Origin: Gemmatimonadaceae bacterium
Lineage (GTDB): Bacteria; Gemmatimonadota; Gemmatimonadetes; Gemmatimonadales; Gemmatimonadaceae
NCBI GenBank assembly: GCA_020851035.1
Contig: JADZDM010000005.1
Coordinates: 124,001 to 188,000, forward strand
Direction of reading: 5' to 3'
DNA length: 64,000 nt
The notes beneath the pieces were generated by a model. It saw only the letters and a list, made by a program, of their open reading frames with translations, was not told the DNA's origin and made no database searches. The position numbers and the translations under genes were made by a program. This document shows positions 1 to 64,000 of this stretch, in pieces (within the stretch, counting starts at the first letter, position 1; each line of letters begins with the position of its first letter).

Positions 1-612
1 AGCGGACAGCTCCTGGCGCTCGTCACCGACATCCTCGACCTCACGCACATCGAGTCGGGGGGCCTCGAGCTCATGCTCGCCGACACGGATGTCGCACCGA
101 TCGTGACCGACGTGCTGGCAGGGTTCGGGGACAGCGTGTCGGGCCGGCCGATGCTCCTGGAGTCCGAGCTGCCGGGCGTGCCGGCGATCGCCATGGTGGA
201 TGCGGCGCGGTTGCGCCAGGTGCTCACGCACCTCATCGGCAACGCGGTGAAGTTCACCGCGCGCGGAAGCGTGCTGGTCTCGGTGCGCCTGAACCACGAG
301 ACCGGCCGCGCGAGCGCGATCCTGGTGCGCGACACCGGCATCGGCATCGCCCTCGACCGGCAGTCGCGCATCTTCGAGAAGTTCGAGCAGGGCGACGAGG
401 AGACGCACGCCCGCTACGGTGGCACGGGGCTCGGGCTGGCCCTGTCGCGCGGCATCGCGCAGCAGATGCGCTGCACCCTCAGCGTGGAGAGCGTGCAGGG
501 GTCGGGCAGCACCTTCACGCTGACGTTCGCCACTGCCGGTGCCGTGCCCGGTGCCGCATTGGCACCCGTGGCACTCCGCGGTGGAACGCCAGTCGCAAGC
601 GCCGCGACCTGA
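1..612 (+). CDS. Sensor histidine kinase, C-terminal part (5' end outside window)
   Basis: The reading frame is open from base 1, so the gene begins upstream of the window. The first residues (LLALVTDILDLTHIESG) look like the end of a HisKA dimerisation domain; the phosphorylated His itself is not in the window. A HATPase_c domain follows, with an N-box (RQVLTHLIGNAVKF), a G1 box (DTGIGI), an F-box (IFEKFEQGD) and a G2 box (GGTGLGL). It is therefore the ATP-binding half of a two-component or hybrid kinase that autophosphorylates and passes phosphate to a response regulator. The C-terminus is a short Ala-rich tail with no receiver domain. The signal sensed cannot be told from this fragment. 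Confidence 0.93.
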   Translation, partial: SGQLLALVTDILDLTHIESGGLELMLADTDVAPIVTDVLAGFGDSVSGRPMLLESELPGVPAIAMVDAARLRQVLTHLIGNAVKFTARGSVLVSVRLNHETGRASAILVRDTGIGIALDRQSRIFEKFEQGDEETHARYGGTGLGLALSRGIAQQMRCTLSVESVQGSGSTFTLTFATAGAVPGAALAPVALRGGTPVASAAT

Positions 613-826
613 TCCTGCTGGCGTGAGATGGGTACGCCGCCGTAATGTGGGGAACGATGGCGTCCGGCCCCCATGCCACCGCGACGTCGCACGCACGCGG
701 CGTCACGTGCCGCAGCAGGTCGCGCCTGACACGCATGCGACGGTCGCGCACGGGCGGCGTCACCCTGCAGGAGACGATCATGGCAATGTCGGGGATGAGG
801 GCGAGCCGGGTGCCGGAGCGGCGATC

Positions 827-1795
827 GTGACGACCCACGGACAGCGGCCTGCGGCCTACCTCACGCGGCGCCACACCGACGCGGTGGAGACGGCCTTCGC
901 GGAACACTTCGACGTCAGCCTGAACCTCGGTGACGTGCCACGGACTCCCGCCGAGTTGATTCGTGCACTGGGCGCCTGCGACGTCCTGGTGCCGATCGTG
1001 GGTGACCCGCTGGACGACACCGTCTTCCAGCATGCCCCCTTTCGCGCGACCCTGATCGCGAACGTGGGCGTCGGCGTGAACCACATCGACCTTGGCGCCG
1101 CCGCCCGCGCCGGCATCGCGGTCACCAACACGCCCGATGTGCTGACTGACGACACCGCCGACCTCGCGATCGCGCTGATGCTGATGGCAGCGCGCCGGCT
1201 GGGCGAGGGCGAGCGGCTGGTGCGCGCGAGCCGCTGGCATGGCCTGGCCCCCACGCACCACCTCGGTCACACGCTGCGCGGCCGGACGCTTGGCATCATC
1301 GGCTACGGCCGCATCGGCCGGGCCGTGGCGGACCGGGCCCGGGTGTTCGGGATGCGGGTCCAATGGATCGGCCGGAGTGGCGGAAGCGCCTCCGGCGATC
1401 CCGGTCGCGCCGAATCGCTGGACTCGTTGCTGGGCACGAGCGACATCGTGTCACTCCACGCACCGGCCACGTCCGACACGCACCACCTCATCGATGCGGC
1501 TCGGCTGGCCCGCATGCGCCCCGGCAGCATCCTCGTGAACACGGCCCGCGGATCGCTGGTGGACGAACGGGCCCTGGCCGAGGCGCTGCGGAGCGGACAG
1601 CTGTTTGCAGCCGGACTGGACGTGCACGAGTTCGAGCCACGGATCAACCAGGCCCTGCTGGGTCTCGAGAACGTCGTCCTGCTGCCGCACCTGGGCAGCG
1701 CGACCATCGAGACGCGGACGGCGATGGGGATGCGGGCGCTGGACAACGCACTGCAGTGGCTGTCGGGCCGGCCGCCGCAGGACCGGGTGGCGTAG
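827..1795 (+). CDS. D-isomer-specific 2-hydroxyacid dehydrogenase (glyoxylate/hydroxypyruvate reductase-like)
   Basis: A 322-residue NAD(P)-dependent dehydrogenase predicted to interconvert 2-oxoacids and D-2-hydroxyacids in the cytoplasm. The nucleotide-binding loop is GYGRIG (159-164). The catalytic set of the family is present: Arg241 (NTARGS), Glu270 (HEFEP) and His288 (LLPHLG). I chose the GTG at 827 because GGAG lies eight bases upstream and the protein then begins where family members do; the frame stays open upstream to 539, but that stretch reads like noise. Length is typical. The exact substrate (glyoxylate, hydroxypyruvate or another) is not resolved. The gene is followed directly by the repeat cluster at 1804-1913. 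Confidence 0.9.
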   Translation: MTTHGQRPAAYLTRRHTDAVETAFAEHFDVSLNLGDVPRTPAELIRALGACDVLVPIVGDPLDDTVFQHAPFRATLIANVGVGVNHIDLGAAARAGIAVTNTPDVLTDDTADLAIALMLMAARRLGEGERLVRASRWHGLAPTHHLGHTLRGRTLGIIGYGRIGRAVADRARVFGMRVQWIGRSGGSASGDPGRAESLDSLLGTSDIVSLHAPATSDTHHLIDAARLARMRPGSILVNTARGSLVDERALAEALRSGQLFAAGLDVHEFEPRINQALLGLENVVLLPHLGSATIETRTAMGMRALDNALQWLSGRPPQDRVA

Positions 1796-1803
1796 GGCTC
1801 GCC

Positions 1804-1828
1804 GTTCAAGGGGACGGGGATCTTGAAC
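1804..1828 (+). repeat. 25-bp dispersed repeat, copy 1 (GTTCAAG...CTTGAAC)
   Basis: A 25-bp word starting GTTCAAG, with a GGGGACGGGGAT centre, ending CTTGAAC, so its two ends are themselves complementary. It begins eight bases after the dehydrogenase stop. Two further copies follow within 85 bp and two more lie at 40529-40595. It looks like a REP-type repeat. Confidence 0.9.
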
Positions 1829-1846
1829 GGGGGGTGCGTCAGGGCC

Positions 1847-1871
1847 GTTCACGGGGACGGGGATCTTGAAC
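1847..1871 (+). repeat. 25-bp dispersed repeat, copy 2, direct orientation
   Basis: Same 25-bp word as copy 1 with one substitution (GTTCAC for GTTCAA). It is separated from copy 1 by 18 bases and forms an inverted pair with copy 3, with a 17-base spacer between them. Confidence 0.9.
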
Positions 1872-1888
1872 GCGCGTGCGCCAGGGCC

Positions 1889-1913
1889 GTTCAAGATCCC
1901 CGTCCCCTTGAAC
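1889..1913 (-). repeat. 25-bp dispersed repeat, copy 3, inverted
   Basis: Exact reverse complement of copy 1. Together with copy 2 it makes a stem of about 25 bp with a 17-base loop (1872-1888), in the leader of the transketolase gene (start 2034) and after the dehydrogenase gene (stop 1795). It could act as a terminator or mRNA-protecting hairpin, but no T-tract follows. Confidence 0.9.
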
Positions 1914-2033
1914 TCGTGAACTCGTCCGTTCGAAGCACCGCGCCGCGCCCGGGTTGCGATCCGGGCGTAGTTTTCGGGTCTGTGCGGCGCGCCTGACGCC
2001 GCCCTTTCCGCGCCCCCGCCGCCTGCCATCCCC

Positions 2034-4046
2034 GTGACTGCCACCGTCGCCCCCGCGTCGCTCGACCTGCTCAGCGTCAACACCATCCGCACCCTCGCCA
2101 TGGATGCGGTCCAGAAGGCGGAGTCGGGACATCCCGGCACGCCGATGGCCCTGGCACCGCTGATGTACCGCCTCTTCACGGCGCACCTGCGCCACGATCC
2201 GACCGTGCCGCACTGGCCCGATCGCGACCGCTTCGTGCTGTCGGTGGGCCACGCCTCGATGGCGCTCTACGCCACGCTGCACCTGAGCGGCTACGACCTG
2301 TCGCTGGACGACATCATCCACTTCCGGCAGTGGGGATCGAAGACGCCCGGTCATCCGGAAGTGGGCCACACAGCCGGCGTGGAGACCACCACCGGGCCCC
2401 TCGGCCAGGGCGTGGCGAATGCGGTCGGCATGGCGATGGCCGAGGCCCACCTGGCGGCGATCTCCAACACCGGCGCACACACGATCGTCGATCACTACAC
2501 GTACTTCATCGCCGGTGACGGCTGCCTGATGGAGGGGATCAGCCACGAGGCGGCCAGCTTCGCGGGCCACCAGAAGCTGGGCAAGCTGATCGGCTTCTAC
2601 GACGACAACCGCATCACGATCGACGGCAGCACGGACCTCTCGCTGAGCGACGACGCGGCGCAGCGCTTCGCGAGCTACGGCTGGCAGGTGCTGCACATCT
2701 CCGACGTGAACGACCTGGGCGAGATCGACGCGGCCATCGCCGCCGCCAAGGCCGAGAAGCACCGGCCGTCGATGGTCATCACGCGCACCGTGATCGGATT
2801 CGGCAGCCCGAACCGCGCCGGCACCAGCAAGGCGCACGGCGAGCCGCTCGGCGCCGAGGAAGTGATCCGGTCGAAGGATGCGCTGGGGTGGGTGTCGCAC
2901 GAGCCGTTCTTCGTGCCGGCTGAGGCGCGCGCACACTGGGCCTCGCTGGTCGCGGGCCGCGCTGCCACACACGCCGACTGGGCGTCGCGCTTCGATGCCT
3001 TCCGCGCCGCGGAACCGGCGAAGGCTGCCGAGTTCCTGCGCATCATGGCCGGCGACCTGCCGGCGGGCTGGGACGCGGCGCTGCCGAGCTTCACCAGCGA
3101 GACCGGCAACGTGGCCAGCCGCGCCGCGTCCGGCGTGGTGCTGAACGCGATCGGGGCCGGCGTTCCCGAGCTGCTCGGGGGCTCGGCCGACCTGTCGGGC
3201 TCCAACCTCACGCTGCGCAAGGGTGACCAGGCGTTCAGCGACACCAACCGCGCCGGACGCTACGTGTACTACGGCGTCCGCGAGCATGCGATGGGCGCCA
3301 TCATGAACGGACTCGCGCTGCACGGTGGCGTGATTCCGTACGCGGGCACGTTCCTGGTGTTCAGCGACTACATGCGTCCCGCCATCCGCCTCGCCGCACT
3401 GATGCACGTGCGGAGCATCTACGTGTTCACGCACGACTCCATCGGGCTGGGCGAGGATGGCCCGACCCACCAGCCCATCGAGCAGCTCTCCGCGCTGCGG
3501 GCCATCCCGAACCTGGTGGTCATGCGGCCCGCCGACGCCGCCGAGGTGGCGGAGTGCTGGCGGGTCGCGATCGCACATCGCACCGGGCCCACCGCGATCG
3601 TGCTGTCCCGCCAGAAGCTGCCCTTCCTGGGCCTCCCGGCCGACACGGTCCGGGAGGGCGTGGCCCGCGGCGCGTACGTGGTGTCCGATTCACCCACCGC
3701 GCCGCGGCTCGTGCTGATGGCCACTGGCAGCGAGGTCGGCCTGGCACTCAAGGTGCGCGATGCACTCGCCGGCCGCGGAGTGGCAGCGCGCGTGGTCAGC
3801 GTTCCCTCGATGGAGATCTTCCGTGCGGCCGACCCGGCGTACCGTGCCGCGGTGCTGCCGGCCGGTGTGCCGCGCCTCGCCATCGAGGCCGCACACCCGA
3901 TGTCATGGTGGGAGCTGGTGGCCGGCCACGGCGACGTGGTCGGCCTCGACCATTTCGGCGCGTCCGCGCCGTTCGACCGACTGTACGCGGAGTTCGGACT
4001 GGGGGTGGACGCCATCACCGAGCGTGCAATTAAGATCGTCTCATAA
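2034..4046 (+). CDS. tkt: Transketolase
   Basis: A 670-residue thiamine-diphosphate enzyme of the non-oxidative pentose phosphate pathway that moves two-carbon ketol units between sugar phosphates. It is full length for the family. The N-terminal domain has SGHPG (His33) and VGH (His73). The ThDP motif starts at GDG 161-163 and ends near Asn192 in FYDDNRITID. The pyrimidine-binding middle domain carries the REHAMG and TFLVFSDYMRP motifs, and a C-terminal domain follows. The start is GTG at 2034; no strong ribosome binding site is visible. The inverted repeat pair at 1847-1913 lies 120 bases upstream, and a long hairpin follows the stop. Confidence 0.97.
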   Translation: MTATVAPASLDLLSVNTIRTLAMDAVQKAESGHPGTPMALAPLMYRLFTAHLRHDPTVPHWPDRDRFVLSVGHASMALYATLHLSGYDLSLDDIIHFRQWGSKTPGHPEVGHTAGVETTTGPLGQGVANAVGMAMAEAHLAAISNTGAHTIVDHYTYFIAGDGCLMEGISHEAASFAGHQKLGKLIGFYDDNRITIDGSTDLSLSDDAAQRFASYGWQVLHISDVNDLGEIDAAIAAAKAEKHRPSMVITRTVIGFGSPNRAGTSKAHGEPLGAEEVIRSKDALGWVSHEPFFVPAEARAHWASLVAGRAATHADWASRFDAFRAAEPAKAAEFLRIMAGDLPAGWDAALPSFTSETGNVASRAASGVVLNAIGAGVPELLGGSADLSGSNLTLRKGDQAFSDTNRAGRYVYYGVREHAMGAIMNGLALHGGVIPYAGTFLVFSDYMRPAIRLAALMHVRSIYVFTHDSIGLGEDGPTHQPIEQLSALRAIPNLVVMRPADAAEVAECWRVAIAHRTGPTAIVLSRQKLPFLGLPADTVREGVARGAYVVSDSPTAPRLVLMATGSEVGLALKVRDALAGRGVAARVVSVPSMEIFRAADPAYRAAVLPAGVPRLAIEAAHPMSWWELVAGHGDVVGLDHFGASAPFDRLYAEFGLGVDAITERAIKIVS

Positions 4047-4076
4047 GCACCTGAAATCACCGATCGCTGCAGGCAT

Positions 4077-4110
4077 GACGGTGCGCGTGGAGCAATCCAT
4101 GCGCACCGTC
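4077..4110 (+). terminator. Stem-loop 3' of transketolase with GCAA tetraloop
   Basis: A 15-bp stem (GACGGTGCGC against GCGCACCGTC, a G.T pair, then TGGA/TCCA) closed by a GCAA tetraloop, 30 bases after the tkt stop. No T-run follows, so it may act as a 3' stabiliser rather than a classic intrinsic terminator. Confidence 0.55.
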
Positions 4111-4213
4111 GGCGTTCCAGCCCCGTCGCACGGGTGGTTGACGCCGATGCGGTTCGGGGATGAATTACGGCAACCGCAACCGTGATACTTCACGCTCCCA
4201 GGCACGCGACCGG

Positions 4214-5437
4214 ATGAACACGATCACGCTTGCTGTGCCTGTGCTGGTCGGACTGGAGGTGTCGGCGGCACTCGGACTGTCGTGGCTCTGCTGGCGCCTG
4301 GCCATGCGTCGCAACCTGCTCGCGCTGCGCGACATCGCACGCGCATTCGTCGCGCTGAGCGTGACGGCGATGATGCAGCTCCTCGACTTCAACGCGCTGA
4401 GCGGCATGGCGCACGCCCTGCCTGACCTGGGGCGCTCGCTCGCGCTGTGGATGTACCTCGGCTTCATGGTGCTCGGCGCTGCCGAGCTGGCCACCGGCAA
4501 CTTCGTGACGGGCCGCGTGCGACGCGACGCCGTGCTTGGCGCGCTGCTTGCCGCCGCACTGACGATGGTGATCAGCCGCGTGGGCGGTTCGACGGCGCTG
4601 GGTGAGGACCTGATCCGCAACGCGATCAGCGCCGGCGGCACTGGCATCGCCTGCATCATCATCGCACGCGTGGTGGACAACGCCGCCGCCCCACCGCGCA
4701 TGGTGCTGGGCGCCGGTGTGGTGCGCGTGGCGTTGACGCTGGTGGCCATGTGCGCCACGCTCCGTGCCGGGATCGCGATCCTCCACAGCAGCGGCGCCCT
4801 GCCCGGAGTGGTGGACTGGGCGCCGATCCTCACGGTGGAGTTCATCGCACACTGTGCACTGTGCGTGGGACTGGTGATCTGGATCCTCGACCGCGACTGG
4901 GCACTGGCCGATGCCTCGGTGGAGTCAGCAGAGCATCGCGCCGCGATCGATGCGCTCACCGGGCTCCCCAATCGCAGCATCGTGCTCGACCGGCTCGAGG
5001 TCGCCGTGGCCGGGGCCAGGCGCACCGGGTCGCTGGTGGGCGTGCTGTTCCTCGACCTCGACGGGTTCAAGGACGTGAACGACACCCATGGCCACGCCGC
5101 CGGCGACGCCGTGCTCCGGTCCGTGGGCACCACGCTGCAGGGTGTGCTGCGCGCGTCCGACACGTTCGGGCGCATGGGTGGCGACGAGTTCGTCGCCATC
5201 TCCCCGTCCCTCCGCAGCGAGACCGACCTCGCCATCGTGGTGGCGAAGGTCCGCAATGCGCTGCGCCATGTGGTGGTCATCGAGGATGCGGTCATCCACG
5301 TGGATGGCAGTATCGGGTTCGCACTCTTCCCGCGCGACGGAGAGACGGCAGACGCGCTGCTCGCCGCCGCCGACGGTGCACTCTACCGCGACAAGGCCAC
5401 CCGGCGCCTCGCCCGTTCCGGGGCACTCAGCGCCTGA
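4214..5437 (+). CDS. Membrane-anchored GGDEF diguanylate cyclase
   Basis: A 407-residue protein. Residues 1 to about 225 contain roughly six hydrophobic helices, followed by a GGDEF domain that makes cyclic di-GMP from GTP. The active-site motif is intact (GRMGGDEFVAIS). An RxxD allosteric I-site (RASD) lies exactly five residues before GGDEF, so product inhibition is expected. The metal-binding FLDLDGFKDVND segment is present. I prefer the ATG at 4214, which opens into the first membrane helix; an in-frame ATG at 4160 would add 18 polar residues. It stands alone with no partner phosphodiesterase nearby. The signal bound by the membrane part is unknown. Confidence 0.92.
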   Translation: MNTITLAVPVLVGLEVSAALGLSWLCWRLAMRRNLLALRDIARAFVALSVTAMMQLLDFNALSGMAHALPDLGRSLALWMYLGFMVLGAAELATGNFVTGRVRRDAVLGALLAAALTMVISRVGGSTALGEDLIRNAISAGGTGIACIIIARVVDNAAAPPRMVLGAGVVRVALTLVAMCATLRAGIAILHSSGALPGVVDWAPILTVEFIAHCALCVGLVIWILDRDWALADASVESAEHRAAIDALTGLPNRSIVLDRLEVAVAGARRTGSLVGVLFLDLDGFKDVNDTHGHAAGDAVLRSVGTTLQGVLRASDTFGRMGGDEFVAISPSLRSETDLAIVVAKVRNALRHVVVIEDAVIHVDGSIGFALFPRDGETADALLAAADGALYRDKATRRLARSGALSA

Positions 5438-5478
5438 GACGCTGGAACGGCGCGCGCGGCGGTCGCCGTTGATGCCGC

Positions 5479-7103
5479 ATGACCCGTCGCCCGCACCCGA
5501 CCACCGCTCCCACCACGCTCGTCTTCGTCGCGCCGTGGGAATGCTCGCGGGCCACCTCGCAGGTGCCGCGACAGCCGGACGACGGTGTGGTGATCTGCTT
5601 CGTCGAGTCGGTGGAGAAGGGCGCCGCGCTGCCATGGCACCGGCAGAAGCTGGTGCTGGTGCTGTCGGCCATGCGGCACTTCGCGGATGCGCTGCTGGAC
5701 GCGGGATACCGCGTGGACTATCGCCGTGCGGCCAGCTACGAAGAGGGCATCGTTGCTGCGGCCCGGGAGCATGACGCCACGCGGGTGATCGCCAGCGAGG
5801 GGCGTGAGTGGGAGATGGTACAGGCACTGTCGCGGGCGCAGGTCCAGCTCGCCGGGACGGGCATCGCGCTCGAGCGGCGCGAGGATCGCGGCTTCATGGC
5901 CACGCGCGAGGAGTTCACGCGCTGGGCCGCCGGCCGGCGCGGGCTGCGCATGGAGTTCTTCTACCGCGAGATGCGCCGCAGGCACGGCATCCTGATGGAG
6001 GCCGACGGCACGCCCACCGGCGGATCGTGGAACTTCGACGCCGAGAACCGGCTGCCATGGCCGGCGAAGGCGCCGGTGCCGCAGCGGATGGTCTTCACCC
6101 CCGATGCCGTGACGCGCGGCATCATGGCGCGGGTGTCACGGTGGCGCGGGCGCTGGGCATCGGCCGACGGGTTCGCGCTCCCGGTGACGCGCACCGACGC
6201 GCGTGCGCTGCTGCAGCGCTTCGTGCACGAGCGGCTCCCCACCTTCGGGCGTACGAGGATGCCATGCAACACGGCCACGGTGACCTGCTGCACTCCACGC
6301 TGTCCTCGGCCATCAACATCGGGCTGCTGCACCCGCGTGAGGTGGTGCAGGCGGCGGAGCAGGCGTTCCGCGACGGCCTCGTCCCGCTGGCGAGTGCCGA
6401 GGGGTTCATCCGGCAGGTGCTCGGCTGGCGCGAGTACGTGCGCGGCGTGTACTGGCACCTGATGCCGGGCTTCCGTGATGTGAACGCGCTCGGGGCCACG
6501 CTGCCGCTGCCGATGTGGTACTGGGCTCCCGATGGTGAGCCCGGCTACGCCGGCCCCGAGACCGGTGCAGCATGCGGCATGCGCTGCCTGGCCGACACCA
6601 TCCGCACCGTGCGTGACACCGGGCGCGTGCACCATATCCCGCGCCTGATGGTGCAGGCGAACTTCGCGACGCTGCTCGGCGTGGTGCCTGCGGCGTTGCA
6701 CCGCTGGTTCTGGGCGGCGTTCACCGATGCCTACGAGTGGGTCACGCTGCCGAACGTGAACGGTATGGCGACATGGGGAGACGGCGGCGTGATGGCGTCC
6801 AAGCCGTACGTGGCCAGCGGCAGCTACATCAACCGCATGAGCAACTACTGCACGGGGTGTGGCTACGACGTGAAGCGGCGCACGGGGCCTGGGGCGTGCC
6901 CGTTCAACATCCTGTACTGGGACTTCCTCGCGCGCCACCGCGAGCGGTTCGTCACCCACCCGCGCATGTCGATGATGATCCGCAACCTCGATCGCATCCC
7001 CGCGCCGGAGCTGGTGCAGATCCGGCGCGCGGCAGCGGAGTTCAGCGCGTCGCTGGCCTACGATGCGGCCGGCACGGATGGTCCCGGTCTCGCGATCGGC
7101 TAG
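5479..7103 (+). pseudogene. Fe-S cryptochrome/(6-4) photolyase family (PhrB-like), interrupted by one frameshift
   Basis: The frame starting at ATG 5479 encodes the N-terminal Rossmann part (TLVFVAPWECS, HRQKLVLVLSAMRHF) and runs to about 6250. The rest of the family continues in the +2 frame from AYEDAMQHGHGDLLHS to the stop at 7103. Restoring one G in the G-run near 6248 (TTCGGG to TTCGGGG) joins them as FGAYEDAM. The C-terminal part has the FAD-binding region and the Fe-S cysteines: one in GMRCL, then C-x2-C-x12-C (YCTGCG...GACPFN), spaced as in Agrobacterium PhrB. These enzymes use blue light to repair (6-4) photoproducts. The break may be a sequencing error or a real recent loss. Confidence 0.85.
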
Positions 7104-7145
7104 TGGCGTGTAATCGAAGTTCGGATAGCACAAAGCCGGATGGGG

Positions 7146-7163
7146 CGCCTGGATGGCCAGGCG
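7146..7163. other. Short hairpin between convergent genes
   Basis: A 7-bp stem (CGCCTGG/CCAGGCG) with a 4-base loop, between the converging photolyase and rmuC genes. No T-tract on either side. It may take part in termination. Confidence 0.35.
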
Positions 7164-7173
7164 AACACCGCAG

Positions 7174-7190
7174 CAATACCAGCGGTATTG
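7174..7190. other. 17-base dyad between convergent genes
   Basis: CAATACC and GGTATTG around a 3-base centre (AGC) form a perfect dyad, 11 bases after the previous hairpin. It could be a hairpin or a protein site; the convergent position favours a transcript-end structure. Confidence 0.35.
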
Positions 7191-7300
7191 CGAGGATGTT
7201 CAACGCCGCCAGCCGTGATGCCCCGCCCGGCGACTACGTCCGGAGCTTCGATTTCACGCCACTGGTCATCGCGCGCCTCGTCCGCGATGCTCCGCATCAC

Positions 7301-8539
7301 TCAGGGTTCGCGCGGCGTGGCCACTGGCCTGGGCACCCGCTCGATCGCGGTGGGCGACTCCAGCGCGGCTGCCGCCGCGGGGCCCGCACCGAGGTCGGTG
7401 AATTTCCGCGCCGCCACCAGCACCCGCGCATCGAAGCTGCCGACGGCACGGTTGTAGCGTGTCACGGCCTGGTCGAGCGAACTCCCCACGTCGGACAGGT
7501 GCGAGGTGAAGATGGCCAGTCGCTCGGCCAGCTCGCGTCCGAGCGCGCTCACCTGTGCGGCACTCTCCGCCACCCGCTCCTGGCGCCAGCCATACGCGGC
7601 CGCACGCAGGAGGGCGATCAGCGTGGTGGGCGACGCGATCAGCACCCGCTGCGCCACGCCCGCCTCCAGCAGTGACGGGTCCCGCTCGAGGGCGGCCGCG
7701 TGGAACGCCTCGCCAGGCAGGAAGAGCACGACGAATTCGGGGGCGTGCGGGAACTGGCGCCAGTAGGCGCGGTCGGCGAGGGCGTTGATGTGCGCACGCA
7801 GCTGCTTCGCGTGCCGGTCCAGCGCGGCCAGCCGCATCGGCTCGTCGGTGGCGTCCATCGCGGCGAGGTATCCCTCGAGCGGTGCCTTGGCATCCACCAC
7901 GATCGAGGAACCGCCTGGCAGCCGCACCACCATGTCCGGCCGCTGCACGCCGCCCTCCACCTGCATCGTGAGCTGCGTCTCGAAGTCGCAGTACTCGAGC
8001 ATCCCCGCCATCTCCACCACCCGCTGGAGCTGCAGCTCGCCCCAGCGGCCGCGGGCGCTCGGCGCACGCAGCGCCTGCACCAGGTCGCGCGTCTCGCGGC
8101 CCAGCCGGTCACTCAAGCTGTGCACCTGCAGCAGCCGCTCCGCCACCTGCCCCAGCGCCTCGGTGCGGTCGCGGTCCAGCTGGGACAGCCGCGCATCGTA
8201 CGAGGCCAGCAGTTCGCGCATCGGCAGCAGCAGTTGCGCGATGGTCTGTTCCCGCTGCTCGGCGTGGGCCGCCCCATCGGCTTGCAGCGACGTGAGTTCC
8301 GCCCGGGTGGCGGTGAGGAAGGCGTCCTGCGAGTGGCGCAGCGCATCGGCCGCGATGGTCTCGAAGGTGGCCCGCATGGTGTGCTGCGCATCGCTGAGCG
8401 CCGCCAGCCGCGCGGCCGCCGTGGCCGCACTGCCGGCCCGCTCGGCGTCGGCGATGCGCCGCGCGGCGAGCCAGGCCAGCACGCCCCCGATCGCGATGCC
8501 GGCCACGAACGTGACCAGCAGCAGCATGGAATCACTCAC
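7301..8539 (-). CDS. rmuC: DNA recombination protein RmuC
   Basis: A 412-residue protein with one N-terminal membrane helix (MLLLVTFVAGIAIGGVLAW), a long Ala-rich coiled coil, then the RmuC nuclease-like domain with the family signatures RGRWGELQLQRVVEMAGM, VVRLPGG and VDAKAPLEGY. RmuC proteins limit DNA inversions and are thought to trim DNA ends, with a PD-(D/E)xK-like fold. I chose the GTG at 8539 because GGAG stands nine bases upstream; an in-frame ATG lies at 8527. It is single-gene, convergent with the photolyase and followed by two small dyads. Confidence 0.93.
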   Translation of the reverse strand: MSDSMLLLVTFVAGIAIGGVLAWLAARRIADAERAGSAATAAARLAALSDAQHTMRATFETIAADALRHSQDAFLTATRAELTSLQADGAAHAEQREQTIAQLLLPMRELLASYDARLSQLDRDRTEALGQVAERLLQVHSLSDRLGRETRDLVQALRAPSARGRWGELQLQRVVEMAGMLEYCDFETQLTMQVEGGVQRPDMVVRLPGGSSIVVDAKAPLEGYLAAMDATDEPMRLAALDRHAKQLRAHINALADRAYWRQFPHAPEFVVLFLPGEAFHAAALERDPSLLEAGVAQRVLIASPTTLIALLRAAAYGWRQERVAESAAQVSALGRELAERLAIFTSHLSDVGSSLDQAVTRYNRAVGSFDARVLVAARKFTDLGAGPAAAAALESPTAIERVPRPVATPREP

Positions 8540-8584
8540 TCGTCCGGTCTCCGCAGTGGCGACGATTGGGGCGCCGGAAGCACG

Positions 8585-8615
8585 GCGCCCCGGCACACAC
8601 AGTGTACCGGGGCGC
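8585..8615 (-). terminator. Hairpin 3' of the 8654-9448 gene
   Basis: GCGCCCCGG and CCGGGGCGC make a 9-bp stem with a 13-base loop, 38 bases after the stop of the minus-strand outer-membrane gene and upstream of rmuC. No clear T-tract. Confidence 0.45.
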
Positions 8616-8653
8616 TGCTGCAGCGTGGAGAGGGATCGTCGTGCCGTGGCGCC

Positions 8654-9448
8654 TCAGCGGCCGATGTGTGGCAGCAGGGACCCGATCATCGGTGCGATCG
8701 CGTATCGCCGCTTGCCGAGCACCCCGCCGATGGTGAGGCGGGCGTAGGCACCCTTCAGGCCCAGTTCCGGTGCGCCGGTCACCTTCTCCGGACCCGAGCG
8801 CCAGGTCGGATCGCCGATCGACGTCATGTAGCCGCCGCGGAGGCCGATGCTCATGAGCATGTTCGGCCAGGGCAGCCAGAACACATGGTCCAGGCCCGCG
8901 CCCACGTGCGCCTGGTACTGCCGCGCCGTGATCTCCACGTTCCGTCCCCCGACCGAGGAGATGTCACGGAAGCTGGTATCGAAGTTGAAGCCACCGTTGC
9001 GCCGGAGCGTGACCGTGTTCGCGCTGCGTGCGATGCCCACCAGCGGGTACACCAGCGTGGTGCGGGCGAGGATCACCGGGATGCCGATGTCCACCTGCCC
9101 GAAGGACCCCGTCTGCTCAGTGGTGTAGTTGGTCGCGCGTGCCTTCTGCGGCACGTAGGTGTGGCTGCCGGCCATGAGCATGATCCGGTTCCACCGCACC
9201 CAGCTCTCGACGCCGAGGGTGGGAATGGTCTTGCGGAGCTGCCCGCGCCCCTGGAGGGCGAGCTGGGTGTTGAAGGCGTCGGTGTTGGCACCGATGGCAC
9301 CGAGCTGGATGCTGATGCCGGCGACAGGCGGCAGCGGCGTGGTGTCGACCGAGATGATCGGGCCGGATGCCTGCGCCACCAGTGATGCGGCCGACACCGC
9401 CAGGGCGAGCCCCGGTGCAGCCAGACGGCGGACGAATGCTGGAATCAT
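8654..9448 (-). CDS. Exported protein of unknown function, probable outer-membrane barrel
   Basis: A 264-residue protein with a Sec signal peptide (AAPGLALAVSAASLVAQA, cleavage near AQA-SG) followed by alternating, aromatic-rich segments typical of an outer-membrane beta-barrel. I recognise no named family. The ATG at 9448 overlaps the stop of the upstream VKOR gene as ATGA, so the two are probably translated in series. The frame stays open upstream through the VKOR gene, but that is shadow. The pairing suggests the barrel, or something it needs, depends on disulfide formation; this is inference only, and the mature part has almost no cysteine. Confidence 0.75.
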   Translation of the reverse strand: MIPAFVRRLAAPGLALAVSAASLVAQASGPIISVDTTPLPPVAGISIQLGAIGANTDAFNTQLALQGRGQLRKTIPTLGVESWVRWNRIMLMAGSHTYVPQKARATNYTTEQTGSFGQVDIGIPVILARTTLVYPLVGIARSANTVTLRRNGGFNFDTSFRDISSVGGRNVEITARQYQAHVGAGLDHVFWLPWPNMLMSIGLRGGYMTSIGDPTWRSGPEKVTGAPELGLKGAYARLTIGGVLGKRRYAIAPMIGSLLPHIGR

Positions 9449-9909
9449 GAGGTTTCGTAGTTGAGGACAGCGGTGCCGGACCGCGCACCGCGGACGCGGC
9501 GCCAGTCGAGCGTGATGAGGATCGCATCGAGCGTGATCGTCACCGCTGACACCGCACACCACGGGCAGAACGACTTCAGGACCACGAACTCGGCGTACTT
9601 GAGCCGGAGCGTGAAGAGCACTGCCCCGTAAATCAACACCATCAGCAGCTGCGTGGGCCACGCAGCGTCCTCGAGTGCAGCCGTGCTGCCGGCGAGCGCA
9701 ACTGCCACCACCACGGCGTATCCGACCGTGCCGATCAGCGCAACATCGATGCCCAGGAACCAGCCGTACTTGCTCCCCTGGACGATCTCGCAGCCGTGCC
9801 CCGTGCCGCAGACCAGGCGTCCCATGTACCCCATCTTCCAGAGCGCGAGGTACAGGGCCACCATGCACGAGGCAAGGCTGAGCAGGGCAATTGCCCGTCG
9901 GTAGGTCAT
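9445..9909 (-). CDS. Vitamin K epoxide reductase (VKOR) family membrane protein
   Basis: A 154-residue four-helix membrane protein. It has the VKOR active-site CPWC (SFCPWCAV) in the last part, a periplasmic cysteine pair (VCGTGHGC) near residue 35, and the family segment SKYGWFLGIDVALIG. Bacterial VKORs reoxidise DsbA-like thiol oxidases with quinone, so they drive periplasmic disulfide formation. There is no fused thioredoxin domain and no dsbA neighbour. The start is ATG 9909. The stop overlaps the next gene by ATGA, so the exported protein downstream is translationally coupled. Confidence 0.9.
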   Translation of the reverse strand: MTYRRAIALLSLASCMVALYLALWKMGYMGRLVCGTGHGCEIVQGSKYGWFLGIDVALIGTVGYAVVVAVALAGSTAALEDAAWPTQLLMVLIYGAVLFTLRLKYAEFVVLKSFCPWCAVSAVTITLDAILITLDWRRVRGARSGTAVLNYETS

Positions 9910-9977
9910 TCCGGCATGATGAAGGATCAGGGTGGCCGCCGCTACTCCCTCGGCATGGATTGCCGTACCCTTCAGGC

Positions 9978-10187
9978 ATGCCGGAGACCAGCGAAGTCAC
10001 GGAAGAGCCGTGTGAGCGTCCTTCCAGCGACGAACTGGACACCCTCAAGGTACCATTCCGCCCCTTTCCCGAGGGGCGGGGGTGGTTCGTACACTATCAC
10101 TACCGGTCCGACGGGACACCGGCGTACCGCCGCCTCACCCACGGCGACCATGCCGAGCTCTGGTACCGGACCCTTCCAAAAAGCTGA
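9978..10187 (+). CDS. Small hypothetical protein (69 aa)
   Basis: A short frame encoding an acidic N-terminus and an aromatic-rich C-terminal half (GWFVHYHYRSDGTPAYRRL, HAELWYRTLPKS) that looks like real protein. The ATG at 9978 gives 69 residues; the frame is open further upstream to 9891. It is divergent from the VKOR gene, with starts 68 bases apart. No family recognised. An antisense frame (9972-10268) is less protein-like. Confidence 0.5.
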   Translation: MPETSEVTEEPCERPSSDELDTLKVPFRPFPEGRGWFVHYHYRSDGTPAYRRLTHGDHAELWYRTLPKS

Positions 10188-10255
10188 GCCCGGCAGGCGC
10201 GGTGGCCCGGACGCCGGAACCGGGACCGGGCTCGATCCGTAGGGCAATCGCGGGG

Positions 10256-10284
10256 TATACTCCCGCATCGGGGGGTACCCCCCG
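10256..10284 (+). promoter_or_regulatory. Possible promoter -10 and 16-bp palindrome upstream of the Bax-inhibitor gene
   Basis: TATACT at 10256-10261 is a good -10 match. The best -35 candidate, about 18 bases upstream, is weak (TCGATC). Starting at 10269, a perfect 16-bp palindrome (six G, TA, six C, flanked by C/G) covers the expected start of transcription, as an operator would. The gene start at 10313 has GGAG at 10298-10301. Confidence 0.4.
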
Positions 10285-10312
10285 CGTTCTTCTCCCTGGA
10301 GTCAGAAACTCG

Positions 10313-11065
10313 ATGCGCGCTTCGAATCCTGTGCTGTCCCGCCTCGCCGAGGCGGCCCGCGACACCCTGTCGTCGACCGTCCGCGGCGACGCGATGACCC
10401 GTGCCGGCACCGCAGGCAAGGCCGGCCTGCTGCTGGCCCTCTGCGTGTTCTCGGCCTCGTTCACCTGGTCCCAGGTGGCCGGCGGGAACATGGGCATCGT
10501 CATGCCCGCCCTCCTGGTTGGCGGACTCGGCGGTTTCATCATGGCGCTGGTCGTGTCGTTCAAGCCGAACACCGCCCCGATCACGGCCCCGATCTATGCC
10601 GTGCTGGAGGGGTTGCTGCTGGGCGCGATCTCGGCGCTCTACAACCTGCGCTTCGCCGGCCTCCCTCAGCAGGCCGTGATGCTCACCTTCGCCGTCGCCC
10701 TCGGCGTCTTCGCGCTCTACCGGCTGAACATCATCAAGGCCACCGCCGGCTTCCGCCGCATGATCGTGGGTGCCACCATCGGCATCGCGGTGTTCTACCT
10801 GGTCAACCTCGTGCTCTCGCTGTTCAACGTGAACATGGGGTACAGCATGTCGTCGAGCCCGATCGCGATCGGCATCAACCTCGTGATCGCCGGCGTGGCC
10901 GCGATGAACCTTGTCCTGAACTTCGACGACATCGACCAGGCCGTGCGGATGGGTGCGCCGAAGTCGATGGAGTGGTACGGCGCCTTCGGCCTGATGGTCA
11001 CCCTGGTGTGGCTCTACCTCGAGCTGCTCCGCCTGCTGTCACGCCTGCAGGGCCGACGCGACTGA
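10313..11065 (+). CDS. Bax inhibitor-1/YccA family membrane protein
   Basis: A 250-residue protein with about seven hydrophobic helices and a basic C-terminus (LLSRLQGRRD). It matches the Bax inhibitor-1 like family (helices IVMPALLVGGLGGFIMALVVSF and APIYAVLEGLLLGAISALY; FNVNMGYSMS loop; FDDIDQAVRMGAPKSMEWYGAFG near the end). The family contains multi-helix membrane proteins, some acting as pH-dependent calcium leak channels; its bacterial role is unclear. ATG 10313 has GGAG 11 bases upstream. A strong terminator follows, so it is monocistronic. Confidence 0.92.
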   Translation: MRASNPVLSRLAEAARDTLSSTVRGDAMTRAGTAGKAGLLLALCVFSASFTWSQVAGGNMGIVMPALLVGGLGGFIMALVVSFKPNTAPITAPIYAVLEGLLLGAISALYNLRFAGLPQQAVMLTFAVALGVFALYRLNIIKATAGFRRMIVGATIGIAVFYLVNLVLSLFNVNMGYSMSSSPIAIGINLVIAGVAAMNLVLNFDDIDQAVRMGAPKSMEWYGAFGLMVTLVWLYLELLRLLSRLQGRRD

Positions 11066-11104
11066 CCCGCTCCGGGCCGCCCGGCGCGGCCCGCGACCGA
11101 CCCC

Positions 11105-11140
11105 ACGACGGGCGCTCCCACTGCCGGGGGCGCCCGTCGT
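11105..11140 (+). terminator. Intrinsic terminator-like hairpin after the BI-1 gene
   Basis: A 15-bp stem (ACGACGGGCGCTCCC with its complement, one G.T pair) and a 6-base loop, 39 bases after the stop, followed by CGTTTCG. Confidence 0.7.
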
Positions 11141-11277
11141 CGTTTCGCCACCTTCCCCCCGTCGGACTTCCTGACACACCGCGGGTCTTCCGCCGACGAC
11201 AAGTTGGGCGCAACGTCAGTGAGGGTCAGTCCGGATATTCGCATCCGGCGCCCACCGCGCCGACGCGGAGGACTCTC

Positions 11278-11751
11278 ATGGATCGTCGAACCATCTCCCG
11301 GCTCAAGCCGCTCCTCATGCCGGGTTTCAGCGCCATCCTCGCGCTCCTGTCGCTGACCACCGCGCCGACCAGCGTGCGTGCGATGGCCTATGCCGCCTCC
11401 AAGTGGAGCGCGGAGCTCGCCCCCCCGAACGGGGCGGTCGGCCCGCATGGCTCGGTCGTCCTCGAACCGGGGCGCCAACCGAACCACGTGCGCGTCCGTG
11501 TCGTCATCAGCGGCGACACCCCTGGCGCACTCAGACCCTGGCACCTCCACACGGGACACTGCGGCGAACAGGGACCCATCGTCGGGCCGGAACAGGCGTA
11601 TGCGAAGATCCGCATCAACGCCCGCGGCAACGGCGTGGCGGTGATCGACCTGCCGATCCCGTTCCCGGAGGCCGGCGAGCTGTTCGTCAACGTGCACGAG
11701 TCGGTGAAGGCGATGGAGAAGATCGTGACCTGCGGCCAGCTCGCGCGCTGA
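11278..11751 (+). CDS. Exported CHRD-like/SOD-like small protein
   Basis: A 157-residue protein with a signal peptide (SAILALLSLTTAPTSVRA) and a mature beta-rich domain. The pattern HLHTGHCGEQGPIVG, AYAKIRINARGNG and ELFVNVHES resembles CHRD and copper/zinc superoxide dismutase-like beta-sandwiches, but the complete SOD metal set is not seen, so I do not call it an SOD. ATG 11278 has GGAG seven bases upstream. It is a single gene, followed by a perfect hairpin at 11805. Confidence 0.75.
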   Translation: MDRRTISRLKPLLMPGFSAILALLSLTTAPTSVRAMAYAASKWSAELAPPNGAVGPHGSVVLEPGRQPNHVRVRVVISGDTPGALRPWHLHTGHCGEQGPIVGPEQAYAKIRINARGNGVAVIDLPIPFPEAGELFVNVHESVKAMEKIVTCGQLAR

Positions 11752-11804
11752 GCCACACACCGCGGGCGATCGCTGCACATCAACTGACGCTCGCGCAGTA
11801 GAAT

Positions 11805-11827
11805 GGTGGGTCGAGTGCCGACCCACC
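11805..11827 (+). terminator. Perfect hairpin between the CHRD-like gene and the lipid kinase gene
   Basis: GGTGGGTCG and CGACCCACC, 5-base loop, followed by TTC. It lies 53 bases after one stop and 15 bases before the next start. TAGAAT directly before it (11799-11804) resembles a -10, so it could instead sit at the 5' end of the kinase mRNA. Confidence 0.5.
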
Positions 11828-11842
11828 TTCAGCTGCGCCTGC

Positions 11843-12742
11843 GTGCACGAGTCGTCCCGGTTTGTCTTCCTGATCAACGCCGCTGCCGGCACCGGCAAGG
11901 CGCCCCGGCGGCTGGTGTCGATGCTGGCCGCACACCCCGGCGTCCTGGCCCGCTCACGGTTCCTGCGCACCGCCACGACCGCCGCGCTCGACGCCGCGCT
12001 GCGGCTGGCCGACGACGAGATCCCGGTGGCCGTCGGCGGCGACGGGTCGCTCAATGCACTCGTGACCCTCATGGACCGGCGTGGCGAGTTGCAGCGCACC
12101 CTCGGCCTCGTGCCCTTCGGCACCGGCAACGCCACCGCACACACGCTCGGACTTGCATCACCCGTCGTCGCACTGCGTGCCCTCGAACAGGGGCGCACCC
12201 GCTCGATCGACATGATGCGGACCAGCATCCCGCACCAGCCGATCGCCCTCGTGAGCTGCAGCACCGGGTTCGAGTCGGAGTTCCTGCAGCGCTATGCGGC
12301 GCTGCGATACCGGTCGCGCCAGTGGGCGGGATGGAGCGCACTGCTGCTCAACCTGCCCACGCGCATCAGCGGCGTGACGCTGGTGGTGGATGGCACCGAG
12401 TGGGTGCACCCGACGTCGCTCGTCCACAACGTGGGACTCTACAACATCCCGCACTACGCGTTCGGGTGCGTGATGTGGCGCGGCATGGAGCCGGACGACG
12501 GCCTTGCCATCGCCGCCGAGGTGAGCACGCCGCTCCGGTACTGGAACCTGATGGCCCGCGGCGTGCAGGCACCGGACCTCGCGCGCGCCGGCGCGCCGGC
12601 ACTCCCCGGCGTGCGCACCATCCGCTGGAAGCGCGCCGAGCTGCGGTCACCCACGCCGCTGCAGGTGGATGGTGAGCCGATGGGCGTGAACGTCGCGGAG
12701 CTGGCAGTCGATTCGCGGGCGCTGACGGTGATCGCCGCCTGA
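11843..12742 (+). CDS. Diacylglycerol kinase-catalytic-domain lipid kinase (YegS/DagK-like)
   Basis: A 299-residue soluble kinase of the DAGK_cat family. The phosphate-binding GGDGSLNALV and the PFGTGNATAH motif are intact, and the N-terminal NAAAGTGKA segment matches the family start. Members phosphorylate diacylglycerol or related lipids with ATP, recycling them to phospholipid synthesis. The C-terminal beta-domain ends with LQVDGEPMG, the usual family ending. The start is GTG 11843 with no clear Shine-Dalgarno. It converges on the Omp85-like gene, 26 bases away. The lipid substrate is not resolved. Confidence 0.9.
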   Translation: MHESSRFVFLINAAAGTGKAPRRLVSMLAAHPGVLARSRFLRTATTAALDAALRLADDEIPVAVGGDGSLNALVTLMDRRGELQRTLGLVPFGTGNATAHTLGLASPVVALRALEQGRTRSIDMMRTSIPHQPIALVSCSTGFESEFLQRYAALRYRSRQWAGWSALLLNLPTRISGVTLVVDGTEWVHPTSLVHNVGLYNIPHYAFGCVMWRGMEPDDGLAIAAEVSTPLRYWNLMARGVQAPDLARAGAPALPGVRTIRWKRAELRSPTPLQVDGEPMGVNVAELAVDSRALTVIAA

Positions 12743-12768
12743 CTGCCGTGTCATCCCTTCCGCCGGCG

Positions 12769-14358
12769 TCAGCGCAGGCCGTCGAAGGTGAAGCCGGTCC
12801 CGAGCACCACGAGCCACCCACCAGGCAACCGGTCCGTTGCGAAGCGCCGCACGAGGTCCAGTCGCGTGGCTCCCACGGTGCCGGCGGACCGGATCGGGGC
12901 GAAGCGCAGTCCCACGCCGGCGTCCTGACCATCGCGCGGCCTCGAGCCCTGGTACCACGCCCCACCGGTCTCGGCGAACGCCGCCACACCCGCGGCGAAG
13001 GAGCCGAGAAAATCCGGCAGGACGGTGTAGCGGTACTCGAGCATGCTGTAGCGCTGGCGGTCGCCGGTGAACGAGTGCAGCGCGAAGGCCCGCGGGCCGC
13101 GGGACAGCCCGAGATCGAACTCCTCACCCGGATACGCGTTGTGGTCCCAGCCGAACATGCTGAATGCCACCAGCAGGTGACGCCGGCCGGGCTGCAGCAC
13201 GAGGCTGCCCGACAGGTTCGCCGTGCCGCTGTCCAGCACACCGCCGCTCAGCAGCCCGTTCGCGCGACCGATGACCTGCGCGAAGCCATGCGGAATCCGC
13301 ACGCCCGTGCGCGCCGACAGCACCGGGCCCACGCCCGTGCGCGGATAGCCGAGTGCCGCCGGCGCCACCGCCACGCCGACGCGGAACGTGGTGCTCAGGT
13401 CCACGTCCTCCGGCTGGCCCATCATGCGGAAGTTCCGGGTCAGCAGGAAGTCGGCGTTGCTCACGTCCAGGAACGTCGTGAGCGCACCGGTGGTGGTGCG
13501 CGCGAAGGTGGCGGGCACGCCGCGCGGCACGAAGTCGTCACGCCGCACCTGGGCCATCGCACCGAGCCGCAGGTAGCCGCGCGGTGAGGCGCGCAGTGCG
13601 TGCGAGGCGCTGATCGCCCCGATGGTGAAGCGGCGGTTGAGCGAGTCGGTGGCCGACAGCGTGCCATCACGGAACCGCAGCACACGGCCGCGGAAGTCGA
13701 GGAAGCTCGCGAGCACGGCGTTGCGCGAGGAGAGGCTGAAGAACGGCTTCTCGATCGCCCCGCCGTAGCTGTAGCCGTCCGAGAGCCGGTTGTAGAACAT
13801 GCTCGGCGTGACCTGGTTGTTCACCACCCGCGGGGCGCGGAACGCGAAGCGCAGCAGGGAGCGGTCGGGGTCCTGCACATAGCGGGCATCGAGCGTGGCG
13901 GCGAGCCCGAGGAAGTTCGTCTCGAGCACCCCGATGCTGAACAGCCGCTGTCCGCCGGTGCTGCGGAACGTGGCGTACGGCCGGGTGGTCCAGCCGTCCT
14001 TCGTGATCACGCGCACGGTGCGGCCGTCGGCGCTGGTGTCCACCGCCACGTCGCGGAACACCTGCAGCCGCCGCAGGTTGCGCCCCGTCTCGGCCGCCCG
14101 TGCCGAGTCGAGCATGTCACCCTCACGCAGCAGCAGCTCGCGCTCCACGACGCGCTGGCGGGTGCGCACGTGGAGCTGGTTCGCGATCCGCCGCGTCCAC
14201 CGGGTGGCCTCCAGCGAGTCGTACACGTCGTGCCGCTCGACGATCACCCGCTGCACCAACCGTCCCGTATCTCCCGGCGCCTGCTGTGCCAGCAACGTCG
14301 GTGAGAGCACCAGCAGCGGGGCAACGACACGAAAGCACTGGGACCTGAAGCGGGGCAC
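12769..14358 (-). CDS. Omp85/BamA-like outer-membrane protein with POTRA-like N-terminus
   Basis: A 529-residue exported protein. The signal peptide (VVAPLLVLSPTLLAQQ) is followed by one POTRA-like unit (RVVERELLLREGDMLDSARA, RRLQVFRDVAVDT) and then a long beta-barrel region. It resembles small Omp85 family proteins that insert or export proteins at the outer membrane, but it has fewer POTRA units than BamA. I chose the GTG at 14358 because AGGA stands five bases before it; an ATG at 14392-14394 lacks a binding site. The frame continues upstream into element A, where it is meaningless. Function beyond the fold class is unknown. Confidence 0.78.
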   Translation of the reverse strand: MPRFRSQCFRVVAPLLVLSPTLLAQQAPGDTGRLVQRVIVERHDVYDSLEATRWTRRIANQLHVRTRQRVVERELLLREGDMLDSARAAETGRNLRRLQVFRDVAVDTSADGRTVRVITKDGWTTRPYATFRSTGGQRLFSIGVLETNFLGLAATLDARYVQDPDRSLLRFAFRAPRVVNNQVTPSMFYNRLSDGYSYGGAIEKPFFSLSSRNAVLASFLDFRGRVLRFRDGTLSATDSLNRRFTIGAISASHALRASPRGYLRLGAMAQVRRDDFVPRGVPATFARTTTGALTTFLDVSNADFLLTRNFRMMGQPEDVDLSTTFRVGVAVAPAALGYPRTGVGPVLSARTGVRIPHGFAQVIGRANGLLSGGVLDSGTANLSGSLVLQPGRRHLLVAFSMFGWDHNAYPGEEFDLGLSRGPRAFALHSFTGDRQRYSMLEYRYTVLPDFLGSFAAGVAAFAETGGAWYQGSRPRDGQDAGVGLRFAPIRSAGTVGATRLDLVRRFATDRLPGGWLVVLGTGFTFDGLR

Positions 14359-14440
14359 GACAGTCCTGGAAGACGTTGCAATCCTTGCGGGCATTGAAAG
14401 CTGCACGGCGCGCACGCTGTTCGACAAGCGAGCATCCTGG

Positions 14441-14668
14441 ACAGCGTTGACGCAACGGCGTGAAGGGCGCCAAGGACGCACGGAACATCCGGTCCACCAC
14501 CGCGGCCTCACCCTTCCATGCGCGCACGGGCATCGGCAATGACCCGGGAACCGCCACAACCACTGCAGTTCCATACGAGGACATCGCGTCTCGCACGGGC
14601 CGGGAGACACCACGTGCAACGAACCCTCTGCGTCCCTCGCGCCCCTTGTGCCGTTGCGTCAAGGCTGT
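14441..14668. repeat. Hairpin element A (CGCAACGG-type arms)
   Basis: A 228-bp imperfect inverted repeat. The left arm, from ACAGCGTTGACGCAACGG, matches the reverse complement of the right arm, from ACAGCCTTGACGCAACGG, over about 45 bp. The core has GGAACCGC (14547) against GCAGTTCC (14565). The interior word CTCACCCTTCCATGCGCGCA is shared with element B. It lies 27 bases 3' of the M24 peptidase stop (minus strand) and upstream of the Omp85-like gene. No coding capacity. Confidence 0.88.
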
Positions 14669-14695
14669 TCACGATGCCACGAGAACGCAGGGGGC

Positions 14696-16015
14696 TCACT
14701 TGACGAGGATGATGCGCGGATTGACGGGATAGACCCACTCGACGCCACGGGTCGTGATGGTGGCGTCATCCTCGAGCGGGATGCGCAGCTTCTTCCCGCC
14801 CCACTCGGGAATCGGCGTGTACGCGAACAGCTCGATCGAGAAGAGGTTCGACGGCCGCATCTCGTAGGTCAGGCGGCCGGGGTTGAAGAACGCCATCGAC
14901 GGCCCGATGCCGTGGCCCCAGTCGCCCACCGAGTGGCAGCCGATGATGAACTCCACGCTCGCATCGGCGCGGGGCTGGTTGAAGCCGCGCATCTGGAGGA
15001 TGCCGGCCTGCACGATGGCGGCATTGACCACGTCCATCATCTGCTGCGCGGTGCGCCCGGGACGGGCGGTGCGGTGGATCACGTCACGCACGCGCACGGC
15101 GTTGTCGAACGCCCGCTGGAAGCTGGCCGGCAGCGCCGTCTCGCCCGGCTTGAGGATGTACGCGATGCGCTTCTGGTCAGTCCACATCGACAGGTAGCCG
15201 ACCCCGAAGTCGAGCATCACCAGGTCCCCGCGCTGGATGATGCGGTCGTTGCTGGTCGCCTCGATGCCATTGGGACCGGTGATGTAGACGCTCGGCACGC
15301 CGAAGCTGCTGCCAAGGCGGCGCTCGTACTGCTGCTGCTCGATCCACCAGGCCACGTCGGCCAGCGTCGTGACGCCCGGCGTGATGACCTCGTTGCTGAG
15401 CGCCCGCTCGGCAATCTGCCGCCCCAGCTCACCGGCCTCGCCGAAGGCCACGATCTCGCTGGCGGTGCGGCGCGACGAGAAGTCGGACACGAGCTTCTCG
15501 GCGCTCACCAGCCGCGGCGCGTAGGTAGGGCCGAGGGCGGTCACGAGCTGGTCGTGCAGCGTCTTCGTGAGGCCGTCCGCCATGCCCATCTCGGCCGACA
15601 GGTTGATCCCGATGCGCTTCGGGTTGCGCGCCGCGACGAACGCGCGGATGTCGGTCTCGCCGTCCGGGATGTCGTACGCCCCGCACGCCGCGCGGTGGTG
15701 GTCCTCGATGCCGAGGGCGGCACGCTCGATGTGGTCACCGCCGCGGTCGGTGAACACGAAGTACCCCACCGATCCCGTGTAGCCCCCACCGAGGATCGTC
15801 GCCATCGGGTCGTCGTGGCCCTCCTTCTGCACCACGATCCACATGTCGATCCCGTTCTCCCGCATCGCCTGGGGCAGGATGTGGTCGAACTTCTCCTTGC
15901 GGATCTGGCACATCCGGTCCCACCGGACCTTCGCCTCCGGCAGCAGGTTCCGCTGCCCCTCCGCTCCTGCCGCCAGCAACAGGCTGGCCGCGACCGCGAT
16001 CGCTTGCTTCTTCAT
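14696..16015 (-). CDS. Exported M24-family metallopeptidase (Xaa-Pro aminopeptidase-like)
   Basis: A 439-residue protein: signal peptide (MKKQAIAVAASLLLAAGAEG), creatinase-like N-terminal domain, then a pita-bread M24 domain. Candidate metal ligands follow family order: the aspartate in VMLDFGVGY, a second in SMWTDQKR, His in GDWGHGIGPS, Glu in LFSIELFAYT, and acidic residues near PLEDDATIT. Such enzymes remove an N-terminal residue before proline in the periplasm, but relatives have other activities. The ATG at 16015 starts the signal peptide; the upstream frame runs into element B. It lies between two hairpin elements and in line with the S9 peptidase gene. Confidence 0.88.
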   Translation of the reverse strand: MKKQAIAVAASLLLAAGAEGQRNLLPEAKVRWDRMCQIRKEKFDHILPQAMRENGIDMWIVVQKEGHDDPMATILGGGYTGSVGYFVFTDRGGDHIERAALGIEDHHRAACGAYDIPDGETDIRAFVAARNPKRIGINLSAEMGMADGLTKTLHDQLVTALGPTYAPRLVSAEKLVSDFSSRRTASEIVAFGEAGELGRQIAERALSNEVITPGVTTLADVAWWIEQQQYERRLGSSFGVPSVYITGPNGIEATSNDRIIQRGDLVMLDFGVGYLSMWTDQKRIAYILKPGETALPASFQRAFDNAVRVRDVIHRTARPGRTAQQMMDVVNAAIVQAGILQMRGFNQPRADASVEFIIGCHSVGDWGHGIGPSMAFFNPGRLTYEMRPSNLFSIELFAYTPIPEWGGKKLRIPLEDDATITTRGVEWVYPVNPRIILVK

Positions 16016-16046
16016 TGCTTCACTCTCGTGGAAGATCGCTTCAACT

Positions 16047-16257
16047 GCTTCAACGCAAAGACGCAAAGGGGCAATGAACGCGAAGATCTGCACGTCTACC
16101 AGAGCGGTCTCACCCTTCCATGCGCGCACAGGCGTCGGGAATGCGGTGGGAACTGCAACAGCCACCGCAGTTCCCTTCAATACGTCGCTCCTCGCGCGGG
16201 CCGAGAGGTGCCGCACGCATCGATCCCTTTGCGTCCTTCGCACCTTCGCGTCAAGGC
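16047..16257. repeat. Hairpin element B (CGCAAAGG-type arms)
   Basis: A 211-bp inverted repeat: left GCTTCAACGCAAAGACGCAAAGG, right reverse complement GCCTTGACGCGAAGGTGCGAAGG. The core inverted repeat is GGGAACTGC (16148-16156) and GCAGTTCCC (16167-16175). It shares interior sequence with element A and lies 15 bases 3' of the S9 peptidase stop. Confidence 0.88.
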
Positions 16258-16272
16258 TTTTCCGTCGACGGA

Positions 16273-17340
16273 CTAGGTGCCCGGACGCAGATAGCGCGCC
16301 AGGAACGCCCAGATCTCGCGCCGCGACTCGCGGGCCAGGCGGGTGTCGATGCGGTTGAACTCGTGGCCGCCCGGCGCCGCCTCGTACACCTTGTGCTCGA
16401 ACGGCCGCCCCGCCGCCTTGAGCGCCTCGATCAGGTGCTGCACCTCCATCACGTTCACGTCCTCGTCGTTCGTGTTCGTGTGCACCAGCAGCGGGATGCG
16501 CAGCTTCTGCACCGAGTTCACCGGCGAGCGCCGGCGGTACTCGGCCGGGTCGTCCACCGCGCTCTTGCCGATGAACTCCGTGAACGTGGCCTGGTACCCC
16601 GGCCCCTTGTAGCCCATGCGCTGCACCAGGTCACTCACCGGCACGCCGGCGTACGCCACCTTGTACGCGTCGGGATAGTTGAAGGCATTGAACAGCGTGA
16701 GGTAGCCGCCGTGGCTCCAGCCCAGCACACCCACCCGTGCCGCGTCCACGTTGGGCAGGTTCTCCACCGCCCAGTCGCGTGCCGCCTTTACGTCGTCCAC
16801 CTCGCCGCCGCCGTAGTCGATGGCGTTGTACAACTCGCCTCCGTACCCCGTGCTGCCGCGGTACTCCGGTGCCACCACCACGTACCCCTGCTCCAGCAGC
16901 TCGCGCAGGATGTGCGAGTAGAACCGGTCGAACGAGCCGTGCACGTACCCATGCACCAGCACCAGCAGCGGCGCCTTCCGCGTGCCGATCGACTTCGGCA
17001 CGAACGAGTAGACCGGAAACTTCAGCGGATTGCCCGCCCCCTGGCCGGTGGGATTGCGGTTGCGCGGCGGCACCGGACTGGTGATCCACCACTTGTCCAT
17101 CACCGCGATGTCCTCGGTGCGAGCACGCCACTCGAGGTCGTCGACCTTCTTCTCGAGGATCTCCAGCTGACGGTCGTAGCCGCGCGGCCGCTCGTCGTCT
17201 GCCTGCGGCACCGGTCGCGTCTGGACAGGCTGCGAGACTGCCACCCGTGGCAGCGTGAACCACAGGACAGCGGCGAGCACGACAGGAGAGAGGCGCATCG
17301 GCAGGAAGTCGGGGGGCTGGCACGGTCGTGGACGCTTCAT
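16273..17340 (-). CDS. Exported alpha/beta-hydrolase, prolyl oligopeptidase (S9) family
   Basis: A 355-residue exported peptidase or esterase. A hydrophobic signal (SPVVLAAVLWFTLPRVAVSQ) precedes a coiled segment (RQLEILEKKVDDLEWRA) and an S9 catalytic domain with the nucleophile in GWSHGGYL, the acid in HTNTNDEDVNV and His in PGGHEFNR. The oxyanion region is LVHGYVHGSFD. The ATG at 17340 follows a G-rich GGGGGTGA site; ATG 17298, nearer the signal peptide, is the alternative. It has no beta-propeller, so it is the short form of the family. It is divergent from the caspase operon at 17550. Confidence 0.87.
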   Translation of the reverse strand: MKRPRPCQPPDFLPMRLSPVVLAAVLWFTLPRVAVSQPVQTRPVPQADDERPRGYDRQLEILEKKVDDLEWRARTEDIAVMDKWWITSPVPPRNRNPTGQGAGNPLKFPVYSFVPKSIGTRKAPLLVLVHGYVHGSFDRFYSHILRELLEQGYVVVAPEYRGSTGYGGELYNAIDYGGGEVDDVKAARDWAVENLPNVDAARVGVLGWSHGGYLTLFNAFNYPDAYKVAYAGVPVSDLVQRMGYKGPGYQATFTEFIGKSAVDDPAEYRRRSPVNSVQKLRIPLLVHTNTNDEDVNVMEVQHLIEALKAAGRPFEHKVYEAAPGGHEFNRIDTRLARESRREIWAFLARYLRPGT

Positions 17341-17549
17341 CTTCACCCCCCGCACACTGCGATGCCAAGTGCGCCCAAGGCTCACGTCGCTTGCGCAGGC
17401 CCGGTGTCGTGCGCGAGGGTGTGAGCCGAAATCGCAGGAACCAACGCGTTTGTTGACAGTCCGCTCCGCCCGCCGGAGTTTCTGCAGGCGGTCCCCGCCA
17501 GCGCGCCCACCTGCGCGCCGCGTGAGTCTCACCCCAGCGCACGACCGTC

Positions 17550-19466
17550 ATGCGAAAGGCTGCCGTCATCATCGGTGTGGATCGCACTGGCACGCTCACA
17601 CCACTGAAGTCGGCCGCACGCGGCGCCGAGTCGGTGGCCGCCTGGCTCAGCGGCGAAGGGTTCGATGTCGCATGCCTCACCGACCGCACCGAGCCCGTCA
17701 CCTGCGGCGCCGTCGAGGACGCGCTCGGCAAGTTCGTGACCGTGCCACCCCGCTACAACCTGCTGCTCGTCTACTTCTCGGGCCACGGCTACTGGCAGGC
17801 CCGCACCGACCAGTGGCTGCTGAGCGGCGCCCCGGTCAAGGCGCGCGAGGCCGTGAACCTGAGCGCCGCCATGGAGCTCGCGAAGTACTCCGGCATCCCG
17901 AACGTCGTCTTCATCTCCGACGCCTGCCGTTCCATCCCCGTCTCGCGCGGCGCGTCACTCGTCGACGGCAGCCCGATCTTCCCCAACTACGACGACATCA
18001 CGACTGCCTCGAAGATCGACTACTTCAAGGCCACCAGCGAGGCCACGTCGGCATGGGAGGGGCTCGTCGATGGCGCACCGCAGAGTGTGCTCACCACCGC
18101 CCTGATGCGTGCGTTCGAGTCACCCTTCCCCGACATGATCCGCCTCGTCACCGACGGCGATCGCACCATCACCGTCGTGCCGAACCGCCGCCTCGAGCGC
18201 TTCCTGCAGGAGGAGGTGGACGGCCTGCTCGCCAAGATCGACCCGATGCTCGTGCAGCAGCTCGAGATCAACGTGCCGTCCGGCGATGACGTCTACATCG
18301 CGAAGGTGAAGGACACGCCGGCCGACGTCGTGGCGCCAACCGCGCCCGCGCCGGATCCGACGTCAGCGCCGCGGCCCGGCTCCGCCCCGTCCGAACGGGG
18401 GCCCATGCCGGCACCGCCCCCCCCCGTGCCGCAGGCGCCGCCACGCGAGGATGGATTCGCCGGTGCCGAACCGCCGGCGGCGCGTCCCGTTGATCCCGGA
18501 CGCCGCGCCGCCGACGTGGTGGCGCAGGCGCTCGCGTCCAAGGCCTTCATCGGTGCCGACGCGGCCGAGGCGCTCACCGTGCACGACGCAGGCACCGAGG
18601 CGGCGATCCAGGAACGCATGCCATCGGACAACCTCACCTCGTTCGAGACCGGCACCGGCTTCGGTGTCACCGGCACCACCATCACGCGCGTCCTGGCGTC
18701 CCGTCGCCTCGGCGCGGCATCACCCGCCATCCCGCGCGGTGGCAGCGAGTACGTGCACGTGCAGGTGAACACGCAGGGCCCGACCTCCGTGGCCATCCAG
18801 TTCGCGGATGGCCGCAGCACCGTCCTGCCCGCGTTCCCCGGCTACCTCGGCCACATCGCCTACGGTCCCGAGGGCATCAGCACCGTGAGCTACGTGCCGT
18901 CGGAGCGCGACCCGCGGCACGACGACTACCTGGCCACACGCAAGGAACTGGACCGCCTCCGTGCCATGGTCGCACTCGCCGTGGACCGCAACACCTTCCG
19001 CCTCGGTTCGAAGCGCGCCGCCAACGAGTTCGCCCAGCGCATCCGCCCGCTCAAGCGCGTGGACCCCACGCTCGGCCTCTACGCCGGCATCGCCTACGAC
19101 GCCGCCGGCAACACCGACGCCCTCGTCAGCGTGGTGGACTTCATGCGCGAAGACATCGGCGTGGACCTGTTCGACCTCCGGCTGCTCACCTGGCGCTCAC
19201 CACAACTCGCGTTGCTGCCCACCCGCGTCGTGCCCTTCTGCCCGATGCTCACCGAAAGCTGGAACCTGCTCGCCACGCGCCCGTCGCGCGCACCGAAGGC
19301 CGCACCGGTGGAGGGTGGCGACACCACGGCACCCGACCTGCGCCCCATCGCCACCGCCGCACTGCTGGAACTCCGCCAGCACCTCTGCAACTCCCTCTGG
19401 ACCACCTTCGAGCCCGAGGGGGCCGACTTCCTCTTCACCGCCGTCGAAACGGGGCTGCTCGAATGA
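17550..19466 (+). CDS. Caspase-like (peptidase C14) protein with proline-rich linker and C-terminal domain of unknown function
   Basis: A 638-residue cytoplasmic protein; no signal peptide. Residues 1 to about 245 form a caspase-fold domain: AAVIIGVDRT strand, catalytic His79 in VYFSGHGYW and Cys126 in FISDACRS, the dyad of C14 peptidases. A linker rich in Pro and Ala spans about 258-318. The C-terminal 320 residues are globular and uncharacterised, with DPTLGLYAGIAYDAAG near residue 510. The start is ATG 17550. The stop overlaps the next gene as ATGA, so caspase and hydrolase are co-translated. Bacterial caspase-like proteases often process partner proteins in conflict or cell-death systems; whether the operon partners are substrates is inference. 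Confidence 0.9.
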   Translation: MRKAAVIIGVDRTGTLTPLKSAARGAESVAAWLSGEGFDVACLTDRTEPVTCGAVEDALGKFVTVPPRYNLLLVYFSGHGYWQARTDQWLLSGAPVKAREAVNLSAAMELAKYSGIPNVVFISDACRSIPVSRGASLVDGSPIFPNYDDITTASKIDYFKATSEATSAWEGLVDGAPQSVLTTALMRAFESPFPDMIRLVTDGDRTITVVPNRRLERFLQEEVDGLLAKIDPMLVQQLEINVPSGDDVYIAKVKDTPADVVAPTAPAPDPTSAPRPGSAPSERGPMPAPPPPVPQAPPREDGFAGAEPPAARPVDPGRRAADVVAQALASKAFIGADAAEALTVHDAGTEAAIQERMPSDNLTSFETGTGFGVTGTTITRVLASRRLGAASPAIPRGGSEYVHVQVNTQGPTSVAIQFADGRSTVLPAFPGYLGHIAYGPEGISTVSYVPSERDPRHDDYLATRKELDRLRAMVALAVDRNTFRLGSKRAANEFAQRIRPLKRVDPTLGLYAGIAYDAAGNTDALVSVVDFMREDIGVDLFDLRLLTWRSPQLALLPTRVVPFCPMLTESWNLLATRPSRAPKAAPVEGGDTTAPDLRPIATAALLELRQHLCNSLWTTFEPEGADFLFTAVETGLLE

Positions 19467-20332
19467 GAATCCTGATGATCCATGGACGCTCGCAGGGCGG
19501 GAAGATCGCCAACGAGCTCAAGGCCACCTGGACCAAGACGCTGCAGGAGGGATTCAGCGCCTGCAACGCCACCTGGCCGCAGACGGTGCAGGTGGACTTC
19601 CCCTACTACGCCGACCTCCTCGACGACTTCGCCGCCCGTGCCGGCCTCCCCTCCACCGGCGATGTCGCGGCCAAGGGCCCCGGCCAGAACGTGAAGTACG
19701 AACAGTTCATGCAGTCGGCACTGGACGAGCTCCAGGCCAACGCCGAGATCAGCGACGCCGAGGTGCAGGCACAGGTGCCCGACGGTGTGCCGCAGCAGAA
19801 GGGACCGCAGAACTGGTGGTGGGTGCAGGCCATCGCGCGCGCGATCGACAACCGGCTCGAGGGCGTCACCAGCGTCACCATCGAGACCTTCCTGAAGGAC
19901 GTATTCGTCTACGTCTCGGCACCCGCGGTCGCCAAGGCCGTCAACGCCATCGTGGAGAAGGAGATCACCACCGAGCCCACGATCGTGATCGGCCATTCGC
20001 TGGGCAGCGTGGTGGCCTACAACGTGCTCGTGAAGCACGCGCCGAACATGGCGCTGAAGAAGTTCATCACCGTCGGCTCGCCGCTGGGCCTGCGCGTCAT
20101 CAGCAGCAAGCTCGGGCTGCTCAGCAATCCGGCCGGTGCCGGTGGCTGGTACAACGCGTACGACGATCGCGACGTGGTGGCCCTCAACCCGCTCGACGAC
20201 GAGTACTTCCCCACCACACCCGGCATCGAGAACAGCAGGCACGTGCGGAATTCCACCAGCAACCGGCACGGCATCATCGGCTACCTGAACGACGCTGCGG
20301 TCGCGAAGCAGGTGGCCGACGCACTGTGCTGA
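19463..20332 (+). CDS. Alpha/beta-hydrolase, lipase/esterase-like
   Basis: A 289-residue cytoplasmic protein beginning MRILMIHGRSQGG, the first strand and oxyanion loop of an alpha/beta-hydrolase. The nucleophile is Ser179 in GHSLGS; an acid in YDDRDVVAL (about 234-237) and His269 in RHGIIGYL complete a plausible triad. The ITVGSPLG strand after the nucleophile resembles lipases. It starts inside the caspase stop (ATGA) and ends inside the next gene (7-base overlap), so all three are one translational unit. The substrate is unknown; a membrane lipid is one possibility. Confidence 0.87.
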   Translation: MRILMIHGRSQGGKIANELKATWTKTLQEGFSACNATWPQTVQVDFPYYADLLDDFAARAGLPSTGDVAAKGPGQNVKYEQFMQSALDELQANAEISDAEVQAQVPDGVPQQKGPQNWWWVQAIARAIDNRLEGVTSVTIETFLKDVFVYVSAPAVAKAVNAIVEKEITTEPTIVIGHSLGSVVAYNVLVKHAPNMALKKFITVGSPLGLRVISSKLGLLSNPAGAGGWYNAYDDRDVVALNPLDDEYFPTTPGIENSRHVRNSTSNRHGIIGYLNDAAVAKQVADALC

Positions 20333-21528
20333 CCCGCACACCCTTCGTCCCCCCGGCCGCACTCGAGTCCCTCCGCCGCCAGCAGCAGGTCGGCCGCGAG
20401 AAACTCGGCGTGTACCACGCCCTCAGTCGCGGCGACGTCCTCGCGCAGTCCCTCGCCCGCGCCGACGCCAGGGAAGGTGCGGCCACGGCGGAGGATGGCT
20501 GGATCTACTCGAACGGGATGCGCTTCCCCGAGGCCACCGAGCGGACCCGGTGGGCGCGCACCCGCGCCATCATCAGCCGCACCCAGCCCGGCACCGACGA
20601 GGATCCGAAGTACCTCGAGATGACCGCACGGCAGCTCGCGTCCATCGAAATGCTGCTCCGTGCCGATCACACCGACGCCCCGGATGCCCGCATGGCGGAG
20701 ATCTGCGATCGCATCCTGCTCGGCACCTCACCGGCGCTGGTGCCCGATGCGCTCGCCCGCCGCGTCGGCGACCATTTCATCGTGCTGGTCTCGTTCGGCC
20801 TCATCGACTTCTGCTACCAGTCGGCCAAGGCGTCGGTGCTGAGCTGGAAGCCGATCCCCGCCCCCGACGGCGTCGCCTTCAGTTTCCGGAACGAGGCCGC
20901 CCACGTCGACGAGGTGCTGGCGGCCGACCCGTCGCCGCTTCGGCTGTTCCAGTCCACGCTCGAGGCGTTCCTGTTCGAGGGGCTGCCGCGAGCCGTCAGC
21001 AACGCCCCGCCCGCCGCGAACTACCAGGCGCCCCTCGGCATCCTCACCAACGCCAACGAGCGCTTCATCCTGGCCCACGAGGTCGGTCACACCCTCCATG
21101 ATGCCCTGGACATCGTGCCCGCCGACGGCACCGCCGTGGCCGAGGAACTCGCCGTGGACGACTTCGCCTTCTACGCCGTGGTCGAGAGCGGTCACCGTTT
21201 CGACGCACTCCCGCCCAATTTCTCGGCCCAGGGTGCATATTTCGTGTTAACTGCTCTCGAAGTCATCCGACAGGCGCTCGATCTGGCCCGGCATGGCGAG
21301 GTGCGGGAGGACCACGGGTTCGTGGGCCATCCACCGGTGGCCCGGCGGTTGCAAGCGTTGCGTCAGCGGTATCTGGCGACGGTGTCGGATCGTGACGACG
21401 ACCTGTGGATCGAGCCGGCCTTGAGCCCGGCGAGAACGTTGCAGCAGCTCTGGGATCGTGTGATCGCGAATGGGGCCGCCGAGCGCTGGCGGGGCAGGAC
21501 CGTGCACCGGATCTGGGCGGGCGTGTGA
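20326..21528 (+). CDS. HExxH zinc metalloprotease-like protein
   Basis: A 400-residue protein starting at GTG 20326, overlapping the hydrolase gene by seven bases. Residues 251-255 are HEVGH, followed 17 residues later by EELAVDDFAFYAV, which supplies Glu273/274 as a third zinc ligand and resembles the E..A..FA pattern of ImmA/IrrE-type peptidases. The first 240 residues and the region after 310 match no family I recognise. The frame is open far upstream through the hydrolase gene, which is shadow. With the caspase-like protein it gives the operon two unrelated proteases. Confidence 0.82.
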   Translation: MLTRTPFVPPAALESLRRQQQVGREKLGVYHALSRGDVLAQSLARADAREGAATAEDGWIYSNGMRFPEATERTRWARTRAIISRTQPGTDEDPKYLEMTARQLASIEMLLRADHTDAPDARMAEICDRILLGTSPALVPDALARRVGDHFIVLVSFGLIDFCYQSAKASVLSWKPIPAPDGVAFSFRNEAAHVDEVLAADPSPLRLFQSTLEAFLFEGLPRAVSNAPPAANYQAPLGILTNANERFILAHEVGHTLHDALDIVPADGTAVAEELAVDDFAFYAVVESGHRFDALPPNFSAQGAYFVLTALEVIRQALDLARHGEVREDHGFVGHPPVARRLQALRQRYLATVSDRDDDLWIEPALSPARTLQQLWDRVIANGAAERWRGRTVHRIWAGV

Positions 21529-21663
21529 TGTGACTGTGGCGGGCCGGCACCAGCCCGCCACGACCACACCATCGGGCCGCCGGATCCGGTGGCCACGTGC
21601 TCCCGCCACACTCCCGTGCGCCTCGCGCCGTCTCCGCGGCTGCCTGCGCACCCCGGAGTGTGG

Positions 21664-22809
21664 ATGCGTTTCAGGGCGTCGATGCGCGCGTGGCTGGTGC
21701 CTGCGCTGAAGAAGCGGCCGCGTGTGTGGTCGATGGTGCGGAAGACCGACCTGGCCGTCGAACGCACGCGCCACAGCGCCGCCCGCATGCTGCCGGTGCT
21801 CATCCGGCCGCAGCCGCGCCAGCTGCACGTCGCCATCACCGCCCACTGCAACCAGCGCTGCGCGGGCTGCCGCTACGGCCGCGAGTTCATGCAGGGGCAC
21901 CAGCTCTCGCTGCAGATGGTGCGCCACCTGATCGACGATGCCGCGGACGCCGGATTCGGCGAGGTGCGGCTCTATGGCGGCGAGCCGCTGCTCCACCCCG
22001 ACCTGCCCGCCATGGTCGCGCACGTCATCGCACGCGGCATGCGGCCGTACGTCACCACCAACGCCGTGCTGCTGCGCCACCGCATCGACGCGCTGTACGA
22101 GGCCGGGCTGCGCAACATGAACATCGGCTTCTACGGCGTGGGAGACGCGTACGACAGCTACGTGCACCGCCATCGCTCGTTCGACCGTGTCGAGGCCGGC
22201 ATCAAGGCCGTGCGCGACCGCTACGGCATGGATGTGAACATGCGCATCAACTGGCTGCTGATGCGCCCGTCGGCCACCCTCGCCGACCTCGACGCCGCCT
22301 GCCGCTTCGCCGACCGTTACCAGCTCCGCATCCAGGTGGACCTGGTGCACTACTCGCTGCCCTACTTCACCGAGGGGCCGGAGGGGGCGCTGCAATTCCG
22401 GCCCGAAGACCGCCCGCAGCTCGAGTGCATCACCGCCGACCTCCTGCGCCGCCAGCGTGAGCAGCCCGACCTGTTCGTGCACGCCGACCTGGGGCTGCGC
22501 GCCATCCCCGACTGGATCATGAACGGCGCCGGGATGCGCGTGCCGTGCGATGCCGGGAACATGGCCTGGGTCGGCGCCGACGGCACGGTGCAGCTCTGCT
22601 ACGTGACGTTCCGGCTGGGCAACCTGCATGAGCAGCGCCTCAGTGCGATGCTCTTCAACGCCACCCACCGCCAGGCCGCGCGTGATGCCTTCACCCTCGA
22701 CTGCCCGAACTGCCACTGCGGGTACGACACGCGCGTGCTGAAGGATGCCACGGCGGCGCGCCGCTATCGCGACCTGCTGGATGCGGAGGCGGTCGCGAGG
22801 GCGGGATGA
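21664..22809 (+). CDS. Radical SAM/SPASM-type protein
   Basis: A 381-residue protein with the radical SAM 4Fe-4S motif Cys62-x3-Cys66-x2-Cys69 (HCNQRCAGC), the RLYGGEPLLHPD SAM-binding strand, and a cysteine-rich C-terminus (VPCDAGN, VQLCYV, DCPNCHCG) like a SPASM auxiliary-cluster domain. SPASM enzymes often modify peptides or proteins. The ATG at 21664 has GGAG five bases upstream. It begins 135 bases after the metalloprotease gene on the same strand, and its TGA overlaps the ATG of the next gene. No small precursor peptide is evident nearby. Confidence 0.87.
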   Translation: MRFRASMRAWLVPALKKRPRVWSMVRKTDLAVERTRHSAARMLPVLIRPQPRQLHVAITAHCNQRCAGCRYGREFMQGHQLSLQMVRHLIDDAADAGFGEVRLYGGEPLLHPDLPAMVAHVIARGMRPYVTTNAVLLRHRIDALYEAGLRNMNIGFYGVGDAYDSYVHRHRSFDRVEAGIKAVRDRYGMDVNMRINWLLMRPSATLADLDAACRFADRYQLRIQVDLVHYSLPYFTEGPEGALQFRPEDRPQLECITADLLRRQREQPDLFVHADLGLRAIPDWIMNGAGMRVPCDAGNMAWVGADGTVQLCYVTFRLGNLHEQRLSAMLFNATHRQAARDAFTLDCPNCHCGYDTRVLKDATAARRYRDLLDAEAVARAG

Positions 22810-23597
22810 ACCTCAGCCGCATCGTCACGTACCTGCTCGCCCGTCGGGACATCCGGGCGTGGCAGGCTGCACGGACAACCGAACAGCACACGCTCGCGCC
22901 CGGCGCCGACAGTCTCCCGGCGGACCTGGTCCCGACGGTCATTTCCGGCGACCGTCGCGACCGTGTGCTTGCCGAGTTCGACCAGCATGGCGCACTCGTT
23001 GCCAGCGATCCGCGTGACGCCGCCATCTTCGGCCAGGCCGGCCGTCACGTCGAGCGCCATCATCACCGCGTGCAGGTGGTGCTCACCGGTGGACACGTTC
23101 GGGTGCGCAAGCAGCGCATCCTGCCATCGCCGGCGGGTGTCCGGAACCGTCTCCGTGCTCGCATCGGCGGCGCGCTGGAGGCGGCATCGCTGATCCGCCT
23201 TGCCGGGCAAGTGCCCGTTCCCGCCCTGCGCGACTTCGATGCCGGCACCGGCACCGTGGAGCTCGACTACATCTGGGGCAACGACGTGCGTCGCGAACTC
23301 GCCGCGCACGATGGCACGACCGACGAGGATGAGCTCGCGCGCCGCTTTGCCCGCCTGGTGCACGGGGGCGATCCCGTCTTCGCCGGGTGGATCCGTGCGG
23401 TTGGTGCCACCACGGTGCGCTGCGGGGTGGCGCCGCTGGACATGCACGCCGGCAACGTGCTGCGCGGCGGCCGGACCGGCGGCTTCCACCTCGTGGACTT
23501 CAACCTCGTCGTGCTCCGGCCCGCGCCCGGGTGGTCGGCGGCGGTGCGCGGTTTCGCGCGGCTGTGCGGGCTCGAGCCGGGCGGCGACATTCGCTGA
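22806..23597 (+). CDS. Protein kinase-fold phosphotransferase (WaaP/RIO-like)
   Basis: A 263-residue protein whose second half has a kinase-like catalytic loop, LDMHAGNVL (Asp212, Asn217), and a metal-binding HLVDFN (Asp231), with VRVRKQRI (Lys102) as the likely ATP-binding lysine and Glu125 in the following helix. The pattern is closest to lipopolysaccharide core or RIO/ABC1-type kinases, without a typical glycine-rich loop. It overlaps the radical SAM gene by ATGA, so the two probably act on one pathway or substrate. The nature of that substrate (sugar, lipid or protein) is not visible. Confidence 0.7.
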   Translation: MNLSRIVTYLLARRDIRAWQAARTTEQHTLAPGADSLPADLVPTVISGDRRDRVLAEFDQHGALVASDPRDAAIFGQAGRHVERHHHRVQVVLTGGHVRVRKQRILPSPAGVRNRLRARIGGALEAASLIRLAGQVPVPALRDFDAGTGTVELDYIWGNDVRRELAAHDGTTDEDELARRFARLVHGGDPVFAGWIRAVGATTVRCGVAPLDMHAGNVLRGGRTGGFHLVDFNLVVLRPAPGWSAAVRGFARLCGLEPGGDIR

Positions 23598-23767
23598 ACG
23601 CTGCTGGTGGCATTTGCGCCGGTGGTGGCGGGCTGCGAGTATGCGGAGCAGTCGGCGGCTGGCCGGCGCGCTGCGGCGACCCCGTGTGTGCAACCCGGGC
23701 GGTGCATCGTGCCGCTGCCAGTGCCGCCGCCACGGCCCCACCATCGTCTTCCCGAACCCCGATCCCC

Positions 23768-24802
23768 ATGCCGCGTCCGATGCCGGTGCGCTCCCTCATC
23801 GCCGCCCTTGCCGCGGCGCTCCTCGCCGGCGGCTGTTCCGACCGACCCACCGCGCCAGACGGTGGACTGCCGCCGATCACGAGCCTCTCCGTCTCCGGTG
23901 TGCGGGTGAACAGTGCCGATTTCCGCACCAACGGCACGTTCCGGCTCGGCCTGATCGCGACGGCGGCAGACAGCGTGCCGATCCTGAACACCGGTGTGAG
24001 CGTGGCGGTGGCGCTCACCAGCCTGTCGTCCGGCGATCCGGCCGCGTTCGCGGTGACCCGCGACAACACCACCGTCTCGCAGCCCGGCAGCGCCGACATG
24101 CGCGCCGCGATCCTGCTCGATGATTCCGGGTCGATGAGCAGCAACGATCCCACCGAGTTCCGCAGCAGTGCCGCGGAGCTGTTCTGGGCCGCCGTGCTGC
24201 CCGTGCGCGCCGGCAACCAGGTGGCACTGCTCGACTTCGGCGCCGGTGCCACCGCGCCGTTCACCAACTCGCGCCTGCTGCAGGCCTTCACCGCCGATGC
24301 CTCGCTGCTGGCCACGAAGCTGTCGGCGATCGGGGCGTTCGGCGGCACGCCGCTGTACGAGTCGCTGCTCGAGACGGTGGACTGGATGACCACCAACACC
24401 ACCGCGTCGCAGAATCGCGTGATCCTGCTGCTCACCGACGGATCGCCGAACAGCACCACCTCTCGCGACGCCGCCATCCAGGCCGCGGTGGACGCCAGCA
24501 TCACGGTGCACACCGTCGGGCTTGGCCCCGCATCCGACCAGAGCCCGAGCGTCTCCACGGCGGCACTGACGGCCGTGCGCGAGATCGCGGACCGAACCGG
24601 CGGCGTCTATTCCGCCGCCACCACCGCGCCGGCGCTGGAGCCCATCTTCGCGGCGCTCGCGCGTGCCACCAGCCGCGGTCAGCTCATCAGCACCTTCCGC
24701 ATCACCCCCGTGCCGGCCTCCGGCACGCGCGTGTCGGGCACCGTGACCGTCGGCTCCGGCGGCACCACCGGCGTGGCGAGCTTTTCGTTCGTGGCGCCGT
24801 AG
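23768..24802 (+). CDS. vWA-domain lipoprotein
   Basis: A 344-residue lipoprotein. The lipobox LLAGGC lies about 22 residues from the ATG at 23768. A beta-rich segment of about 90 residues precedes a von Willebrand A domain with an intact MIDAS: LDDSGSMSS, a Thr in GGTPLYESL, and LLTDGSPNS. vWA domains bind protein ligands through a metal. It follows the kinase gene by 170 bases on the same strand, so a link to that operon is possible but unproved. A second in-frame ATG at 23780 would also serve. Confidence 0.88.
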   Translation: MPRPMPVRSLIAALAAALLAGGCSDRPTAPDGGLPPITSLSVSGVRVNSADFRTNGTFRLGLIATAADSVPILNTGVSVAVALTSLSSGDPAAFAVTRDNTTVSQPGSADMRAAILLDDSGSMSSNDPTEFRSSAAELFWAAVLPVRAGNQVALLDFGAGATAPFTNSRLLQAFTADASLLATKLSAIGAFGGTPLYESLLETVDWMTTNTTASQNRVILLLTDGSPNSTTSRDAAIQAAVDASITVHTVGLGPASDQSPSVSTAALTAVREIADRTGGVYSAATTAPALEPIFAALARATSRGQLISTFRITPVPASGTRVSGTVTVGSGGTTGVASFSFVAP

Positions 24803-24901
24803 TTCCCGGCCCGGCCCGGTGATCCGCGCGCCGACCGAGTGCGCGCGACGGTGATCCGAGGCACCCGTCCCTGATCGACCCAATCCGAACCGAGGTGTGG
24901 C

Positions 24902-25861
24902 ATGAGGGTTTCGCTGGCGCTGGTGGGGGCACTGCTCTGTGTGCCGGCCCTCGCAACCGGGCAGCAGCGTGAGGCGGTGGTCGCGATGGACCGCGCCACG
25001 GTGCGCCGGTCACCATCCACGCGCGCGGCGATCGTCGCGCGTCTGCCGCGTGGAGCGGCCGTGACCGTGCTGAGCCGCACCTCCACCTGGTGGCGCGTGT
25101 CGAACGGTTCGGTGAGCGGCTATTCGCGGGGCGAGAACTTCAGGCTGGTGCGCGCGCGCGAGGGATCGCCGACCGTGGCGCGGGATGCGGCCGAGCCCAT
25201 CTTGCGGCCGGCCCCGCCCACGGGGGATGCGGCTCCGGATGTGTCGGCGCGGACCGCCGCGGCGGCGGTGGCACCCGCGTCACGACCCGCCTCCCCACCT
25301 CCGGCTGGCGGACGGGGCGGCGTGTCCGGTCAGCCCGTGACGCCGGCGTCGCGCGATACGCCCGCACCGTCCCCGACCGTCCGAACGGCGGCCGGGGCCA
25401 GGGCGCCAGCTGCGGACCCCGGGCTGCTCTTCGGGCTGCTGGGGTCGGTCACCCAGGTCACGCCCACGGGCGGTGGAGCGAAGGCGACCCATCTGGCCGG
25501 CACCGCGCTGGTGCTGCTGGAGCGCCGGCCGTTCGGGGTGTACGTGGCCCCGGAGTTCGGGAGCGGCGCCGGGTATCGCTCGCTGATGCTGGGTGGTGGG
25601 CTGTCGCTGCGGGTGCTGACGTACGACCGGCTGCAGGTGCGCGGGCTGGGCGGGTACACGACCTATCGCGAGACACTGTCGCCGGCGGTGTCGGGGGTGA
25701 GTTCGGAGATCCTGTCGTCACACGGCGCGTCGGTGGGTGGGCTGGTGACGGTGCGGGCGGTGGGTGGGTTCCGGGTGGCGTATCGGGGGGCGTACACGCG
25801 CGGGTTCGGGGACCAGGCGGGGATGGAGTTCTGGAGGCATTCGGTGGGGGTGGTGCGGTGA
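24902..25861 (+). CDS. Exported SH3-domain protein with outer-membrane-like C-terminus
   Basis: A 319-residue protein: signal peptide (SLALVGALLCVPALATG), bacterial SH3 domain (MDRATVRRSPSTRAAIVARL, WWRVSNGSVSGYSRGENF), a Pro/Ala-rich linker (about 95-170), then about 145 residues of alternating strands that look like a small barrel. SH3b domains usually bind cell-wall peptides. The last 300 bases are strongly G-biased on the plus strand, as beta-strands rich in Gly, Val and Arg. The exact role is unknown. Confidence 0.78.
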   Translation: MRVSLALVGALLCVPALATGQQREAVVAMDRATVRRSPSTRAAIVARLPRGAAVTVLSRTSTWWRVSNGSVSGYSRGENFRLVRAREGSPTVARDAAEPILRPAPPTGDAAPDVSARTAAAAVAPASRPASPPPAGGRGGVSGQPVTPASRDTPAPSPTVRTAAGARAPAADPGLLFGLLGSVTQVTPTGGGAKATHLAGTALVLLERRPFGVYVAPEFGSGAGYRSLMLGGGLSLRVLTYDRLQVRGLGGYTTYRETLSPAVSGVSSEILSSHGASVGGLVTVRAVGGFRVAYRGAYTRGFGDQAGMEFWRHSVGVVR

Positions 25862-26051
25862 GGGGATGGAGCACTGACCCGTCGATGCTTCGCCGAACCA
25901 CCACGTGTCCTGCAGGCTCCCGGGTTTCGTGTCACGCGATCCTGCTCGCGAGCGCAGATCGGCGTTGATCGCCAGCGGGGATGCCCGGGGCACCAGGCAC
26001 CGAGGCGCATTGATCACATGCCTACAGTCACAACTTGCACCGAACGGCACG

Positions 26052-26990
26052 ATGCGATTCTGGACCGGCGTCACCGACAACCGATGGTACCAGAACCTCG
26101 CAAGCCAGGCGAGTGTGAACGAGGTCAACTTCTGGCATCCGCGCGGCCGCGCGCCGTTCTCCTCGCTGCCAGAGGGCACGCCGTTCCTCTTCAAGCTGAA
26201 GCGTCCGCACCATCACATCGCCGGTGGCGGCTTCTTCATCAAGTATGTCTCGCTCCCGATCGAGCTGGCGTGGGATGCCTTCGGCACCAAGAACGGTGCT
26301 GACACCTTCGAGCAGTTCGAGCGGCTGATCCGTGACGCGCAGGGTCCCGATGCCGACCGGACGAAGGACATCGGGTGCAGCATCCTCGGTGAGCCCTTCT
26401 TCCTGCCGCGTGACTCGTGGATTCCGCTCGAGGAAGACTTTGCTGGCAACATCGTCTCCGGGAAGTCCTTCGACTCGACCGATGGCAGCGCGGGCACGCG
26501 GATCTGGGAGTCAGTCGAGTTGGCGATGCATCTCGGTGCGGCGCGTGCGGCGATCGTCGCCGAGCGTCCGGTCATGCGTGGCACGCCGGTGCTGTTCACG
26601 CCTCGTCGAGGGCAGGGGGCGTTTCGTGCCCTCGTGACCAACGCGTACGGGCGGCGGTGTGCCATCACCGGCGAGAGCACGCTGCCCGTGCTCGAAGCGG
26701 CGCATATCAGGCCAGTGTCGAGCGATGGTCTGCACAACACGTACAACGGCCTCTTGTTGCGTTCCGACTTTCACCGGCTGTTCGATGTCGGCCTGGTGAC
26801 CGTGACGCCGGATCATCGGGTCGAGGTGAGCACGCGGATCAAGGATCTCTGGTTCAACGGCAAGGCGTACAGTCGCCTGCATGGCGAACGACTGGCCGCG
26901 CTGCCGGCTGCGCGAGAGGACCAGCCGCGCGAGGACCTCCTCCGCTGGCACAACGAGAACGTCTACGAGCGAGGATTCAGGAGTGCTTAG
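26052..26990 (+). CDS. HNH endonuclease (predicted restriction endonuclease, COG3440-like)
   Basis: A 312-residue nuclease. The N-terminal domain (FWTGVTDNRWYQNLA, EVNFWHPRG, PFLFKLKRPHHHIAGGGFF) resembles the PUA/EVE-like reader of predicted HNH restriction enzymes. The C-terminal HNH domain has CAITGES, the EAAHIRPVSS histidine, NGLLLRSDFHRLFD. I chose ATG 26052, where the conserved part starts; the frame is open from 25905. Its last eight bases overlap the MazG-like gene. Readers of this kind often recognise modified bases, so a modification-dependent nuclease is possible; no methylase is nearby. Confidence 0.88.
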   Translation: MRFWTGVTDNRWYQNLASQASVNEVNFWHPRGRAPFSSLPEGTPFLFKLKRPHHHIAGGGFFIKYVSLPIELAWDAFGTKNGADTFEQFERLIRDAQGPDADRTKDIGCSILGEPFFLPRDSWIPLEEDFAGNIVSGKSFDSTDGSAGTRIWESVELAMHLGAARAAIVAERPVMRGTPVLFTPRRGQGAFRALVTNAYGRRCAITGESTLPVLEAAHIRPVSSDGLHNTYNGLLLRSDFHRLFDVGLVTVTPDHRVEVSTRIKDLWFNGKAYSRLHGERLAALPAAREDQPREDLLRWHNENVYERGFRSA

Positions 26991-27324
26991 CCCCGAGACG
27001 CTTCAGGCCTTGCTTCACTTCCGGCGGGAACGCGACTGGGAGCAGTTTCATTCCCCGCGCAACCTGGCCATCGCGATCGCCGTGGAGGCGGGAGAGTTGC
27101 TCGAGCAGTTCCAGTGGATGAAGGACGGAGAATCACGGCCGACGGCGGCGCAGCGTGACGCGCTGGAGCTCGAGATGGCGGATGTGGCCATCCTGTTGTC
27201 GTACCTCGCCGCCGATCTCGATGTCGACCTCGACGCGGCTGTCCGGCGGAAGCTCGCGGTGAATGCGGGACGGTATCCGGTGGCAAAAGCCCGGGGGTCG
27301 GCGGTGAAGTACGACGCGTTGTGA
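26983..27324 (+). CDS. MazG-like nucleotide pyrophosphohydrolase
   Basis: A 113-residue all-alpha NTP pyrophosphatase. The metal-binding helices are present: AVEAGELLEQFQW (EAxELxE) and LELEMADVAILLSYLA (ExxD). These enzymes hydrolyse (d)NTPs to monophosphates and clean or lower nucleotide pools. The start is GTG 26983, inside the 3' end of the HNH gene, with GAGG eight bases upstream. Coupling to a nuclease gene suggests a joint role in DNA conflict or damage; this is inference. Confidence 0.88.
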   Translation: MLSPETLQALLHFRRERDWEQFHSPRNLAIAIAVEAGELLEQFQWMKDGESRPTAAQRDALELEMADVAILLSYLAADLDVDLDAAVRRKLAVNAGRYPVAKARGSAVKYDAL

Positions 27325-27545
27325 GGATCTGTGGCGCGCGTGGTGAACACCTAGGTCCGGCATTCGCGGACACATGAGAACCGGCCACCATGGCAATGGC
27401 GCCGAGTCGTTGCTCACCCTTCGCTCCGACCGCCAATCCCAAGACTCAGCCCTGCCTCGAGGGAGGAGCTGATTCCGTGGTTCGAGCATGTCGACTCAGC
27501 ACGCACGGCACCGCGCGCAGTGCCTGAGCTCGGACTCGCGTGCTC

Positions 27546-28751
27546 TCAGCCGTTTCGACGCGCCTCACCCTCCTCCATCTCCTGCACCAGCGCCAGCAAC
27601 CCTGCCGCCTCCCACACCTGGTTCCGCGCGCCTCCTGCAAGCGGCACCAGCACGCCCGCCCCCACCAGCTGCCGGATCCCCTCGTAGATCGGCGCCTTCG
27701 CACGCCCCGTCGCCGCCGCGGCAACCGGAGCCGACATCACCGGATGCGCCGGCAGCACGTCGATCACCGCCCACGCCGCCGCATCGGCACGCGGCGCCTC
27801 CGCTGACGTAGCCAGCCGCTCACGCCACTCCGCCACCAGCATGGTCACACGACCCAGGTATGCCGAGGCGAGTGTCGCCGCCGTCGCGGCCGCCGCCGCG
27901 AACTGGGCCACCCAGGCCTCCACACGCTCGGCACGGAAGTCCGTCAGCCCCGCGATGTACCGATCTTTCGCGCGCGCGAGCACGACACTGATCGGCGGCA
28001 CATAGTCCGGCGCCAGCCCACGTCGACGCAGCACGACCTGCACCAATGCGCGCCCGGTGCGACCGTTGCCATCGTCGAACGGATGAATCGTCTCGAATTG
28101 CGCATGCACCAGCGCCGCCTGGACGATCGGTGGGAGCGTGTCGTCGTTGATGGCCTCGCACAGGTCGTCCAACAGCGATGCGACATGCTCCGGTGGCGGC
28201 GGGACGAAGTCGGCGCCGCACGGGTTGTAGTCGTTGCCGCCGATCCAGTTCTGCGTGGTCCGTATGCGATCCGCCACACGCGCCGCGTTCGCCGCACCCG
28301 CCATGAGTCGTGCGTGGATCGCCGTGATCTGGTCCACCGTGAAGGCCGGGGCGCGCGCGGCTGCATCCGTCGCGAGCCGCATCGCATCGACGTTCGCCAG
28401 GACATCCACGGCCGTCGGCGCCACGCGCTGTCCCGCCGCGGACTTGGCCTCCGCACGCGCCAGCTCGCGCACACCGACCTGCAGCCCCTCCACTTTCGAC
28501 GAAGCGATGGACTCCGTCCGGAGCAGCAACCGAGCGAGCGGCGCCAGCGCTGGCCGGGCCGAAGCGTTCAGGCGCTGGATCGCCGCCTCAGCCTCCGAGA
28601 CCACCCCGGCCGTGTCTGCTCCCAGCGGGATAGCCAGCTCAGCCATTGCGGCTGGGACAAACGCCTCGTAGCCGCACGCACGCCTGTACTTGGGAGGTGC
28701 GTACAGCGTGGGGTCGTGCTGCCACGTCAGGGCGATAGTGCGAGGCGGCAA
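27546..28751 (-). CDS. Fic-family protein with N-terminal inhibitory motif and C-terminal winged helix
   Basis: A 401-residue Fic protein. The active-site HPFDDGNGRTGR (223-234) is complete, so AMP transfer to protein hydroxyls is predicted. The inhibitory helix SSKVEG (84-89, Glu88) lies N-terminal to the Fic core, making it the self-contained inhibited type. The C-terminal region from about 330 (APIYEGIRQLVGAGVLVPL, NQVWEAAGLLALV) looks like a winged helix that could bind DNA. The start is TTG 28751, chosen because conserved residues begin at once (LTWQHDPTLY) and AGG lies upstream. A repeated TTCGG/CCGAA array lies just upstream, so autoregulation is plausible. Confidence 0.9.
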   Translation of the reverse strand: MPPRTIALTWQHDPTLYAPPKYRRACGYEAFVPAAMAELAIPLGADTAGVVSEAEAAIQRLNASARPALAPLARLLLRTESIASSKVEGLQVGVRELARAEAKSAAGQRVAPTAVDVLANVDAMRLATDAAARAPAFTVDQITAIHARLMAGAANAARVADRIRTTQNWIGGNDYNPCGADFVPPPPEHVASLLDDLCEAINDDTLPPIVQAALVHAQFETIHPFDDGNGRTGRALVQVVLRRRGLAPDYVPPISVVLARAKDRYIAGLTDFRAERVEAWVAQFAAAAATAATLASAYLGRVTMLVAEWRERLATSAEAPRADAAAWAVIDVLPAHPVMSAPVAAAATGRAKAPIYEGIRQLVGAGVLVPLAGGARNQVWEAAGLLALVQEMEEGEARRNG

Positions 28752-28770
28752 GGTGAACCTGGGCTGGCTA

Positions 28771-28848
28771 CTTGGTTCGGTTTACTGGCTATCCCGAACC
28801 AAGAGAACGCCATAGTTCGGTTTAGGCAACACTCGAAGCCCGAACAAA
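28771..28848. promoter_or_regulatory. Operator-like array upstream of the Fic gene
   Basis: Four related half-sites: TTGGTTCGGTTTA (28772), CCCGAACCAAG (inverted, 28793), TAGTTCGGTTTA (28813) and CCCGAACAAA (inverted, 28839). The first two form a 10-bp inverted repeat (CTTGGTTCGG/CCGAACCAAG, 13-base spacer). The set ends 20 bases upstream of the Fic start and is less GC-rich than its surroundings, as a promoter/operator would be. Confidence 0.55.
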
Positions 28849-28879
28849 GGCATAGTCTCTACCCTCCGGGCACAGCGCC

Positions 28880-30730
28880 CTACCCCCCGCGCACCACCCG
28901 CTCGATCTCACGGATCGTCCCCCGATCATCTCCCATCATCCCCTTCATCGCCGACACCCGCCCCGCCACCACCCGCGCGATCCGCACCTCCACCGTGTCC
29001 TCCCCGAGCATCCAGTACTGCAGACTGCTCCGCCCATCCCGGTGCGTCCGCCCCTCGATCTGCGCCATCTCCAGCGCACTCCACCGCAGGTCATGAATCA
29101 ACTGCCCCCGCTCCACATCATTCCCACCCACCGCACGCTCCCCCGCGTGCAGGCTGATCCCCTCCTTCACCGTGTAGATCACCACCGGACACTCCCCGCG
29201 CTGGAACCGGATCCGCTCCGCCTCCTTCTCGCCAGCCGGCATCCCGCCCTTCAACACCGCACACGCATACCGCTCCTTCTCCAGCGCTGAACGGATCACC
29301 TCGAGCGTCTCGTGAAACTCCACCGAGATCGCCACCTGCTTCCCGTTCTCCAGCAGCTCGATCGCCTGCGCAATCGTCGCACCCGTCCGCAACAGGCTCG
29401 CCTTCTGCCGGAACCGCAGCTGCACCACCAGCGCATGCTGCTCGCTGATCCCACCCTGCGCGATCAGTCCCAGCTCCTCCCGGAACTCATGCCACGCCGC
29501 GTCGTACAGCGCGCGCTCGTCATGATCCAGCACCACCGGTGTCAGCAGCCGCGTCACCTCCGGCCACCCTGCGATGTCACTCGGCCGGCGCCTGATGCCC
29601 GCCGGACGTCGACCCCCGAACAACAGCCCGCGGATGATGTCGATCGCCTCCGGGTTCTCCGCCTCGTTCCACACCCACTGCCCGTACGATGACGTGAGGT
29701 GGATGCCGCGCCCGGCACACCAGGTGCGGAAGTCGTTCACCTCCGAGAGCTTGTCGCCCGTGGTGCTGGCCAGCAGCGGCGCGAGGTACTGCAGCTCCAC
29801 CGGTGACTGCCCTGCCGTGGCCGAGAGCCAGAGCGTGAACCCGGCCGCGCGCTGCAGGCGACTCACGAGCTTCGAGCGAGCGGATGCCGGGTTCTTGCAC
29901 TTGTGCGATTCATCCAGGATCAACACGTCGAACCCCAGCGCCTTCGCGAACCGGGCCAGCCCCTTCTTCGACCGCACCCGCGTCGACGATTCCGACGCGT
30001 CGAACAGCTTCTCCAGCCGGTCGTAGTTGATGCAGACGATCCACTTCCCCTCGTCTCCCATCTGGGCGATCGTGCGCCGCCAGTGCGGCACCACGTCTTT
30101 CGGCGACACGATGCACACCGTCACGGCGTCCTTCATGCGCAGCACTGCACCCCACGCCGAGATCGTCTTGCCGATGCCCACGTCATCGGCCAGCAGGAAG
30201 CCCGGGCGTTCCGCCGCACGCGCGCCGAAGATGCGCCTGATCGCCTCCACCTGGTGTGGACGCGGCACGGGAGCGTCGACCGCGGGCGGTGTGTACGTGG
30301 GCTCGACGATGTCGTTCAGCTCCGCCTCCACCCACCGCTCCCACGAGTAGGGCTGGTTGCGGTACGACGTCAGCGCGTCGGGCACCTCGTGCCCTGCATA
30401 AGTCCAGACCTTCTGCGTGCTGTCGTACCGCGCCCCCGCCTCGCGCGCCAGCGACTTCAGCGCGAACGGCACGTCGAGCACATGCACCGGCGCCGGGCCC
30501 GCCTGTCGCGGCGCGCTCACGACCCGCCCTGCCGGTGCGATGCGCTCCATCGCCAGCACCGTCTGCGCCGAGCCGAGTGAGTAGCGACGGAGTGCAGCAG
30601 GCAACTCCGCTGCGGTGACGGCCCAGGTGCGCGTGGCCGGCTGCCAGGTCATCGGCGTGCCGGCACTGCGCGCCACAAGCTTCGCGGCGTCGCGCTCACC
30701 GGGGGGAATGGACAGCGCGAAGGTGGGCAT
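28880..30730 (-). CDS. SNF2-type DEAD-like helicase with two N-terminal DUF5710-like repeats
   Basis: A 616-residue superfamily 2 ATPase. Walker A is DDVGIGKT (182-189), motif II is DESH (273-276), motif III SATA (303-306), and motif VI EGRTHRDG near 570, the SNF2 pattern. The N-terminus has two similar short units, about 4-38 (FALSIPPGERDAAK..., TRTWAV) and 84-112 (VPFALKSLAREAGARYD, KVWTYAG), like DUF5710. Such enzymes translocate on duplex DNA. There is no nuclease domain; the HNH, MazG and Fic genes are close. The start is ATG 30730. The gene stops 129 bases from the Fic start, on the same strand. Confidence 0.88.
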   Translation of the reverse strand: MPTFALSIPPGERDAAKLVARSAGTPMTWQPATRTWAVTAAELPAALRRYSLGSAQTVLAMERIAPAGRVVSAPRQAGPAPVHVLDVPFALKSLAREAGARYDSTQKVWTYAGHEVPDALTSYRNQPYSWERWVEAELNDIVEPTYTPPAVDAPVPRPHQVEAIRRIFGARAAERPGFLLADDVGIGKTISAWGAVLRMKDAVTVCIVSPKDVVPHWRRTIAQMGDEGKWIVCINYDRLEKLFDASESSTRVRSKKGLARFAKALGFDVLILDESHKCKNPASARSKLVSRLQRAAGFTLWLSATAGQSPVELQYLAPLLASTTGDKLSEVNDFRTWCAGRGIHLTSSYGQWVWNEAENPEAIDIIRGLLFGGRRPAGIRRRPSDIAGWPEVTRLLTPVVLDHDERALYDAAWHEFREELGLIAQGGISEQHALVVQLRFRQKASLLRTGATIAQAIELLENGKQVAISVEFHETLEVIRSALEKERYACAVLKGGMPAGEKEAERIRFQRGECPVVIYTVKEGISLHAGERAVGGNDVERGQLIHDLRWSALEMAQIEGRTHRDGRSSLQYWMLGEDTVEVRIARVVAGRVSAMKGMMGDDRGTIREIERVVRGG

Positions 30731-30989
30731 GCGGGATGGACGTCGGAGTGCAGAGTCTCGGCGTCGGCTCGCGGAGAAAGCGCGAGGACCTCGACGCGAC
30801 AGGTGGGCGCCGGTGAATCAACCGCGGCGACGCGCACCGCGCAGAGTGGGACGGTCGTGCCCACCGACGCGACGCACGGCGTGCGACCGGGAAGGTGCCT
30901 TCGGGAGGCAGCGGCCGTCGGGCCTCTCGGACCCGGTGCCGCCCGGGCGCGGTTGACGCGCTGTCATCCACGTGCCTTTCACGCGCCCC
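30731..30989. other. Intergenic region without a supported gene
   Basis: 259 bases between the AraC regulator stop and the helicase start. Short frames occur on both strands but none looks like protein, and I see no strong hairpin. It should hold the helicase promoter. Confidence 0.5.
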
Positions 30990-31799
30990 TCACCCCCGCC
31001 CCGTCCCCCGCCCGAACACCCCCGGCGTCACCCCCACCTCCCGCCGAAACGCCTGCACGAATGCACTCGTCGTCGCATACCCGGTCGCCAGCCCCGCCGC
31101 CGTCACCGTCGCGCCATCCGCCAGCAGCTGCATGGCGTGAATCACCCGCGCCCGGCGACGCCACGCTCCCAGACTGAGCCCGGTCTCGGTGCGGAACAGC
31201 CGCTCCAGCGTGCGCACGCTCGCATGCGCCTCGCCCGCGATCTCCGCCACGCTGCGCTCCAGCGAGACCTCAGCCCGCACCAGCGCCGCCGCACGCCGCG
31301 CCCGTGGATCCGCCGGCATCGGCAATTCGCGCGACCGGTCGGCCAGTATCCGCTCCGCACGCGCCTCGCGCGCGACTTCGTCCCGCAGCACCGCGAACAG
31401 CCGCCGCTCCACCGGCACGCCGTCGTGCAGCACCCCCATCGCACCGATGCGACGCAGCAGCTCGCGCAGCAGCGGCGCGACCGTGATCGCCGTCGGGCCC
31501 GACGGGAACGCGCGGCGCGAGTCCGGCCGCACGTACACCTGGCGCAACGTCCCGCGCCCCGACATCCGCACCGCGTGCCCCACGCCGGCCGGCACCCACA
31601 CGGCCTGGTGCGGCGCGATCACCCACACCCGCGCGTCGATCGTCACCGCCGTCGCCCCGCGCGACGCCCACAGCAGCACCCCCCACTCCATCCCCGCCCG
31701 CTGCCAGTGATATCCGGTGCTGAACCCCACCGACATGCACCGCACCCGCGGGTCGGACGTCGAGGGCGGCGGAGGGGATTGCTGGCGGAAATTCGACAT
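30990..31799 (-). CDS. AraC-family transcriptional regulator with cupin N-terminus
   Basis: A 269-residue regulator. The N-terminal cupin-type sensor (HQAVWVPAGVGHAVRM) is followed by two helix-turn-helix motifs (SVAEIAGEAHASVRTLERLF and TAAGLATGYATTSAFVQAF) ending in RREVGVTPGVF, the AraC signature. The ATG at 31799 is the first sensible start. The neighbouring VOC gene is divergent with a 122-base gap, so it may be a target. The ligand is unknown. Confidence 0.9.
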   Translation of the reverse strand: MSNFRQQSPPPPSTSDPRVRCMSVGFSTGYHWQRAGMEWGVLLWASRGATAVTIDARVWVIAPHQAVWVPAGVGHAVRMSGRGTLRQVYVRPDSRRAFPSGPTAITVAPLLRELLRRIGAMGVLHDGVPVERRLFAVLRDEVAREARAERILADRSRELPMPADPRARRAAALVRAEVSLERSVAEIAGEAHASVRTLERLFRTETGLSLGAWRRRARVIHAMQLLADGATVTAAGLATGYATTSAFVQAFRREVGVTPGVFGRGTGRG

Positions 31800-31921
31800 C
31801 GCATGGCAATCTGTCGTGAGCGGATTTCCCGCGCGAGCCCTATCGTCGCTTGTCGTCGCGCGCGTTCCCCAACCGACCCCACCGCCGTCGGCCGCCCCCG
31901 CCCACTCGAACCCCATTCGCC

Positions 31922-32329
31922 ATGTCCGCCTCGCCCGCCCCTACCCCGGTCCGCCACGTCGCCATCAACGCCGACGACACCACCCGCGCCCAGGCCTTCT
32001 ACGGCAGCGTCTTCGGCTGGACCTTCAACGCCTGGGGCCCCCCAGGATTCTGGATGATCGACACCGGATCCCGCGAACCCGGCGCCCCCATGGCGGCCCT
32101 CCAGCAGCGCCGCACCCTCGTCGAGGGCGAGCGGATGACCGGCTTCGAGTGCACCATCGCCACCCCCGACATCCGCGCCACCGAGCGCGCCATCCTCGCC
32201 GCCGGCGGCACCATCCTCATGCCCCGCACCACCATCCCCGGTGTCGGACACCTGCTCTGGTTCCGCGACACCGAAGGCAACGTGGCCGGCGCCATGCAGT
32301 ACGACAGCGGCGCGCGCGTCGAGGACTGA
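31922..32329 (+). CDS. VOC (glyoxalase/bleomycin-resistance fold) family protein
   Basis: A 135-residue single-module VOC protein: VRHVAINADDTTRAQAFYGSVFGWTF at the start, ATPDIRATERAILAAGG in the middle, and HLLWFRDTEGNVAGAMQ at the end. This fold supports metal-dependent enzymes, fosfomycin or bleomycin resistance proteins and others; the substrate cannot be told. The ATG at 31922 starts the conserved part. It is divergent from the AraC regulator. Confidence 0.85.
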   Translation: MSASPAPTPVRHVAINADDTTRAQAFYGSVFGWTFNAWGPPGFWMIDTGSREPGAPMAALQQRRTLVEGERMTGFECTIATPDIRATERAILAAGGTILMPRTTIPGVGHLLWFRDTEGNVAGAMQYDSGARVED

Positions 32330-32486
32330 CGTCTCCTGCCTCGGCGCGCGACCACGGCCACGAGAGCCATCAGCCGTCCCCGTCACGGGCCGCGCACCGA
32401 TGACTGGAGTGGCCAGGAGACGTCCAAGCGTCAGCACGCCACTGTGCAGCGCCGCGCCGCCCACGCCTCAGCCCCCCGGAGCCCCC

Positions 32487-33023
32487 ATGGCCCGCCTCGT
32501 CTTCGGAATGAACCAGTCGCTCGACGGCTACGTGGACCACACGAGCTTCGGGCCCAGCCCCACGCTCTTCCGCCATTTCGTCAGCGAGGCGCGCAGCCAG
32601 GCCGGCAGCATCTACGGGCGGCGCATGTACGACATCATGCGCTACTGGGACGACGACCAGCCCAACTGGAGCGACGATGAACACGCCTTCGCCGACGCGT
32701 GGCGCCGGATGCCGAAGTGGGTGGTCTCGCGCACCGCGCCGTCACTCGGCCCGAACACCACGCTCGTCAGCGAAGACCTCGCATCGGCCATCCAGTCGAT
32801 CAAGGACAGCGTCGAGGGTGAGATCGAGGTCGCCGGCACCCAGATCGCGCGTTCACTCACTGACCTGGGCCTGATCGACGAATACCGGATCTACCTGCAC
32901 CCCGTTGTGCTCGGGCACGGCACACCCTACTTCGCCGCGGCGCGCGCCCCACTCCAGCTGGTGTCGAGCACGCAGGTCGACGAGCAGGTGCTGCGCCTCG
33001 TGTACGTGCCGGCGCAGGGGTAG
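32487..33023 (+). CDS. Dihydrofolate reductase-like family protein (RibD C-terminal fold)
   Basis: A 178-residue protein. The strands and loops follow the RibD_C/YyaP-type DHFR-like family: ARLVFGMNQSLDGYVDH at the N-terminus, SIYGRRMYDIM, KWVVSRT, EIEVAGTQIARSLTDLGLIDEYRIYLHPVVLG. These proteins bind NADPH, but most have no proven substrate. The ATG at 32487 is preceded by CCGGA. It lies 157 bases after the VOC gene and converges on the PEP-CTERM gene. Confidence 0.87.
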   Translation: MARLVFGMNQSLDGYVDHTSFGPSPTLFRHFVSEARSQAGSIYGRRMYDIMRYWDDDQPNWSDDEHAFADAWRRMPKWVVSRTAPSLGPNTTLVSEDLASAIQSIKDSVEGEIEVAGTQIARSLTDLGLIDEYRIYLHPVVLGHGTPYFAAARAPLQLVSSTQVDEQVLRLVYVPAQG

Positions 33024-33085
33024 TCACGCAACGTGTCCGGCCGTTCTGCAGCCACCTGACATCGGTCAATTGACCAGCCGCAAAC

Positions 33086-33123
33086 GCCCACGGGGCGCCG
33101 TCTGCAGACAGCGCCCCGCGGGC
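33086..33123. terminator. Hairpin between convergent genes
   Basis: GCCCACGGGGCGC pairs with GCGCCCCGCGGGC (12 of 13), 12-base loop containing TCTGCAGA, then ATTTCGTT on the plus strand. It lies between the DHFR-like gene (stop 33023) and the PEP-CTERM gene (stop 33189) and may serve both. Confidence 0.6.
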
Positions 33124-33188
33124 ACATTTCGTTCGGTGGGGCGTCACGTGTCAGGTCGCGAAGCGCACTCCGCCCCGCCAGCTGTCCA

Positions 33189-33851
33189 TCAGACAGCGGC
33201 TCGACGCCTCCGGACCACGCCCATCAGTCCAACCAGTCCGGTCGCCATCAGTGCATACGTGCTCGGCTCCGGCACGACGCTCGGATCGCCAGGCACCAGG
33301 ATCGCCGAGTTCGACCGGATCACGATGCCGTCGGTGATGCCGTCGCCCTGCCAACGGAACTCGATCGTATTCAGACCTGCGGCGAAACTCGACGGACCGA
33401 CCGTGAACTCGGCCCCCATGACAGAACTGTTGTCCGAACCACACACGGTCGCGCCGCCGACCGCAGCGCCATTGACGAAGAGTCCGAGCCAGAAGTTGTC
33501 GAGCGTGCACTGGAACCGGTACGTCAGCGCGTCACCGGCGTTGAGCGTGAACGACGTGCGCAGCACGTAGTCGAAACGTCGCACACCATCACCATTGCCG
33601 CCCGGCAGGGAACCGCTGGCCGCCGCGCCAACCCAGGTGGCACTGGGATGAATCACCCACACCGGACTCGTGATCACGAAGGCGTCGGAGAACGAGCCGA
33701 GGGATCCCCCGGTGAGTCCAGACGCGACCTGCCACCGGGTATCGCGACCGGCAGTCACCTGTGCACCAGTGCTCACCGGCAGCTGGGCTGACAGGATGCC
33801 CGGCGCAAGCGACAAGCCGGTGGCCAGAACGAGCGCGTGTACGTACCGCAT
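33189..33851 (-). CDS. PEP-CTERM sorting-signal protein
   Basis: A 220-residue exported protein. It has a signal peptide (VLATGLSLAPGILSAQ), a beta-rich body with two cysteines, and a C-terminal PEP-CTERM tail: VPEPSTYALMATGLVGLMG then RRRR. Proteins with this tail are processed by an exosortase at the inner membrane and exported, often to the surface or matrix. No exosortase gene is in the window, so it must be elsewhere. The ATG at 33851 has AGGAG five bases upstream. The function of the body is unknown. Confidence 0.9.
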   Translation of the reverse strand: MRYVHALVLATGLSLAPGILSAQLPVSTGAQVTAGRDTRWQVASGLTGGSLGSFSDAFVITSPVWVIHPSATWVGAAASGSLPGGNGDGVRRFDYVLRTSFTLNAGDALTYRFQCTLDNFWLGLFVNGAAVGGATVCGSDNSSVMGAEFTVGPSSFAAGLNTIEFRWQGDGITDGIVIRSNSAILVPGDPSVVPEPSTYALMATGLVGLMGVVRRRRAAV

Positions 33852-34032
33852 GTGTTCTCCTGGGGAGTAGACCGGTGCGGCGGCCCTGCCAGAGTGGACG
33901 AGCCCGCACACGATCTCCAACGTGGGATGTTCTCGGCCATTCTCACCCAAAAAGGTTCAGACGCTCCCGAATGGGAAATCGTCACACTCTGGGGCCTGGT
34001 CGGGGCGGAAGGCGCAACCGGTGACAAAACGA

Positions 34033-34064
34033 GACGGGGCCGCATCTCGCGATGCGGCCCCGTC
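34033..34064 (-). terminator. Intrinsic terminator of tRNA-Phe
   Basis: A 14-bp GC stem (GACGGGGCCGCATC) with loop GCGA on the minus strand, followed on that strand by TCGTTTTG. It begins about 38 bases 3' of the tRNA. Confidence 0.85.
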
Positions 34065-34102
34065 ATCCTGATCAAATCGGTCCGGTTTCTTGGGACAACG
34101 AG

Positions 34103-34175
<73 letters not shown>

Positions 34176-34317
34176 AAGACCGGCAATCTAACCCGCCCCT
34201 CACCCCACCTTCAACCCGGCCACACACGCGACTGCAGGCCAGACGACGCACCATCCCGCACGACACACCACGACGCAGGCGACCGCATCGCAAGACGGTG
34301 TTCCACACCCCGGAACC

Positions 34318-34722
34318 TCACACCCCCGCCGGCCGCTCCCCATACCGCGCCGTGATCACCGACTTGATCCCCCCCCGCACCGCAAAATCCCCCTTCACCT
34401 CGAAGAACCGCGGCTTCGCCACCTTCACCAGGTCATCGAGGATGTGGTTCACCGCCCGCTCGTAGAAAATCCCGTCGTTCCGGAAGCTCCACAGGTACAG
34501 CTTCAGGCTCTTCAGCTCCACACACACCTGGTCCGGCACGTACGTCAGGTACATCGTCGCGAAATCCGGCGCCCCACCCTGCAGCAGCACCAGCTCAGAC
34601 GCGTCCGTCTCGACCCCGCCCAACGGGCAGAGGCTCGTGAACTCGGGACAGATCATGTGAATCTCGTACGCCCGGTCCGCATACGGATTCGGGAACGTCT
34701 CCAGCAACTCGGGCTTCGGCAT
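34318..34722 (-). CDS. queF: NADPH-dependent 7-cyano-7-deazaguanine reductase QueF
   Basis: A 134-residue enzyme of queuosine synthesis that reduces the nitrile of preQ0 to preQ1. The active-site cysteine lies in EFTSLCPLGG, and the NADPH-binding ELKSLKLYLWSFRNDGIF segment is present. Length fits the short (unimodular) QueF type. The ATG at 34722 starts the conserved N-terminus (LLETFPNPYADRAYEI); the frame runs further upstream but is not conserved. No preQ1 riboswitch is evident, and no other queuosine gene is in the window. Confidence 0.95.
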   Translation of the reverse strand: MPKPELLETFPNPYADRAYEIHMICPEFTSLCPLGGVETDASELVLLQGGAPDFATMYLTYVPDQVCVELKSLKLYLWSFRNDGIFYERAVNHILDDLVKVAKPRFFEVKGDFAVRGGIKSVITARYGERPAGV

Positions 34723-34888
34723 CAGGGCAGGTCGGTGAAGGGATCGCGCTCGGGGGAATCTAGCACCCCACCCGCCACCGCCCCGCCCGCTCCAGTCGGA
34801 CCGCACGGCGGCCGAGACCAGATCGGACAGGATCGCCCGCGACACCCGGATCCCGCGCACATCCCACGCGCGGGTGCCCTTGCCCCCC

Positions 34889-35002
34889 GCTGTACCGACC
34901 CCCAGACTACGCGCATCGGTTCTGCGGTGCATGCCGCCGACCATCTCCGCCCGGTCAGCCCAGGCGGTACAGCCCCCCGGCAAGTCCGGGGGGCTCTTTT
35001 TT
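34889..35002 (+). ncRNA. Candidate structured small RNA ending at an intrinsic terminator
   Basis: A terminator on the plus strand (34971-35002) has no plus-strand gene before it. Just upstream, GCTGTACCG (34889-34897) can pair with CGGTACAGC (34965-34973), enclosing a smaller GCGG/CCGC hairpin (about 34924-34936). The 5' end is not defined. It is antisense to the DNA upstream of queF. I see no SRP, tmRNA, 6S or RNase P signature. Confidence 0.35.
34971..35002 (+). terminator. Strong intrinsic terminator, plus strand
   Basis: AGCCCCCCGG pairs perfectly with CCGGGGGGCT (loop CAAGT), followed by C and six T. Textbook form, yet the flanking genes queF and the rhomboid are both on the minus strand. 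Its first three bases also belong to the long-range pairing of the candidate RNA. Confidence 0.85.
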
Positions 35003-35023
35003 GTCCTGATCCGGCTGAAGAGA

Positions 35024-35245
35024 GCAACTGCATGACGCAAAGGCGCAAAGGGCGCGAAAGACGCAAAGAGGTCGGCGCGGCCGTCAGCGTTCGCTGCACG
35101 CGATGCAGCAAGAAGTTGAGGGGAACTGCCGTGACAGTTGGAGTTCCAAACGCAATTCGAAGCCCCGCACAACGCTGACGCCAGCGACGAACACGGAGTT
35201 CTTCGTGTCCTTTGCGCCCTTCGCGCCTTTGCGTCAAGCAGTTGC
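35024..35245. repeat. Hairpin element C (CGCAAAGG-type arms)
   Basis: A 222-bp inverted repeat. The left arm starts GCAACTGCATGACGCAAAGG and the right-arm reverse complement GCAACTGCTTGACGCAAAGG; the arms match over about 40 bp. The core has GGAACTGC...AGTTCC near 35132-35157. It lies 33 bases 3' of the rhomboid stop. Confidence 0.88.
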
Positions 35246-35278
35246 AGTTGCCGTCGGGTTGCCGACAGGACTGCGAGC

Positions 35279-36244
35279 CTATCGCTGCCCGTTCCGCAGC
35301 AGCTCCGAGAGCTCGCGCAGGCGCGCATGCTCCAGGGACGTCAGGCTCTCCCGGCCGCCACCGTTCGACATCTTGTCGAGCAGCGCATTCATCTCCTCGG
35401 TCGCCGACTGCGCCGGCGCCACCGTCGCCGTCACCACCGGGCGCTGCGGCACCGCGGTGGGCGGACGGCGCTGCACGATCGCGTTGCTCCGCGCCACCAC
35501 GTCGTCCACCGGGTCGGCGGCAGAGTCCACGCTGCGCTGCGGGCGCAGGCCCGAGGTGCGCGGCACGCTGCGCGGCATCTCGTCCTCCGGCAGCTCCGGC
35601 GCCGGGCTGAAACGCTCCGGCCACGTGCTCAGCCGGCGCGCCGCCGGCAGCCGCACCAGCACGAACGCCGCCAGGAACCCGCCCAGGTGCGCGAAGTGCG
35701 CCACCCCGCTCTGCCCGCCCGTGATGCCCAGCAGGAGGCTCATCACCGCGAACCCCGCCACCGCCCAGCGCACCTGCATCGGGATGATGCCGAAGAAGAG
35801 CAACATCGTGCGCGGCCACGCATGTGCGAACGCGTACATCACGCCGAACACCGCCGCACTCGCGCCGATCATGTCCCCCGCCGTGCCGGGAAAGAACCAC
35901 CGCAGCACGAAATAGTGCAGCGCCGCTCCACCCAGCGCACACCAGAGGTAGAAGCGCACGAATCGCCCCGTGCCGAACAGCCGCTCCACCCGCGGACCGA
36001 ACTGCCACAACGCGATCATGTTGAACGCGATGTGCCAGATGTCACCATGCAGGAAGGCATACGTCAGCGGCGTCCACCACCGCGCCAGCACACCGGTGCT
36101 GTCGAACGCGAAGACCCCCTGCAGGTCCTCCGCCCGCACCACCGTCTGCTGCAGGAAGAAGATCGCCACGTTCGCGACCAGCAACCACAACACCGCAGGT
36201 GTCAGCCCGGCGGGACCCTGTTCCTCTGCGTGTGGACTGGACAT
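35279..36244 (-). CDS. Rhomboid-family intramembrane serine protease
   Basis: A 321-residue membrane protease with six helices in the first 210 residues and a soluble tail rich in Pro, Arg and Ala. The catalytic Ser is in MIGASAAVFG and the His in VAHFAHLGG. The HGDIWHIAFNMIALW segment matches the family loop and helix 2. Rhomboids cleave membrane proteins within or near their helices. The ATG at 36244 is preferred; a longer start at 36295 adds 17 residues. The tail (about 220-321) is not seen in short rhomboids and may bind a partner. Confidence 0.92.
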   Translation of the reverse strand: MSSPHAEEQGPAGLTPAVLWLLVANVAIFFLQQTVVRAEDLQGVFAFDSTGVLARWWTPLTYAFLHGDIWHIAFNMIALWQFGPRVERLFGTGRFVRFYLWCALGGAALHYFVLRWFFPGTAGDMIGASAAVFGVMYAFAHAWPRTMLLFFGIIPMQVRWAVAGFAVMSLLLGITGGQSGVAHFAHLGGFLAAFVLVRLPAARRLSTWPERFSPAPELPEDEMPRSVPRTSGLRPQRSVDSAADPVDDVVARSNAIVQRRPPTAVPQRPVVTATVAPAQSATEEMNALLDKMSNGGGRESLTSLEHARLRELSELLRNGQR

Positions 36245-36470
36245 GCGCGACTTCGGCGATGGGGCGTGAACGACGACGTAGACTGGGTACAACACACGGC
36301 ACTCGAGGCAGTTCCGACGCCAAACCGCCCCGGCCGCCAGGCACCTGCCCAGCCCCGGTAGACGATCCTCTTGCCCCTGCGGTGACTATCCGTAGAAGCT
36401 CGGCCTCTTTTCCCGCACCGGCAAGTCTGATGCCGTACCGTCCAGCCTGCTCAGCAGCAGGGGACAGGCC

Positions 36471-37469
36471 TCAACGCACCGCATCCTGTACCAGCCGGTC
36501 GCACAGCTCCACGAAACTCATCCCCGCCGCCGCCGCGCACTGCGGTACCAGGCTCAGCGCCGTCATCCCTGGCAAGGTGTTCGCCTCCAGGCAGAAGAAC
36601 TCCCCCTCGGGCGTCAGCCGGAAGTCGATCCGCGCGCACCCGCGCAGCTTGAGCGCCACGTACGCACGCACCGCCTGCCGCTGCACGGTCGCGGTCGCCT
36701 CGGGCGTCAGGTCGGCCGGAAAGACCTCCTGCGCCATCCCCGGCGTGTACTTGCACTCATAGTCGTAGATCTCCTTCACCGGGATGATCTCGCCCACCGG
36801 CAACGCCTCCCCCGCCAGTACCGGCACCGTGAGCTCACGCCCCGGCACGAAGGTCTCGCACATGACCTCACGGTCGTAGCGCAGCCCCTCCGCCACCGCC
36901 CCGTCGAACTGGTCCCGCGACTTCACGATCGTCAGCCCCACCGTGCTCCCCTCCCGGTTGGGCTTCACGATCAGCGGCAGCCCCAGCGCCCCGATCGCCG
37001 TGTCGGCATCGACCGGTGTCATCCGCCACGTCGCCGTCGGCACCCCGGCGTGCACCAGCAGCCGCTTGGTCATGTCCTTGTCGAGGGCGATCGCGCTCGA
37101 CATCGCGCCACTGCCGGTATAGCGCACGCCCGCCACGTCCAGCAGCGCCTGCACCGTACCGTCCTCGCCCTGCCCCCCATGCAGCGCCAGCACCACACAC
37201 TCTGCATCCCGAACCAGGGGGTGCAGCGGCAGCCCGGGCGTCTGGTCCTGCGCCCTCAGCCCCGCCAGCTCCTCGGGACTCGGCGGCGCACTCCCCACGC
37301 TGCGCGCACGCCAGGCCGCCTCGGTGTCCGGATCGATCGGGCCCGTGGCCGGGTCCAGCAGGCGCACCTCGTGTCCCGCCTCCCGCAACGCCGCCGCCAT
37401 CCGCAACCCGCTCGCCAGTGACACGTTCCGCTCACTCGACGTCCCGCCCAGCAATACGGTCAGCAGCAT
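36471..37469 (-). CDS. ddl: D-alanine--D-alanine ligase
   Basis: A 332-residue ATP-grasp ligase that joins two D-alanines for peptidoglycan. The start is LLGGTSSERNVSLASG. The ATP-grasp motifs GSGAMSSAIALDKDMTK, VKPNREGSTVGL and RIDFRLTPEGEF are present, and the ending LEANTLPGMTALSLVPQ is typical of Ddl. The ATG at 37469 is three bases after the stop of the cystathionine beta-synthase gene, so the two form an operon. Confidence 0.96.
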   Translation of the reverse strand: MLLTVLLGGTSSERNVSLASGLRMAAALREAGHEVRLLDPATGPIDPDTEAAWRARSVGSAPPSPEELAGLRAQDQTPGLPLHPLVRDAECVVLALHGGQGEDGTVQALLDVAGVRYTGSGAMSSAIALDKDMTKRLLVHAGVPTATWRMTPVDADTAIGALGLPLIVKPNREGSTVGLTIVKSRDQFDGAVAEGLRYDREVMCETFVPGRELTVPVLAGEALPVGEIIPVKEIYDYECKYTPGMAQEVFPADLTPEATATVQRQAVRAYVALKLRGCARIDFRLTPEGEFFCLEANTLPGMTALSLVPQCAAAAGMSFVELCDRLVQDAVR

Positions 37470-37472
37470 GAA

Positions 37473-38897
37473 TCAGCGGGCCATGAGGTAGGTGAGCACG
37501 TCGGAACGCGTCACGATGCCGGCGATGTTGCCATGCTCGCGGACCAACACCGCCGGGTTGGTCTTCGAGAGCAACGTCACCACCGCATCCACCACCTGCG
37601 ACCCGTCCACGATCGGATACGGTGAGTCCATCACCTCACTCACCGTCGCGTCCAGCAGCTTCGGGTTCTCCAGGCTCTTCCCCGTCAGCGACCACTCGCT
37701 GATGCTCCCCACGCAGCTCTGCCCGTCCATCACCGGCAGCTGCGACACGTCGTGCAGGGTCATCAGCCGCAGCGCCTGCCGCACGCTCTGCCCCGGCGCC
37801 GCACTGATCAGCGTCGGCGACGACACATCCTTGTGCGAGATCAGCGTGCCCAGCGTCGCCCGGTCGGTGTCCAGCATCTGGTTCTCGCGCATCCATTCGT
37901 CGTTGAACTGCTTCGACAGGTAGCGCTCACCGGTGTCACAGAGGAAGGTCACCACCAGCGCCTCAGGATCATCCAGCCGGCGCGCCAGGTTCAGCGCCGC
38001 GTGCGCGATCAGCCCCGCCGACCCGCCCACGAACACACCCTCCTCGCGCGTCAGCCGGCGCGACATCGCAAACGCCTCGCGATCGCCCACCGTCACGAAG
38101 TCGTCGATCACCGACATGTCCAGCGTGCCGGGCACCTTGTCCTGCCCCACACCCTCCACCTTGTACGGCGCTCCTTGAATCAGGCTCGCGCCATGACTGC
38201 GCCAGTGTTCGGCCAGAATCGACCCATTCGGATCCGCGCCGATGATCTTGATGTTCGGGTTCTTCTCCTTCAGGAAGCGACCCACCCCGCTGATCGTCCC
38301 GCCGGTGCCGGCCGCGGCGACGAAGTGCGTGATGCGACCCTCCGTCTGCTCCCAGAGCTCCGGGCCGGTGGTCCGGTAGTGCGCGTCGGGGTTCGACTGG
38401 TTGTAGAACTGGTTCGCCAGCACCGCGTTCGGCGTCTCGTGCGCGATCCGCTTCGCCATCATCACGTAGTTGTCAGGATGGTCGTGCGGCACCGCCGTGG
38501 GCGTGATGATCACCTCCGCCCCGAACGCCTTGAGCAGGCGCACCTTCTCCTGGCTCATCTTGTCGGGCATGGTGAAAATGCACCGATAGCCCTTGTGCGC
38601 CGCCGCGATCGCGAGGCCGATGCCGGTGTTGCCGCTCGTCCCCTCCACGATCACGCCACCCGGCCTGAGCTGCCCGCTCGCCTCGGCCGCCTCGATGATC
38701 GGCAGGCCGATGCGGTCCTTCACGCTGCCGCCCGGGTTGAAATAGTCGGCCTTGCCGTAGAGCGGCGTGCGCACCCCGCGCCCCACCCGCGACAGGCGGA
38801 TCAGCGGGGTCCAGCCGATCGTCTCCAGCACCGAGGCGTACGGCCGACGGTGCCGCTCCACGTGGGTCGCACCCGCAGTCTCAGCGGAAACAGTCAT
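37473..38897 (-). CDS. Cystathionine beta-synthase-like PLP enzyme with two CBS domains
   Basis: A 474-residue PLP enzyme. The catalytic lysine is in GGSVKDRIGLP, the phosphate-binding loop follows in EGTSGNTGIGLA, and the FVAAAGTGGTISG loop completes the core. Two CBS domains occupy about 345-474 (LISHKDVSSPTLISA, VTRSDVLTYLMA). This arrangement is that of bacterial cystathionine beta-synthase, which joins serine and homocysteine; cysteine synthase activity is the alternative. ATG 38897 has GAGGAG seven bases upstream. It precedes ddl by three bases. Confidence 0.93.
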   Translation of the reverse strand: MTVSAETAGATHVERHRRPYASVLETIGWTPLIRLSRVGRGVRTPLYGKADYFNPGGSVKDRIGLPIIEAAEASGQLRPGGVIVEGTSGNTGIGLAIAAAHKGYRCIFTMPDKMSQEKVRLLKAFGAEVIITPTAVPHDHPDNYVMMAKRIAHETPNAVLANQFYNQSNPDAHYRTTGPELWEQTEGRITHFVAAAGTGGTISGVGRFLKEKNPNIKIIGADPNGSILAEHWRSHGASLIQGAPYKVEGVGQDKVPGTLDMSVIDDFVTVGDREAFAMSRRLTREEGVFVGGSAGLIAHAALNLARRLDDPEALVVTFLCDTGERYLSKQFNDEWMRENQMLDTDRATLGTLISHKDVSSPTLISAAPGQSVRQALRLMTLHDVSQLPVMDGQSCVGSISEWSLTGKSLENPKLLDATVSEVMDSPYPIVDGSQVVDAVVTLLSKTNPAVLVREHGNIAGIVTRSDVLTYLMAR

Positions 38898-39009
38898 GCA
38901 CAGCTCCTCGCGCCTCGGCACCATCGCCGGTCGCACCAAAGGTTCGATTCAGGGAAGGACAAATATGCGCATTGACGACCGCACGCCCACCACGTCTCCG
39001 GAGCACAGA

Positions 39010-40323
39010 TCAGCAAGAAGTGACGAGACCGCTGCACGTGCCGAATCCGATCCGGCGCTGACCCGGGGCCTCGCACCACCCGGCCAACTCGACCAGGTCC
39101 TCATCCTCAAGGAACGCGCGCGTCTCACCAGATGGGAGAACCAGCGGCTCGGACCCGCGCCACGTCAGCTCGAGCAGGCACCCGCGCTCTCCCTTCGTGG
39201 GCCCACTCACCGTCCCGCTCGCCAGCAGGTCGCCGGGGCGCATGTTGCACCCCCCCATGGCGTGGTGCGTGAGCAGTTGTGCGAGGGTCCAGTACATGTG
39301 TGTGAAACTGGTGCGGCTCACTGCCACCGGCGCCTCACCGCGCGCCCGCATCGCCGCCGTCTGCAGCCGCACCTCGAGCGTGATGTCCACACCGCCAGCC
39401 ACCTCGTTCGCCGCGCTGGTCAGGTACGGCAGCGGCGCGGGATCACCCGCCGCGCGCGCGAACGCCGGCGCCCGGAACGGCGCCAGCGCGTCCAGCGTCA
39501 CCACCCACGGGCTCACGGTCGTCGCGAAGTTCTTCGCCAGGAAGGGACCCAGCGGCTGGTACTCCCAGCTCTGCACGTCCCGCGCACTCCAGTCGTTCAC
39601 CAGCGCCACACCGAACAGGTGCTCCTCGGCGCTTTCCAGCGCGATGGTCTCACCCATCGCTGACCCCTTCCCGATGAACACCCCGACCTCGCACTCGTAG
39701 TCCAGGCTCCGCGACGGACCCACCGTCGGCTCCGCATCGGTCGGACCCTTCCGCTGCCCCGCCGGCCGGATCACCGGTGTGCCGCTCGGTACGATCGAAC
39801 TCGCCCGGCCGTGGTACCCGATCGGCACGTACTTGTAGTTCGGCAGCAGCGCGTTGTCGGGCCGGAACATGCTGCCCACGTTGGTGGCGTGGTACACACT
39901 GGCGTAGAAGTCCGTGTAGTCGCCGACCTGCGCCGGCATCAGCATGTCCACGTCGGCCATCGGGATCAGCGCCCCCGACAACTCGTGCTGCGCCACGCCG
40001 TTCGACAGGTCCAGCGCATTCGCGATCGACTCGCGCAGCACCGCCACCTGCCGCCGGCCCAGCGCCATCAGTGCATTCAGCGACGGCGTGTCACAGGCGA
40101 CGATGGCCTCGTCGTTGCCGGCGAAGTGACCCGTGGACCGCGCCGCCGCATCCGTCACGTCCAGCACCATGTCACCGATCGCCACGCCCACCCGCGCGCG
40201 CTCGGTGGACCCGCGCCGCCGGAACACGCCGAACGGCAGGTTCTGGATCGGGAAGTCCGTCGCCGGATCATTCGCGCCGTGGACCCAGCTCAGTCGCGCC
40301 GGATCGTGCGTTGCGTCAGTCAT
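39010..40323 (-). CDS. fahA: Fumarylacetoacetase
   Basis: A 437-residue hydrolase of tyrosine breakdown that splits fumarylacetoacetate into fumarate and acetoacetate. Motifs include DYTDFYASVYHATNVG (metal-binding start of the core), GYHGRASSIV, the acidic ligands in DYECEVGVFIG, and NDWSARDVQSWEYQPLGPF. Length fits the eukaryote-like FAH family. ATG 40323 has GGAA eight bases upstream; ATG 40338 is the alternative. It overlaps the upstream gene, so they are coupled. Other tyrosine-pathway genes are not in the window. Confidence 0.95.
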   Translation of the reverse strand: MTDATHDPARLSWVHGANDPATDFPIQNLPFGVFRRRGSTERARVGVAIGDMVLDVTDAAARSTGHFAGNDEAIVACDTPSLNALMALGRRQVAVLRESIANALDLSNGVAQHELSGALIPMADVDMLMPAQVGDYTDFYASVYHATNVGSMFRPDNALLPNYKYVPIGYHGRASSIVPSGTPVIRPAGQRKGPTDAEPTVGPSRSLDYECEVGVFIGKGSAMGETIALESAEEHLFGVALVNDWSARDVQSWEYQPLGPFLAKNFATTVSPWVVTLDALAPFRAPAFARAAGDPAPLPYLTSAANEVAGGVDITLEVRLQTAAMRARGEAPVAVSRTSFTHMYWTLAQLLTHHAMGGCNMRPGDLLASGTVSGPTKGERGCLLELTWRGSEPLVLPSGETRAFLEDEDLVELAGWCEAPGQRRIGFGTCSGLVTSC

Positions 40324-41374
40324 CGCTGTCTGTTCCATTGTGTGCCGTTGCGCCCGGCAGCCCCAGTGCCGTCAGCTCGTCCACCGGTTCGCGGAACGAG
40401 CAGGAGCCGAAGGCCACCAGCGCCTCGCGACGCGTTCGTGCCAGCTGCACCGCGTCCAGCGTCATGAGCACCGCGTCGCCGCGCGCGATCAGGATCTCTG
40501 CCCCCGTGAACTCCACGCTCACACCGCCGTTCAAGGGGACGGGGATCTTGAACGCTCCCGCCTCACCCCCGTTCAAGATCCCCGTCCCCTTGAACGCCGC
40601 CCCCGTCACACCATCACCACCCACCAGCAACACCCCTTCCGCCACTGCGTCATCCCCGCCCGCCGCGATCACTGCGGCGCACAGGAACAGGTTCAGGTAG
40701 CCGTACATCACCCCCCGCGGCGCTTCCGGCGCATAGGTCAGCCGGTACTCCGCCCGGAGCGGATGATGCAGCCCCGCCGTCGCCTTCGCGGTCACGCCCG
40801 TCTCGTGGCAGCGGCGCAGGAACCGCACGATCTCGGCCGGCGCCGGAAAGGCGTCCGGTGTCACCCCGCCGGTGCGGAGCTTGGCCCGCGCACGGGCCGA
40901 TTGCACGGCCAGCAGCAGCGGCAACGGATCGTCGCGGTGCGGCAGCTCGCAGTAGAGCGTCACGTCATCCGGCATCGACGCGGCCATCGCCAGCACGGTG
41001 TCGGGATCCGCGGTGCGTCCCTCCGCCACGTCGATGCGCACGCCGTGGGGTGCGCGGTGGTCGAAGGCTTCGATCGCCGCCGTCTCTGCCGCGAACCCGC
41101 CGGTGAGGAGGACGCTCAGCCGCGCGCCGTGCCAGGCATCACGTTCCGGCTGTGTGAGCGCGGCGATCGCCGACTCCAGTTCGTCGAGCCGGGTGGCCGG
41201 AACGACGAACCGGCCCAGCATCCAGGTCTGCGGGCCGGCGCGATAGGCGGCGTAGTTCGCCACTGCCGAGTGCATGTCGAGCGATGCCGGCGGAAAGAGG
41301 CCGGCGTAGTCCACCACCTCCGCCAGCAGGGCGCGCAGGGCCGCTGCCGGCGCGGCGTGCCGCGTTGCTTTCAC
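40316..41374 (-). CDS. Conserved hypothetical protein with an in-frame palindromic insertion
   Basis: A 352-residue protein starting at GTG 41374. The sequence begins with VVDYAGLFPPASLDMHSAVANY and has strand-helix periodicity (IDVAEG, VTLYCELPH, AKLRTGG, VTAKATAGLHHPLR) suggesting a TIM-barrel-like fold; I do not know its activity. It overlaps the fumarylacetoacetase gene by eight bases, so a role in aromatic degradation is likely from context. Residues about 261-283 (FKGTGILNG, then FKIPVPLNG) are encoded by the inverted 25-bp repeat pair at 40529-40595. This stretch looks foreign to the protein, but the frame continues unbroken for 70 more residues to the stop. Confidence 0.8.
   Translation of the reverse strand: MKATRHAAPAAALRALLAEVVDYAGLFPPASLDMHSAVANYAAYRAGPQTWMLGRFVVPATRLDELESAIAALTQPERDAWHGARLSVLLTGGFAAETAAIEAFDHRAPHGVRIDVAEGRTADPDTVLAMAASMPDDVTLYCELPHRDDPLPLLLAVQSARARAKLRTGGVTPDAFPAPAEIVRFLRRCHETGVTAKATAGLHHPLRAEYRLTYAPEAPRGVMYGYLNLFLCAAVIAAGGDDAVAEGVLLVGGDGVTGAAFKGTGILNGGEAGAFKIPVPLNGGVSVEFTGAEILIARGDAVLMTLDAVQLARTRREALVAFGSCSFREPVDELTALGLPGATAHNGTDSDD
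40529..40553 (+). repeat. 25-bp dispersed repeat, copy 4, inside a coding gene
   Basis: Identical to copy 1 (1804-1828). On the coding (minus) strand it reads as FKIPVPLN. It forms an inverted pair with copy 5 across a 17-base spacer, the same spacing as copies 2 and 3. Confidence 0.92.
40571..40595 (-). repeat. 25-bp dispersed repeat, copy 5, inverted, inside a coding gene
   Basis: Exact reverse complement of copy 4; encodes FKGTGILN on the minus strand. The spacer (40554-40570) differs in sequence from that at 1872-1888, but its length is the same. Confidence 0.92.
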
Positions 41375-41394
41375 CCCACCAGCAGCCCCACCAC

Positions 41395-41877
41395 TCACAC
41401 CGCGTCCGGGCGCACCTGGCGATACGCATCCGCCGCCTGGCGCAGCGCCAGCAGCGCCGACGCCTCGAGCTCGAAGTCCAGCGCCAGCTCGCCGAAGCGG
41501 CCGGCATCCGGGGCGGAGAGGTCCTTCGCCGCCGCATCCGTGCCGCTGTGGCGGCGCGCGAACTCGCGCGCGGCCATCCACACCGCGTTCGCCTTGCGCC
41601 ACCAGGCTTCGTCGGCACCGTCCACCTTCACGTTCGCCGATGACTTCTCGTACGACTCCAGCATCGAGGCGAGGGCGTCGATCGCGTGGCGGGCCGCGCT
41701 CTGGGTCACGCGCTTCTCCGTCTGCGCGCAACTCAGCGCGCCGAGGTGTGCACAGCGATCCTGCTGGCGGATGCACTCCGTCGCGATGCGGAACAGGCCG
41801 TCGGCCTTCGCACGCAACAGGTCGACCGTCGTCACGTTCGGGTCGATGATCGGGTTTTCCAGCGTGGGCTTCAACAT
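41395..41877 (-). CDS. Hypothetical helical protein
   Basis: A 160-residue, mostly helical protein with no recognised family (LLRAKADGLFRIATECIRQQ, DGADEAWWRKANAVWMAA). No signal peptide. ATG 41877 starts the plausible part; the frame is open to 41964. It ends 20 bases before the GTG of the next minus-strand gene and lies 134 bases after mutS. Confidence 0.72.
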   Translation of the reverse strand: MLKPTLENPIIDPNVTTVDLLRAKADGLFRIATECIRQQDRCAHLGALSCAQTEKRVTQSAARHAIDALASMLESYEKSSANVKVDGADEAWWRKANAVWMAAREFARRHSGTDAAAKDLSAPDAGRFGELALDFELEASALLALRQAADAYRQVRPDAV

Positions 41878-42011
41878 GGGTGGGCCTGGTCGTGGTGGAT
41901 GTCCCGGCGACGGTGAAATGTCGACAGACTGCGAAATGTACGCAGGCGTCTCCACGCAACACACTCTCGACCCGCTCGCTGTCCCACCGGCCGCACACGC
42001 GGGTGCCCCGG

Positions 42012-44612
42012 TCAGCCCTGCCTTGCCTGCGCCGCCAGGTCTGCCAGCTGCGCGATCGCCTCGATCGGCGTGAGCTGGTTCACGTCGATCGCCCGCAGCG
42101 CAGCCACCAGCGGATGCTGCTCGACCACCGCCGGCAGGAAGAGTTCGACCTGCTCGGAATCGCGTGCCGGCTTCGCGCCCGGCCGCCGGGTGGGCTGCTC
42201 CGATTCCAGCGAGGCCAGCACTTCCTTCGCACGCTTGAGCACCGACGCCGGCAGTCCCGCCAGGCGCCCCACCTCGATGCCGTAGCTGCGGCTCGCGCCA
42301 CCGGGTTTGAGGCGGTGCAGGAAGAGCACGTCGTCACCGACCTCGCGCACGTCCACCGTCCAGTTGCGCGCGGCGGCCAGTGTGTCGGCCAGCTGCGTGA
42401 GCTCGTGGTAGTGCGTCGCGAACACCGCCTTGCACCCGGTGCGGTCGTGCAGGTGCTCCGTCACGCTCCACGCGATGCTCACACCATCGAAGGTGCTGGT
42501 GCCGCGCCCGATCTCGTCCAGCAGCACCAGGCTCCGTGCCGTGGCGGTGTGCAGGATGGCACTCGTCTCGCTCATCTCCACCATGAACGTCGACTGGCCG
42601 CGCGCGAGGTTGTCGCTCGCACCCACGCGCGTGAAGATCCGGTCCACGATGCCCTGCGTCACCGACTTCGCCGGCACGAAGCTCCCCACCTGCGCCAGCA
42701 GCGCGATGAGCCCGATCTGGCGCAGTGTGGTGCTCTTGCCGGCCATGTTCGGGCCGGTCAGCACGATCAGCCGTGCATCCTCGGTGAGCGTCACGTCGTT
42801 CGGGATGAACTGGTCGCGCGGCATCATCCGCTCCACCACGGGGTGCCGGCCGCCATCCACCACCAGCTCGAAGCCGTCGGTCATCACCGGTCGCACGTAC
42901 CCCTCGCGCGCCGCCACGTCGGCGAACGCCGCCAGCACGTCCAGCTCCGCGATGCGCCGCGCGATCCCCTGCAGCCGCGCGGTGTCGCGCGCCACGTCGC
43001 TGCGCAGTGCCTCGAAGCGCTCACGCTCGCGCACGTCGATCCGCTCGGCCGCCGTCAGCACCCGCTCCTCGAACTCCTTCAGGGCCGGCGTGATGTAGCG
43101 CTCACCACCCGTCAGCGTCTGGCGGCGCTGGTAGTCAGCCGGCACCGCGCCGCGGTTCGCGTTGCTGATCTCGATGTAGTAGCCGAACACCTTGTTGTAG
43201 CCGACCTTCAGCGACGCGATCCCCGTGCGCGCGCGCTCCTCGGCCTGCAGCGACGCGATCTGGTCACGGCCGCCGTCGCGCAGCTCCCGCAGCGCGTCCA
43301 GCTCACCGTCCACGCCAGCGGCGATCGTCGGCTCGTCACCGACCTGCAGCGGCGGACGCTCCACCAGTTCGGCGCGGATGCGGTGTGCGATGTCGGCGGC
43401 GTCATCCCAGCCATCCAGCACCGCCGACACGCGGCCGGCGTCGGCGCCCGGCAGCAGTCCGTCACGCAGCATCCGCTCCAGCGCCTCGCGCACCTGCGGC
43501 AGCCGGTGCAGCGAGTCTCCCAGCGCCCGCACCTCGCGCGGCGTCGCCCGTGACGCGGCCACCTTGCCCGCCAGGCGTTCCACGTCGCGCACGCCGTCCA
43601 GTGCATCCCGCAGCGACGCCCGCCCCACGCCATCCCCCGCGAACAGGCTCACCGCGTCGTGCCGGGCCTCGATCGCGGCTCGCGAGGTGAGCGGGGCCAG
43701 CAGCCACTGGCGCAGCAGGCGGGCACCCATCGGCGTCTGGGTCGCATCCAGGACCTCCAGCACCGTCCCCTCGGTCCCGCCGCCACGCAGGCTCTCGACG
43801 AGCTCGAGGTTGCGGCGCGTCATCTCGTCCAGCGGCATCACGCCATCGGCCGCATCCATCACGGGCCGCATCAGGTGCGGCACCCCTGCCGGCTGCAGCT
43901 CGCGCAAGTAACGCAGCAGCGCGCCGGCCGCCGCCAGTGCGGGTGTGGACGAGGGGCCGAGCGCGAATCCTTCCAGCGAGTGCACGCCGAAGCGGCGCGT
44001 CAGCTCCTCGGTGGCCCATGCGGCGTCGAACGTCCACGGCTCGCGGTGCGTGAGCATCACGCCGTCCATCGGCGTGGCGTGGGCGTCCGCCACCACCACC
44101 TCGCGCGGCGAGAGGCGCCCCAGCAGCGCTGGCATCTCCGCCTCGCTGCGCACGGCCAGGCGGAACTCACCGGTGCTGAGGTCGATCGCCGCCACGCCGT
44201 GCTGGGCACCATCCCGCAGCACCGCGCAGAGGAAGTTGTTCCGCCCCGTGTCCAGCAGGTCGTCGGCGAACACGGCGCCCGGCGTGATGGTCTCCACCAC
44301 CTCACGCTTCACGATCCCCTTGGCGAGCTTCGGGTCTTCCACCTGCTCGCAGATGGCGACGCGGAACCCTTGCTGCACCAGCCGGCGCACGTATTCGGCG
44401 GCCGCGCGCACCGGCACGCCGGCCAGCGGCACCTCGTTCGCACCACCGTTGTTGCGCGACGTGAGGGTCAGGCCGAGTGCCCGCGCACCCGTCTGGGCGT
44501 CCTCGTAGAACATCTCGTAGAAGTCGCCCATCCGGAACAGGAGGATCGCGTCCTGGTGGCGCGCCTTCACGTCCCGGTACTGCGTCATCAGGGGTGTCGC
44601 GGCACCACTCAC
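42012..44612 (-). CDS. mutS: DNA mismatch repair protein MutS
   Basis: An 866-residue mismatch-recognition ATPase, full length for MutS1. The N-terminal MGDFYEMFYEDA holds the mismatch-wedge Phe and Glu. Connector, lever and clamp domains follow, then the ABC-type ATPase with Walker A GPNMAGKST (about 620), DEIGRGTSTFDG, and ATHYHELTQ. It starts repair of mispaired bases together with MutL. The GTG at 44612 overlaps the stop of the upstream SPOR gene (GTGA), so translation is coupled. Confidence 0.97.
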   Translation of the reverse strand: MSGAATPLMTQYRDVKARHQDAILLFRMGDFYEMFYEDAQTGARALGLTLTSRNNGGANEVPLAGVPVRAAAEYVRRLVQQGFRVAICEQVEDPKLAKGIVKREVVETITPGAVFADDLLDTGRNNFLCAVLRDGAQHGVAAIDLSTGEFRLAVRSEAEMPALLGRLSPREVVVADAHATPMDGVMLTHREPWTFDAAWATEELTRRFGVHSLEGFALGPSSTPALAAAGALLRYLRELQPAGVPHLMRPVMDAADGVMPLDEMTRRNLELVESLRGGGTEGTVLEVLDATQTPMGARLLRQWLLAPLTSRAAIEARHDAVSLFAGDGVGRASLRDALDGVRDVERLAGKVAASRATPREVRALGDSLHRLPQVREALERMLRDGLLPGADAGRVSAVLDGWDDAADIAHRIRAELVERPPLQVGDEPTIAAGVDGELDALRELRDGGRDQIASLQAEERARTGIASLKVGYNKVFGYYIEISNANRGAVPADYQRRQTLTGGERYITPALKEFEERVLTAAERIDVRERERFEALRSDVARDTARLQGIARRIAELDVLAAFADVAAREGYVRPVMTDGFELVVDGGRHPVVERMMPRDQFIPNDVTLTEDARLIVLTGPNMAGKSTTLRQIGLIALLAQVGSFVPAKSVTQGIVDRIFTRVGASDNLARGQSTFMVEMSETSAILHTATARSLVLLDEIGRGTSTFDGVSIAWSVTEHLHDRTGCKAVFATHYHELTQLADTLAAARNWTVDVREVGDDVLFLHRLKPGGASRSYGIEVGRLAGLPASVLKRAKEVLASLESEQPTRRPGAKPARDSEQVELFLPAVVEQHPLVAALRAIDVNQLTPIEAIAQLADLAAQARQG

Positions 44613-45886
44613 GGTCGTGCGGGTGCGAGTGGCACGGCGATCGCCGCCTGTCCCGGCCGGCGCCAGAGTGCTGCCGCTGCTTCCGCCTCAGCCAGCGTGG
44701 TATACCGGCCGGCGCGCACGCGGAACGGCGCGCGCGTGCCTTCCACGCGCGCCGCGATCCCCCGTCCGCGCAGCACCGTCGCGAACCGGTCGGCGCCGGG
44801 ACGGTCGTTGTACGCCGCGAACTGCACCGCGAATCGCGTGCTGGTCCCGGGCCCGACCTTGTCGCCGCCGGAGACGGAGCTGGCGGAGTTCGCAGGTGCA
44901 GGAGGCGGCTCCGGTACGGCAGGCGTCCTGACCGGCATGACGCTGTCGCGACGTGGCTTGGGTGCCGGAGGGGTCGTTTCGCGCGGCGCAGCAGGATGAC
45001 TCTGTGTCACCGTCGTCGCGCGACTCGGAGTCGCGGGCGCAGACTGACTCTGTGTCGCCGCCGTCGCCCGACTCGGAGTCGCGGGCGCGGATTGAATCTG
45101 TGACACAGCGGTCGCCCGACTCGGAGTCACGGGCGCGGATTGACTCTGTGTCACCGTCGTCGCCCGACTCGGAGTCGCGGGCGCGGACGGACTCCGCGTC
45201 GCGGCTGGCGCCGGACGGGTGGCCGCACGCGCGACCACAGCGGGCGGTGTCGCAGTCGTCTCGCGCGGCGCACGCGCCACGCCCATCGGCGCCGGATCCC
45301 GCGCCGCCATCACCTCCACGGCCACCGGACACCGCGCGCCGGCGGTCACCGCCTGGTCACGCACGTCGCGCTCCAGGTTCGTGGCCGACGCGTACGCTGC
45401 GGCGAGCAGCTCGCACCCGCGCGCCGGGTCGTTCATGTCCATGCGGATCCGGCCGGCGAGCAGGCTCGCGCGCGAACGGCCCGGCGCATCGCCATGATCG
45501 CGCAGGAACCGTTCGAGGTGACGCATCGCGCCGGCGCGGTTGTTCCGCGCACTCTCGAGCACTGCCAGCCGCATCAGTGCATCCGGCACGCGCGCCGCAA
45601 ACCGGTGCTCGGTCACGATCAGTCCGTAGTCACGTTCCGCGTCGGCTGCGCTGGCGGCGATCGATGCCTTGGCGAACAGCGCCTCCGGCATCACCGGCGA
45701 CGCGGCGGGCAGCGCCTTCACCAGCGAATCAGCCAGGAGGCGCGCCGCCGCCACGTCGCCCGACGTGAGCCGCTTCACGCGCGCCAGCGATTCCGTCGCG
45801 CGCGCGATCGCGAGCGAGTCGGCGTTCTGCGCGCCGAGCGACGCCGCCGCAGGCACGCTGAGCGCCATCGCGGCGACGACCCGCAT
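44609..45886 (-). CDS. Exported SPOR-domain protein with 16-residue tandem repeats
   Basis: A 425-residue protein: signal peptide (AAMALSVPAAASLGA), TPR-like helical region to about 190, a low-complexity linker with four copies of a 16-residue unit (TQSQSAPATPSRAT-type), and a C-terminal SPOR domain (FAVQFAAYNDRPGADRF, FRVRAGRYTTLAEAEAAA). SPOR domains bind denuded septal peptidoglycan, so a role in division or wall remodelling is likely. ATG 45886 is the start; a GTG at 45913 would extend it. It lies between holA and mutS, overlapping the latter. Confidence 0.87.
   Translation of the reverse strand: MRVVAAMALSVPAAASLGAQNADSLAIARATESLARVKRLTSGDVAAARLLADSLVKALPAASPVMPEALFAKASIAASAADAERDYGLIVTEHRFAARVPDALMRLAVLESARNNRAGAMRHLERFLRDHGDAPGRSRASLLAGRIRMDMNDPARGCELLAAAYASATNLERDVRDQAVTAGARCPVAVEVMAARDPAPMGVARAPRETTATPPAVVARAATRPAPAATRSPSAPATPSRATTVTQSQSAPVTPSRATAVSQIQSAPATPSRATAATQSQSAPATPSRATTVTQSHPAAPRETTPPAPKPRRDSVMPVRTPAVPEPPPAPANSASSVSGGDKVGPGTSTRFAVQFAAYNDRPGADRFATVLRGRGIAARVEGTRAPFRVRAGRYTTLAEAEAAAALWRRPGQAAIAVPLAPARP
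44997..45188 (-). repeat. 48-bp tandem repeat, four copies, within the SPOR gene
   Basis: Four adjacent 48-bp units (44997, 45045, 45093, 45141), each with ACTCGGAGTC, plus a decayed partial copy to 45204. The unit is a multiple of three and encodes 16 residues, so copy number can change without breaking the frame. It is not a CRISPR, as there are no spacers. Confidence 0.9.
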
Positions 45887-45905
45887 CAGCCCGGCCCGAC
45901 ACCCC

Positions 45906-46961
45906 TCAGCCACGGGCGGCCCGTGTCGGCGCGCACAGCTCCAGTACGAGCGAGCAGATGACCTGCTCGTCGCTCGAGCTGCGTGTGTCCTTCAGCCGCT
46001 CGTCCGCACGCAGGATCGCCCGCAGCCCCGCCTCTGCCTCCGCCACGCTCCACAACGGCACGTGCCTGGTCCAGCACTTAGTGGCCTCACCCCACGGACG
46101 GCCGGGAAACGCCCCGGTGCGCTTCAGCAGGTCGAAGTAGTCCTTCGCCAGCCGATTGAGCGGCACCCCTTTCGCCCGCTGCGCGGCGCCCCACCCAAGC
46201 GCGGCGGTCTGCGTGGCCAGCGCCATCGCGAACCCCACCGCGCTCGTTTTCGGCAGGCCGAGCACGGGGCCGACGAGTGCCAGCGCCTTCGTCGTGTCGC
46301 GGGCGGCGACGGCATCCAGCAGGTCGCTCTGCGTCTCGCCGTGGCGCACACCCACGACGGCCTCGATCACCGCATCGTCGATCGTGCCGCCACGGGTGAA
46401 GCTGGCCGCCTTGTCGAGCTCCATCATCAGCGAGCCGGCGTCGTCGCCCACGGCACCCTGCAGCAGCTGCGCCGCCGACTCGGTGATCGTGGCACCGAAG
46501 CGGTCGGCGGTCTGGCGGATGATCCACCGGGTCAGCTCGTCGCCGCTGACCGCGTCCACCTGCAGCGAGAAGCAGCGGTTGACCAGTGCCGCATCGGGCT
46601 TGGTGCCGGAGGGGACGGTGAGTGCGAGCACCACGTCGGGGGCGGGTTTGGCGAGGTAGCGATCGAGCGCCGCCTTCGCCCCCTTCTTCATCGCACTGAC
46701 GTCGCGGATCACCACCACCCGGCGGTCGGCCATCATCGGCGGCGTGCCCAGCATCGTGCCCACGGCGTCGGCATCCAGGTCAGCGCCACGGAGCTGGTCC
46801 AGGTTGAAGTCCCGTGAGGCATCGTCCACCGCGCCGCGCAGCAGCTCACGCAACGCCGCGTCCTTCCGCCACTCGTCGTCACCCCAGAAGAGGTACGCGG
46901 GCGCGAACGTGCGTTCCTTGATCTGCGTCATGAACTGCCGGGTGGTTGCTTTCGACGCCAT
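45906..46961 (-). CDS. holA: DNA polymerase III subunit delta
   Basis: A 351-residue clamp-loader subunit that opens the beta clamp. The family start (PAYLFWGDDEWRKDAALREL), the RRVVVIRDVSAMKK strand, and the helical domain with DDAGSLMMELDKAASF are present. The ATG at 46961 is the first sensible start. It is the first gene of a tight run holA-SPOR-mutS on the minus strand. Confidence 0.9.
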   Translation of the reverse strand: MASKATTRQFMTQIKERTFAPAYLFWGDDEWRKDAALRELLRGAVDDASRDFNLDQLRGADLDADAVGTMLGTPPMMADRRVVVIRDVSAMKKGAKAALDRYLAKPAPDVVLALTVPSGTKPDAALVNRCFSLQVDAVSGDELTRWIIRQTADRFGATITESAAQLLQGAVGDDAGSLMMELDKAASFTRGGTIDDAVIEAVVGVRHGETQSDLLDAVAARDTTKALALVGPVLGLPKTSAVGFAMALATQTAALGWGAAQRAKGVPLNRLAKDYFDLLKRTGAFPGRPWGEATKCWTRHVPLWSVAEAEAGLRAILRADERLKDTRSSSDEQVICSLVLELCAPTRAARG

Positions 46962-47016
46962 CCGTCGAATATAGCCCACCGTCGGTGACCCACCGGAGAC
47001 CGGGGGCCGCGACGAA

Positions 47017-47715
47017 CTACCGCTGAATCTGCGTCGCGCCGACGGTGATCACGTCACCGAATTCCATCGCGGCGAAGCGGTTCGCGGCGTGCGCCGCCAT
47101 CTGCGCGGTCGGCCAGAGCGGCGCCGTGGCTGCGAGCGAGGTGGCCGACGGATCACCCATGTCGGCGCCATCCATCATGGGGTCGTCCGAGACGGGCAGG
47201 AGTGCCCCTCCCACCTGGCGCAGCGGCCGCACCACCACGATCTCGTTCCCACCGCCCGGCGACGACATGGCTGAGGCCGGAAGGGCGAATCCGCTGGCGT
47301 TGATGAACGACGCGGTGTCCATGGCCGTGATCGAGGCCACGCCATCACCATTCCGCGCCATCGCCGTGCGCAGCGCCGCCGATCCGCCCAGGAGCAGCGT
47401 CACCACCGCGGCCCGCCGCACCCACGTCGCCCCGCCTGCCAGCATCGGCGACCGCTCGGCATGCGATGGCGCGTGGTGCGCGATCCGCTGCCGGCGCTCC
47501 TCCGCGATCCGCGCGTGCAGGCGGGCCGAGAAGTCGGCCGAGACCTCGATCTGCGGGGCGTTGCGGGCCACGAGCAGGGCGCGCCGGGCCAGGGTGTCGA
47601 ACCGGGCACAGGGGGGACAGTCGCCAACGTGCCTGGCAAGCCTGTCACTTTCCCGGGGGTCGAGCACGTCGTCGGCCCAGTCACCGTGCAGCTGTCGGAA
47701 CTCGCGGCAATCCAT
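47017..47715 (-). CDS. Anti-sigma factor with zinc-binding ZAS domain
   Basis: A 232-residue membrane protein. The cytoplasmic N-terminus has HVGDCPPC (HxxxCxxC zinc motif) after an upstream DCREF segment, then one membrane helix (AAVVTLLLGGSAALRTAMA) and a periplasmic tail of about 105 residues. It should hold the sigma factor encoded just upstream (47851-48519) inactive until an envelope signal arrives. The ATG at 47715 starts DCREFRQLHGDW. The gap between the two genes holds a hairpin. Confidence 0.87.
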   Translation of the reverse strand: MDCREFRQLHGDWADDVLDPRESDRLARHVGDCPPCARFDTLARRALLVARNAPQIEVSADFSARLHARIAEERRQRIAHHAPSHAERSPMLAGGATWVRRAAVVTLLLGGSAALRTAMARNGDGVASITAMDTASFINASGFALPASAMSSPGGGNEIVVVRPLRQVGGALLPVSDDPMMDGADMGDPSATSLAATAPLWPTAQMAAHAANRFAAMEFGDVITVGATQIQR

Positions 47716-47782
47716 AAGTGACCGACGATACCCACAGGGGCCCCACCAGTTCCAGAGGGGGCGCGACATTCGTTTGCACGAA

Positions 47783-47813
47783 TCGCCCCTGGAGCAGCCG
47801 GCTCCAGGGGCGA
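47783..47813. other. Hairpin between the sigma factor and anti-sigma genes
   Basis: A 13-bp perfect stem (TCGCCCCTGGAGC) with a 5-base loop, 37 bases after the sigma stop and 67 before the anti-sigma start. No T-tract on the minus strand. It might lower read-through to the anti-sigma gene or protect the sigma message. Confidence 0.6.
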
Positions 47814-47850
47814 TCGGGTTTGGCAGGCCGGGCCGTGGGGCCCGCCAGGG

Positions 47851-48519
47851 TCAGCGCAGCGAGGGTGAGATCCGCTCGGCGAAGCTGGCGCGGGCACGGT
47901 TCAGGCGGGACTTCACGGTGCCCAGGTTCACCCCGGTGATCTCCGCGATCTCCTCGTAGCTCTTCCCCTCCAGCTCACGAAGCACGAAGACCTCGCGGTG
48001 ATGCGCGGGCAACGTCCCCACCACTTCCTCCACCACTTCCTGCAGGTAGCGCTTGTGGTAGGCGTCGTCCGGGCGTGCCGCGGTGTCCTCGAAGTCGAGC
48101 GGGCGTTCCTCGTCATCCGAGAACTTGTCGCGCACCGACTGGAACAGCACCAGCGGGTTCCGCGAGCGGTTGCGGAGCTCGTTCTTCGCCAGGTTCGAGG
48201 CGATGGTGTAGATCCAGGTGCTGAACTTCTTCGAGGCGTCGAAGCGGTGGAGATGGCGGTAGACGCGGATGAAGACTTCCTGCACCAGGTCTTCCGCCTT
48301 CTCGCGATCACCGATGGTCCGGTAGATGAAGTTCAGGAGCCGGGTCTGGTAACGTTCCACCAGCAGCTCGAACGCCATCTCCTCGCCCGCCAGGAAGGCG
48401 GCAACCACGTCGGCATCCTCGGCCGCCCGCAGCCGTTCGCGGCGCGTGGGAGCCGGCGCAACAGGCGCCACCGGCTGCGTGTGCAGCGAGAGGACTGTGT
48501 TACGAGCGAGCTCTGCCAT
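47851..48519 (-). CDS. ECF-type RNA polymerase sigma factor (RpoE-like)
   Basis: A 222-residue sigma-70 factor of the ECF group. Region 2 (FELLVERYQTRLLNFIYR, EDLVQEVFIRVYRHL, FSTWIYTIASNLAKNELR) and region 4 (TLPAHHREVFVLRELEGKSY, EEIAEITGVNLGTVKSRLN) are complete. The N-terminus of about 30 residues is longer than usual. ATG 48519 has GGGAGA six bases upstream. The anti-sigma gene follows, so this is an envelope-stress or housekeeping ECF pair. Confidence 0.94.
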   Translation of the reverse strand: MAELARNTVLSLHTQPVAPVAPAPTRRERLRAAEDADVVAAFLAGEEMAFELLVERYQTRLLNFIYRTIGDREKAEDLVQEVFIRVYRHLHRFDASKKFSTWIYTIASNLAKNELRNRSRNPLVLFQSVRDKFSDDEERPLDFEDTAARPDDAYHKRYLQEVVEEVVGTLPAHHREVFVLRELEGKSYEEIAEITGVNLGTVKSRLNRARASFAERISPSLR

Positions 48520-48869
48520 GTGATTCTCCCGGCTTGAATGCCTCACCGACCCGTGCGGTCACGTCCGACCGATCGTCCGATGTTCCCTGAGCAATACGGC
48601 AGGGCGCGTGCCGTGGATTCGTCCCATGCCCACTGCTTCGTAACCGTAGACACCTGAACGGTTTACGCCCCCTACGCTGATCCGCGGCTTTCTGCGCGTC
48701 CTGAAATCAGGACAGACAGTCGGCCAAGTTGACCTGACAATAGGACAGGCAGCGGACTCTGCAATTTTGGGTTGGCAGACAGGGCAATTCTGCTGGTGAA
48801 GAATGCATGCTGTCTCTGCGGGTCCTGCGCTCGCGGACTCGGGAGGGCCGGTGGCTTTGGAGGATGCTG
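48520..48869. other. Leader region of the sigma gene, with a direct repeat
   Basis: No gene. Two similar 20-bp words, CCTGAAATCAGGACAGACAG (48700-48719) and CCTGACAATAGGACAGGCAG (48733-48752), repeat at 33-bp spacing, the first containing CCTGA/TCAGG. They lie about 180-230 bases upstream of the sigma start and could be binding sites for a regulator. Confidence 0.5.
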
Positions 48870-49024
48870 GTTCCCGCGGAGCCACGGAGTGCACGGAGGC
48901 CACGGAGAAACTGCTTGGGAGGAACTGCGCGCGCGAGGCAGCGTCCGCACCCGCGCGCGCAGTTCCTCCAAGAAGCTGTTGTCCTTCTCCGTGGCCTCCG
49001 TGCACTCCGTGGCTCCGTGAGAAC
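48870..49024. repeat. Hairpin element D (CCACGGAG-type arms)
   Basis: A 155-bp near-perfect inverted repeat. Each arm of about 65 bp runs GTTC, GGAGCCACGGAGTGCACGG, AGGCCACGGAGAA, then GGAGGAACTGCGCGCGCG. The core GGAACTGC/GCAGTTCC is common to elements A-C and F, while the outer words differ. It lies 122 bases 3' of the NUDIX stop (minus strand). Confidence 0.9.
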
Positions 49025-49146
49025 CGCGATGCCCCAGCCCACACAAGCACCCGCGCACGCGCACCGTTTGCACTCCGAACCCGAAGACGACGCTACGGAA
49101 ACGCCCCACCGAAGCGAGACACGTCCGGCTCCACGACCCATCGCCA

Positions 49147-49701
49147 TCACGCGCCCGCCCGGAACCCCGCCGCGAAGAGAATGCCGAGCACCGTCTTGGC
49201 GTCGTTGATCTGCCCGTCCTTCACCATGTCGAGTGCACGTGTCAGTGGCATCACTTCCACGCTGATGAACTCGTCCGCCTCGGTGGCCGACGCCCCGCGC
49301 GTCAGGTCGAAGGCGAGGAAGAGGTGGATTTTCTCGTCGGTGAACCCGGGCGTCGTGTACATGGTGTGCATGTGCTGCAGGTGCGCCGCCGTGCACCCCG
49401 TCTCTTCCTGCAGTTCACGCCGCGCGCACTCGAGTGGCGGCTCCCCAGGTTCCAGCCGGCCGGCGGGGATCTCGTACAGGTACTGCAGCGCCGCGTACCG
49501 GTACTGCCTGATCAGCAGGATCTGCGGATCCGGGCCGGCCGGATCGCTGAGGAACGGCACGATCGCGCTCGCACCGGGATGACGCACCATCTCCAGCTCG
49601 CCCGTCGATCCGTCGGGAAAGCGCACGGTGTCGATGTCGAGGCTGATCACGCGCCCTTCGTACGCGCGGCGCGTGGAAAGCTGCCCTGGTTCGATCTGCA
49701 T
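49147..49701 (-). CDS. NUDIX hydrolase, ADP-ribose pyrophosphatase-like
   Basis: A 184-residue NUDIX enzyme. The NUDIX box is GRLEPGEPPLECARRELQEE, preceded by LIRQYRYAALQYLYEIPAG and followed about ten residues on by MYTTPGFTDEKIHLF, which is the ADP-ribose pyrophosphatase pattern. It would split ADP-ribose to AMP and ribose phosphate. The ATG at 49701 is 12 bases after the second M16 gene, so it is third in an operon with the M16 pair. Confidence 0.93.
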   Translation of the reverse strand: MQIEPGQLSTRRAYEGRVISLDIDTVRFPDGSTGELEMVRHPGASAIVPFLSDPAGPDPQILLIRQYRYAALQYLYEIPAGRLEPGEPPLECARRELQEETGCTAAHLQHMHTMYTTPGFTDEKIHLFLAFDLTRGASATEADEFISVEVMPLTRALDMVKDGQINDAKTVLGILFAAGFRAGA

Positions 49702-49713
49702 CGTCGGTTCCGC

Positions 49714-51090
49714 TCAGGTGGCCAGGGTGTCGACCGCGTCCGTCACCGTCACCGCACCCAGGCCAAGCGCGGCCAGCGGTGCCGAGATCGCATCGGGATC
49801 ACCGACCGCCACGACCTGCAGCTTCGACGGGTCCAGGTGGGCCTGCGCCACGCGGAGGATGTCGTCCGCCGTCACGGCGCGGATGTTCGCGCGATAGGTG
49901 TCGTAGTAGTCGTCCGGCAGCCCGAAGATGGCGAGCGACGCGAGCGCGGACGCGATCGCCCGTGTCGTCTCGAACCGGATCGGGAACACGCCATCGAGGT
50001 AGCTCCGGGCCAGCGACAGCTCGCTGTCGCTCACGGGTTCCGTACGGATCCGATCGAACTCCGTCATGATCTCGCCGATCGCGGCCGCCGTCACGTCGCT
50101 CTGCACCGCCGCGTCCATCGAGAACGGGCCGGCACCGCGCCGCCAGTCCACGCCGCTGTGCGCGCCGTAGGTGTACGCGTGCTCCTCACGGAGGTTCAGG
50201 TTCAGCCGGCTGGAGAAGAGCCCGCCGAGGATCGCGTTGCACATCACCAGCGGGAAGTAGTCCGGCGTGAGGCGCGGCGGGCCCACGTGGCCCACGCGCA
50301 GCTCCGTCTGCGGCGCGTCGGCCTTGCGCACGATGTGCACGCCGCGCGGGACGTCCTGCACCGCATCGGGCGCGGCATACGGCGCCGGCACGGCACCGAC
50401 CCAGTCACCGAGCACGCGCGACACCATCGCGAACCCATCCTCGGCCGCCACGTCACCCACCACCACCACCGTCGTCACGTGCGGCGAGTAGCGCGCCGCG
50501 TAGAACGCGCGCACCTGCTCGATCGTCAGCGCCTGCACGCTGACGTCGGTGCCACCATCCGGACGCGCATACCTGGCCTCGGGCGCATAGATCGCCCGCG
50601 CCAGCGCCTCGTCGGCCAGCGCACGCGGTTCGCTGCGCAGCTGCATCAACTCGGCCATGCGCTCGGTGCGCAGGCGCTGGAACTCGTCGGCTGACAGGGT
50701 CGGCTCGGTGAGCACGCGAGCCAGCAGGCCGAGGGCATCCGTGAGGCGCGACGACAGCGTCGTCAGCTTCACCACGCTCGAGTCCCAGTCGGCACCGGAA
50801 TCCAGCGTGCTGCCCATCGACTCCACCAGCTCCGTGAGGTCGGCACCGCTGAGGGCACCCGTGCCCTCGCTGAGCAGGCTCGCCGTGAGCTGCGCGATGC
50901 CCTCCTGCCCCGCCGGGTCGGCGATCGAGCCGGCATCCACCAGCGCCAGGACCGTCACCAGCGGCAGTTTCGTGACCGGTGCCACCACCACGCGCAGGCC
51001 GTTCGGCAGCACGCGGGAGAAGAACGCGGGGAAAGTGTACGCCCGCGGCGCACCGGGGGTCGGGCGCACCGACAGGTCGGTAATGCTCAT
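49714..51090 (-). CDS. M16-family peptidase subunit, probably non-catalytic
   Basis: A 458-residue M16 protein. The fold matches (RVLPNGLRVVVAP, LLSEGTGALSG, LREEHAYTYGAHSG) but the HxxEH zinc motif is missing: its place is taken by GIAQLTASLLSEG. It is thus like the non-catalytic partner of bacterial M16 heterodimers, with the glycine-rich and Arg/Tyr features of the C-terminal half kept (EEHAYTYG). The ATG at 51090 overlaps the stop of the active subunit gene (ATGA), so the two are made together. Confidence 0.9.
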   Translation of the reverse strand: MSITDLSVRPTPGAPRAYTFPAFFSRVLPNGLRVVVAPVTKLPLVTVLALVDAGSIADPAGQEGIAQLTASLLSEGTGALSGADLTELVESMGSTLDSGADWDSSVVKLTTLSSRLTDALGLLARVLTEPTLSADEFQRLRTERMAELMQLRSEPRALADEALARAIYAPEARYARPDGGTDVSVQALTIEQVRAFYAARYSPHVTTVVVVGDVAAEDGFAMVSRVLGDWVGAVPAPYAAPDAVQDVPRGVHIVRKADAPQTELRVGHVGPPRLTPDYFPLVMCNAILGGLFSSRLNLNLREEHAYTYGAHSGVDWRRGAGPFSMDAAVQSDVTAAAIGEIMTEFDRIRTEPVSDSELSLARSYLDGVFPIRFETTRAIASALASLAIFGLPDDYYDTYRANIRAVTADDILRVAQAHLDPSKLQVVAVGDPDAISAPLAALGLGAVTVTDAVDTLAT

Positions 51091-52385
51091 GCGGCCTCCT
51101 CGTCGTCGGCGTTCGCGGGGTTCTCGCGCGGCACGTAGAGCAGCGTCGCGCGGTTCGTGTCCCGGCACCATTCCCGGACGAAGGCCGTCACCTCTGCCGC
51201 CGTCACCCGCTGGTAGCGCGCCGGCTGCGTGTTCACGCGCGCGGGGTCGCCGAAGTAGGTGGCGAAGCGCGACAGCGTGTCGGCGCGGTCGGAAGCACTC
51301 TGCAGCGACGAGACGAAGTCCGTCTCGATCAGTGCCAGCGCGCGGTCCAGCTCCGGCTGCGTCACCCCGTCCAGTGCCACCGCATCCAGTTCGTCGTGCA
51401 CCGCCTGCTCGATGCGCGCGGCGGTGATGCCCGCGTTGGCGGTGGCGTCCACCACCAGCAGGTCGGCGCCCTTGGTGAGGTCGAACGTGTAGGCACTCGT
51501 GTCCGAGGCCACCTGCAGCTCGCGCACCAGGCGCCGGTACAGCCGGCTGCCCTTGCGCATGCCAAGGATCGCGCTGGCCACCGAGGCCGCGTACCACTCC
51601 TCCGCGCCGCACGGCGGGATCCGCATCGCCACCATCACGCGCGGGAGCTGCACGTCGTCCTCCACCACCTCGCGCAGCGCGGCACCGAAGCGCGGCGGCA
51701 GCGAGAAGTCGGGGCGTGCCGGCGGGGACGGGTTGCGTGGGATGTCGCCGAAGTACTGCCGCACCAGCGCGCGCGCCTCCCCAGGGTCGAAGTCACCGGC
51801 GATCGTCAGGACCGCGTTGTCGGGCGTATACCAGGTCGCGAAGAACTCCGCCACGTCGTCGAGCGAGGCCTCGCTGAGGTGCTCCATGGAGCCGATCAGC
51901 GAGTGGTGGTACGGGTGCGTGGAGGGGAACGCCAGCGCCGGCAGCTTCTCCCACCAGGTGCCGTACGGCTGGTTGTCCACGCTCCAGCGCCGCTCGTTCT
52001 TCACCACGTCGCGCTGCGTGTCGAGCTTCTGCTGCGTCATCGCGGGCAGCAGGCGACCCATCCGGTCTGCCTCCAGCCAGAGTGCGATCGCGAGCTGGTT
52101 GCTCGGCACCGTCTCGAAGTAGTTGGTGCGGTCGAGCCACGTCGATCCGTTGAGCGTGCCGCCGGCGCGCTGCACGAGCTCGAAGTGCTCGTTCGCCGCC
52201 ACGTTCGCCGAGCCCTGGAAGAGCATGTGCTCGAACAGGTGTGCAAACCCGGTGCGTCCCTCCCGCTCGTTGGCACTGCCCACGTGGTACCATAGGTTCA
52301 CCGCCACCAGCGGTGCGACGTGATCCTCGGAATACGTCACGCGCAGCCCGTTGGGCAGCGTCTCGGTCTCGATCGGTATCTGCAT
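51087..52385 (-). CDS. M16-family zinc peptidase, catalytic subunit
   Basis: A 432-residue M16 peptidase with an intact HLFEH (HxxEH) motif about 45 residues in, and a downstream Glu in VKNERRWSVDNQP. It begins PNGLRVTYSEDHVAPLVAV, typical of processing-peptidase-like enzymes. No signal peptide, so it is cytoplasmic, or it works on periplasmic material by another route. ATG 52385 is preferred; a TTG lies at 52394. It pairs with the next gene as a heterodimer. Confidence 0.93.
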   Translation of the reverse strand: MQIPIETETLPNGLRVTYSEDHVAPLVAVNLWYHVGSANEREGRTGFAHLFEHMLFQGSANVAANEHFELVQRAGGTLNGSTWLDRTNYFETVPSNQLAIALWLEADRMGRLLPAMTQQKLDTQRDVVKNERRWSVDNQPYGTWWEKLPALAFPSTHPYHHSLIGSMEHLSEASLDDVAEFFATWYTPDNAVLTIAGDFDPGEARALVRQYFGDIPRNPSPPARPDFSLPPRFGAALREVVEDDVQLPRVMVAMRIPPCGAEEWYAASVASAILGMRKGSRLYRRLVRELQVASDTSAYTFDLTKGADLLVVDATANAGITAARIEQAVHDELDAVALDGVTQPELDRALALIETDFVSSLQSASDRADTLSRFATYFGDPARVNTQPARYQRVTAAEVTAFVREWCRDTNRATLLYVPRENPANADDEEAA

Positions 52386-52398
52386 AGGATGCAAAGAT

Positions 52399-52432
52399 AC
52401 CGCCCCGCGACACCGAAGTGCCGCGGGGCGGT
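52399..52432 (-). terminator. Hairpin with UUCG tetraloop
   Basis: On the minus strand ACCGCCCCGCG and its complement make an 11-bp stem, continued by CAC/GTG around a TTCG loop. It lies 3' of the 52530-53120 gene, after a second hairpin. Confidence 0.5.
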
Positions 52433-52483
52433 CCGTCCGCCTGACGCCGCGCAGCGCGTGTCAGGGGACGGTCACCAGTGACA

Positions 52484-52509
52484 CCCCGCATGCCGAAGTG
52501 CATGCGGGG
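52484..52509 (-). terminator. Hairpin immediately 3' of the 52530-53120 gene
   Basis: CCCCGCATGC against GCATGCGGGG (10 bp, loop ACTTCG on the minus strand), 20 bases after the stop. No T-tract; together with the hairpin at 52399 it makes a double stop. Confidence 0.5.
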
Positions 52510-52529
52510 CCGGGGGGCCAGGGAACCTT

Positions 52530-53120
52530 TCAGTACCCTGGGTCGCGCGCCCACCCCGAGTTTCCACCGAGTGACAGACCAGCCCGCAACACGAAGGAGC
52601 CGCCGCTGGCGCGCGTGTCATCCGAGATGCGCCGCCCGGCCCGCAGGAACTGGTAGCCACCGCCGATGTTCAGCTGCATGCCCTTCGCGAGATAGATCAG
52701 CGACCCGATGCCGCCGCCCATCTGCGTCACGTTCGACGTGACCTCCGTGCCGGCCACCGTCTCGGCGCGCTCCAGCACACCGCCGCGTCCGTAGAGGTAC
52801 GGCGTGAAGTTCGACGCCGCGAACGGCAGCGCGAGTCGCGGCTCGATGTAGAAGCCCGACAGCGTCGCATCGCTCTCGGTGCCGGTCACGCGGTGCCACG
52901 AGCGCTGGTAGCCGCCCGACACCGACAGGTTGCTGATGCCCATCGTGACCTGTGCCTCGGCACCGCGGCCATCATTCAGGTCGCCGAAGACGCTGCCACG
53001 CAGCGCCTGGTAGGTGGCGCCGCCCTCCACGGTGAACAACGGCGCCTGGCGCTGCTGCGCCAGTGCGGGCGCGGCGGTGGCACACATGGCGGCGGCGGCA
53101 ATTGCGATACGACGGTACAT
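52530..53120 (-). CDS. Outer-membrane beta-barrel protein of unknown function
   Basis: A 196-residue exported protein with signal peptide (AIAAAAMCATAAPALAQQ) and an eight-strand-like pattern (LFTVEGGATYQAL, FYIEPRLALPFAAS, FTPYLYGRGGV, FVLRAGLSLGG). It resembles OmpW/OmpA-type small barrels, which is all that can be said. ATG 53120 is clear from the signal peptide. It is a single gene followed by two hairpins. Confidence 0.78.
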   Translation of the reverse strand: MYRRIAIAAAAMCATAAPALAQQRQAPLFTVEGGATYQALRGSVFGDLNDGRGAEAQVTMGISNLSVSGGYQRSWHRVTGTESDATLSGFYIEPRLALPFAASNFTPYLYGRGGVLERAETVAGTEVTSNVTQMGGGIGSLIYLAKGMQLNIGGGYQFLRAGRRISDDTRASGGSFVLRAGLSLGGNSGWARDPGY

Positions 53121-53400
53121 GGGACGCTCCGGTTGAGTTCATCGCAGCACCGGCGCGACCCGTGCTGCGTGACCATCACCAGAGGCATGCGCCGTTCCGC
53201 CCGGAACGTTGCTCCTAAGTCATTGTCAGTGAACGACTTGACAATTCATGCCGTGCGGCCGTGTCCTTTTCTGCGGACAGGGACGTGTCATTTCCTGCGC
53301 GCTGCGCCGTGGTGGACTCGCCGACCGACAAGGTCGCTGCGAGAGAGGGGTTCAGGGTGCCGGGTGTCGCGAAGATTCGGGGGCGGGTGGAAGGCACTTC

Positions 53401-53551
53401 TTCCCACGGAGCCACGGAGCACACGAAGGCCACGGAGAACAGCAACGGCATTGTGTGAACTGCGCGCGCGGATGCGATCTCAGCTTCGCGCGCGCAGTTC
53501 CCCCAAAGCACTTCTCCGTGGCCTCCGTGTGCTCCGTGGCTCCGTGGGAAC
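53401..53551. repeat. Hairpin element E (CCACGGAG-type arms)
   Basis: A 151-bp inverted repeat closely related to D. Arms carry TTCCCACGGAGCCACGGAGCA, AAGGCCACGGAGAA, and the core AACTGCGCGCGCG against CGCGCGCGCAGTTCC. It lies 58 bases 3' of the mannose-1-phosphate guanylyltransferase stop. Confidence 0.9.
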
Positions 53552-53609
53552 AGGTCACTCCCATTCCCCACCGACCACCCGGGTCCTGCACGAGCCCTCC
53601 GCTCCGTCG

Positions 53610-54818
53610 CTACAGCTCAGCCGTCGGGTTCCGGCGGAGCTCCCTGGGCAGGCCGTCGAACAGCGCATTGAGCTCCGCCGCCCGCTCCAGCGACGTGACG
53701 AACGTCACCCCCGGCAGGCTCACCACCAGCAGCGAGTTCACGCCATACACCACCACGCGACCCGACTCGGTGTGCACCACGTTCGACTCGGCATCCACCA
53801 GCAGCGCATCGCCGATCACGCCGTTCCCCGTGTCATCCAGCTCGCGCACGCGTCGCAGGCAGGCCCAGGTGCCCACGTCGTCCCAGCCGAAGGAGCAGGG
53901 CACGCAGATCAGCGTGTCGATCCGCTCCAGCAGCCCGCGCTCGATCGAGACCGATTGCACCATGCCGAAGAAGCGGTCCACCTTGCCGTTCGAGAGGTAG
54001 GCCAGGCCGTCTTCCAGTTCCTGCGTCGTCGCCTCGAGTGCCTCGAACACGGCGCCTGCCTGCCAGCAGTAGATGCCGGTGTTCCACATCGCCCCGTCGG
54101 CGATGAACTCCTCCGCCTGCAGCGGACCGGGCTTCTCGACGAAGCGCGCCACGCGACAGGCGCCTCCCTTGGCGAGCGGCAGTCCCGGTTCCAGCTCCTC
54201 GCCACCCAGCATGTAGCCGAACCCGGTGTCCGGGCGCGTCGGGCGCGCGCCGAGCGCCACCAGCGCACGCTCGTCACGTGCCGCATAGCCGGCGGCCCGG
54301 CGGATCGCGCGCCGGAATTCGTCGTCGAACTGCGCCGACAGGTCGGCATGCAGCGCGCAGAAGACGGTCTTCGGACCCACGCGGTTGATGATCTCCTGCG
54401 CCCCCCACGCCAGCGCGGCGGCCGTGCCCAGTGGACGCGGCTCGACCAGCATGTTCTTCGCCGGCAGCTCAGGGATCGCCGCCCGGATCGCGTCGGAGAT
54501 GTCGGCGCTCGTGAGCACCAGCGTCCGCTCCGCCGGGATCAGCGGGTGCAGGCGGCGGAGCGTGTCGGCAATCAGCGGCCGGTCACCCACCAGCCGAAGC
54601 AGCGGCTTCGGTCGCTCCGGCGTGCTCAGTGGCCAGAACCGCGACCCGATGCCGCCGGCAAAGACCACAGCCCAGAGCGCGTCGTCCAGCGCCTGGTCGT
54701 CCTCCATCTCCGGCTGCTCGAGCGGCAGGAACCCGAGCGCCAGCTCGTCGAAGGTGGCACTCGACGTGCCCGGTGAGCCCGGCTGCCCGGGGAGGGACGA
54801 ATTCGGCGTGTCAGCCAT
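53610..54818 (-). CDS. manC: Mannose-1-phosphate guanylyltransferase
   Basis: A 402-residue nucleotidyltransferase making GDP-mannose from GTP and mannose-1-phosphate. The pyrophosphorylase signature is AGGIGSRFWPLS...RPKPLL; VARFVEKPG (the Lys region) and WNTGIYCWQAG follow, and the left-handed helix part ends with SFGWDDVGTW. About 45 acidic residues precede the core. ATG 54818 is used; a second Met closer to the core is possible. It lacks the fused isomerase domain. It feeds surface polysaccharide synthesis. Confidence 0.93.
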   Translation of the reverse strand: MADTPNSSLPGQPGSPGTSSATFDELALGFLPLEQPEMEDDQALDDALWAVVFAGGIGSRFWPLSTPERPKPLLRLVGDRPLIADTLRRLHPLIPAERTLVLTSADISDAIRAAIPELPAKNMLVEPRPLGTAAALAWGAQEIINRVGPKTVFCALHADLSAQFDDEFRRAIRRAAGYAARDERALVALGARPTRPDTGFGYMLGGEELEPGLPLAKGGACRVARFVEKPGPLQAEEFIADGAMWNTGIYCWQAGAVFEALEATTQELEDGLAYLSNGKVDRFFGMVQSVSIERGLLERIDTLICVPCSFGWDDVGTWACLRRVRELDDTGNGVIGDALLVDAESNVVHTESGRVVVYGVNSLLVVSLPGVTFVTSLERAAELNALFDGLPRELRRNPTAEL

Positions 54819-54982
54819 GGTGCGTCATCTGCCCTGCTCCTCGCGCGGGTCCGGACGTAGCCTGCCCGGGCGACCCCGCTGAGGTCGAACCCGTGCGAAC
54901 GCCAATGAAAGCCGATCCGCGTCCGCCAAGCCAGTCAGGGAGCACCGCCGGCCCGCCACGGGGCCACCCGCCTCCAACGACA

Positions 54983-55016
54983 CGGCGCCCGACCCACAGC
55001 TGCAGGTCGGGCGCCG
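54983..55016 (-). terminator. Hairpin 3' of the 55035-55592 gene
   Basis: CGGCGCCCGACC and its complement form a 12-bp stem with a 10-base loop, 18 bases after the stop. No T-tract. Confidence 0.55.
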
Positions 55017-55034
55017 GACACGATGTCGATCGAC

Positions 55035-55592
55035 TCAGGGCTTGAACGAGATTCCGAACGAGATCGGGATCAGGCGAGCCGAGCCGCCATTCGCCATCAC
55101 GTTGTGGATCCGGGCCTCGGTGAAGGCATCGAACCCAGCCAGCCCGAAGGTCACACCACCGCCGGCGTTGATGCCGAAGTTCGTCCCGATGCCACCGTTC
55201 GCACTGTAGAGCCCGGCTCCGCCGAGCACATACGGAACGAAGGTCGCATCCTTCGCGCCCTCGAAATTGTAGACCACGTTGGCGTTCACCGTGAACCAGT
55301 TCTTGCCACTGTACTTCACCGACGTCCCGCCGCCGATCGGGGTGATCGACTTCCCGGGCGTGGTCCAGAGCCCGACGTCACCACGGAAAGCGAACGGGTT
55401 CGATCCCGGCTTGTACGTCGCGTGGCCCTGGATGTTGAACCCCGTGCCCTGCGTGTCCCCGATGTTGCCGATGGGCAGCGTCAGGCCGCCGGAAATCCCG
55501 TACTGAATCGCACTGGACGACTGCGCCTGGACCGCCGGAGTGGCGCCCACAATGGCCGCGAAAACCGCCGCGCCAACCAGAAGCTTCTTCAT
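55035..55592 (-). CDS. Outer-membrane beta-barrel protein of unknown function
   Basis: A 185-residue exported protein: signal peptide (LLVGAAVFAAIVGATPAVQA) then alternating strands rich in Gly (YGISGGLTLPIGNIG, FNIQGHATYKPG, YVLGGAGLYSANGG) ending PISFGISFKP, the aromatic ending of a barrel. ATG 55592 has GAGGAG 11 bases upstream. No specific family. It has much more Gly, Asn and Thr than neighbouring soluble proteins, as expected for barrels. Confidence 0.8.
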   Translation of the reverse strand: MKKLLVGAAVFAAIVGATPAVQAQSSSAIQYGISGGLTLPIGNIGDTQGTGFNIQGHATYKPGSNPFAFRGDVGLWTTPGKSITPIGGGTSVKYSGKNWFTVNANVVYNFEGAKDATFVPYVLGGAGLYSANGGIGTNFGINAGGGVTFGLAGFDAFTEARIHNVMANGGSARLIPISFGISFKP

Positions 55593-56299
55593 GCGTCTCT
55601 GACTCCTCGATGTTGTTGTTGTCCCGCATGCCGCCGATCACCCACTCGGCAACACACAACGGAATCCGCGCGACTTCCGATACCTGCACATTGGGCAGGG
55701 TCAGCTGTTAAGGCAACTCAACAGCAGACAGTTTCGTGCCAGTGTCGCGCCACTGATTATTCAACGACTCTTTGCTGTCCCGATCGCCAGGGTTAATCCC
55801 GGAGAGCGGCACACCGTGACAAACACCGCAACAACGCCCACAGCAGGCCACCGTCCCTCTCATTCCGGACAGCGGTGATCCGCCGCACCCACCATCCTGT
55901 CTGGTACCAGTACGGCTGCACATCGGTCCCTGTGTCAGTCGCCGAGCCACCGGAGCCGACCCGCACTGGCGCCCCTGCACCGCACACGACGCTGGCATTT
56001 CGTGTCCCATCAGGCGGACATTTCCGCGGTTGCTTGTCACGCCCCGCCAACGGACTACCATTCGCTCACGAGACGTCTTCGTCCCTTCCGGGCGACCGGG
56101 CAATACCCCTGCCAACGCCGGCCGGCCGGTCGTCCAACACCAGGCGCCGATCACCCGGGTGGGGACGAAAGACGGTACAACTCCCGGAGAACGCGGTGCC
56201 CGTACGGCCAGCCAGCAGCCCCACCCACCCAGCGCGCCGCGGGTTCCCGCGTCGCCGGCCGGCGGCGTGCCTGCGCAGCGTGACGGGAGCGTCGGCCGC
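55593..56299. other. 707-base intergenic region
   Basis: No frame on either strand looks like protein. A 6-bp dyad GCTGTT/AACAGC (55704-55725) lies in its less GC-rich part, upstream of the barrel gene and possibly part of its promoter. I see no tRNA or known RNA. Confidence 0.5.
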
Positions 56300-57193
56300 A
56301 TGAGCGCCGCCACCTCCATCCGGGTCTGGGTCGACGGTGAGCTGGTCAGCGACGGCAGCCGCGCCATCTCCGCCTTCGATCGCGGCCTGACTCTCGGCGA
56401 TGGCATCTTCGAGACGATGCGGGTGCTCAACGGCGTGGCTCCCATGGCGCCGGCACACCTCGACCGACTCGCCAACGGCGCCGAGCGTCTCGGGCTCGTG
56501 CTGCCGCCCGCGATTGCGGAGCACGTCAACGAGTGCGCGGCCGCGGCGCAGCGCATGCACATGGCCGACGCCGTCCTCCGCCTGACCCTCACCCGCGGTG
56601 ATGCCCTTCCGGGCATGGCGGGCCTCAGCGGCGGTGCCTCCCGCTCGATCGTCACGCTCACGCCACGCATCGCCGTGCGCGACGAGGTGATCGATCGCGG
56701 ACTCACACTCATCACCAGCGAGTGGCGGTGGAGCGCACGGCGCCCCACCGCCGGCATCAAGACCCTGGACTACACCGCCAACGTGCTCGCACTGCGCGCC
56801 GCACACAGCCAGGGGGTGGACGACGCCCTCGTGCTCGACACCGACGAGCGCATGGTGGGGTGCACCGCCAGCAATGTCTGCTGGTTCTCGGAGGCCACGC
56901 TCTACACCCCGTCGGCCGCCACCGGCGCGCTCCCCGGCACCACCCTCGGCCTGCTCTGCGAGCTCGCCCCCTCGGTCGGCCTGACGGTGCAGCACGTGGA
57001 GGCACCCGTCGACGCCCTGCTCCATGCCGACGCCGCCTGCGCCGCCAGTTCCATCCGCGGCGTGGTCCCGATCACGCAGCTCGACGGCACGACTATCGGC
57101 GGCCAGGGCCGCTCGCCCCGCTTCCGCGCCCTCCACGATGCCTGGCGCGTGGAGATGGCCCGGCGCGCCAGTGTGGACTTCGTGGTCGATTGA
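56300..57193 (+). CDS. Class IV aminotransferase/aminodeoxychorismate lyase-like PLP enzyme
   Basis: A 297-residue fold-type IV PLP enzyme. GLTLGDGIFETMRV starts the domain, the PLP lysine is in AGIKTLDYTANVLA, and DDALVLDTDERMVGCTASNVCWF is the family strand pair. The group contains branched-chain and D-amino acid aminotransferases and aminodeoxychorismate lyase (PabC). The length and GDGIFET pattern favour the lyase, but this is not certain. ATG 56300; the upstream frame is not conserved. It converges on ydcF, 11 bases away. Confidence 0.87.
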   Translation: MSAATSIRVWVDGELVSDGSRAISAFDRGLTLGDGIFETMRVLNGVAPMAPAHLDRLANGAERLGLVLPPAIAEHVNECAAAAQRMHMADAVLRLTLTRGDALPGMAGLSGGASRSIVTLTPRIAVRDEVIDRGLTLITSEWRWSARRPTAGIKTLDYTANVLALRAAHSQGVDDALVLDTDERMVGCTASNVCWFSEATLYTPSAATGALPGTTLGLLCELAPSVGLTVQHVEAPVDALLHADAACAASSIRGVVPITQLDGTTIGGQGRSPRFRALHDAWRVEMARRASVDFVVD

Positions 57194-57204
57194 GCGCCCG
57201 CGCG

Positions 57205-57828
57205 TCAGCGCGGCGACTCCTCCTCGAGCAGGAACGCCAGCGGCGCCTTCAGCGACTCCGCCAGCACGTACCGGATCCCCGCGGCGTCCGAGAGCACGAT
57301 CGGGCTGCTGCGCGTGGGCGACCCGTAGGCCGTGAGGTCGAGCTTCCACGCCGTCAGCAGCAGGCGCAGCATGTGGAACCGGTCGCTCACCAGCACCACC
57401 GCGCCGAGGTCCCGTGCGCGCACGATCCGGGCGACGGCGTGCATCTGCTCCGTGGTGCTGCGGCTCTCGTCCTCGAGGATGATCGCCTTCGCCGGCACGC
57501 CATGCTGCCGCGCATACCGGGCGCTGGTCTCGGCCTCGCTCGTGATGTCGCCGGTGGCCTTCCCGCCGGTCACGATCAGGTACGGCGCCACGGTGCTGCG
57601 ATAGAGCGCGATGGCGTGATCGAGGCGTGCCGTGAGCACCGGCGACGGCCGTCCGGCATACTGCGCCGCACCCAGCACCACGATGGCGCCTGCAGGCTGC
57701 GCGGCGTCGCGATGGCCCGCCACCAGCACGGCAGCGATCGAGACGCCCCACACCACGAGCAGCAGCAGCAGCGCGCGAGCGAAGAACCTGAGGATCGTGC
57801 CGGGTAGCGAACGTCGTCGTCGGGCCAC
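57205..57828 (-). CDS. YdcF/SanA-like family protein (DUF218)
   Basis: A 207-residue protein with one N-terminal membrane helix (FFARALLLLLVVWGVSIAAVLVAG) and a DUF218 domain: AIVVLGAAQYAGRPSPVL, LIVTGGKATGDI, EDESRSTTEQ, VLVSDRFHMLR. Relatives are linked to envelope or murein metabolism and vancomycin barrier function; the reaction is not known. It ends a run MBL-TetR-ydcF on the minus strand with gaps of 19 and 17 bases. Confidence 0.9.
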   Translation of the reverse strand: MARRRRSLPGTILRFFARALLLLLVVWGVSIAAVLVAGHRDAAQPAGAIVVLGAAQYAGRPSPVLTARLDHAIALYRSTVAPYLIVTGGKATGDITSEAETSARYARQHGVPAKAIILEDESRSTTEQMHAVARIVRARDLGAVVLVSDRFHMLRLLLTAWKLDLTAYGSPTRSSPIVLSDAAGIRYVLAESLKAPLAFLLEEESPR

Positions 57829-57845
57829 GCCTGAAGTCTACACCC

Positions 57846-58445
57846 TCAGTCGGTCAGGCCGAGCGTGGCCAGCCAGAACACGTCGAACGAGATGCGCGCA
57901 TTGCGCTCCGGCGCCACCACGCGATCCAGCGCCAGCCCGTCCACGAACGCGATGAAGGTGTCCGCCACCAGCGGCACCGGCACACGCGGGCGCAGGCCGA
58001 GTGCCTCGAAGAGCTGCGTGATCACGCCGGCGGCCGCCTCGCGCCGTGCGGCCGCCGTGGCGCGCACTGCCGCCTCCACCGACGCCCCCTTCACCAGCGT
58101 CAGGTCCAGCAGCGCCCGCAGGTCGCCCCGCTCCAGCTCGTCGGAGAGCCACTGCCAGAGCGCATCGAGCGCCGCCGTGGCCGGCACACCGGTCAGTGCC
58201 GTCTCCTGCCGCGCCACCAGCCCCGCCCGCAACCACTCCACCAGGCGCGCCAGCAGCTCGCCCTTGTCGTGGAAGTGGTAGTGGATCAGCGCCTTGCTCA
58301 CGCCGGCCGCCTCGGCCACGTCCTGCAGGCTCACGTCGGCCGCGCCCATCGTCACGATGCACGTGCTGGTCGCCTCGAGGATGCGGCCGGCGGCCGCGCC
58401 ACGTCCGGTGGAGCCCGAGGATGCTGCGGTGCTGGAGTCACTCAT
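57846..58445 (-). CDS. TetR-family transcriptional regulator
   Basis: A 199-residue repressor-like protein. The DNA-binding helices are RILEATSTCIVTMGAADVS and VAEAAGVSKALIHYHFHDKGEL, the TetR signature. The C-terminal ligand domain is variable. ATG 58445 lies 19 bases after the beta-CASP gene and the stop is 17 bases before ydcF, so the three are probably one transcript and it may control them. Confidence 0.92.
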   Translation of the reverse strand: MSDSSTAASSGSTGRGAAAGRILEATSTCIVTMGAADVSLQDVAEAAGVSKALIHYHFHDKGELLARLVEWLRAGLVARQETALTGVPATAALDALWQWLSDELERGDLRALLDLTLVKGASVEAAVRATAAARREAAAGVITQLFEALGLRPRVPVPLVADTFIAFVDGLALDRVVAPERNARISFDVFWLATLGLTD

Positions 58446-58464
58446 GCGGACCATCCCGTCGACG

Positions 58465-59847
58465 TCAGAGCTGGCAACGGTCGCCGGGTGCCGGCGCCGT
58501 GACGTGGAATCCCTTCGCCGACAGCTGCGCCGCCAGCGCCGCCTGCGCCGGCGGCTCGCCGTGCACCAGCAGCACCCGCGGCAGCACCGGCGAAGTGCCG
58601 CACACGGCGTCCAGCCAGAGCGCCAGCTCGCCGCGGTCGGCATGTGCGGAATAGCCGTCCAGGATCGCGACCTCCGCCTCGAGCGGCACGTCGTTCCCGT
58701 AGATGCGCAGCGTGGGACGTCGCTCCACGATGCGGCGCCCCAGGGTGTGCTCCGCCATGAAGCCCACCACGAGGATCGTGTTCTTGCGGTCGCCGGCAGC
58801 GTGCGCGAGGTGGTGGAGCACACGCCCCGACTCCGCCATGCCCGACGGCGAGATGATGATCATCGGCCCGCGCATCGCGTTCAGCGCCTTGCTCTCGGTC
58901 ACGTCGCGCGTGTAGTGCACGAGGTCGAAGTGGAACAGCTCGTCCACCGCGCGCACGAGGTCCTCGGTGCGGTCGAAGCACTCGGGGTGCGTCTCGAAGA
59001 CCTGCGTCGCGCCGGTGGCCAGCGGGCTGTCGATGTAGATCGGCACACGCGGGATCTCGTTCGCACGCGCCAGCGCATGCAGGTCGTAGACGAGTTCCTG
59101 CACCCGCCCCACCGCGAACGCCGGGATGATCACGCGCCCGCCGCGCGCGGCCGTCTCCCGCACCACGGCGCCGAGCGCCGCACGCGCATCGGAGATCGGC
59201 AGGTGATCGCGGTCCCCGTACGTGGACTCCATGATCACCACGTCGGCTCCCACCGGCGGGTGCGGGTCGCGGATGATCGCCAGGCCGCGCCGACCCACGT
59301 CGCCGGAGAACACCAGCCGCACGGTGCGCCCCTCCTCCGTGCACTCCAGCACCACCGACGCCGAGCCGAGGATGTGGCCGGCGTCCGTGAACATGGCGCG
59401 CACCCCCGTGACCACGTCGAACCAGCGGTCGTACGGCTGCCCGACCATCTGCCGGATCACCTGCGTCGCATCGTCGGGATCGTAGAGCGGCTCCGCATGC
59501 GGTGCACCGCGTCGCTCGAGGACCTCGGCATCCTTCACCTGGATGCGCGCCGAGTCGGCGAGCATCAGCGCACAGAGGTCGCGGGTGGCGGCGGTGGCGT
59601 GGACCGGGCCCTCGTAGCCGGACCGCACCAGGAACGGCAGCCGGCCGGCGTGGTCGATGTGGGCGTGGCTCAGGACCACCGCGTCGATCCGGTCCACGGG
59701 CAGGGGCAGCACCTCGTTCTTGCGCCGCGACTCGGCGCGGTGTCCCTGGAACAGCCCGCAGTCGAGGAGGACGGTCTTTCCGCCCACCTCGAGGATGTGA
59801 CAGGACCCTGTCACCTCGTGCGCAGCCCCTGAGAACGTGACGTGCAT
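58465..59847 (-). CDS. MBL-fold beta-CASP nuclease (CPSF-type RNase)
   Basis: A 460-residue metallo-beta-lactamase-fold protein. The zinc motif is SHAHIDHAG (His61, His63, Asp65, His66), with further ligands in TDAGHILGSAS and VFSGDVGRRG. The beta-CASP insert (IIPAFAVGRVQEL, IYIDSPLA, IISPSGMAESGR) and YSAHADRGEL identify an RNA-processing endonuclease/5'-exonuclease group. It is single-domain, without KH or zinc-finger additions. The ATG at 59847 is clear. First of a three-gene run with TetR and ydcF. Confidence 0.93.
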   Translation of the reverse strand: MHVTFSGAAHEVTGSCHILEVGGKTVLLDCGLFQGHRAESRRKNEVLPLPVDRIDAVVLSHAHIDHAGRLPFLVRSGYEGPVHATAATRDLCALMLADSARIQVKDAEVLERRGAPHAEPLYDPDDATQVIRQMVGQPYDRWFDVVTGVRAMFTDAGHILGSASVVLECTEEGRTVRLVFSGDVGRRGLAIIRDPHPPVGADVVIMESTYGDRDHLPISDARAALGAVVRETAARGGRVIIPAFAVGRVQELVYDLHALARANEIPRVPIYIDSPLATGATQVFETHPECFDRTEDLVRAVDELFHFDLVHYTRDVTESKALNAMRGPMIIISPSGMAESGRVLHHLAHAAGDRKNTILVVGFMAEHTLGRRIVERRPTLRIYGNDVPLEAEVAILDGYSAHADRGELALWLDAVCGTSPVLPRVLLVHGEPPAQAALAAQLSAKGFHVTAPAPGDRCQL

Positions 59848-60012
59848 GCACCACCACGGAAGACGGTTGACACGGCCGGTGTGCGCCAGCGCGCACCGCC
59901 CCTATCCCGCTAGCTACACCAAAGGCCAGCCGCTGGTAAGGGCGGGCACCGGTGACGGCGGCGACGGCGCGCACCCTTCCGTTCGCCGTCCACATCCGGG
60001 CATCTTGATCGC

Positions 60013-60666
60013 GTGACCGACACCCCCCTTCCCGACATGACCGGCGTGACGCTGGTTCGCCATCCGCTGGTGCAGCACAAGGTCACGCGGCTGCGTGACC
60101 GGAGCGCCTCGACGAAGCTCTTCAAGGAGCTGGTCGACGAGCTCTCCATGTTGCTGGCGTACGAGGCCACCGCATCACTCACGCTCGAGCCGTACCCGGT
60201 CGAGACGCCGCTGGAGGCACACACGGGCGTGACCGTGCAGGGGAAGAAGCTCACCGTGGTCCCGATCCTCCGCGCCGGCCTCGGCATGGTGGAAGGGGTG
60301 GTGCGGCTGGTGCCGGGCGCGCGAGTGGGTCACATCGGCCTGTACCGCGACCACGACACGCTCGAGCCGGTGGACTACTACTTCAAGGTGCCGGCCGATG
60401 CGGCGGACCGCGCCTTCCTGCTGCTCGACCCGATGCTTGCCACCGGTGGGAGCGCCGCTGCGGCGGTGTCGTCGCTGAAGCGGGCCGGCGCCGGACGCAT
60501 CACGTTCATGTGCATCGTGGCAGCGCCGGAGGGAATCGCGCGCCTCCGCGCGGCACACCCGGACGTGCACATCGTCTGCGCCGCCATCGACCGCGGACTG
60601 AATGCCAGCGGGTACATCGTGCCCGGGCTGGGTGACGCCGGCGACCGCCTTTTCGGCACGCGCTGA
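60013..60666 (+). CDS. upp: Uracil phosphoribosyltransferase
   Basis: A 217-residue salvage enzyme making UMP from uracil and PRPP. The [11 protein letters not shown] strand, the [15 protein letters not shown] loop, the PRPP loop [11 protein letters not shown], and the ending [22 protein letters not shown] all fit. GTG 60013 is the start. It is divergent from the beta-CASP gene. Confidence 0.97.
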
Positions 60667-60858
60667 CCCGGCGGAGCACCATCGCGACCGTCCGCGGAAG
60701 GGCGCGCCGCCCCTTCCGCCGCTGATCCACCCCGGCTGCGCCGAGTGCGCGCTTGCTCAGTGCGACTTGCTCCCTTGTACGTGTACCGCTCGCGCCATAG
60801 AATGCCACCGGGACCGTCACCGTCGCGACGCGCTCCGCGAGATCCGAACACAAGGCTG

Positions 60859-61800
60859 ATGCTCATCAATCTGCTCCCCGACTTCCTGGCCGTGCTGCAC
60901 AGCGCCGATCGGGTTGCCGCATACGAGCGCTACTTCGCCGCCAACAAGGCGCTGCTGACCGCGTACTGGGACAACTACGTCGTTGACCCGACCGGCCCGC
61001 ACGTGGGCGAGATCATCCGCAAGACGGTCGCCGCCGACCGCAGTGACCTGCTCGGGGTGCTCGACAAGGAGCCGCTCGTGCTCCGCGCCCGCCAGACCAT
61101 GGCGCAGGCCATGAGCACGCTCGACATCACCGACGAACCCGACGTGGTGCTGATGGTCGGCGTCGGCGCCGCGAACGCCGGCGAGCTGGTGATCGACGGC
61201 CGGCCGGTCGCCTTCATCTGCCTCGAGCACTTCACCGGTGAACGGAATCCGGACACCGACTCGCTCGGGCTCGACCCGGCGCTGATCCCGCCCTGGCTCG
61301 CGCACGAGATTGCCCACGGCGTGCGCTACACGGCGAAGGACAGCGAGAGCACGATGAAGCAGCTGGTGGCCGAGAACGGGGGCTACTACTCGTTCTGGGA
61401 CACCGGGAAGCGCGCCACGCTGCGCGAGCTGCTGGTGAACGAGGGGCTGGCCACACACGCGGCCCAGGCGATCTGCCCCGACTACGCCGCCTGGGAGTAC
61501 ATGGGCTACGGCCGTCGCCAGTACGCCCGGATCCGGGAGCTCGAGCCGCTGCTGGCCCGCACCATCAGCCCCGACCTGGACCGCAACGGACTCGGCCTCC
61601 GCCTCCGCTGGCTGAGCGACGGCACCAGTGACGACGCCCGCACGGTCGAGCGCCACGTGATCCCGGAACGCGCCGGCTACTTCCTCGGCCACTCCCTGGT
61701 GGCGCCCGCCGTCGCCGAGCGTGGCATCGCCTGGGCGCTCCGGGCCAGCACCGACGCCCTCATGCAGGTCGGGCGCAACGCTGCTGTCGCCAGCGCCTGA
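60859..61800 (+). CDS. HExxH putative zinc peptidase
   Basis: A 313-residue protein with HEIAH (149-153) and a downstream NEGLAT (Glu195), giving a gluzincin-like zinc site. The rest, including VVLMVGVGAANAGEL and GRPVAFICLEHF, resembles DUF2268-type putative zinc proteases, though I am unsure of the family. No signal peptide. ATG 60859 has AAGG five bases upstream; the frame is open to 60745. It is unrelated in sequence to the metalloprotease at 20326. Confidence 0.8.
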   Translation: MLINLLPDFLAVLHSADRVAAYERYFAANKALLTAYWDNYVVDPTGPHVGEIIRKTVAADRSDLLGVLDKEPLVLRARQTMAQAMSTLDITDEPDVVLMVGVGAANAGELVIDGRPVAFICLEHFTGERNPDTDSLGLDPALIPPWLAHEIAHGVRYTAKDSESTMKQLVAENGGYYSFWDTGKRATLRELLVNEGLATHAAQAICPDYAAWEYMGYGRRQYARIRELEPLLARTISPDLDRNGLGLRLRWLSDGTSDDARTVERHVIPERAGYFLGHSLVAPAVAERGIAWALRASTDALMQVGRNAAVASA

Positions 61801-61828
61801 TCGACGTCGGTTCAGGATCGCTGGAACT

Positions 61829-62058
61829 GCATCGACGCAAGGACGCAACGGGCGCGAAGGACGCAATGAGGTCGGTGCCCGAGACGGCCTTCGCTCGAGC
61901 GAGAAGCAGAGGAATCGAAGGGAACTGCAGTTGCAGTTGCAGTTCCGGAAGCAATGACGAGGCCCCGATGCGCATGGAGGACTGCTCCGCGCATCGGGGC
62001 CTCGTTCATCATGGTCTTCTTTGCGTCCTTCGCGCTCGTTGCGCCTTTGCGTCCAAGC
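61829..62058. repeat. Hairpin element F (CGCAAAGG-type arms) with an inner perfect palindrome
   Basis: A 230-bp inverted repeat. The left arm (GCATCGACGCAAGGACGCAA) matches the reverse complement of the right (GCTTGGACGCAAAGGCGCAA) for about 40 bp. The core is GGAACTGC...GCAGTTCC (61921-61946) with AGTTGC repeats. A further 17-bp perfect inverted repeat (61957-61973 and 61989-62005) lies inside. It sits between convergent genes, 28 bases 3' of the yidC stop. Confidence 0.9.
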
Positions 62059-62086
62059 CGTTCACGATGCCTGCTGAACACGGACC

Positions 62087-63799
62087 TCAGGCCTTGCGCG
62101 GCTTGGCAGGAGTGCCTTTGTCGCTGTAGACCACCGGCTTGTCCTTCGTCTTCAGCCGCTCGTTCGAGATCAGCCACTGCTGCGGGATCGCCGCCAGGTT
62201 CTGCACGAAGTAGTACAGGTTCAGCCCCGCCGCCGCGCTGAAGAAGAAGGTGAACATCATCGCCGGGAACATGTAGGCCATGATCTTCGCCTGCGGGTTC
62301 GGCGGCATTCCGCGCATGCCGATCCACGACAGGCCGAAGGCGCTCAGCGCCATCAGCAGCGGGATCACGAACGTCGGGTCCTTCTGCGAGATGTCGGCAA
62401 GGTAGAGAAACGGCACGCCGCGGAACTCGATCGTGTTCTGGAACACGAAGAAGAGCGTGATGAACACCGGCATCGGCAGCAGCATCGGCAGGCACCCCGA
62501 CAGCGCGCTGAACGGCGACATGTCGTGCTCCTTGTACACCCGCATCGTCTCGGCCTGCATCTTCTGCGGGTCGGACTTGAACTTCTCCTGCACCGCCTGC
62601 AGCTCCGGCTGGAGCACCTGCATCTTCATCGAGGTCCGCATGGCGCGCTGGTTGAACGGCCAGAGCAGCAGCCGCACCGCCACGCCGAAGATCACCAGCA
62701 CCCAGCCGTAGTTCAGCTTCATCGAGTCGTGCATCCACAGCAGCGCCTTCATCACCAGCGTCGCGAACGGCTGCACGAAGCCCTGCAGCCAGCCGCCGTA
62801 CGGGTTGCTGTTCTCGAAGTCGCGGCCCAGCGCCCGCAGCCGCTTCCATTCCTGCGGGCCGGCATAGAGCTCGAAGCGGAAGGTGCCGTCCTGCAGCGAC
62901 TGCAGCGCGGTCGCGATCACACGGCTTTCGAGCTTGCCCGTCTTCGGGCCGCCCGTCACCGTCACCTCGTCGAAGGGACGGTCACCGGTGGCGGTCAGCA
63001 GGCCGGCGATGAAGAACTTGTTCTTCGAGGCCACCCAGGTGAACGGGCCTTCCTGCAGCTGCCGCTCGCCGGGATCGAGCTTGTCGAACGCGATGCTCGA
63101 GGTGTTGCCCCCCTTCACCGGCTTCATCGCCACCGCGAGGTGGCGCTGGTCCTCGGTGGTGTCGGCCTCGCTGGAGTTCAGGCCGCTTGGCAGCGTGACA
63201 CGCACGAACGCCGGCGCGGTGAGGCCGGTGACCTTGCCGCCCACGCGCACGAGGAAGCTGTCGGGCTGGAAGGTGTAGGTGATGGCCACCGTCGCCTCAC
63301 CCGCCTGCCCGGTGTAGGCCACCGTCCGGTCGTCGGGACGGGTCGCTGTGAACGACACGCCGGCGAGGTCGATCACGCGGTTCCCGGCCGGCTCCTTCAC
63401 GATCAGCGCGTACTGCAGCAATGCCTCGTCGCGGCGCACGAGCTCGACGCGCTCACCGGCACTCGCCTTCTCGGGCAGGCGCTTGTACCCCGAGAGCTGC
63501 ACCGACACCGGCGCTGCACCCACGCTGCTGAGCCGCACGATGCTCTTGGTTCCCGTCAGCGTGGCCGTGTCGGCCGCCGCCGCCATCACGGCGGTCGCGG
63601 CGCCAGGCTGCAGCGCGGCGGCGGCGCCCGGTGCAACCGGCGCGACGGTTGCCGCCGGTGACGCGGCGGCTGGTGCCGGTGCCGCCGCCGGCGCGGGTGC
63701 GGCCGGCTTGGCCGCTGGCTTCACCGGAGGGAACAGGTACTGAGTGAGACCGATCACCGCCGCCGACAGGGCGAGGGCGAGCAGCATGCGCTTGTTCAT
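62087..63799 (-). CDS. yidC: Membrane protein insertase YidC
   Basis: A 570-residue insertase, full length for Gram-negative YidC. An N-terminal helix (LLALALSAAVIGLTQYLF) and an Ala/Pro-rich linker precede a periplasmic domain (about 85-350). The conserved helices follow: YGWVLVIFGVAVRLLLWPF (hydrophilic-groove Arg), the coiled cytoplasmic loop, SALSGCLPMLLPMPVF, and the ending of TM4-6. It inserts and folds inner-membrane proteins. The yidD gene lies 73 bases upstream on the same strand, the usual order. Confidence 0.97.
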   Translation of the reverse strand: MNKRMLLALALSAAVIGLTQYLFPPVKPAAKPAAPAPAAAPAPAAASPAATVAPVAPGAAAALQPGAATAVMAAAADTATLTGTKSIVRLSSVGAAPVSVQLSGYKRLPEKASAGERVELVRRDEALLQYALIVKEPAGNRVIDLAGVSFTATRPDDRTVAYTGQAGEATVAITYTFQPDSFLVRVGGKVTGLTAPAFVRVTLPSGLNSSEADTTEDQRHLAVAMKPVKGGNTSSIAFDKLDPGERQLQEGPFTWVASKNKFFIAGLLTATGDRPFDEVTVTGGPKTGKLESRVIATALQSLQDGTFRFELYAGPQEWKRLRALGRDFENSNPYGGWLQGFVQPFATLVMKALLWMHDSMKLNYGWVLVIFGVAVRLLLWPFNQRAMRTSMKMQVLQPELQAVQEKFKSDPQKMQAETMRVYKEHDMSPFSALSGCLPMLLPMPVFITLFFVFQNTIEFRGVPFLYLADISQKDPTFVIPLLMALSAFGLSWIGMRGMPPNPQAKIMAYMFPAMMFTFFFSAAAGLNLYYFVQNLAAIPQQWLISNERLKTKDKPVVYSDKGTPAKPRKA

Positions 63800-63872
63800 A
63801 CTGAGGTGTGGAGGGTCAGGCGAGGCGCGAAGGCGCGCTCAGAAGCGCGTACGATCGCGGCGGTCGGAAGGT

Positions 63873-64000
63873 TCAGGGAACGGGGTCGTGTCCGCCGGGC
63901 CGGAACGGGTGGCATCGCGCGATTCGCCGCGCTGCCAGCCAGGAACCGCGAAGGACGCCGTGTCGCTCGATCGCCTCGACGGCATATGCCGAGCAGGTGG
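63873..64000 (-). CDS. yidD: Membrane protein insertion efficiency factor YidD (5' end outside window)
   Basis: The frame runs in from the window edge and ends in TGA at 63873. The 41 full codons visible include [35 protein letters not shown] and HDPVP, the YidD signature. The start lies beyond 64000. It helps YidC-dependent insertion; the gene order yidD-yidC is the common one. Confidence 0.92.

Follow-up and report, generated by a model that had tools for sequence, protein, structure and literature searches.

What do a caspase-like protease, an alpha/beta-hydrolase and an HExxH metallopeptidase do together when they are encoded by three overlapping genes of a Gemmatimonadaceae bacterium, and do all three belong to one system? 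The genes lie in the window, the 64,000-nucleotide stretch of DNA analysed here, and a sequence-only reading had taken them for a sensor–protease–effector trio. The co-translated operon and the combination of a protease with a lipase-like effector are supported by our data, but the unit that is conserved is a pair. Our preferred reading, to which we assign a probability of about 0.45, is a mobile two-gene caspase–hydrolase conflict cassette, serving self-destruction or defence, with an optional metallopeptidase; in it the caspase would cut the lid of the hydrolase and so activate a lipase.

The three genes and their products

The three open reading frames and their overlaps were confirmed from the sequence (Table 1). 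The caspase and hydrolase frames have the 4 bases ATGA in common and the hydrolase and metallopeptidase frames the 7 bases GTGCTGA. The putative GTG start at 20326 was chosen as the one that fits the overlap; the metallopeptidase frame is open far 5' of it, to 18961. Such an arrangement strongly suggests co-transcription and coupled translation, although an overlap is no proof that the three products "must be made together", as had been stated.

Table 1. Coordinates in the window of the three genes and of the domains, residues and candidate sites discussed in the text.
Feature	Position	Strand	Basis
Caspase-like (C14, MALT1-like) protease gene	17550..19466	+	ATG start; PF00656 match and model
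Caspase His79, catalytic	17784..17786	+	Kept in 15/15 sequences retaining the region
Caspase Asp124-Ala-Cys126, catalytic Cys with Asp at -2	17919..17927	+	D and C in 15/15 sequences retaining the region
Disordered proline-rich linker, caspase residues ~256-318	18315..18503	+	pLDDT <50 for residues 251-350
Caspase C-terminal domain, residues ~340-638	18567..19463	+	Conserved in all pairs; model
Alpha/beta-hydrolase gene, lipase/thioesterase-like	19463..20332	+	ATG start; adjoins caspase of same type in 17 loci
Lys71-Gly72, candidate cleavage site 1	19673..19678	+	Lowest-confidence loop of model
Lys113-Gly114, candidate cleavage site 2	19799..19804	+	Basic-Gly conservation
Nucleophile Ser179 (HSLG motif)	19997..19999	+	Invariant, 17/17 sequences
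Asp237, candidate triad acid (alternative: Asp234)	20171..20173	+	Invariant, 17/17 sequences
His269, candidate catalytic His	20267..20269	+	Invariant, 17/17 sequences
Zinc metallopeptidase gene, peptidase_U41-like	20326..21528	+	GTG start; PADLOC profile match
HEVGH, residues 251-255	21076..21090	+	Sequence
Glu273/274 of metallopeptidase	21142-21147	+	Sequence
HPP (335-337), part of distal HPP..R motif	21328-21336	+	Sequence

The caspase domain matches Pfam PF00656 with 43 bits against a cut-off of 21.4, which places it in the C14 superfamily, and the best match of its AlphaFold2 model was MALT1 (Z 22.3, 214 aligned residues, rmsd 3.4 Å); the models of the caspase and the hydrolase were both built on 7 sequences. 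A PDB sequence search with the caspase returned nothing. Paracaspases and metacaspases with Arg/Lys specificity have an Asp two residues before the catalytic Cys, as this caspase does, and by analogy the enzyme is expected to cut after Arg or Lys. Its linker contains the motif ERGP (residues 282–285), which resembles site 2 of several hydrolases (see below), a likeness that may be due to chance. In the C-terminal domain a beta-rich half (370–450) of the model is followed by a helical half (456–633). The domain matched no Pfam family and so did not prove to be a known housekeeping module; a structure search with the whole caspase model as query gave no fold match for it, and in the plasmids it was found only in caspases of this type. 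The window's own genome contains five more C14 genes (contigs C2, C10 and C21), none of which has this hydrolase partner.

For the hydrolase, the fold and the Ser-Asp-His triad place the protein in the alpha/beta-hydrolase superfamily; its Pfam clan matches are weak and all below the cut-offs. Its model (pLDDT 80) is covered over the greatest length by DDHD/NirD domains (216–221 residues, Z 12.3–12.6, rmsd ~5 Å) and also matches TesA, LPLA2 and LCAT (Z 12–13), with weak Foldseek E-values (best 5e-3).

The metallopeptidase matched the PADLOC peptidase_U41 profile (PDLC03011) with an E-value of 1.1e-7 over residues 238–350, a partial match to profile positions 152–248 of 378. No Pfam family exceeded its cut-off for this protein, a PDB sequence search with it returned nothing, and its N-terminal ~235 residues belong to no known family. 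The features listed in Table 1 bear out what had been read from the letters: the His79/Cys126 dyad, the proline-rich linker and the unrecognised domain of the caspase, the full Ser/Asp/His set of the hydrolase, and the HEVGH motif with a downstream Glu in the third gene.

Distribution and mobility of the pair

Our data support a caspase–hydrolase pair, and not the trio, as the conserved unit. A caspase with its C-terminal domain and the hydrolase are neighbours in 17 loci of Gemmatimonadota, Pseudomonadota and Bacteroidota (including one in Rubrivivax whose caspase is cut by the contig end). With the hydrolase as query, full-length relatives turned up in Rubrivivax, Flavobacterium and a gammaproteobacterial MAG as well as in three more genomes of the phylum, and the gene directly 5' of every one of them encodes a caspase whose C-terminal domain is of the same type. 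Further loci came from plasmid records (rhizobial, Agrobacterium, Bradyrhizobium, Ensifer and Hymenobacter), and G307, another genome from the genus of the window, holds a further pair. Many of the junctions are 4-base overlaps, ATGA or GTGA; the others are overlaps of at most 35 bases or gaps of a few to ~100 bases, these distances depending on the start codons used. The two genes have been inherited together: the hydrolase distance matrix correlates with that of the caspase domain (Mantel r 0.87) and with that of the C-terminal domain (r 0.75), and 0 of 5000 permutations gave as high a value in either case. One record labelled as an Acinetobacter phage (L062, CAKLQH020000003) carries ftsI, mraW, gltX and several tRNAs and looks like a bacterial chromosome.

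The pair is horizontally transferred and mobile. The window hydrolase is 61% identical to the Rubrivivax copy and 56% to the gammaproteobacterial one, and 34–38% identical to copies from its own phylum, its own genus included (the hydrolase of locus L065 is left out of these identities and of the comparison with caspase-less homologues below). Of 395 genomes from the phylum, only 5 hold a close copy. Within the genus one genome lacks the pair and another has a 34%-identical version, and in the genome without the cassette the synteny with the window ends at the S9 gene adjoining it. The pair is often carried by conjugative plasmids. This patchy, plasmid-borne and horizontally moved distribution, together with the PADLOC matches for the caspase and the peptidase_U41 domain, makes an ordinary proteolytic or lipid housekeeping operon very improbable, even if such an operon would suit the immediate upstream neighbours, ordinary-looking genes for S9 and M24 peptidases, of which the divergent S9 gene is the nearest to the caspase. 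At 25905–30730 of the window, 4–9 kb downstream of the cassette, genes for an HNH nuclease, a SoFic-type Fic protein and an SNF2-type helicase with PADLOC matches form a possible defence region.

The sequence-only reading had suggested a search for the trio as a conserved neighbourhood; what is found is mostly the pair, a metallopeptidase of the same profile being missing from 15 of the 17 loci and adjoining one locus besides that of the window. In that locus, from Ensifer, the caspase is preceded at a distance of 116 nt by an ORF that matches the peptidase_U41 profile over the same stretch and shows the same order of HExxH, Glu and HPP..R, this last being itself a weak match; the ORF is the sole match to the profile on a 1.46-Mb plasmid, and the window metallopeptidase is the sole one in its own genome. 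Since both loci hold such a gene, downstream of the pair in the window and upstream of it in Ensifer, a U41-like protease has become attached to the pair on two or more occasions and not always on the same side, and the metallopeptidase looks like an optional third gene. That it is a mere chance neighbour of a two-gene cassette appears doubtful: the 7-base overlap in the window, the Ensifer gene so close to the pair and alone of its kind on the replicon, and a CapP-like M78 metallopeptidase 0.8 kb downstream of the pair in R. ruizarguesonis all argue against it, while its absence from most pair loci and the full-length search of 298 genomes of the phylum, which returned chance matches only, are what such a neighbour would lead one to expect. 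Plasmids, viral contigs and pair-bearing genomes yielded no full-length relative either. One candidate relative (L008) was rejected as not being a gene match, and the peptidase_U41 matches examined elsewhere in the phylum (L038, L039, L041) are PPC-repeat secreted proteins with no link to a caspase.

Other genes are found beside individual pairs. The Ensifer pair is followed after 33 nt by the gene of a second HExxH protein (HESTHH; no Pfam family; L051 8900–10618), and the Flavobacterium pair has a C1 papain directly upstream. In R. ruizarguesonis (L060 9337–11417) the pair is followed on its 3' side by a CapH-like HTH protein, the CapP-like M78 protein fused to an I42 chagasin inhibitor, and a C1 papain. 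A weak transglutaminase-like match was obtained for an 832-residue ORF (L029 3501–5999) that stops 24 nt 5' of the caspase. At L027 (2993–6025) 135 nt separate the pair from an upstream gene with kinase-, FHA- and TIR-looking parts, beyond which lies another caspase-like gene.

Candidate cleavage sites and the proposed switch

Cleavage-site-like sequences conserved in a partner, the search for which had been suggested as a check, were found in the hydrolase. It contains exactly two [KR]G dipeptides, both in loops of the putative lid, and residues 66–71, ending at the Lys of site 1, are its sole stretch of at least 3 residues with pLDDT <50. Site 1 reads [K/R]G in 12 of 17 hydrolases and Met-Gly in four divergent pairs; at site 2 a basic residue precedes the Gly in 15 of 17, and one divergent pair lacks the site. 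Lys and Arg replace each other at both sites across the copies while the Gly is retained; in the main clade both sites are conserved as [K/R]G. Neither site is kept in any of four caspase-less homologues (one with no protease neighbour, one with a NACHT neighbour, one viral and one fused to a trypsin), a comparison that is small and phylogenetically confounded. The Gly of site 2, followed by a conserved NWxW helix, may be structural. At the level of sequence, the two conserved basic-Gly sites are only suggestive of caspase cut sites.

According to the preferred reading, the C-terminal domain would hold the caspase inactive, sense a trigger, or both. Once active, the paracaspase-like protease would cut the lid-like segment of the hydrolase after Lys or Arg, between residues 71 and 72 and between 113 and 114, which would free the lipase-like Ser-Asp-His active site; the freed lipase might then damage lipids, so that the cell is killed or arrested. 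By cleaving either the caspase or the hydrolase, the metallopeptidase may set off the switch or adjust it. A more specific version can be put forward with considerably less assurance: a plasmid-spread self-destruct cassette in which the MALT1-like caspase makes two Lys/Arg-Gly cuts and so excises the lid of a dedicated pro-lipase, and an interchangeable extra protease is the trigger. Such a lid-excising cassette would be a lipid-directed counterpart of the caspase-activated nuclease and gasdermin systems.

The close co-inheritance would suit a stable complex equally well, in which the hydrolase is not a substrate and senses, restrains or de-acylates a caspase that itself kills by attacking cell or phage proteins. 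Relatives of the hydrolase are associated with a CHAT protein, a trypsin-like fusion and a NACHT-WD protein, which also speaks for such a role. The triad is, however, invariant in all copies, and the complex would leave the two conserved basic-Gly sites unneeded, so that we hold this explanation to be unlikely. In S. fredii (L057 8001–10006) a related hydrolase is followed by a CHAT-domain protease, which suggests that the hydrolase can change its protease partner. Weak hydrolase relatives (L034–L037), rejected here, have no caspase and are either unrelated fusions or exported esterases.

In two rhizobial loci (L052 6017–8870 and L054 6106–8867) the caspase and the hydrolase alike bear Tat-type twin-arginine signals. 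Because both partners bear them, they go to the same compartment, and in some rhizobia pairs of this type are probably exported together. Exported versions do not fit the sensing of cytoplasmic phage; the shared signals speak for the partnership, yet they indicate an envelope role in these loci. A system of the envelope or of lysis, acting on membranes or exported proteins, in response to predators or membrane stress or in developmental lysis, and not in phage defence, would also agree with the lipase-like fold. We consider it rather improbable as a general explanation, most versions of the pair, that of the window included, having no signal peptides.

Comparison with known systems

The sequence-only reading gave no known named system with exactly these three genes. 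In the literature searched we found no name for a stand-alone caspase–hydrolase cassette, but there are precedents, and the kind is already known because obligate caspase and alpha/beta-hydrolase neighbours inside VMAP systems were noted earlier (Kaur 2020, PMC7159879). There, too, the caspase is always adjoined by an alpha/beta-hydrolase, whereas the pair of the window is a stand-alone two-gene unit with a C-terminal domain of its own. No VMAP family was matched at E<=1 in 16 members. MoxR AAA+ and vWA genes are further components of the VMAP ternary system; the window has a vWA gene at 23717–24802, and a scan of 10 neighbours revealed no MoxR.

In the second precedent, canu (CanABC, Science 2025, PMC12799240), a caspase activates a pro-nuclease via two gating insertions with conserved Gly, and mutating either gating site abolishes defence; an Ig-like domain follows the canu caspase. 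Both systems have a MALT1-like caspase and, downstream of it, a partner enzyme in which two loops with a conserved Gly are the proposed cut sites; the partner in canu is an MBL-fold nuclease, which the window does not have downstream of its caspase, whereas here it is an alpha/beta-hydrolase with predicted cleavage. The EACC1-caspase systems (Kaur 2020) likewise have an N-terminal caspase in a two-gene cassette, but the window lacks a 5' EACC1 gene on the same strand and its caspase scored 34.9 bits with NCBIfam caspase_w_EACC1 against a cut-off of 140. The CapH/CapP regulators (HTH and M78) resemble our locus in that a metallopeptidase is attached to a conflict cassette, and a CapH/CapP-like pair is present at L060; the window metallopeptidase, in contrast, is U41-like and not M78, with no adjoining HTH gene seen.

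The double cut proposed here is new, and so are the stand-alone cassette and the C-terminal domain of its caspase. If confirmed, the cassette would be the stand-alone form of a pairing noted, in the literature found, only inside larger conflict systems; it would name two residues whose mutation bears directly on the mechanism, and bacterial programmed death driven by caspases would then include a lipase-like effector besides nucleases and pores.
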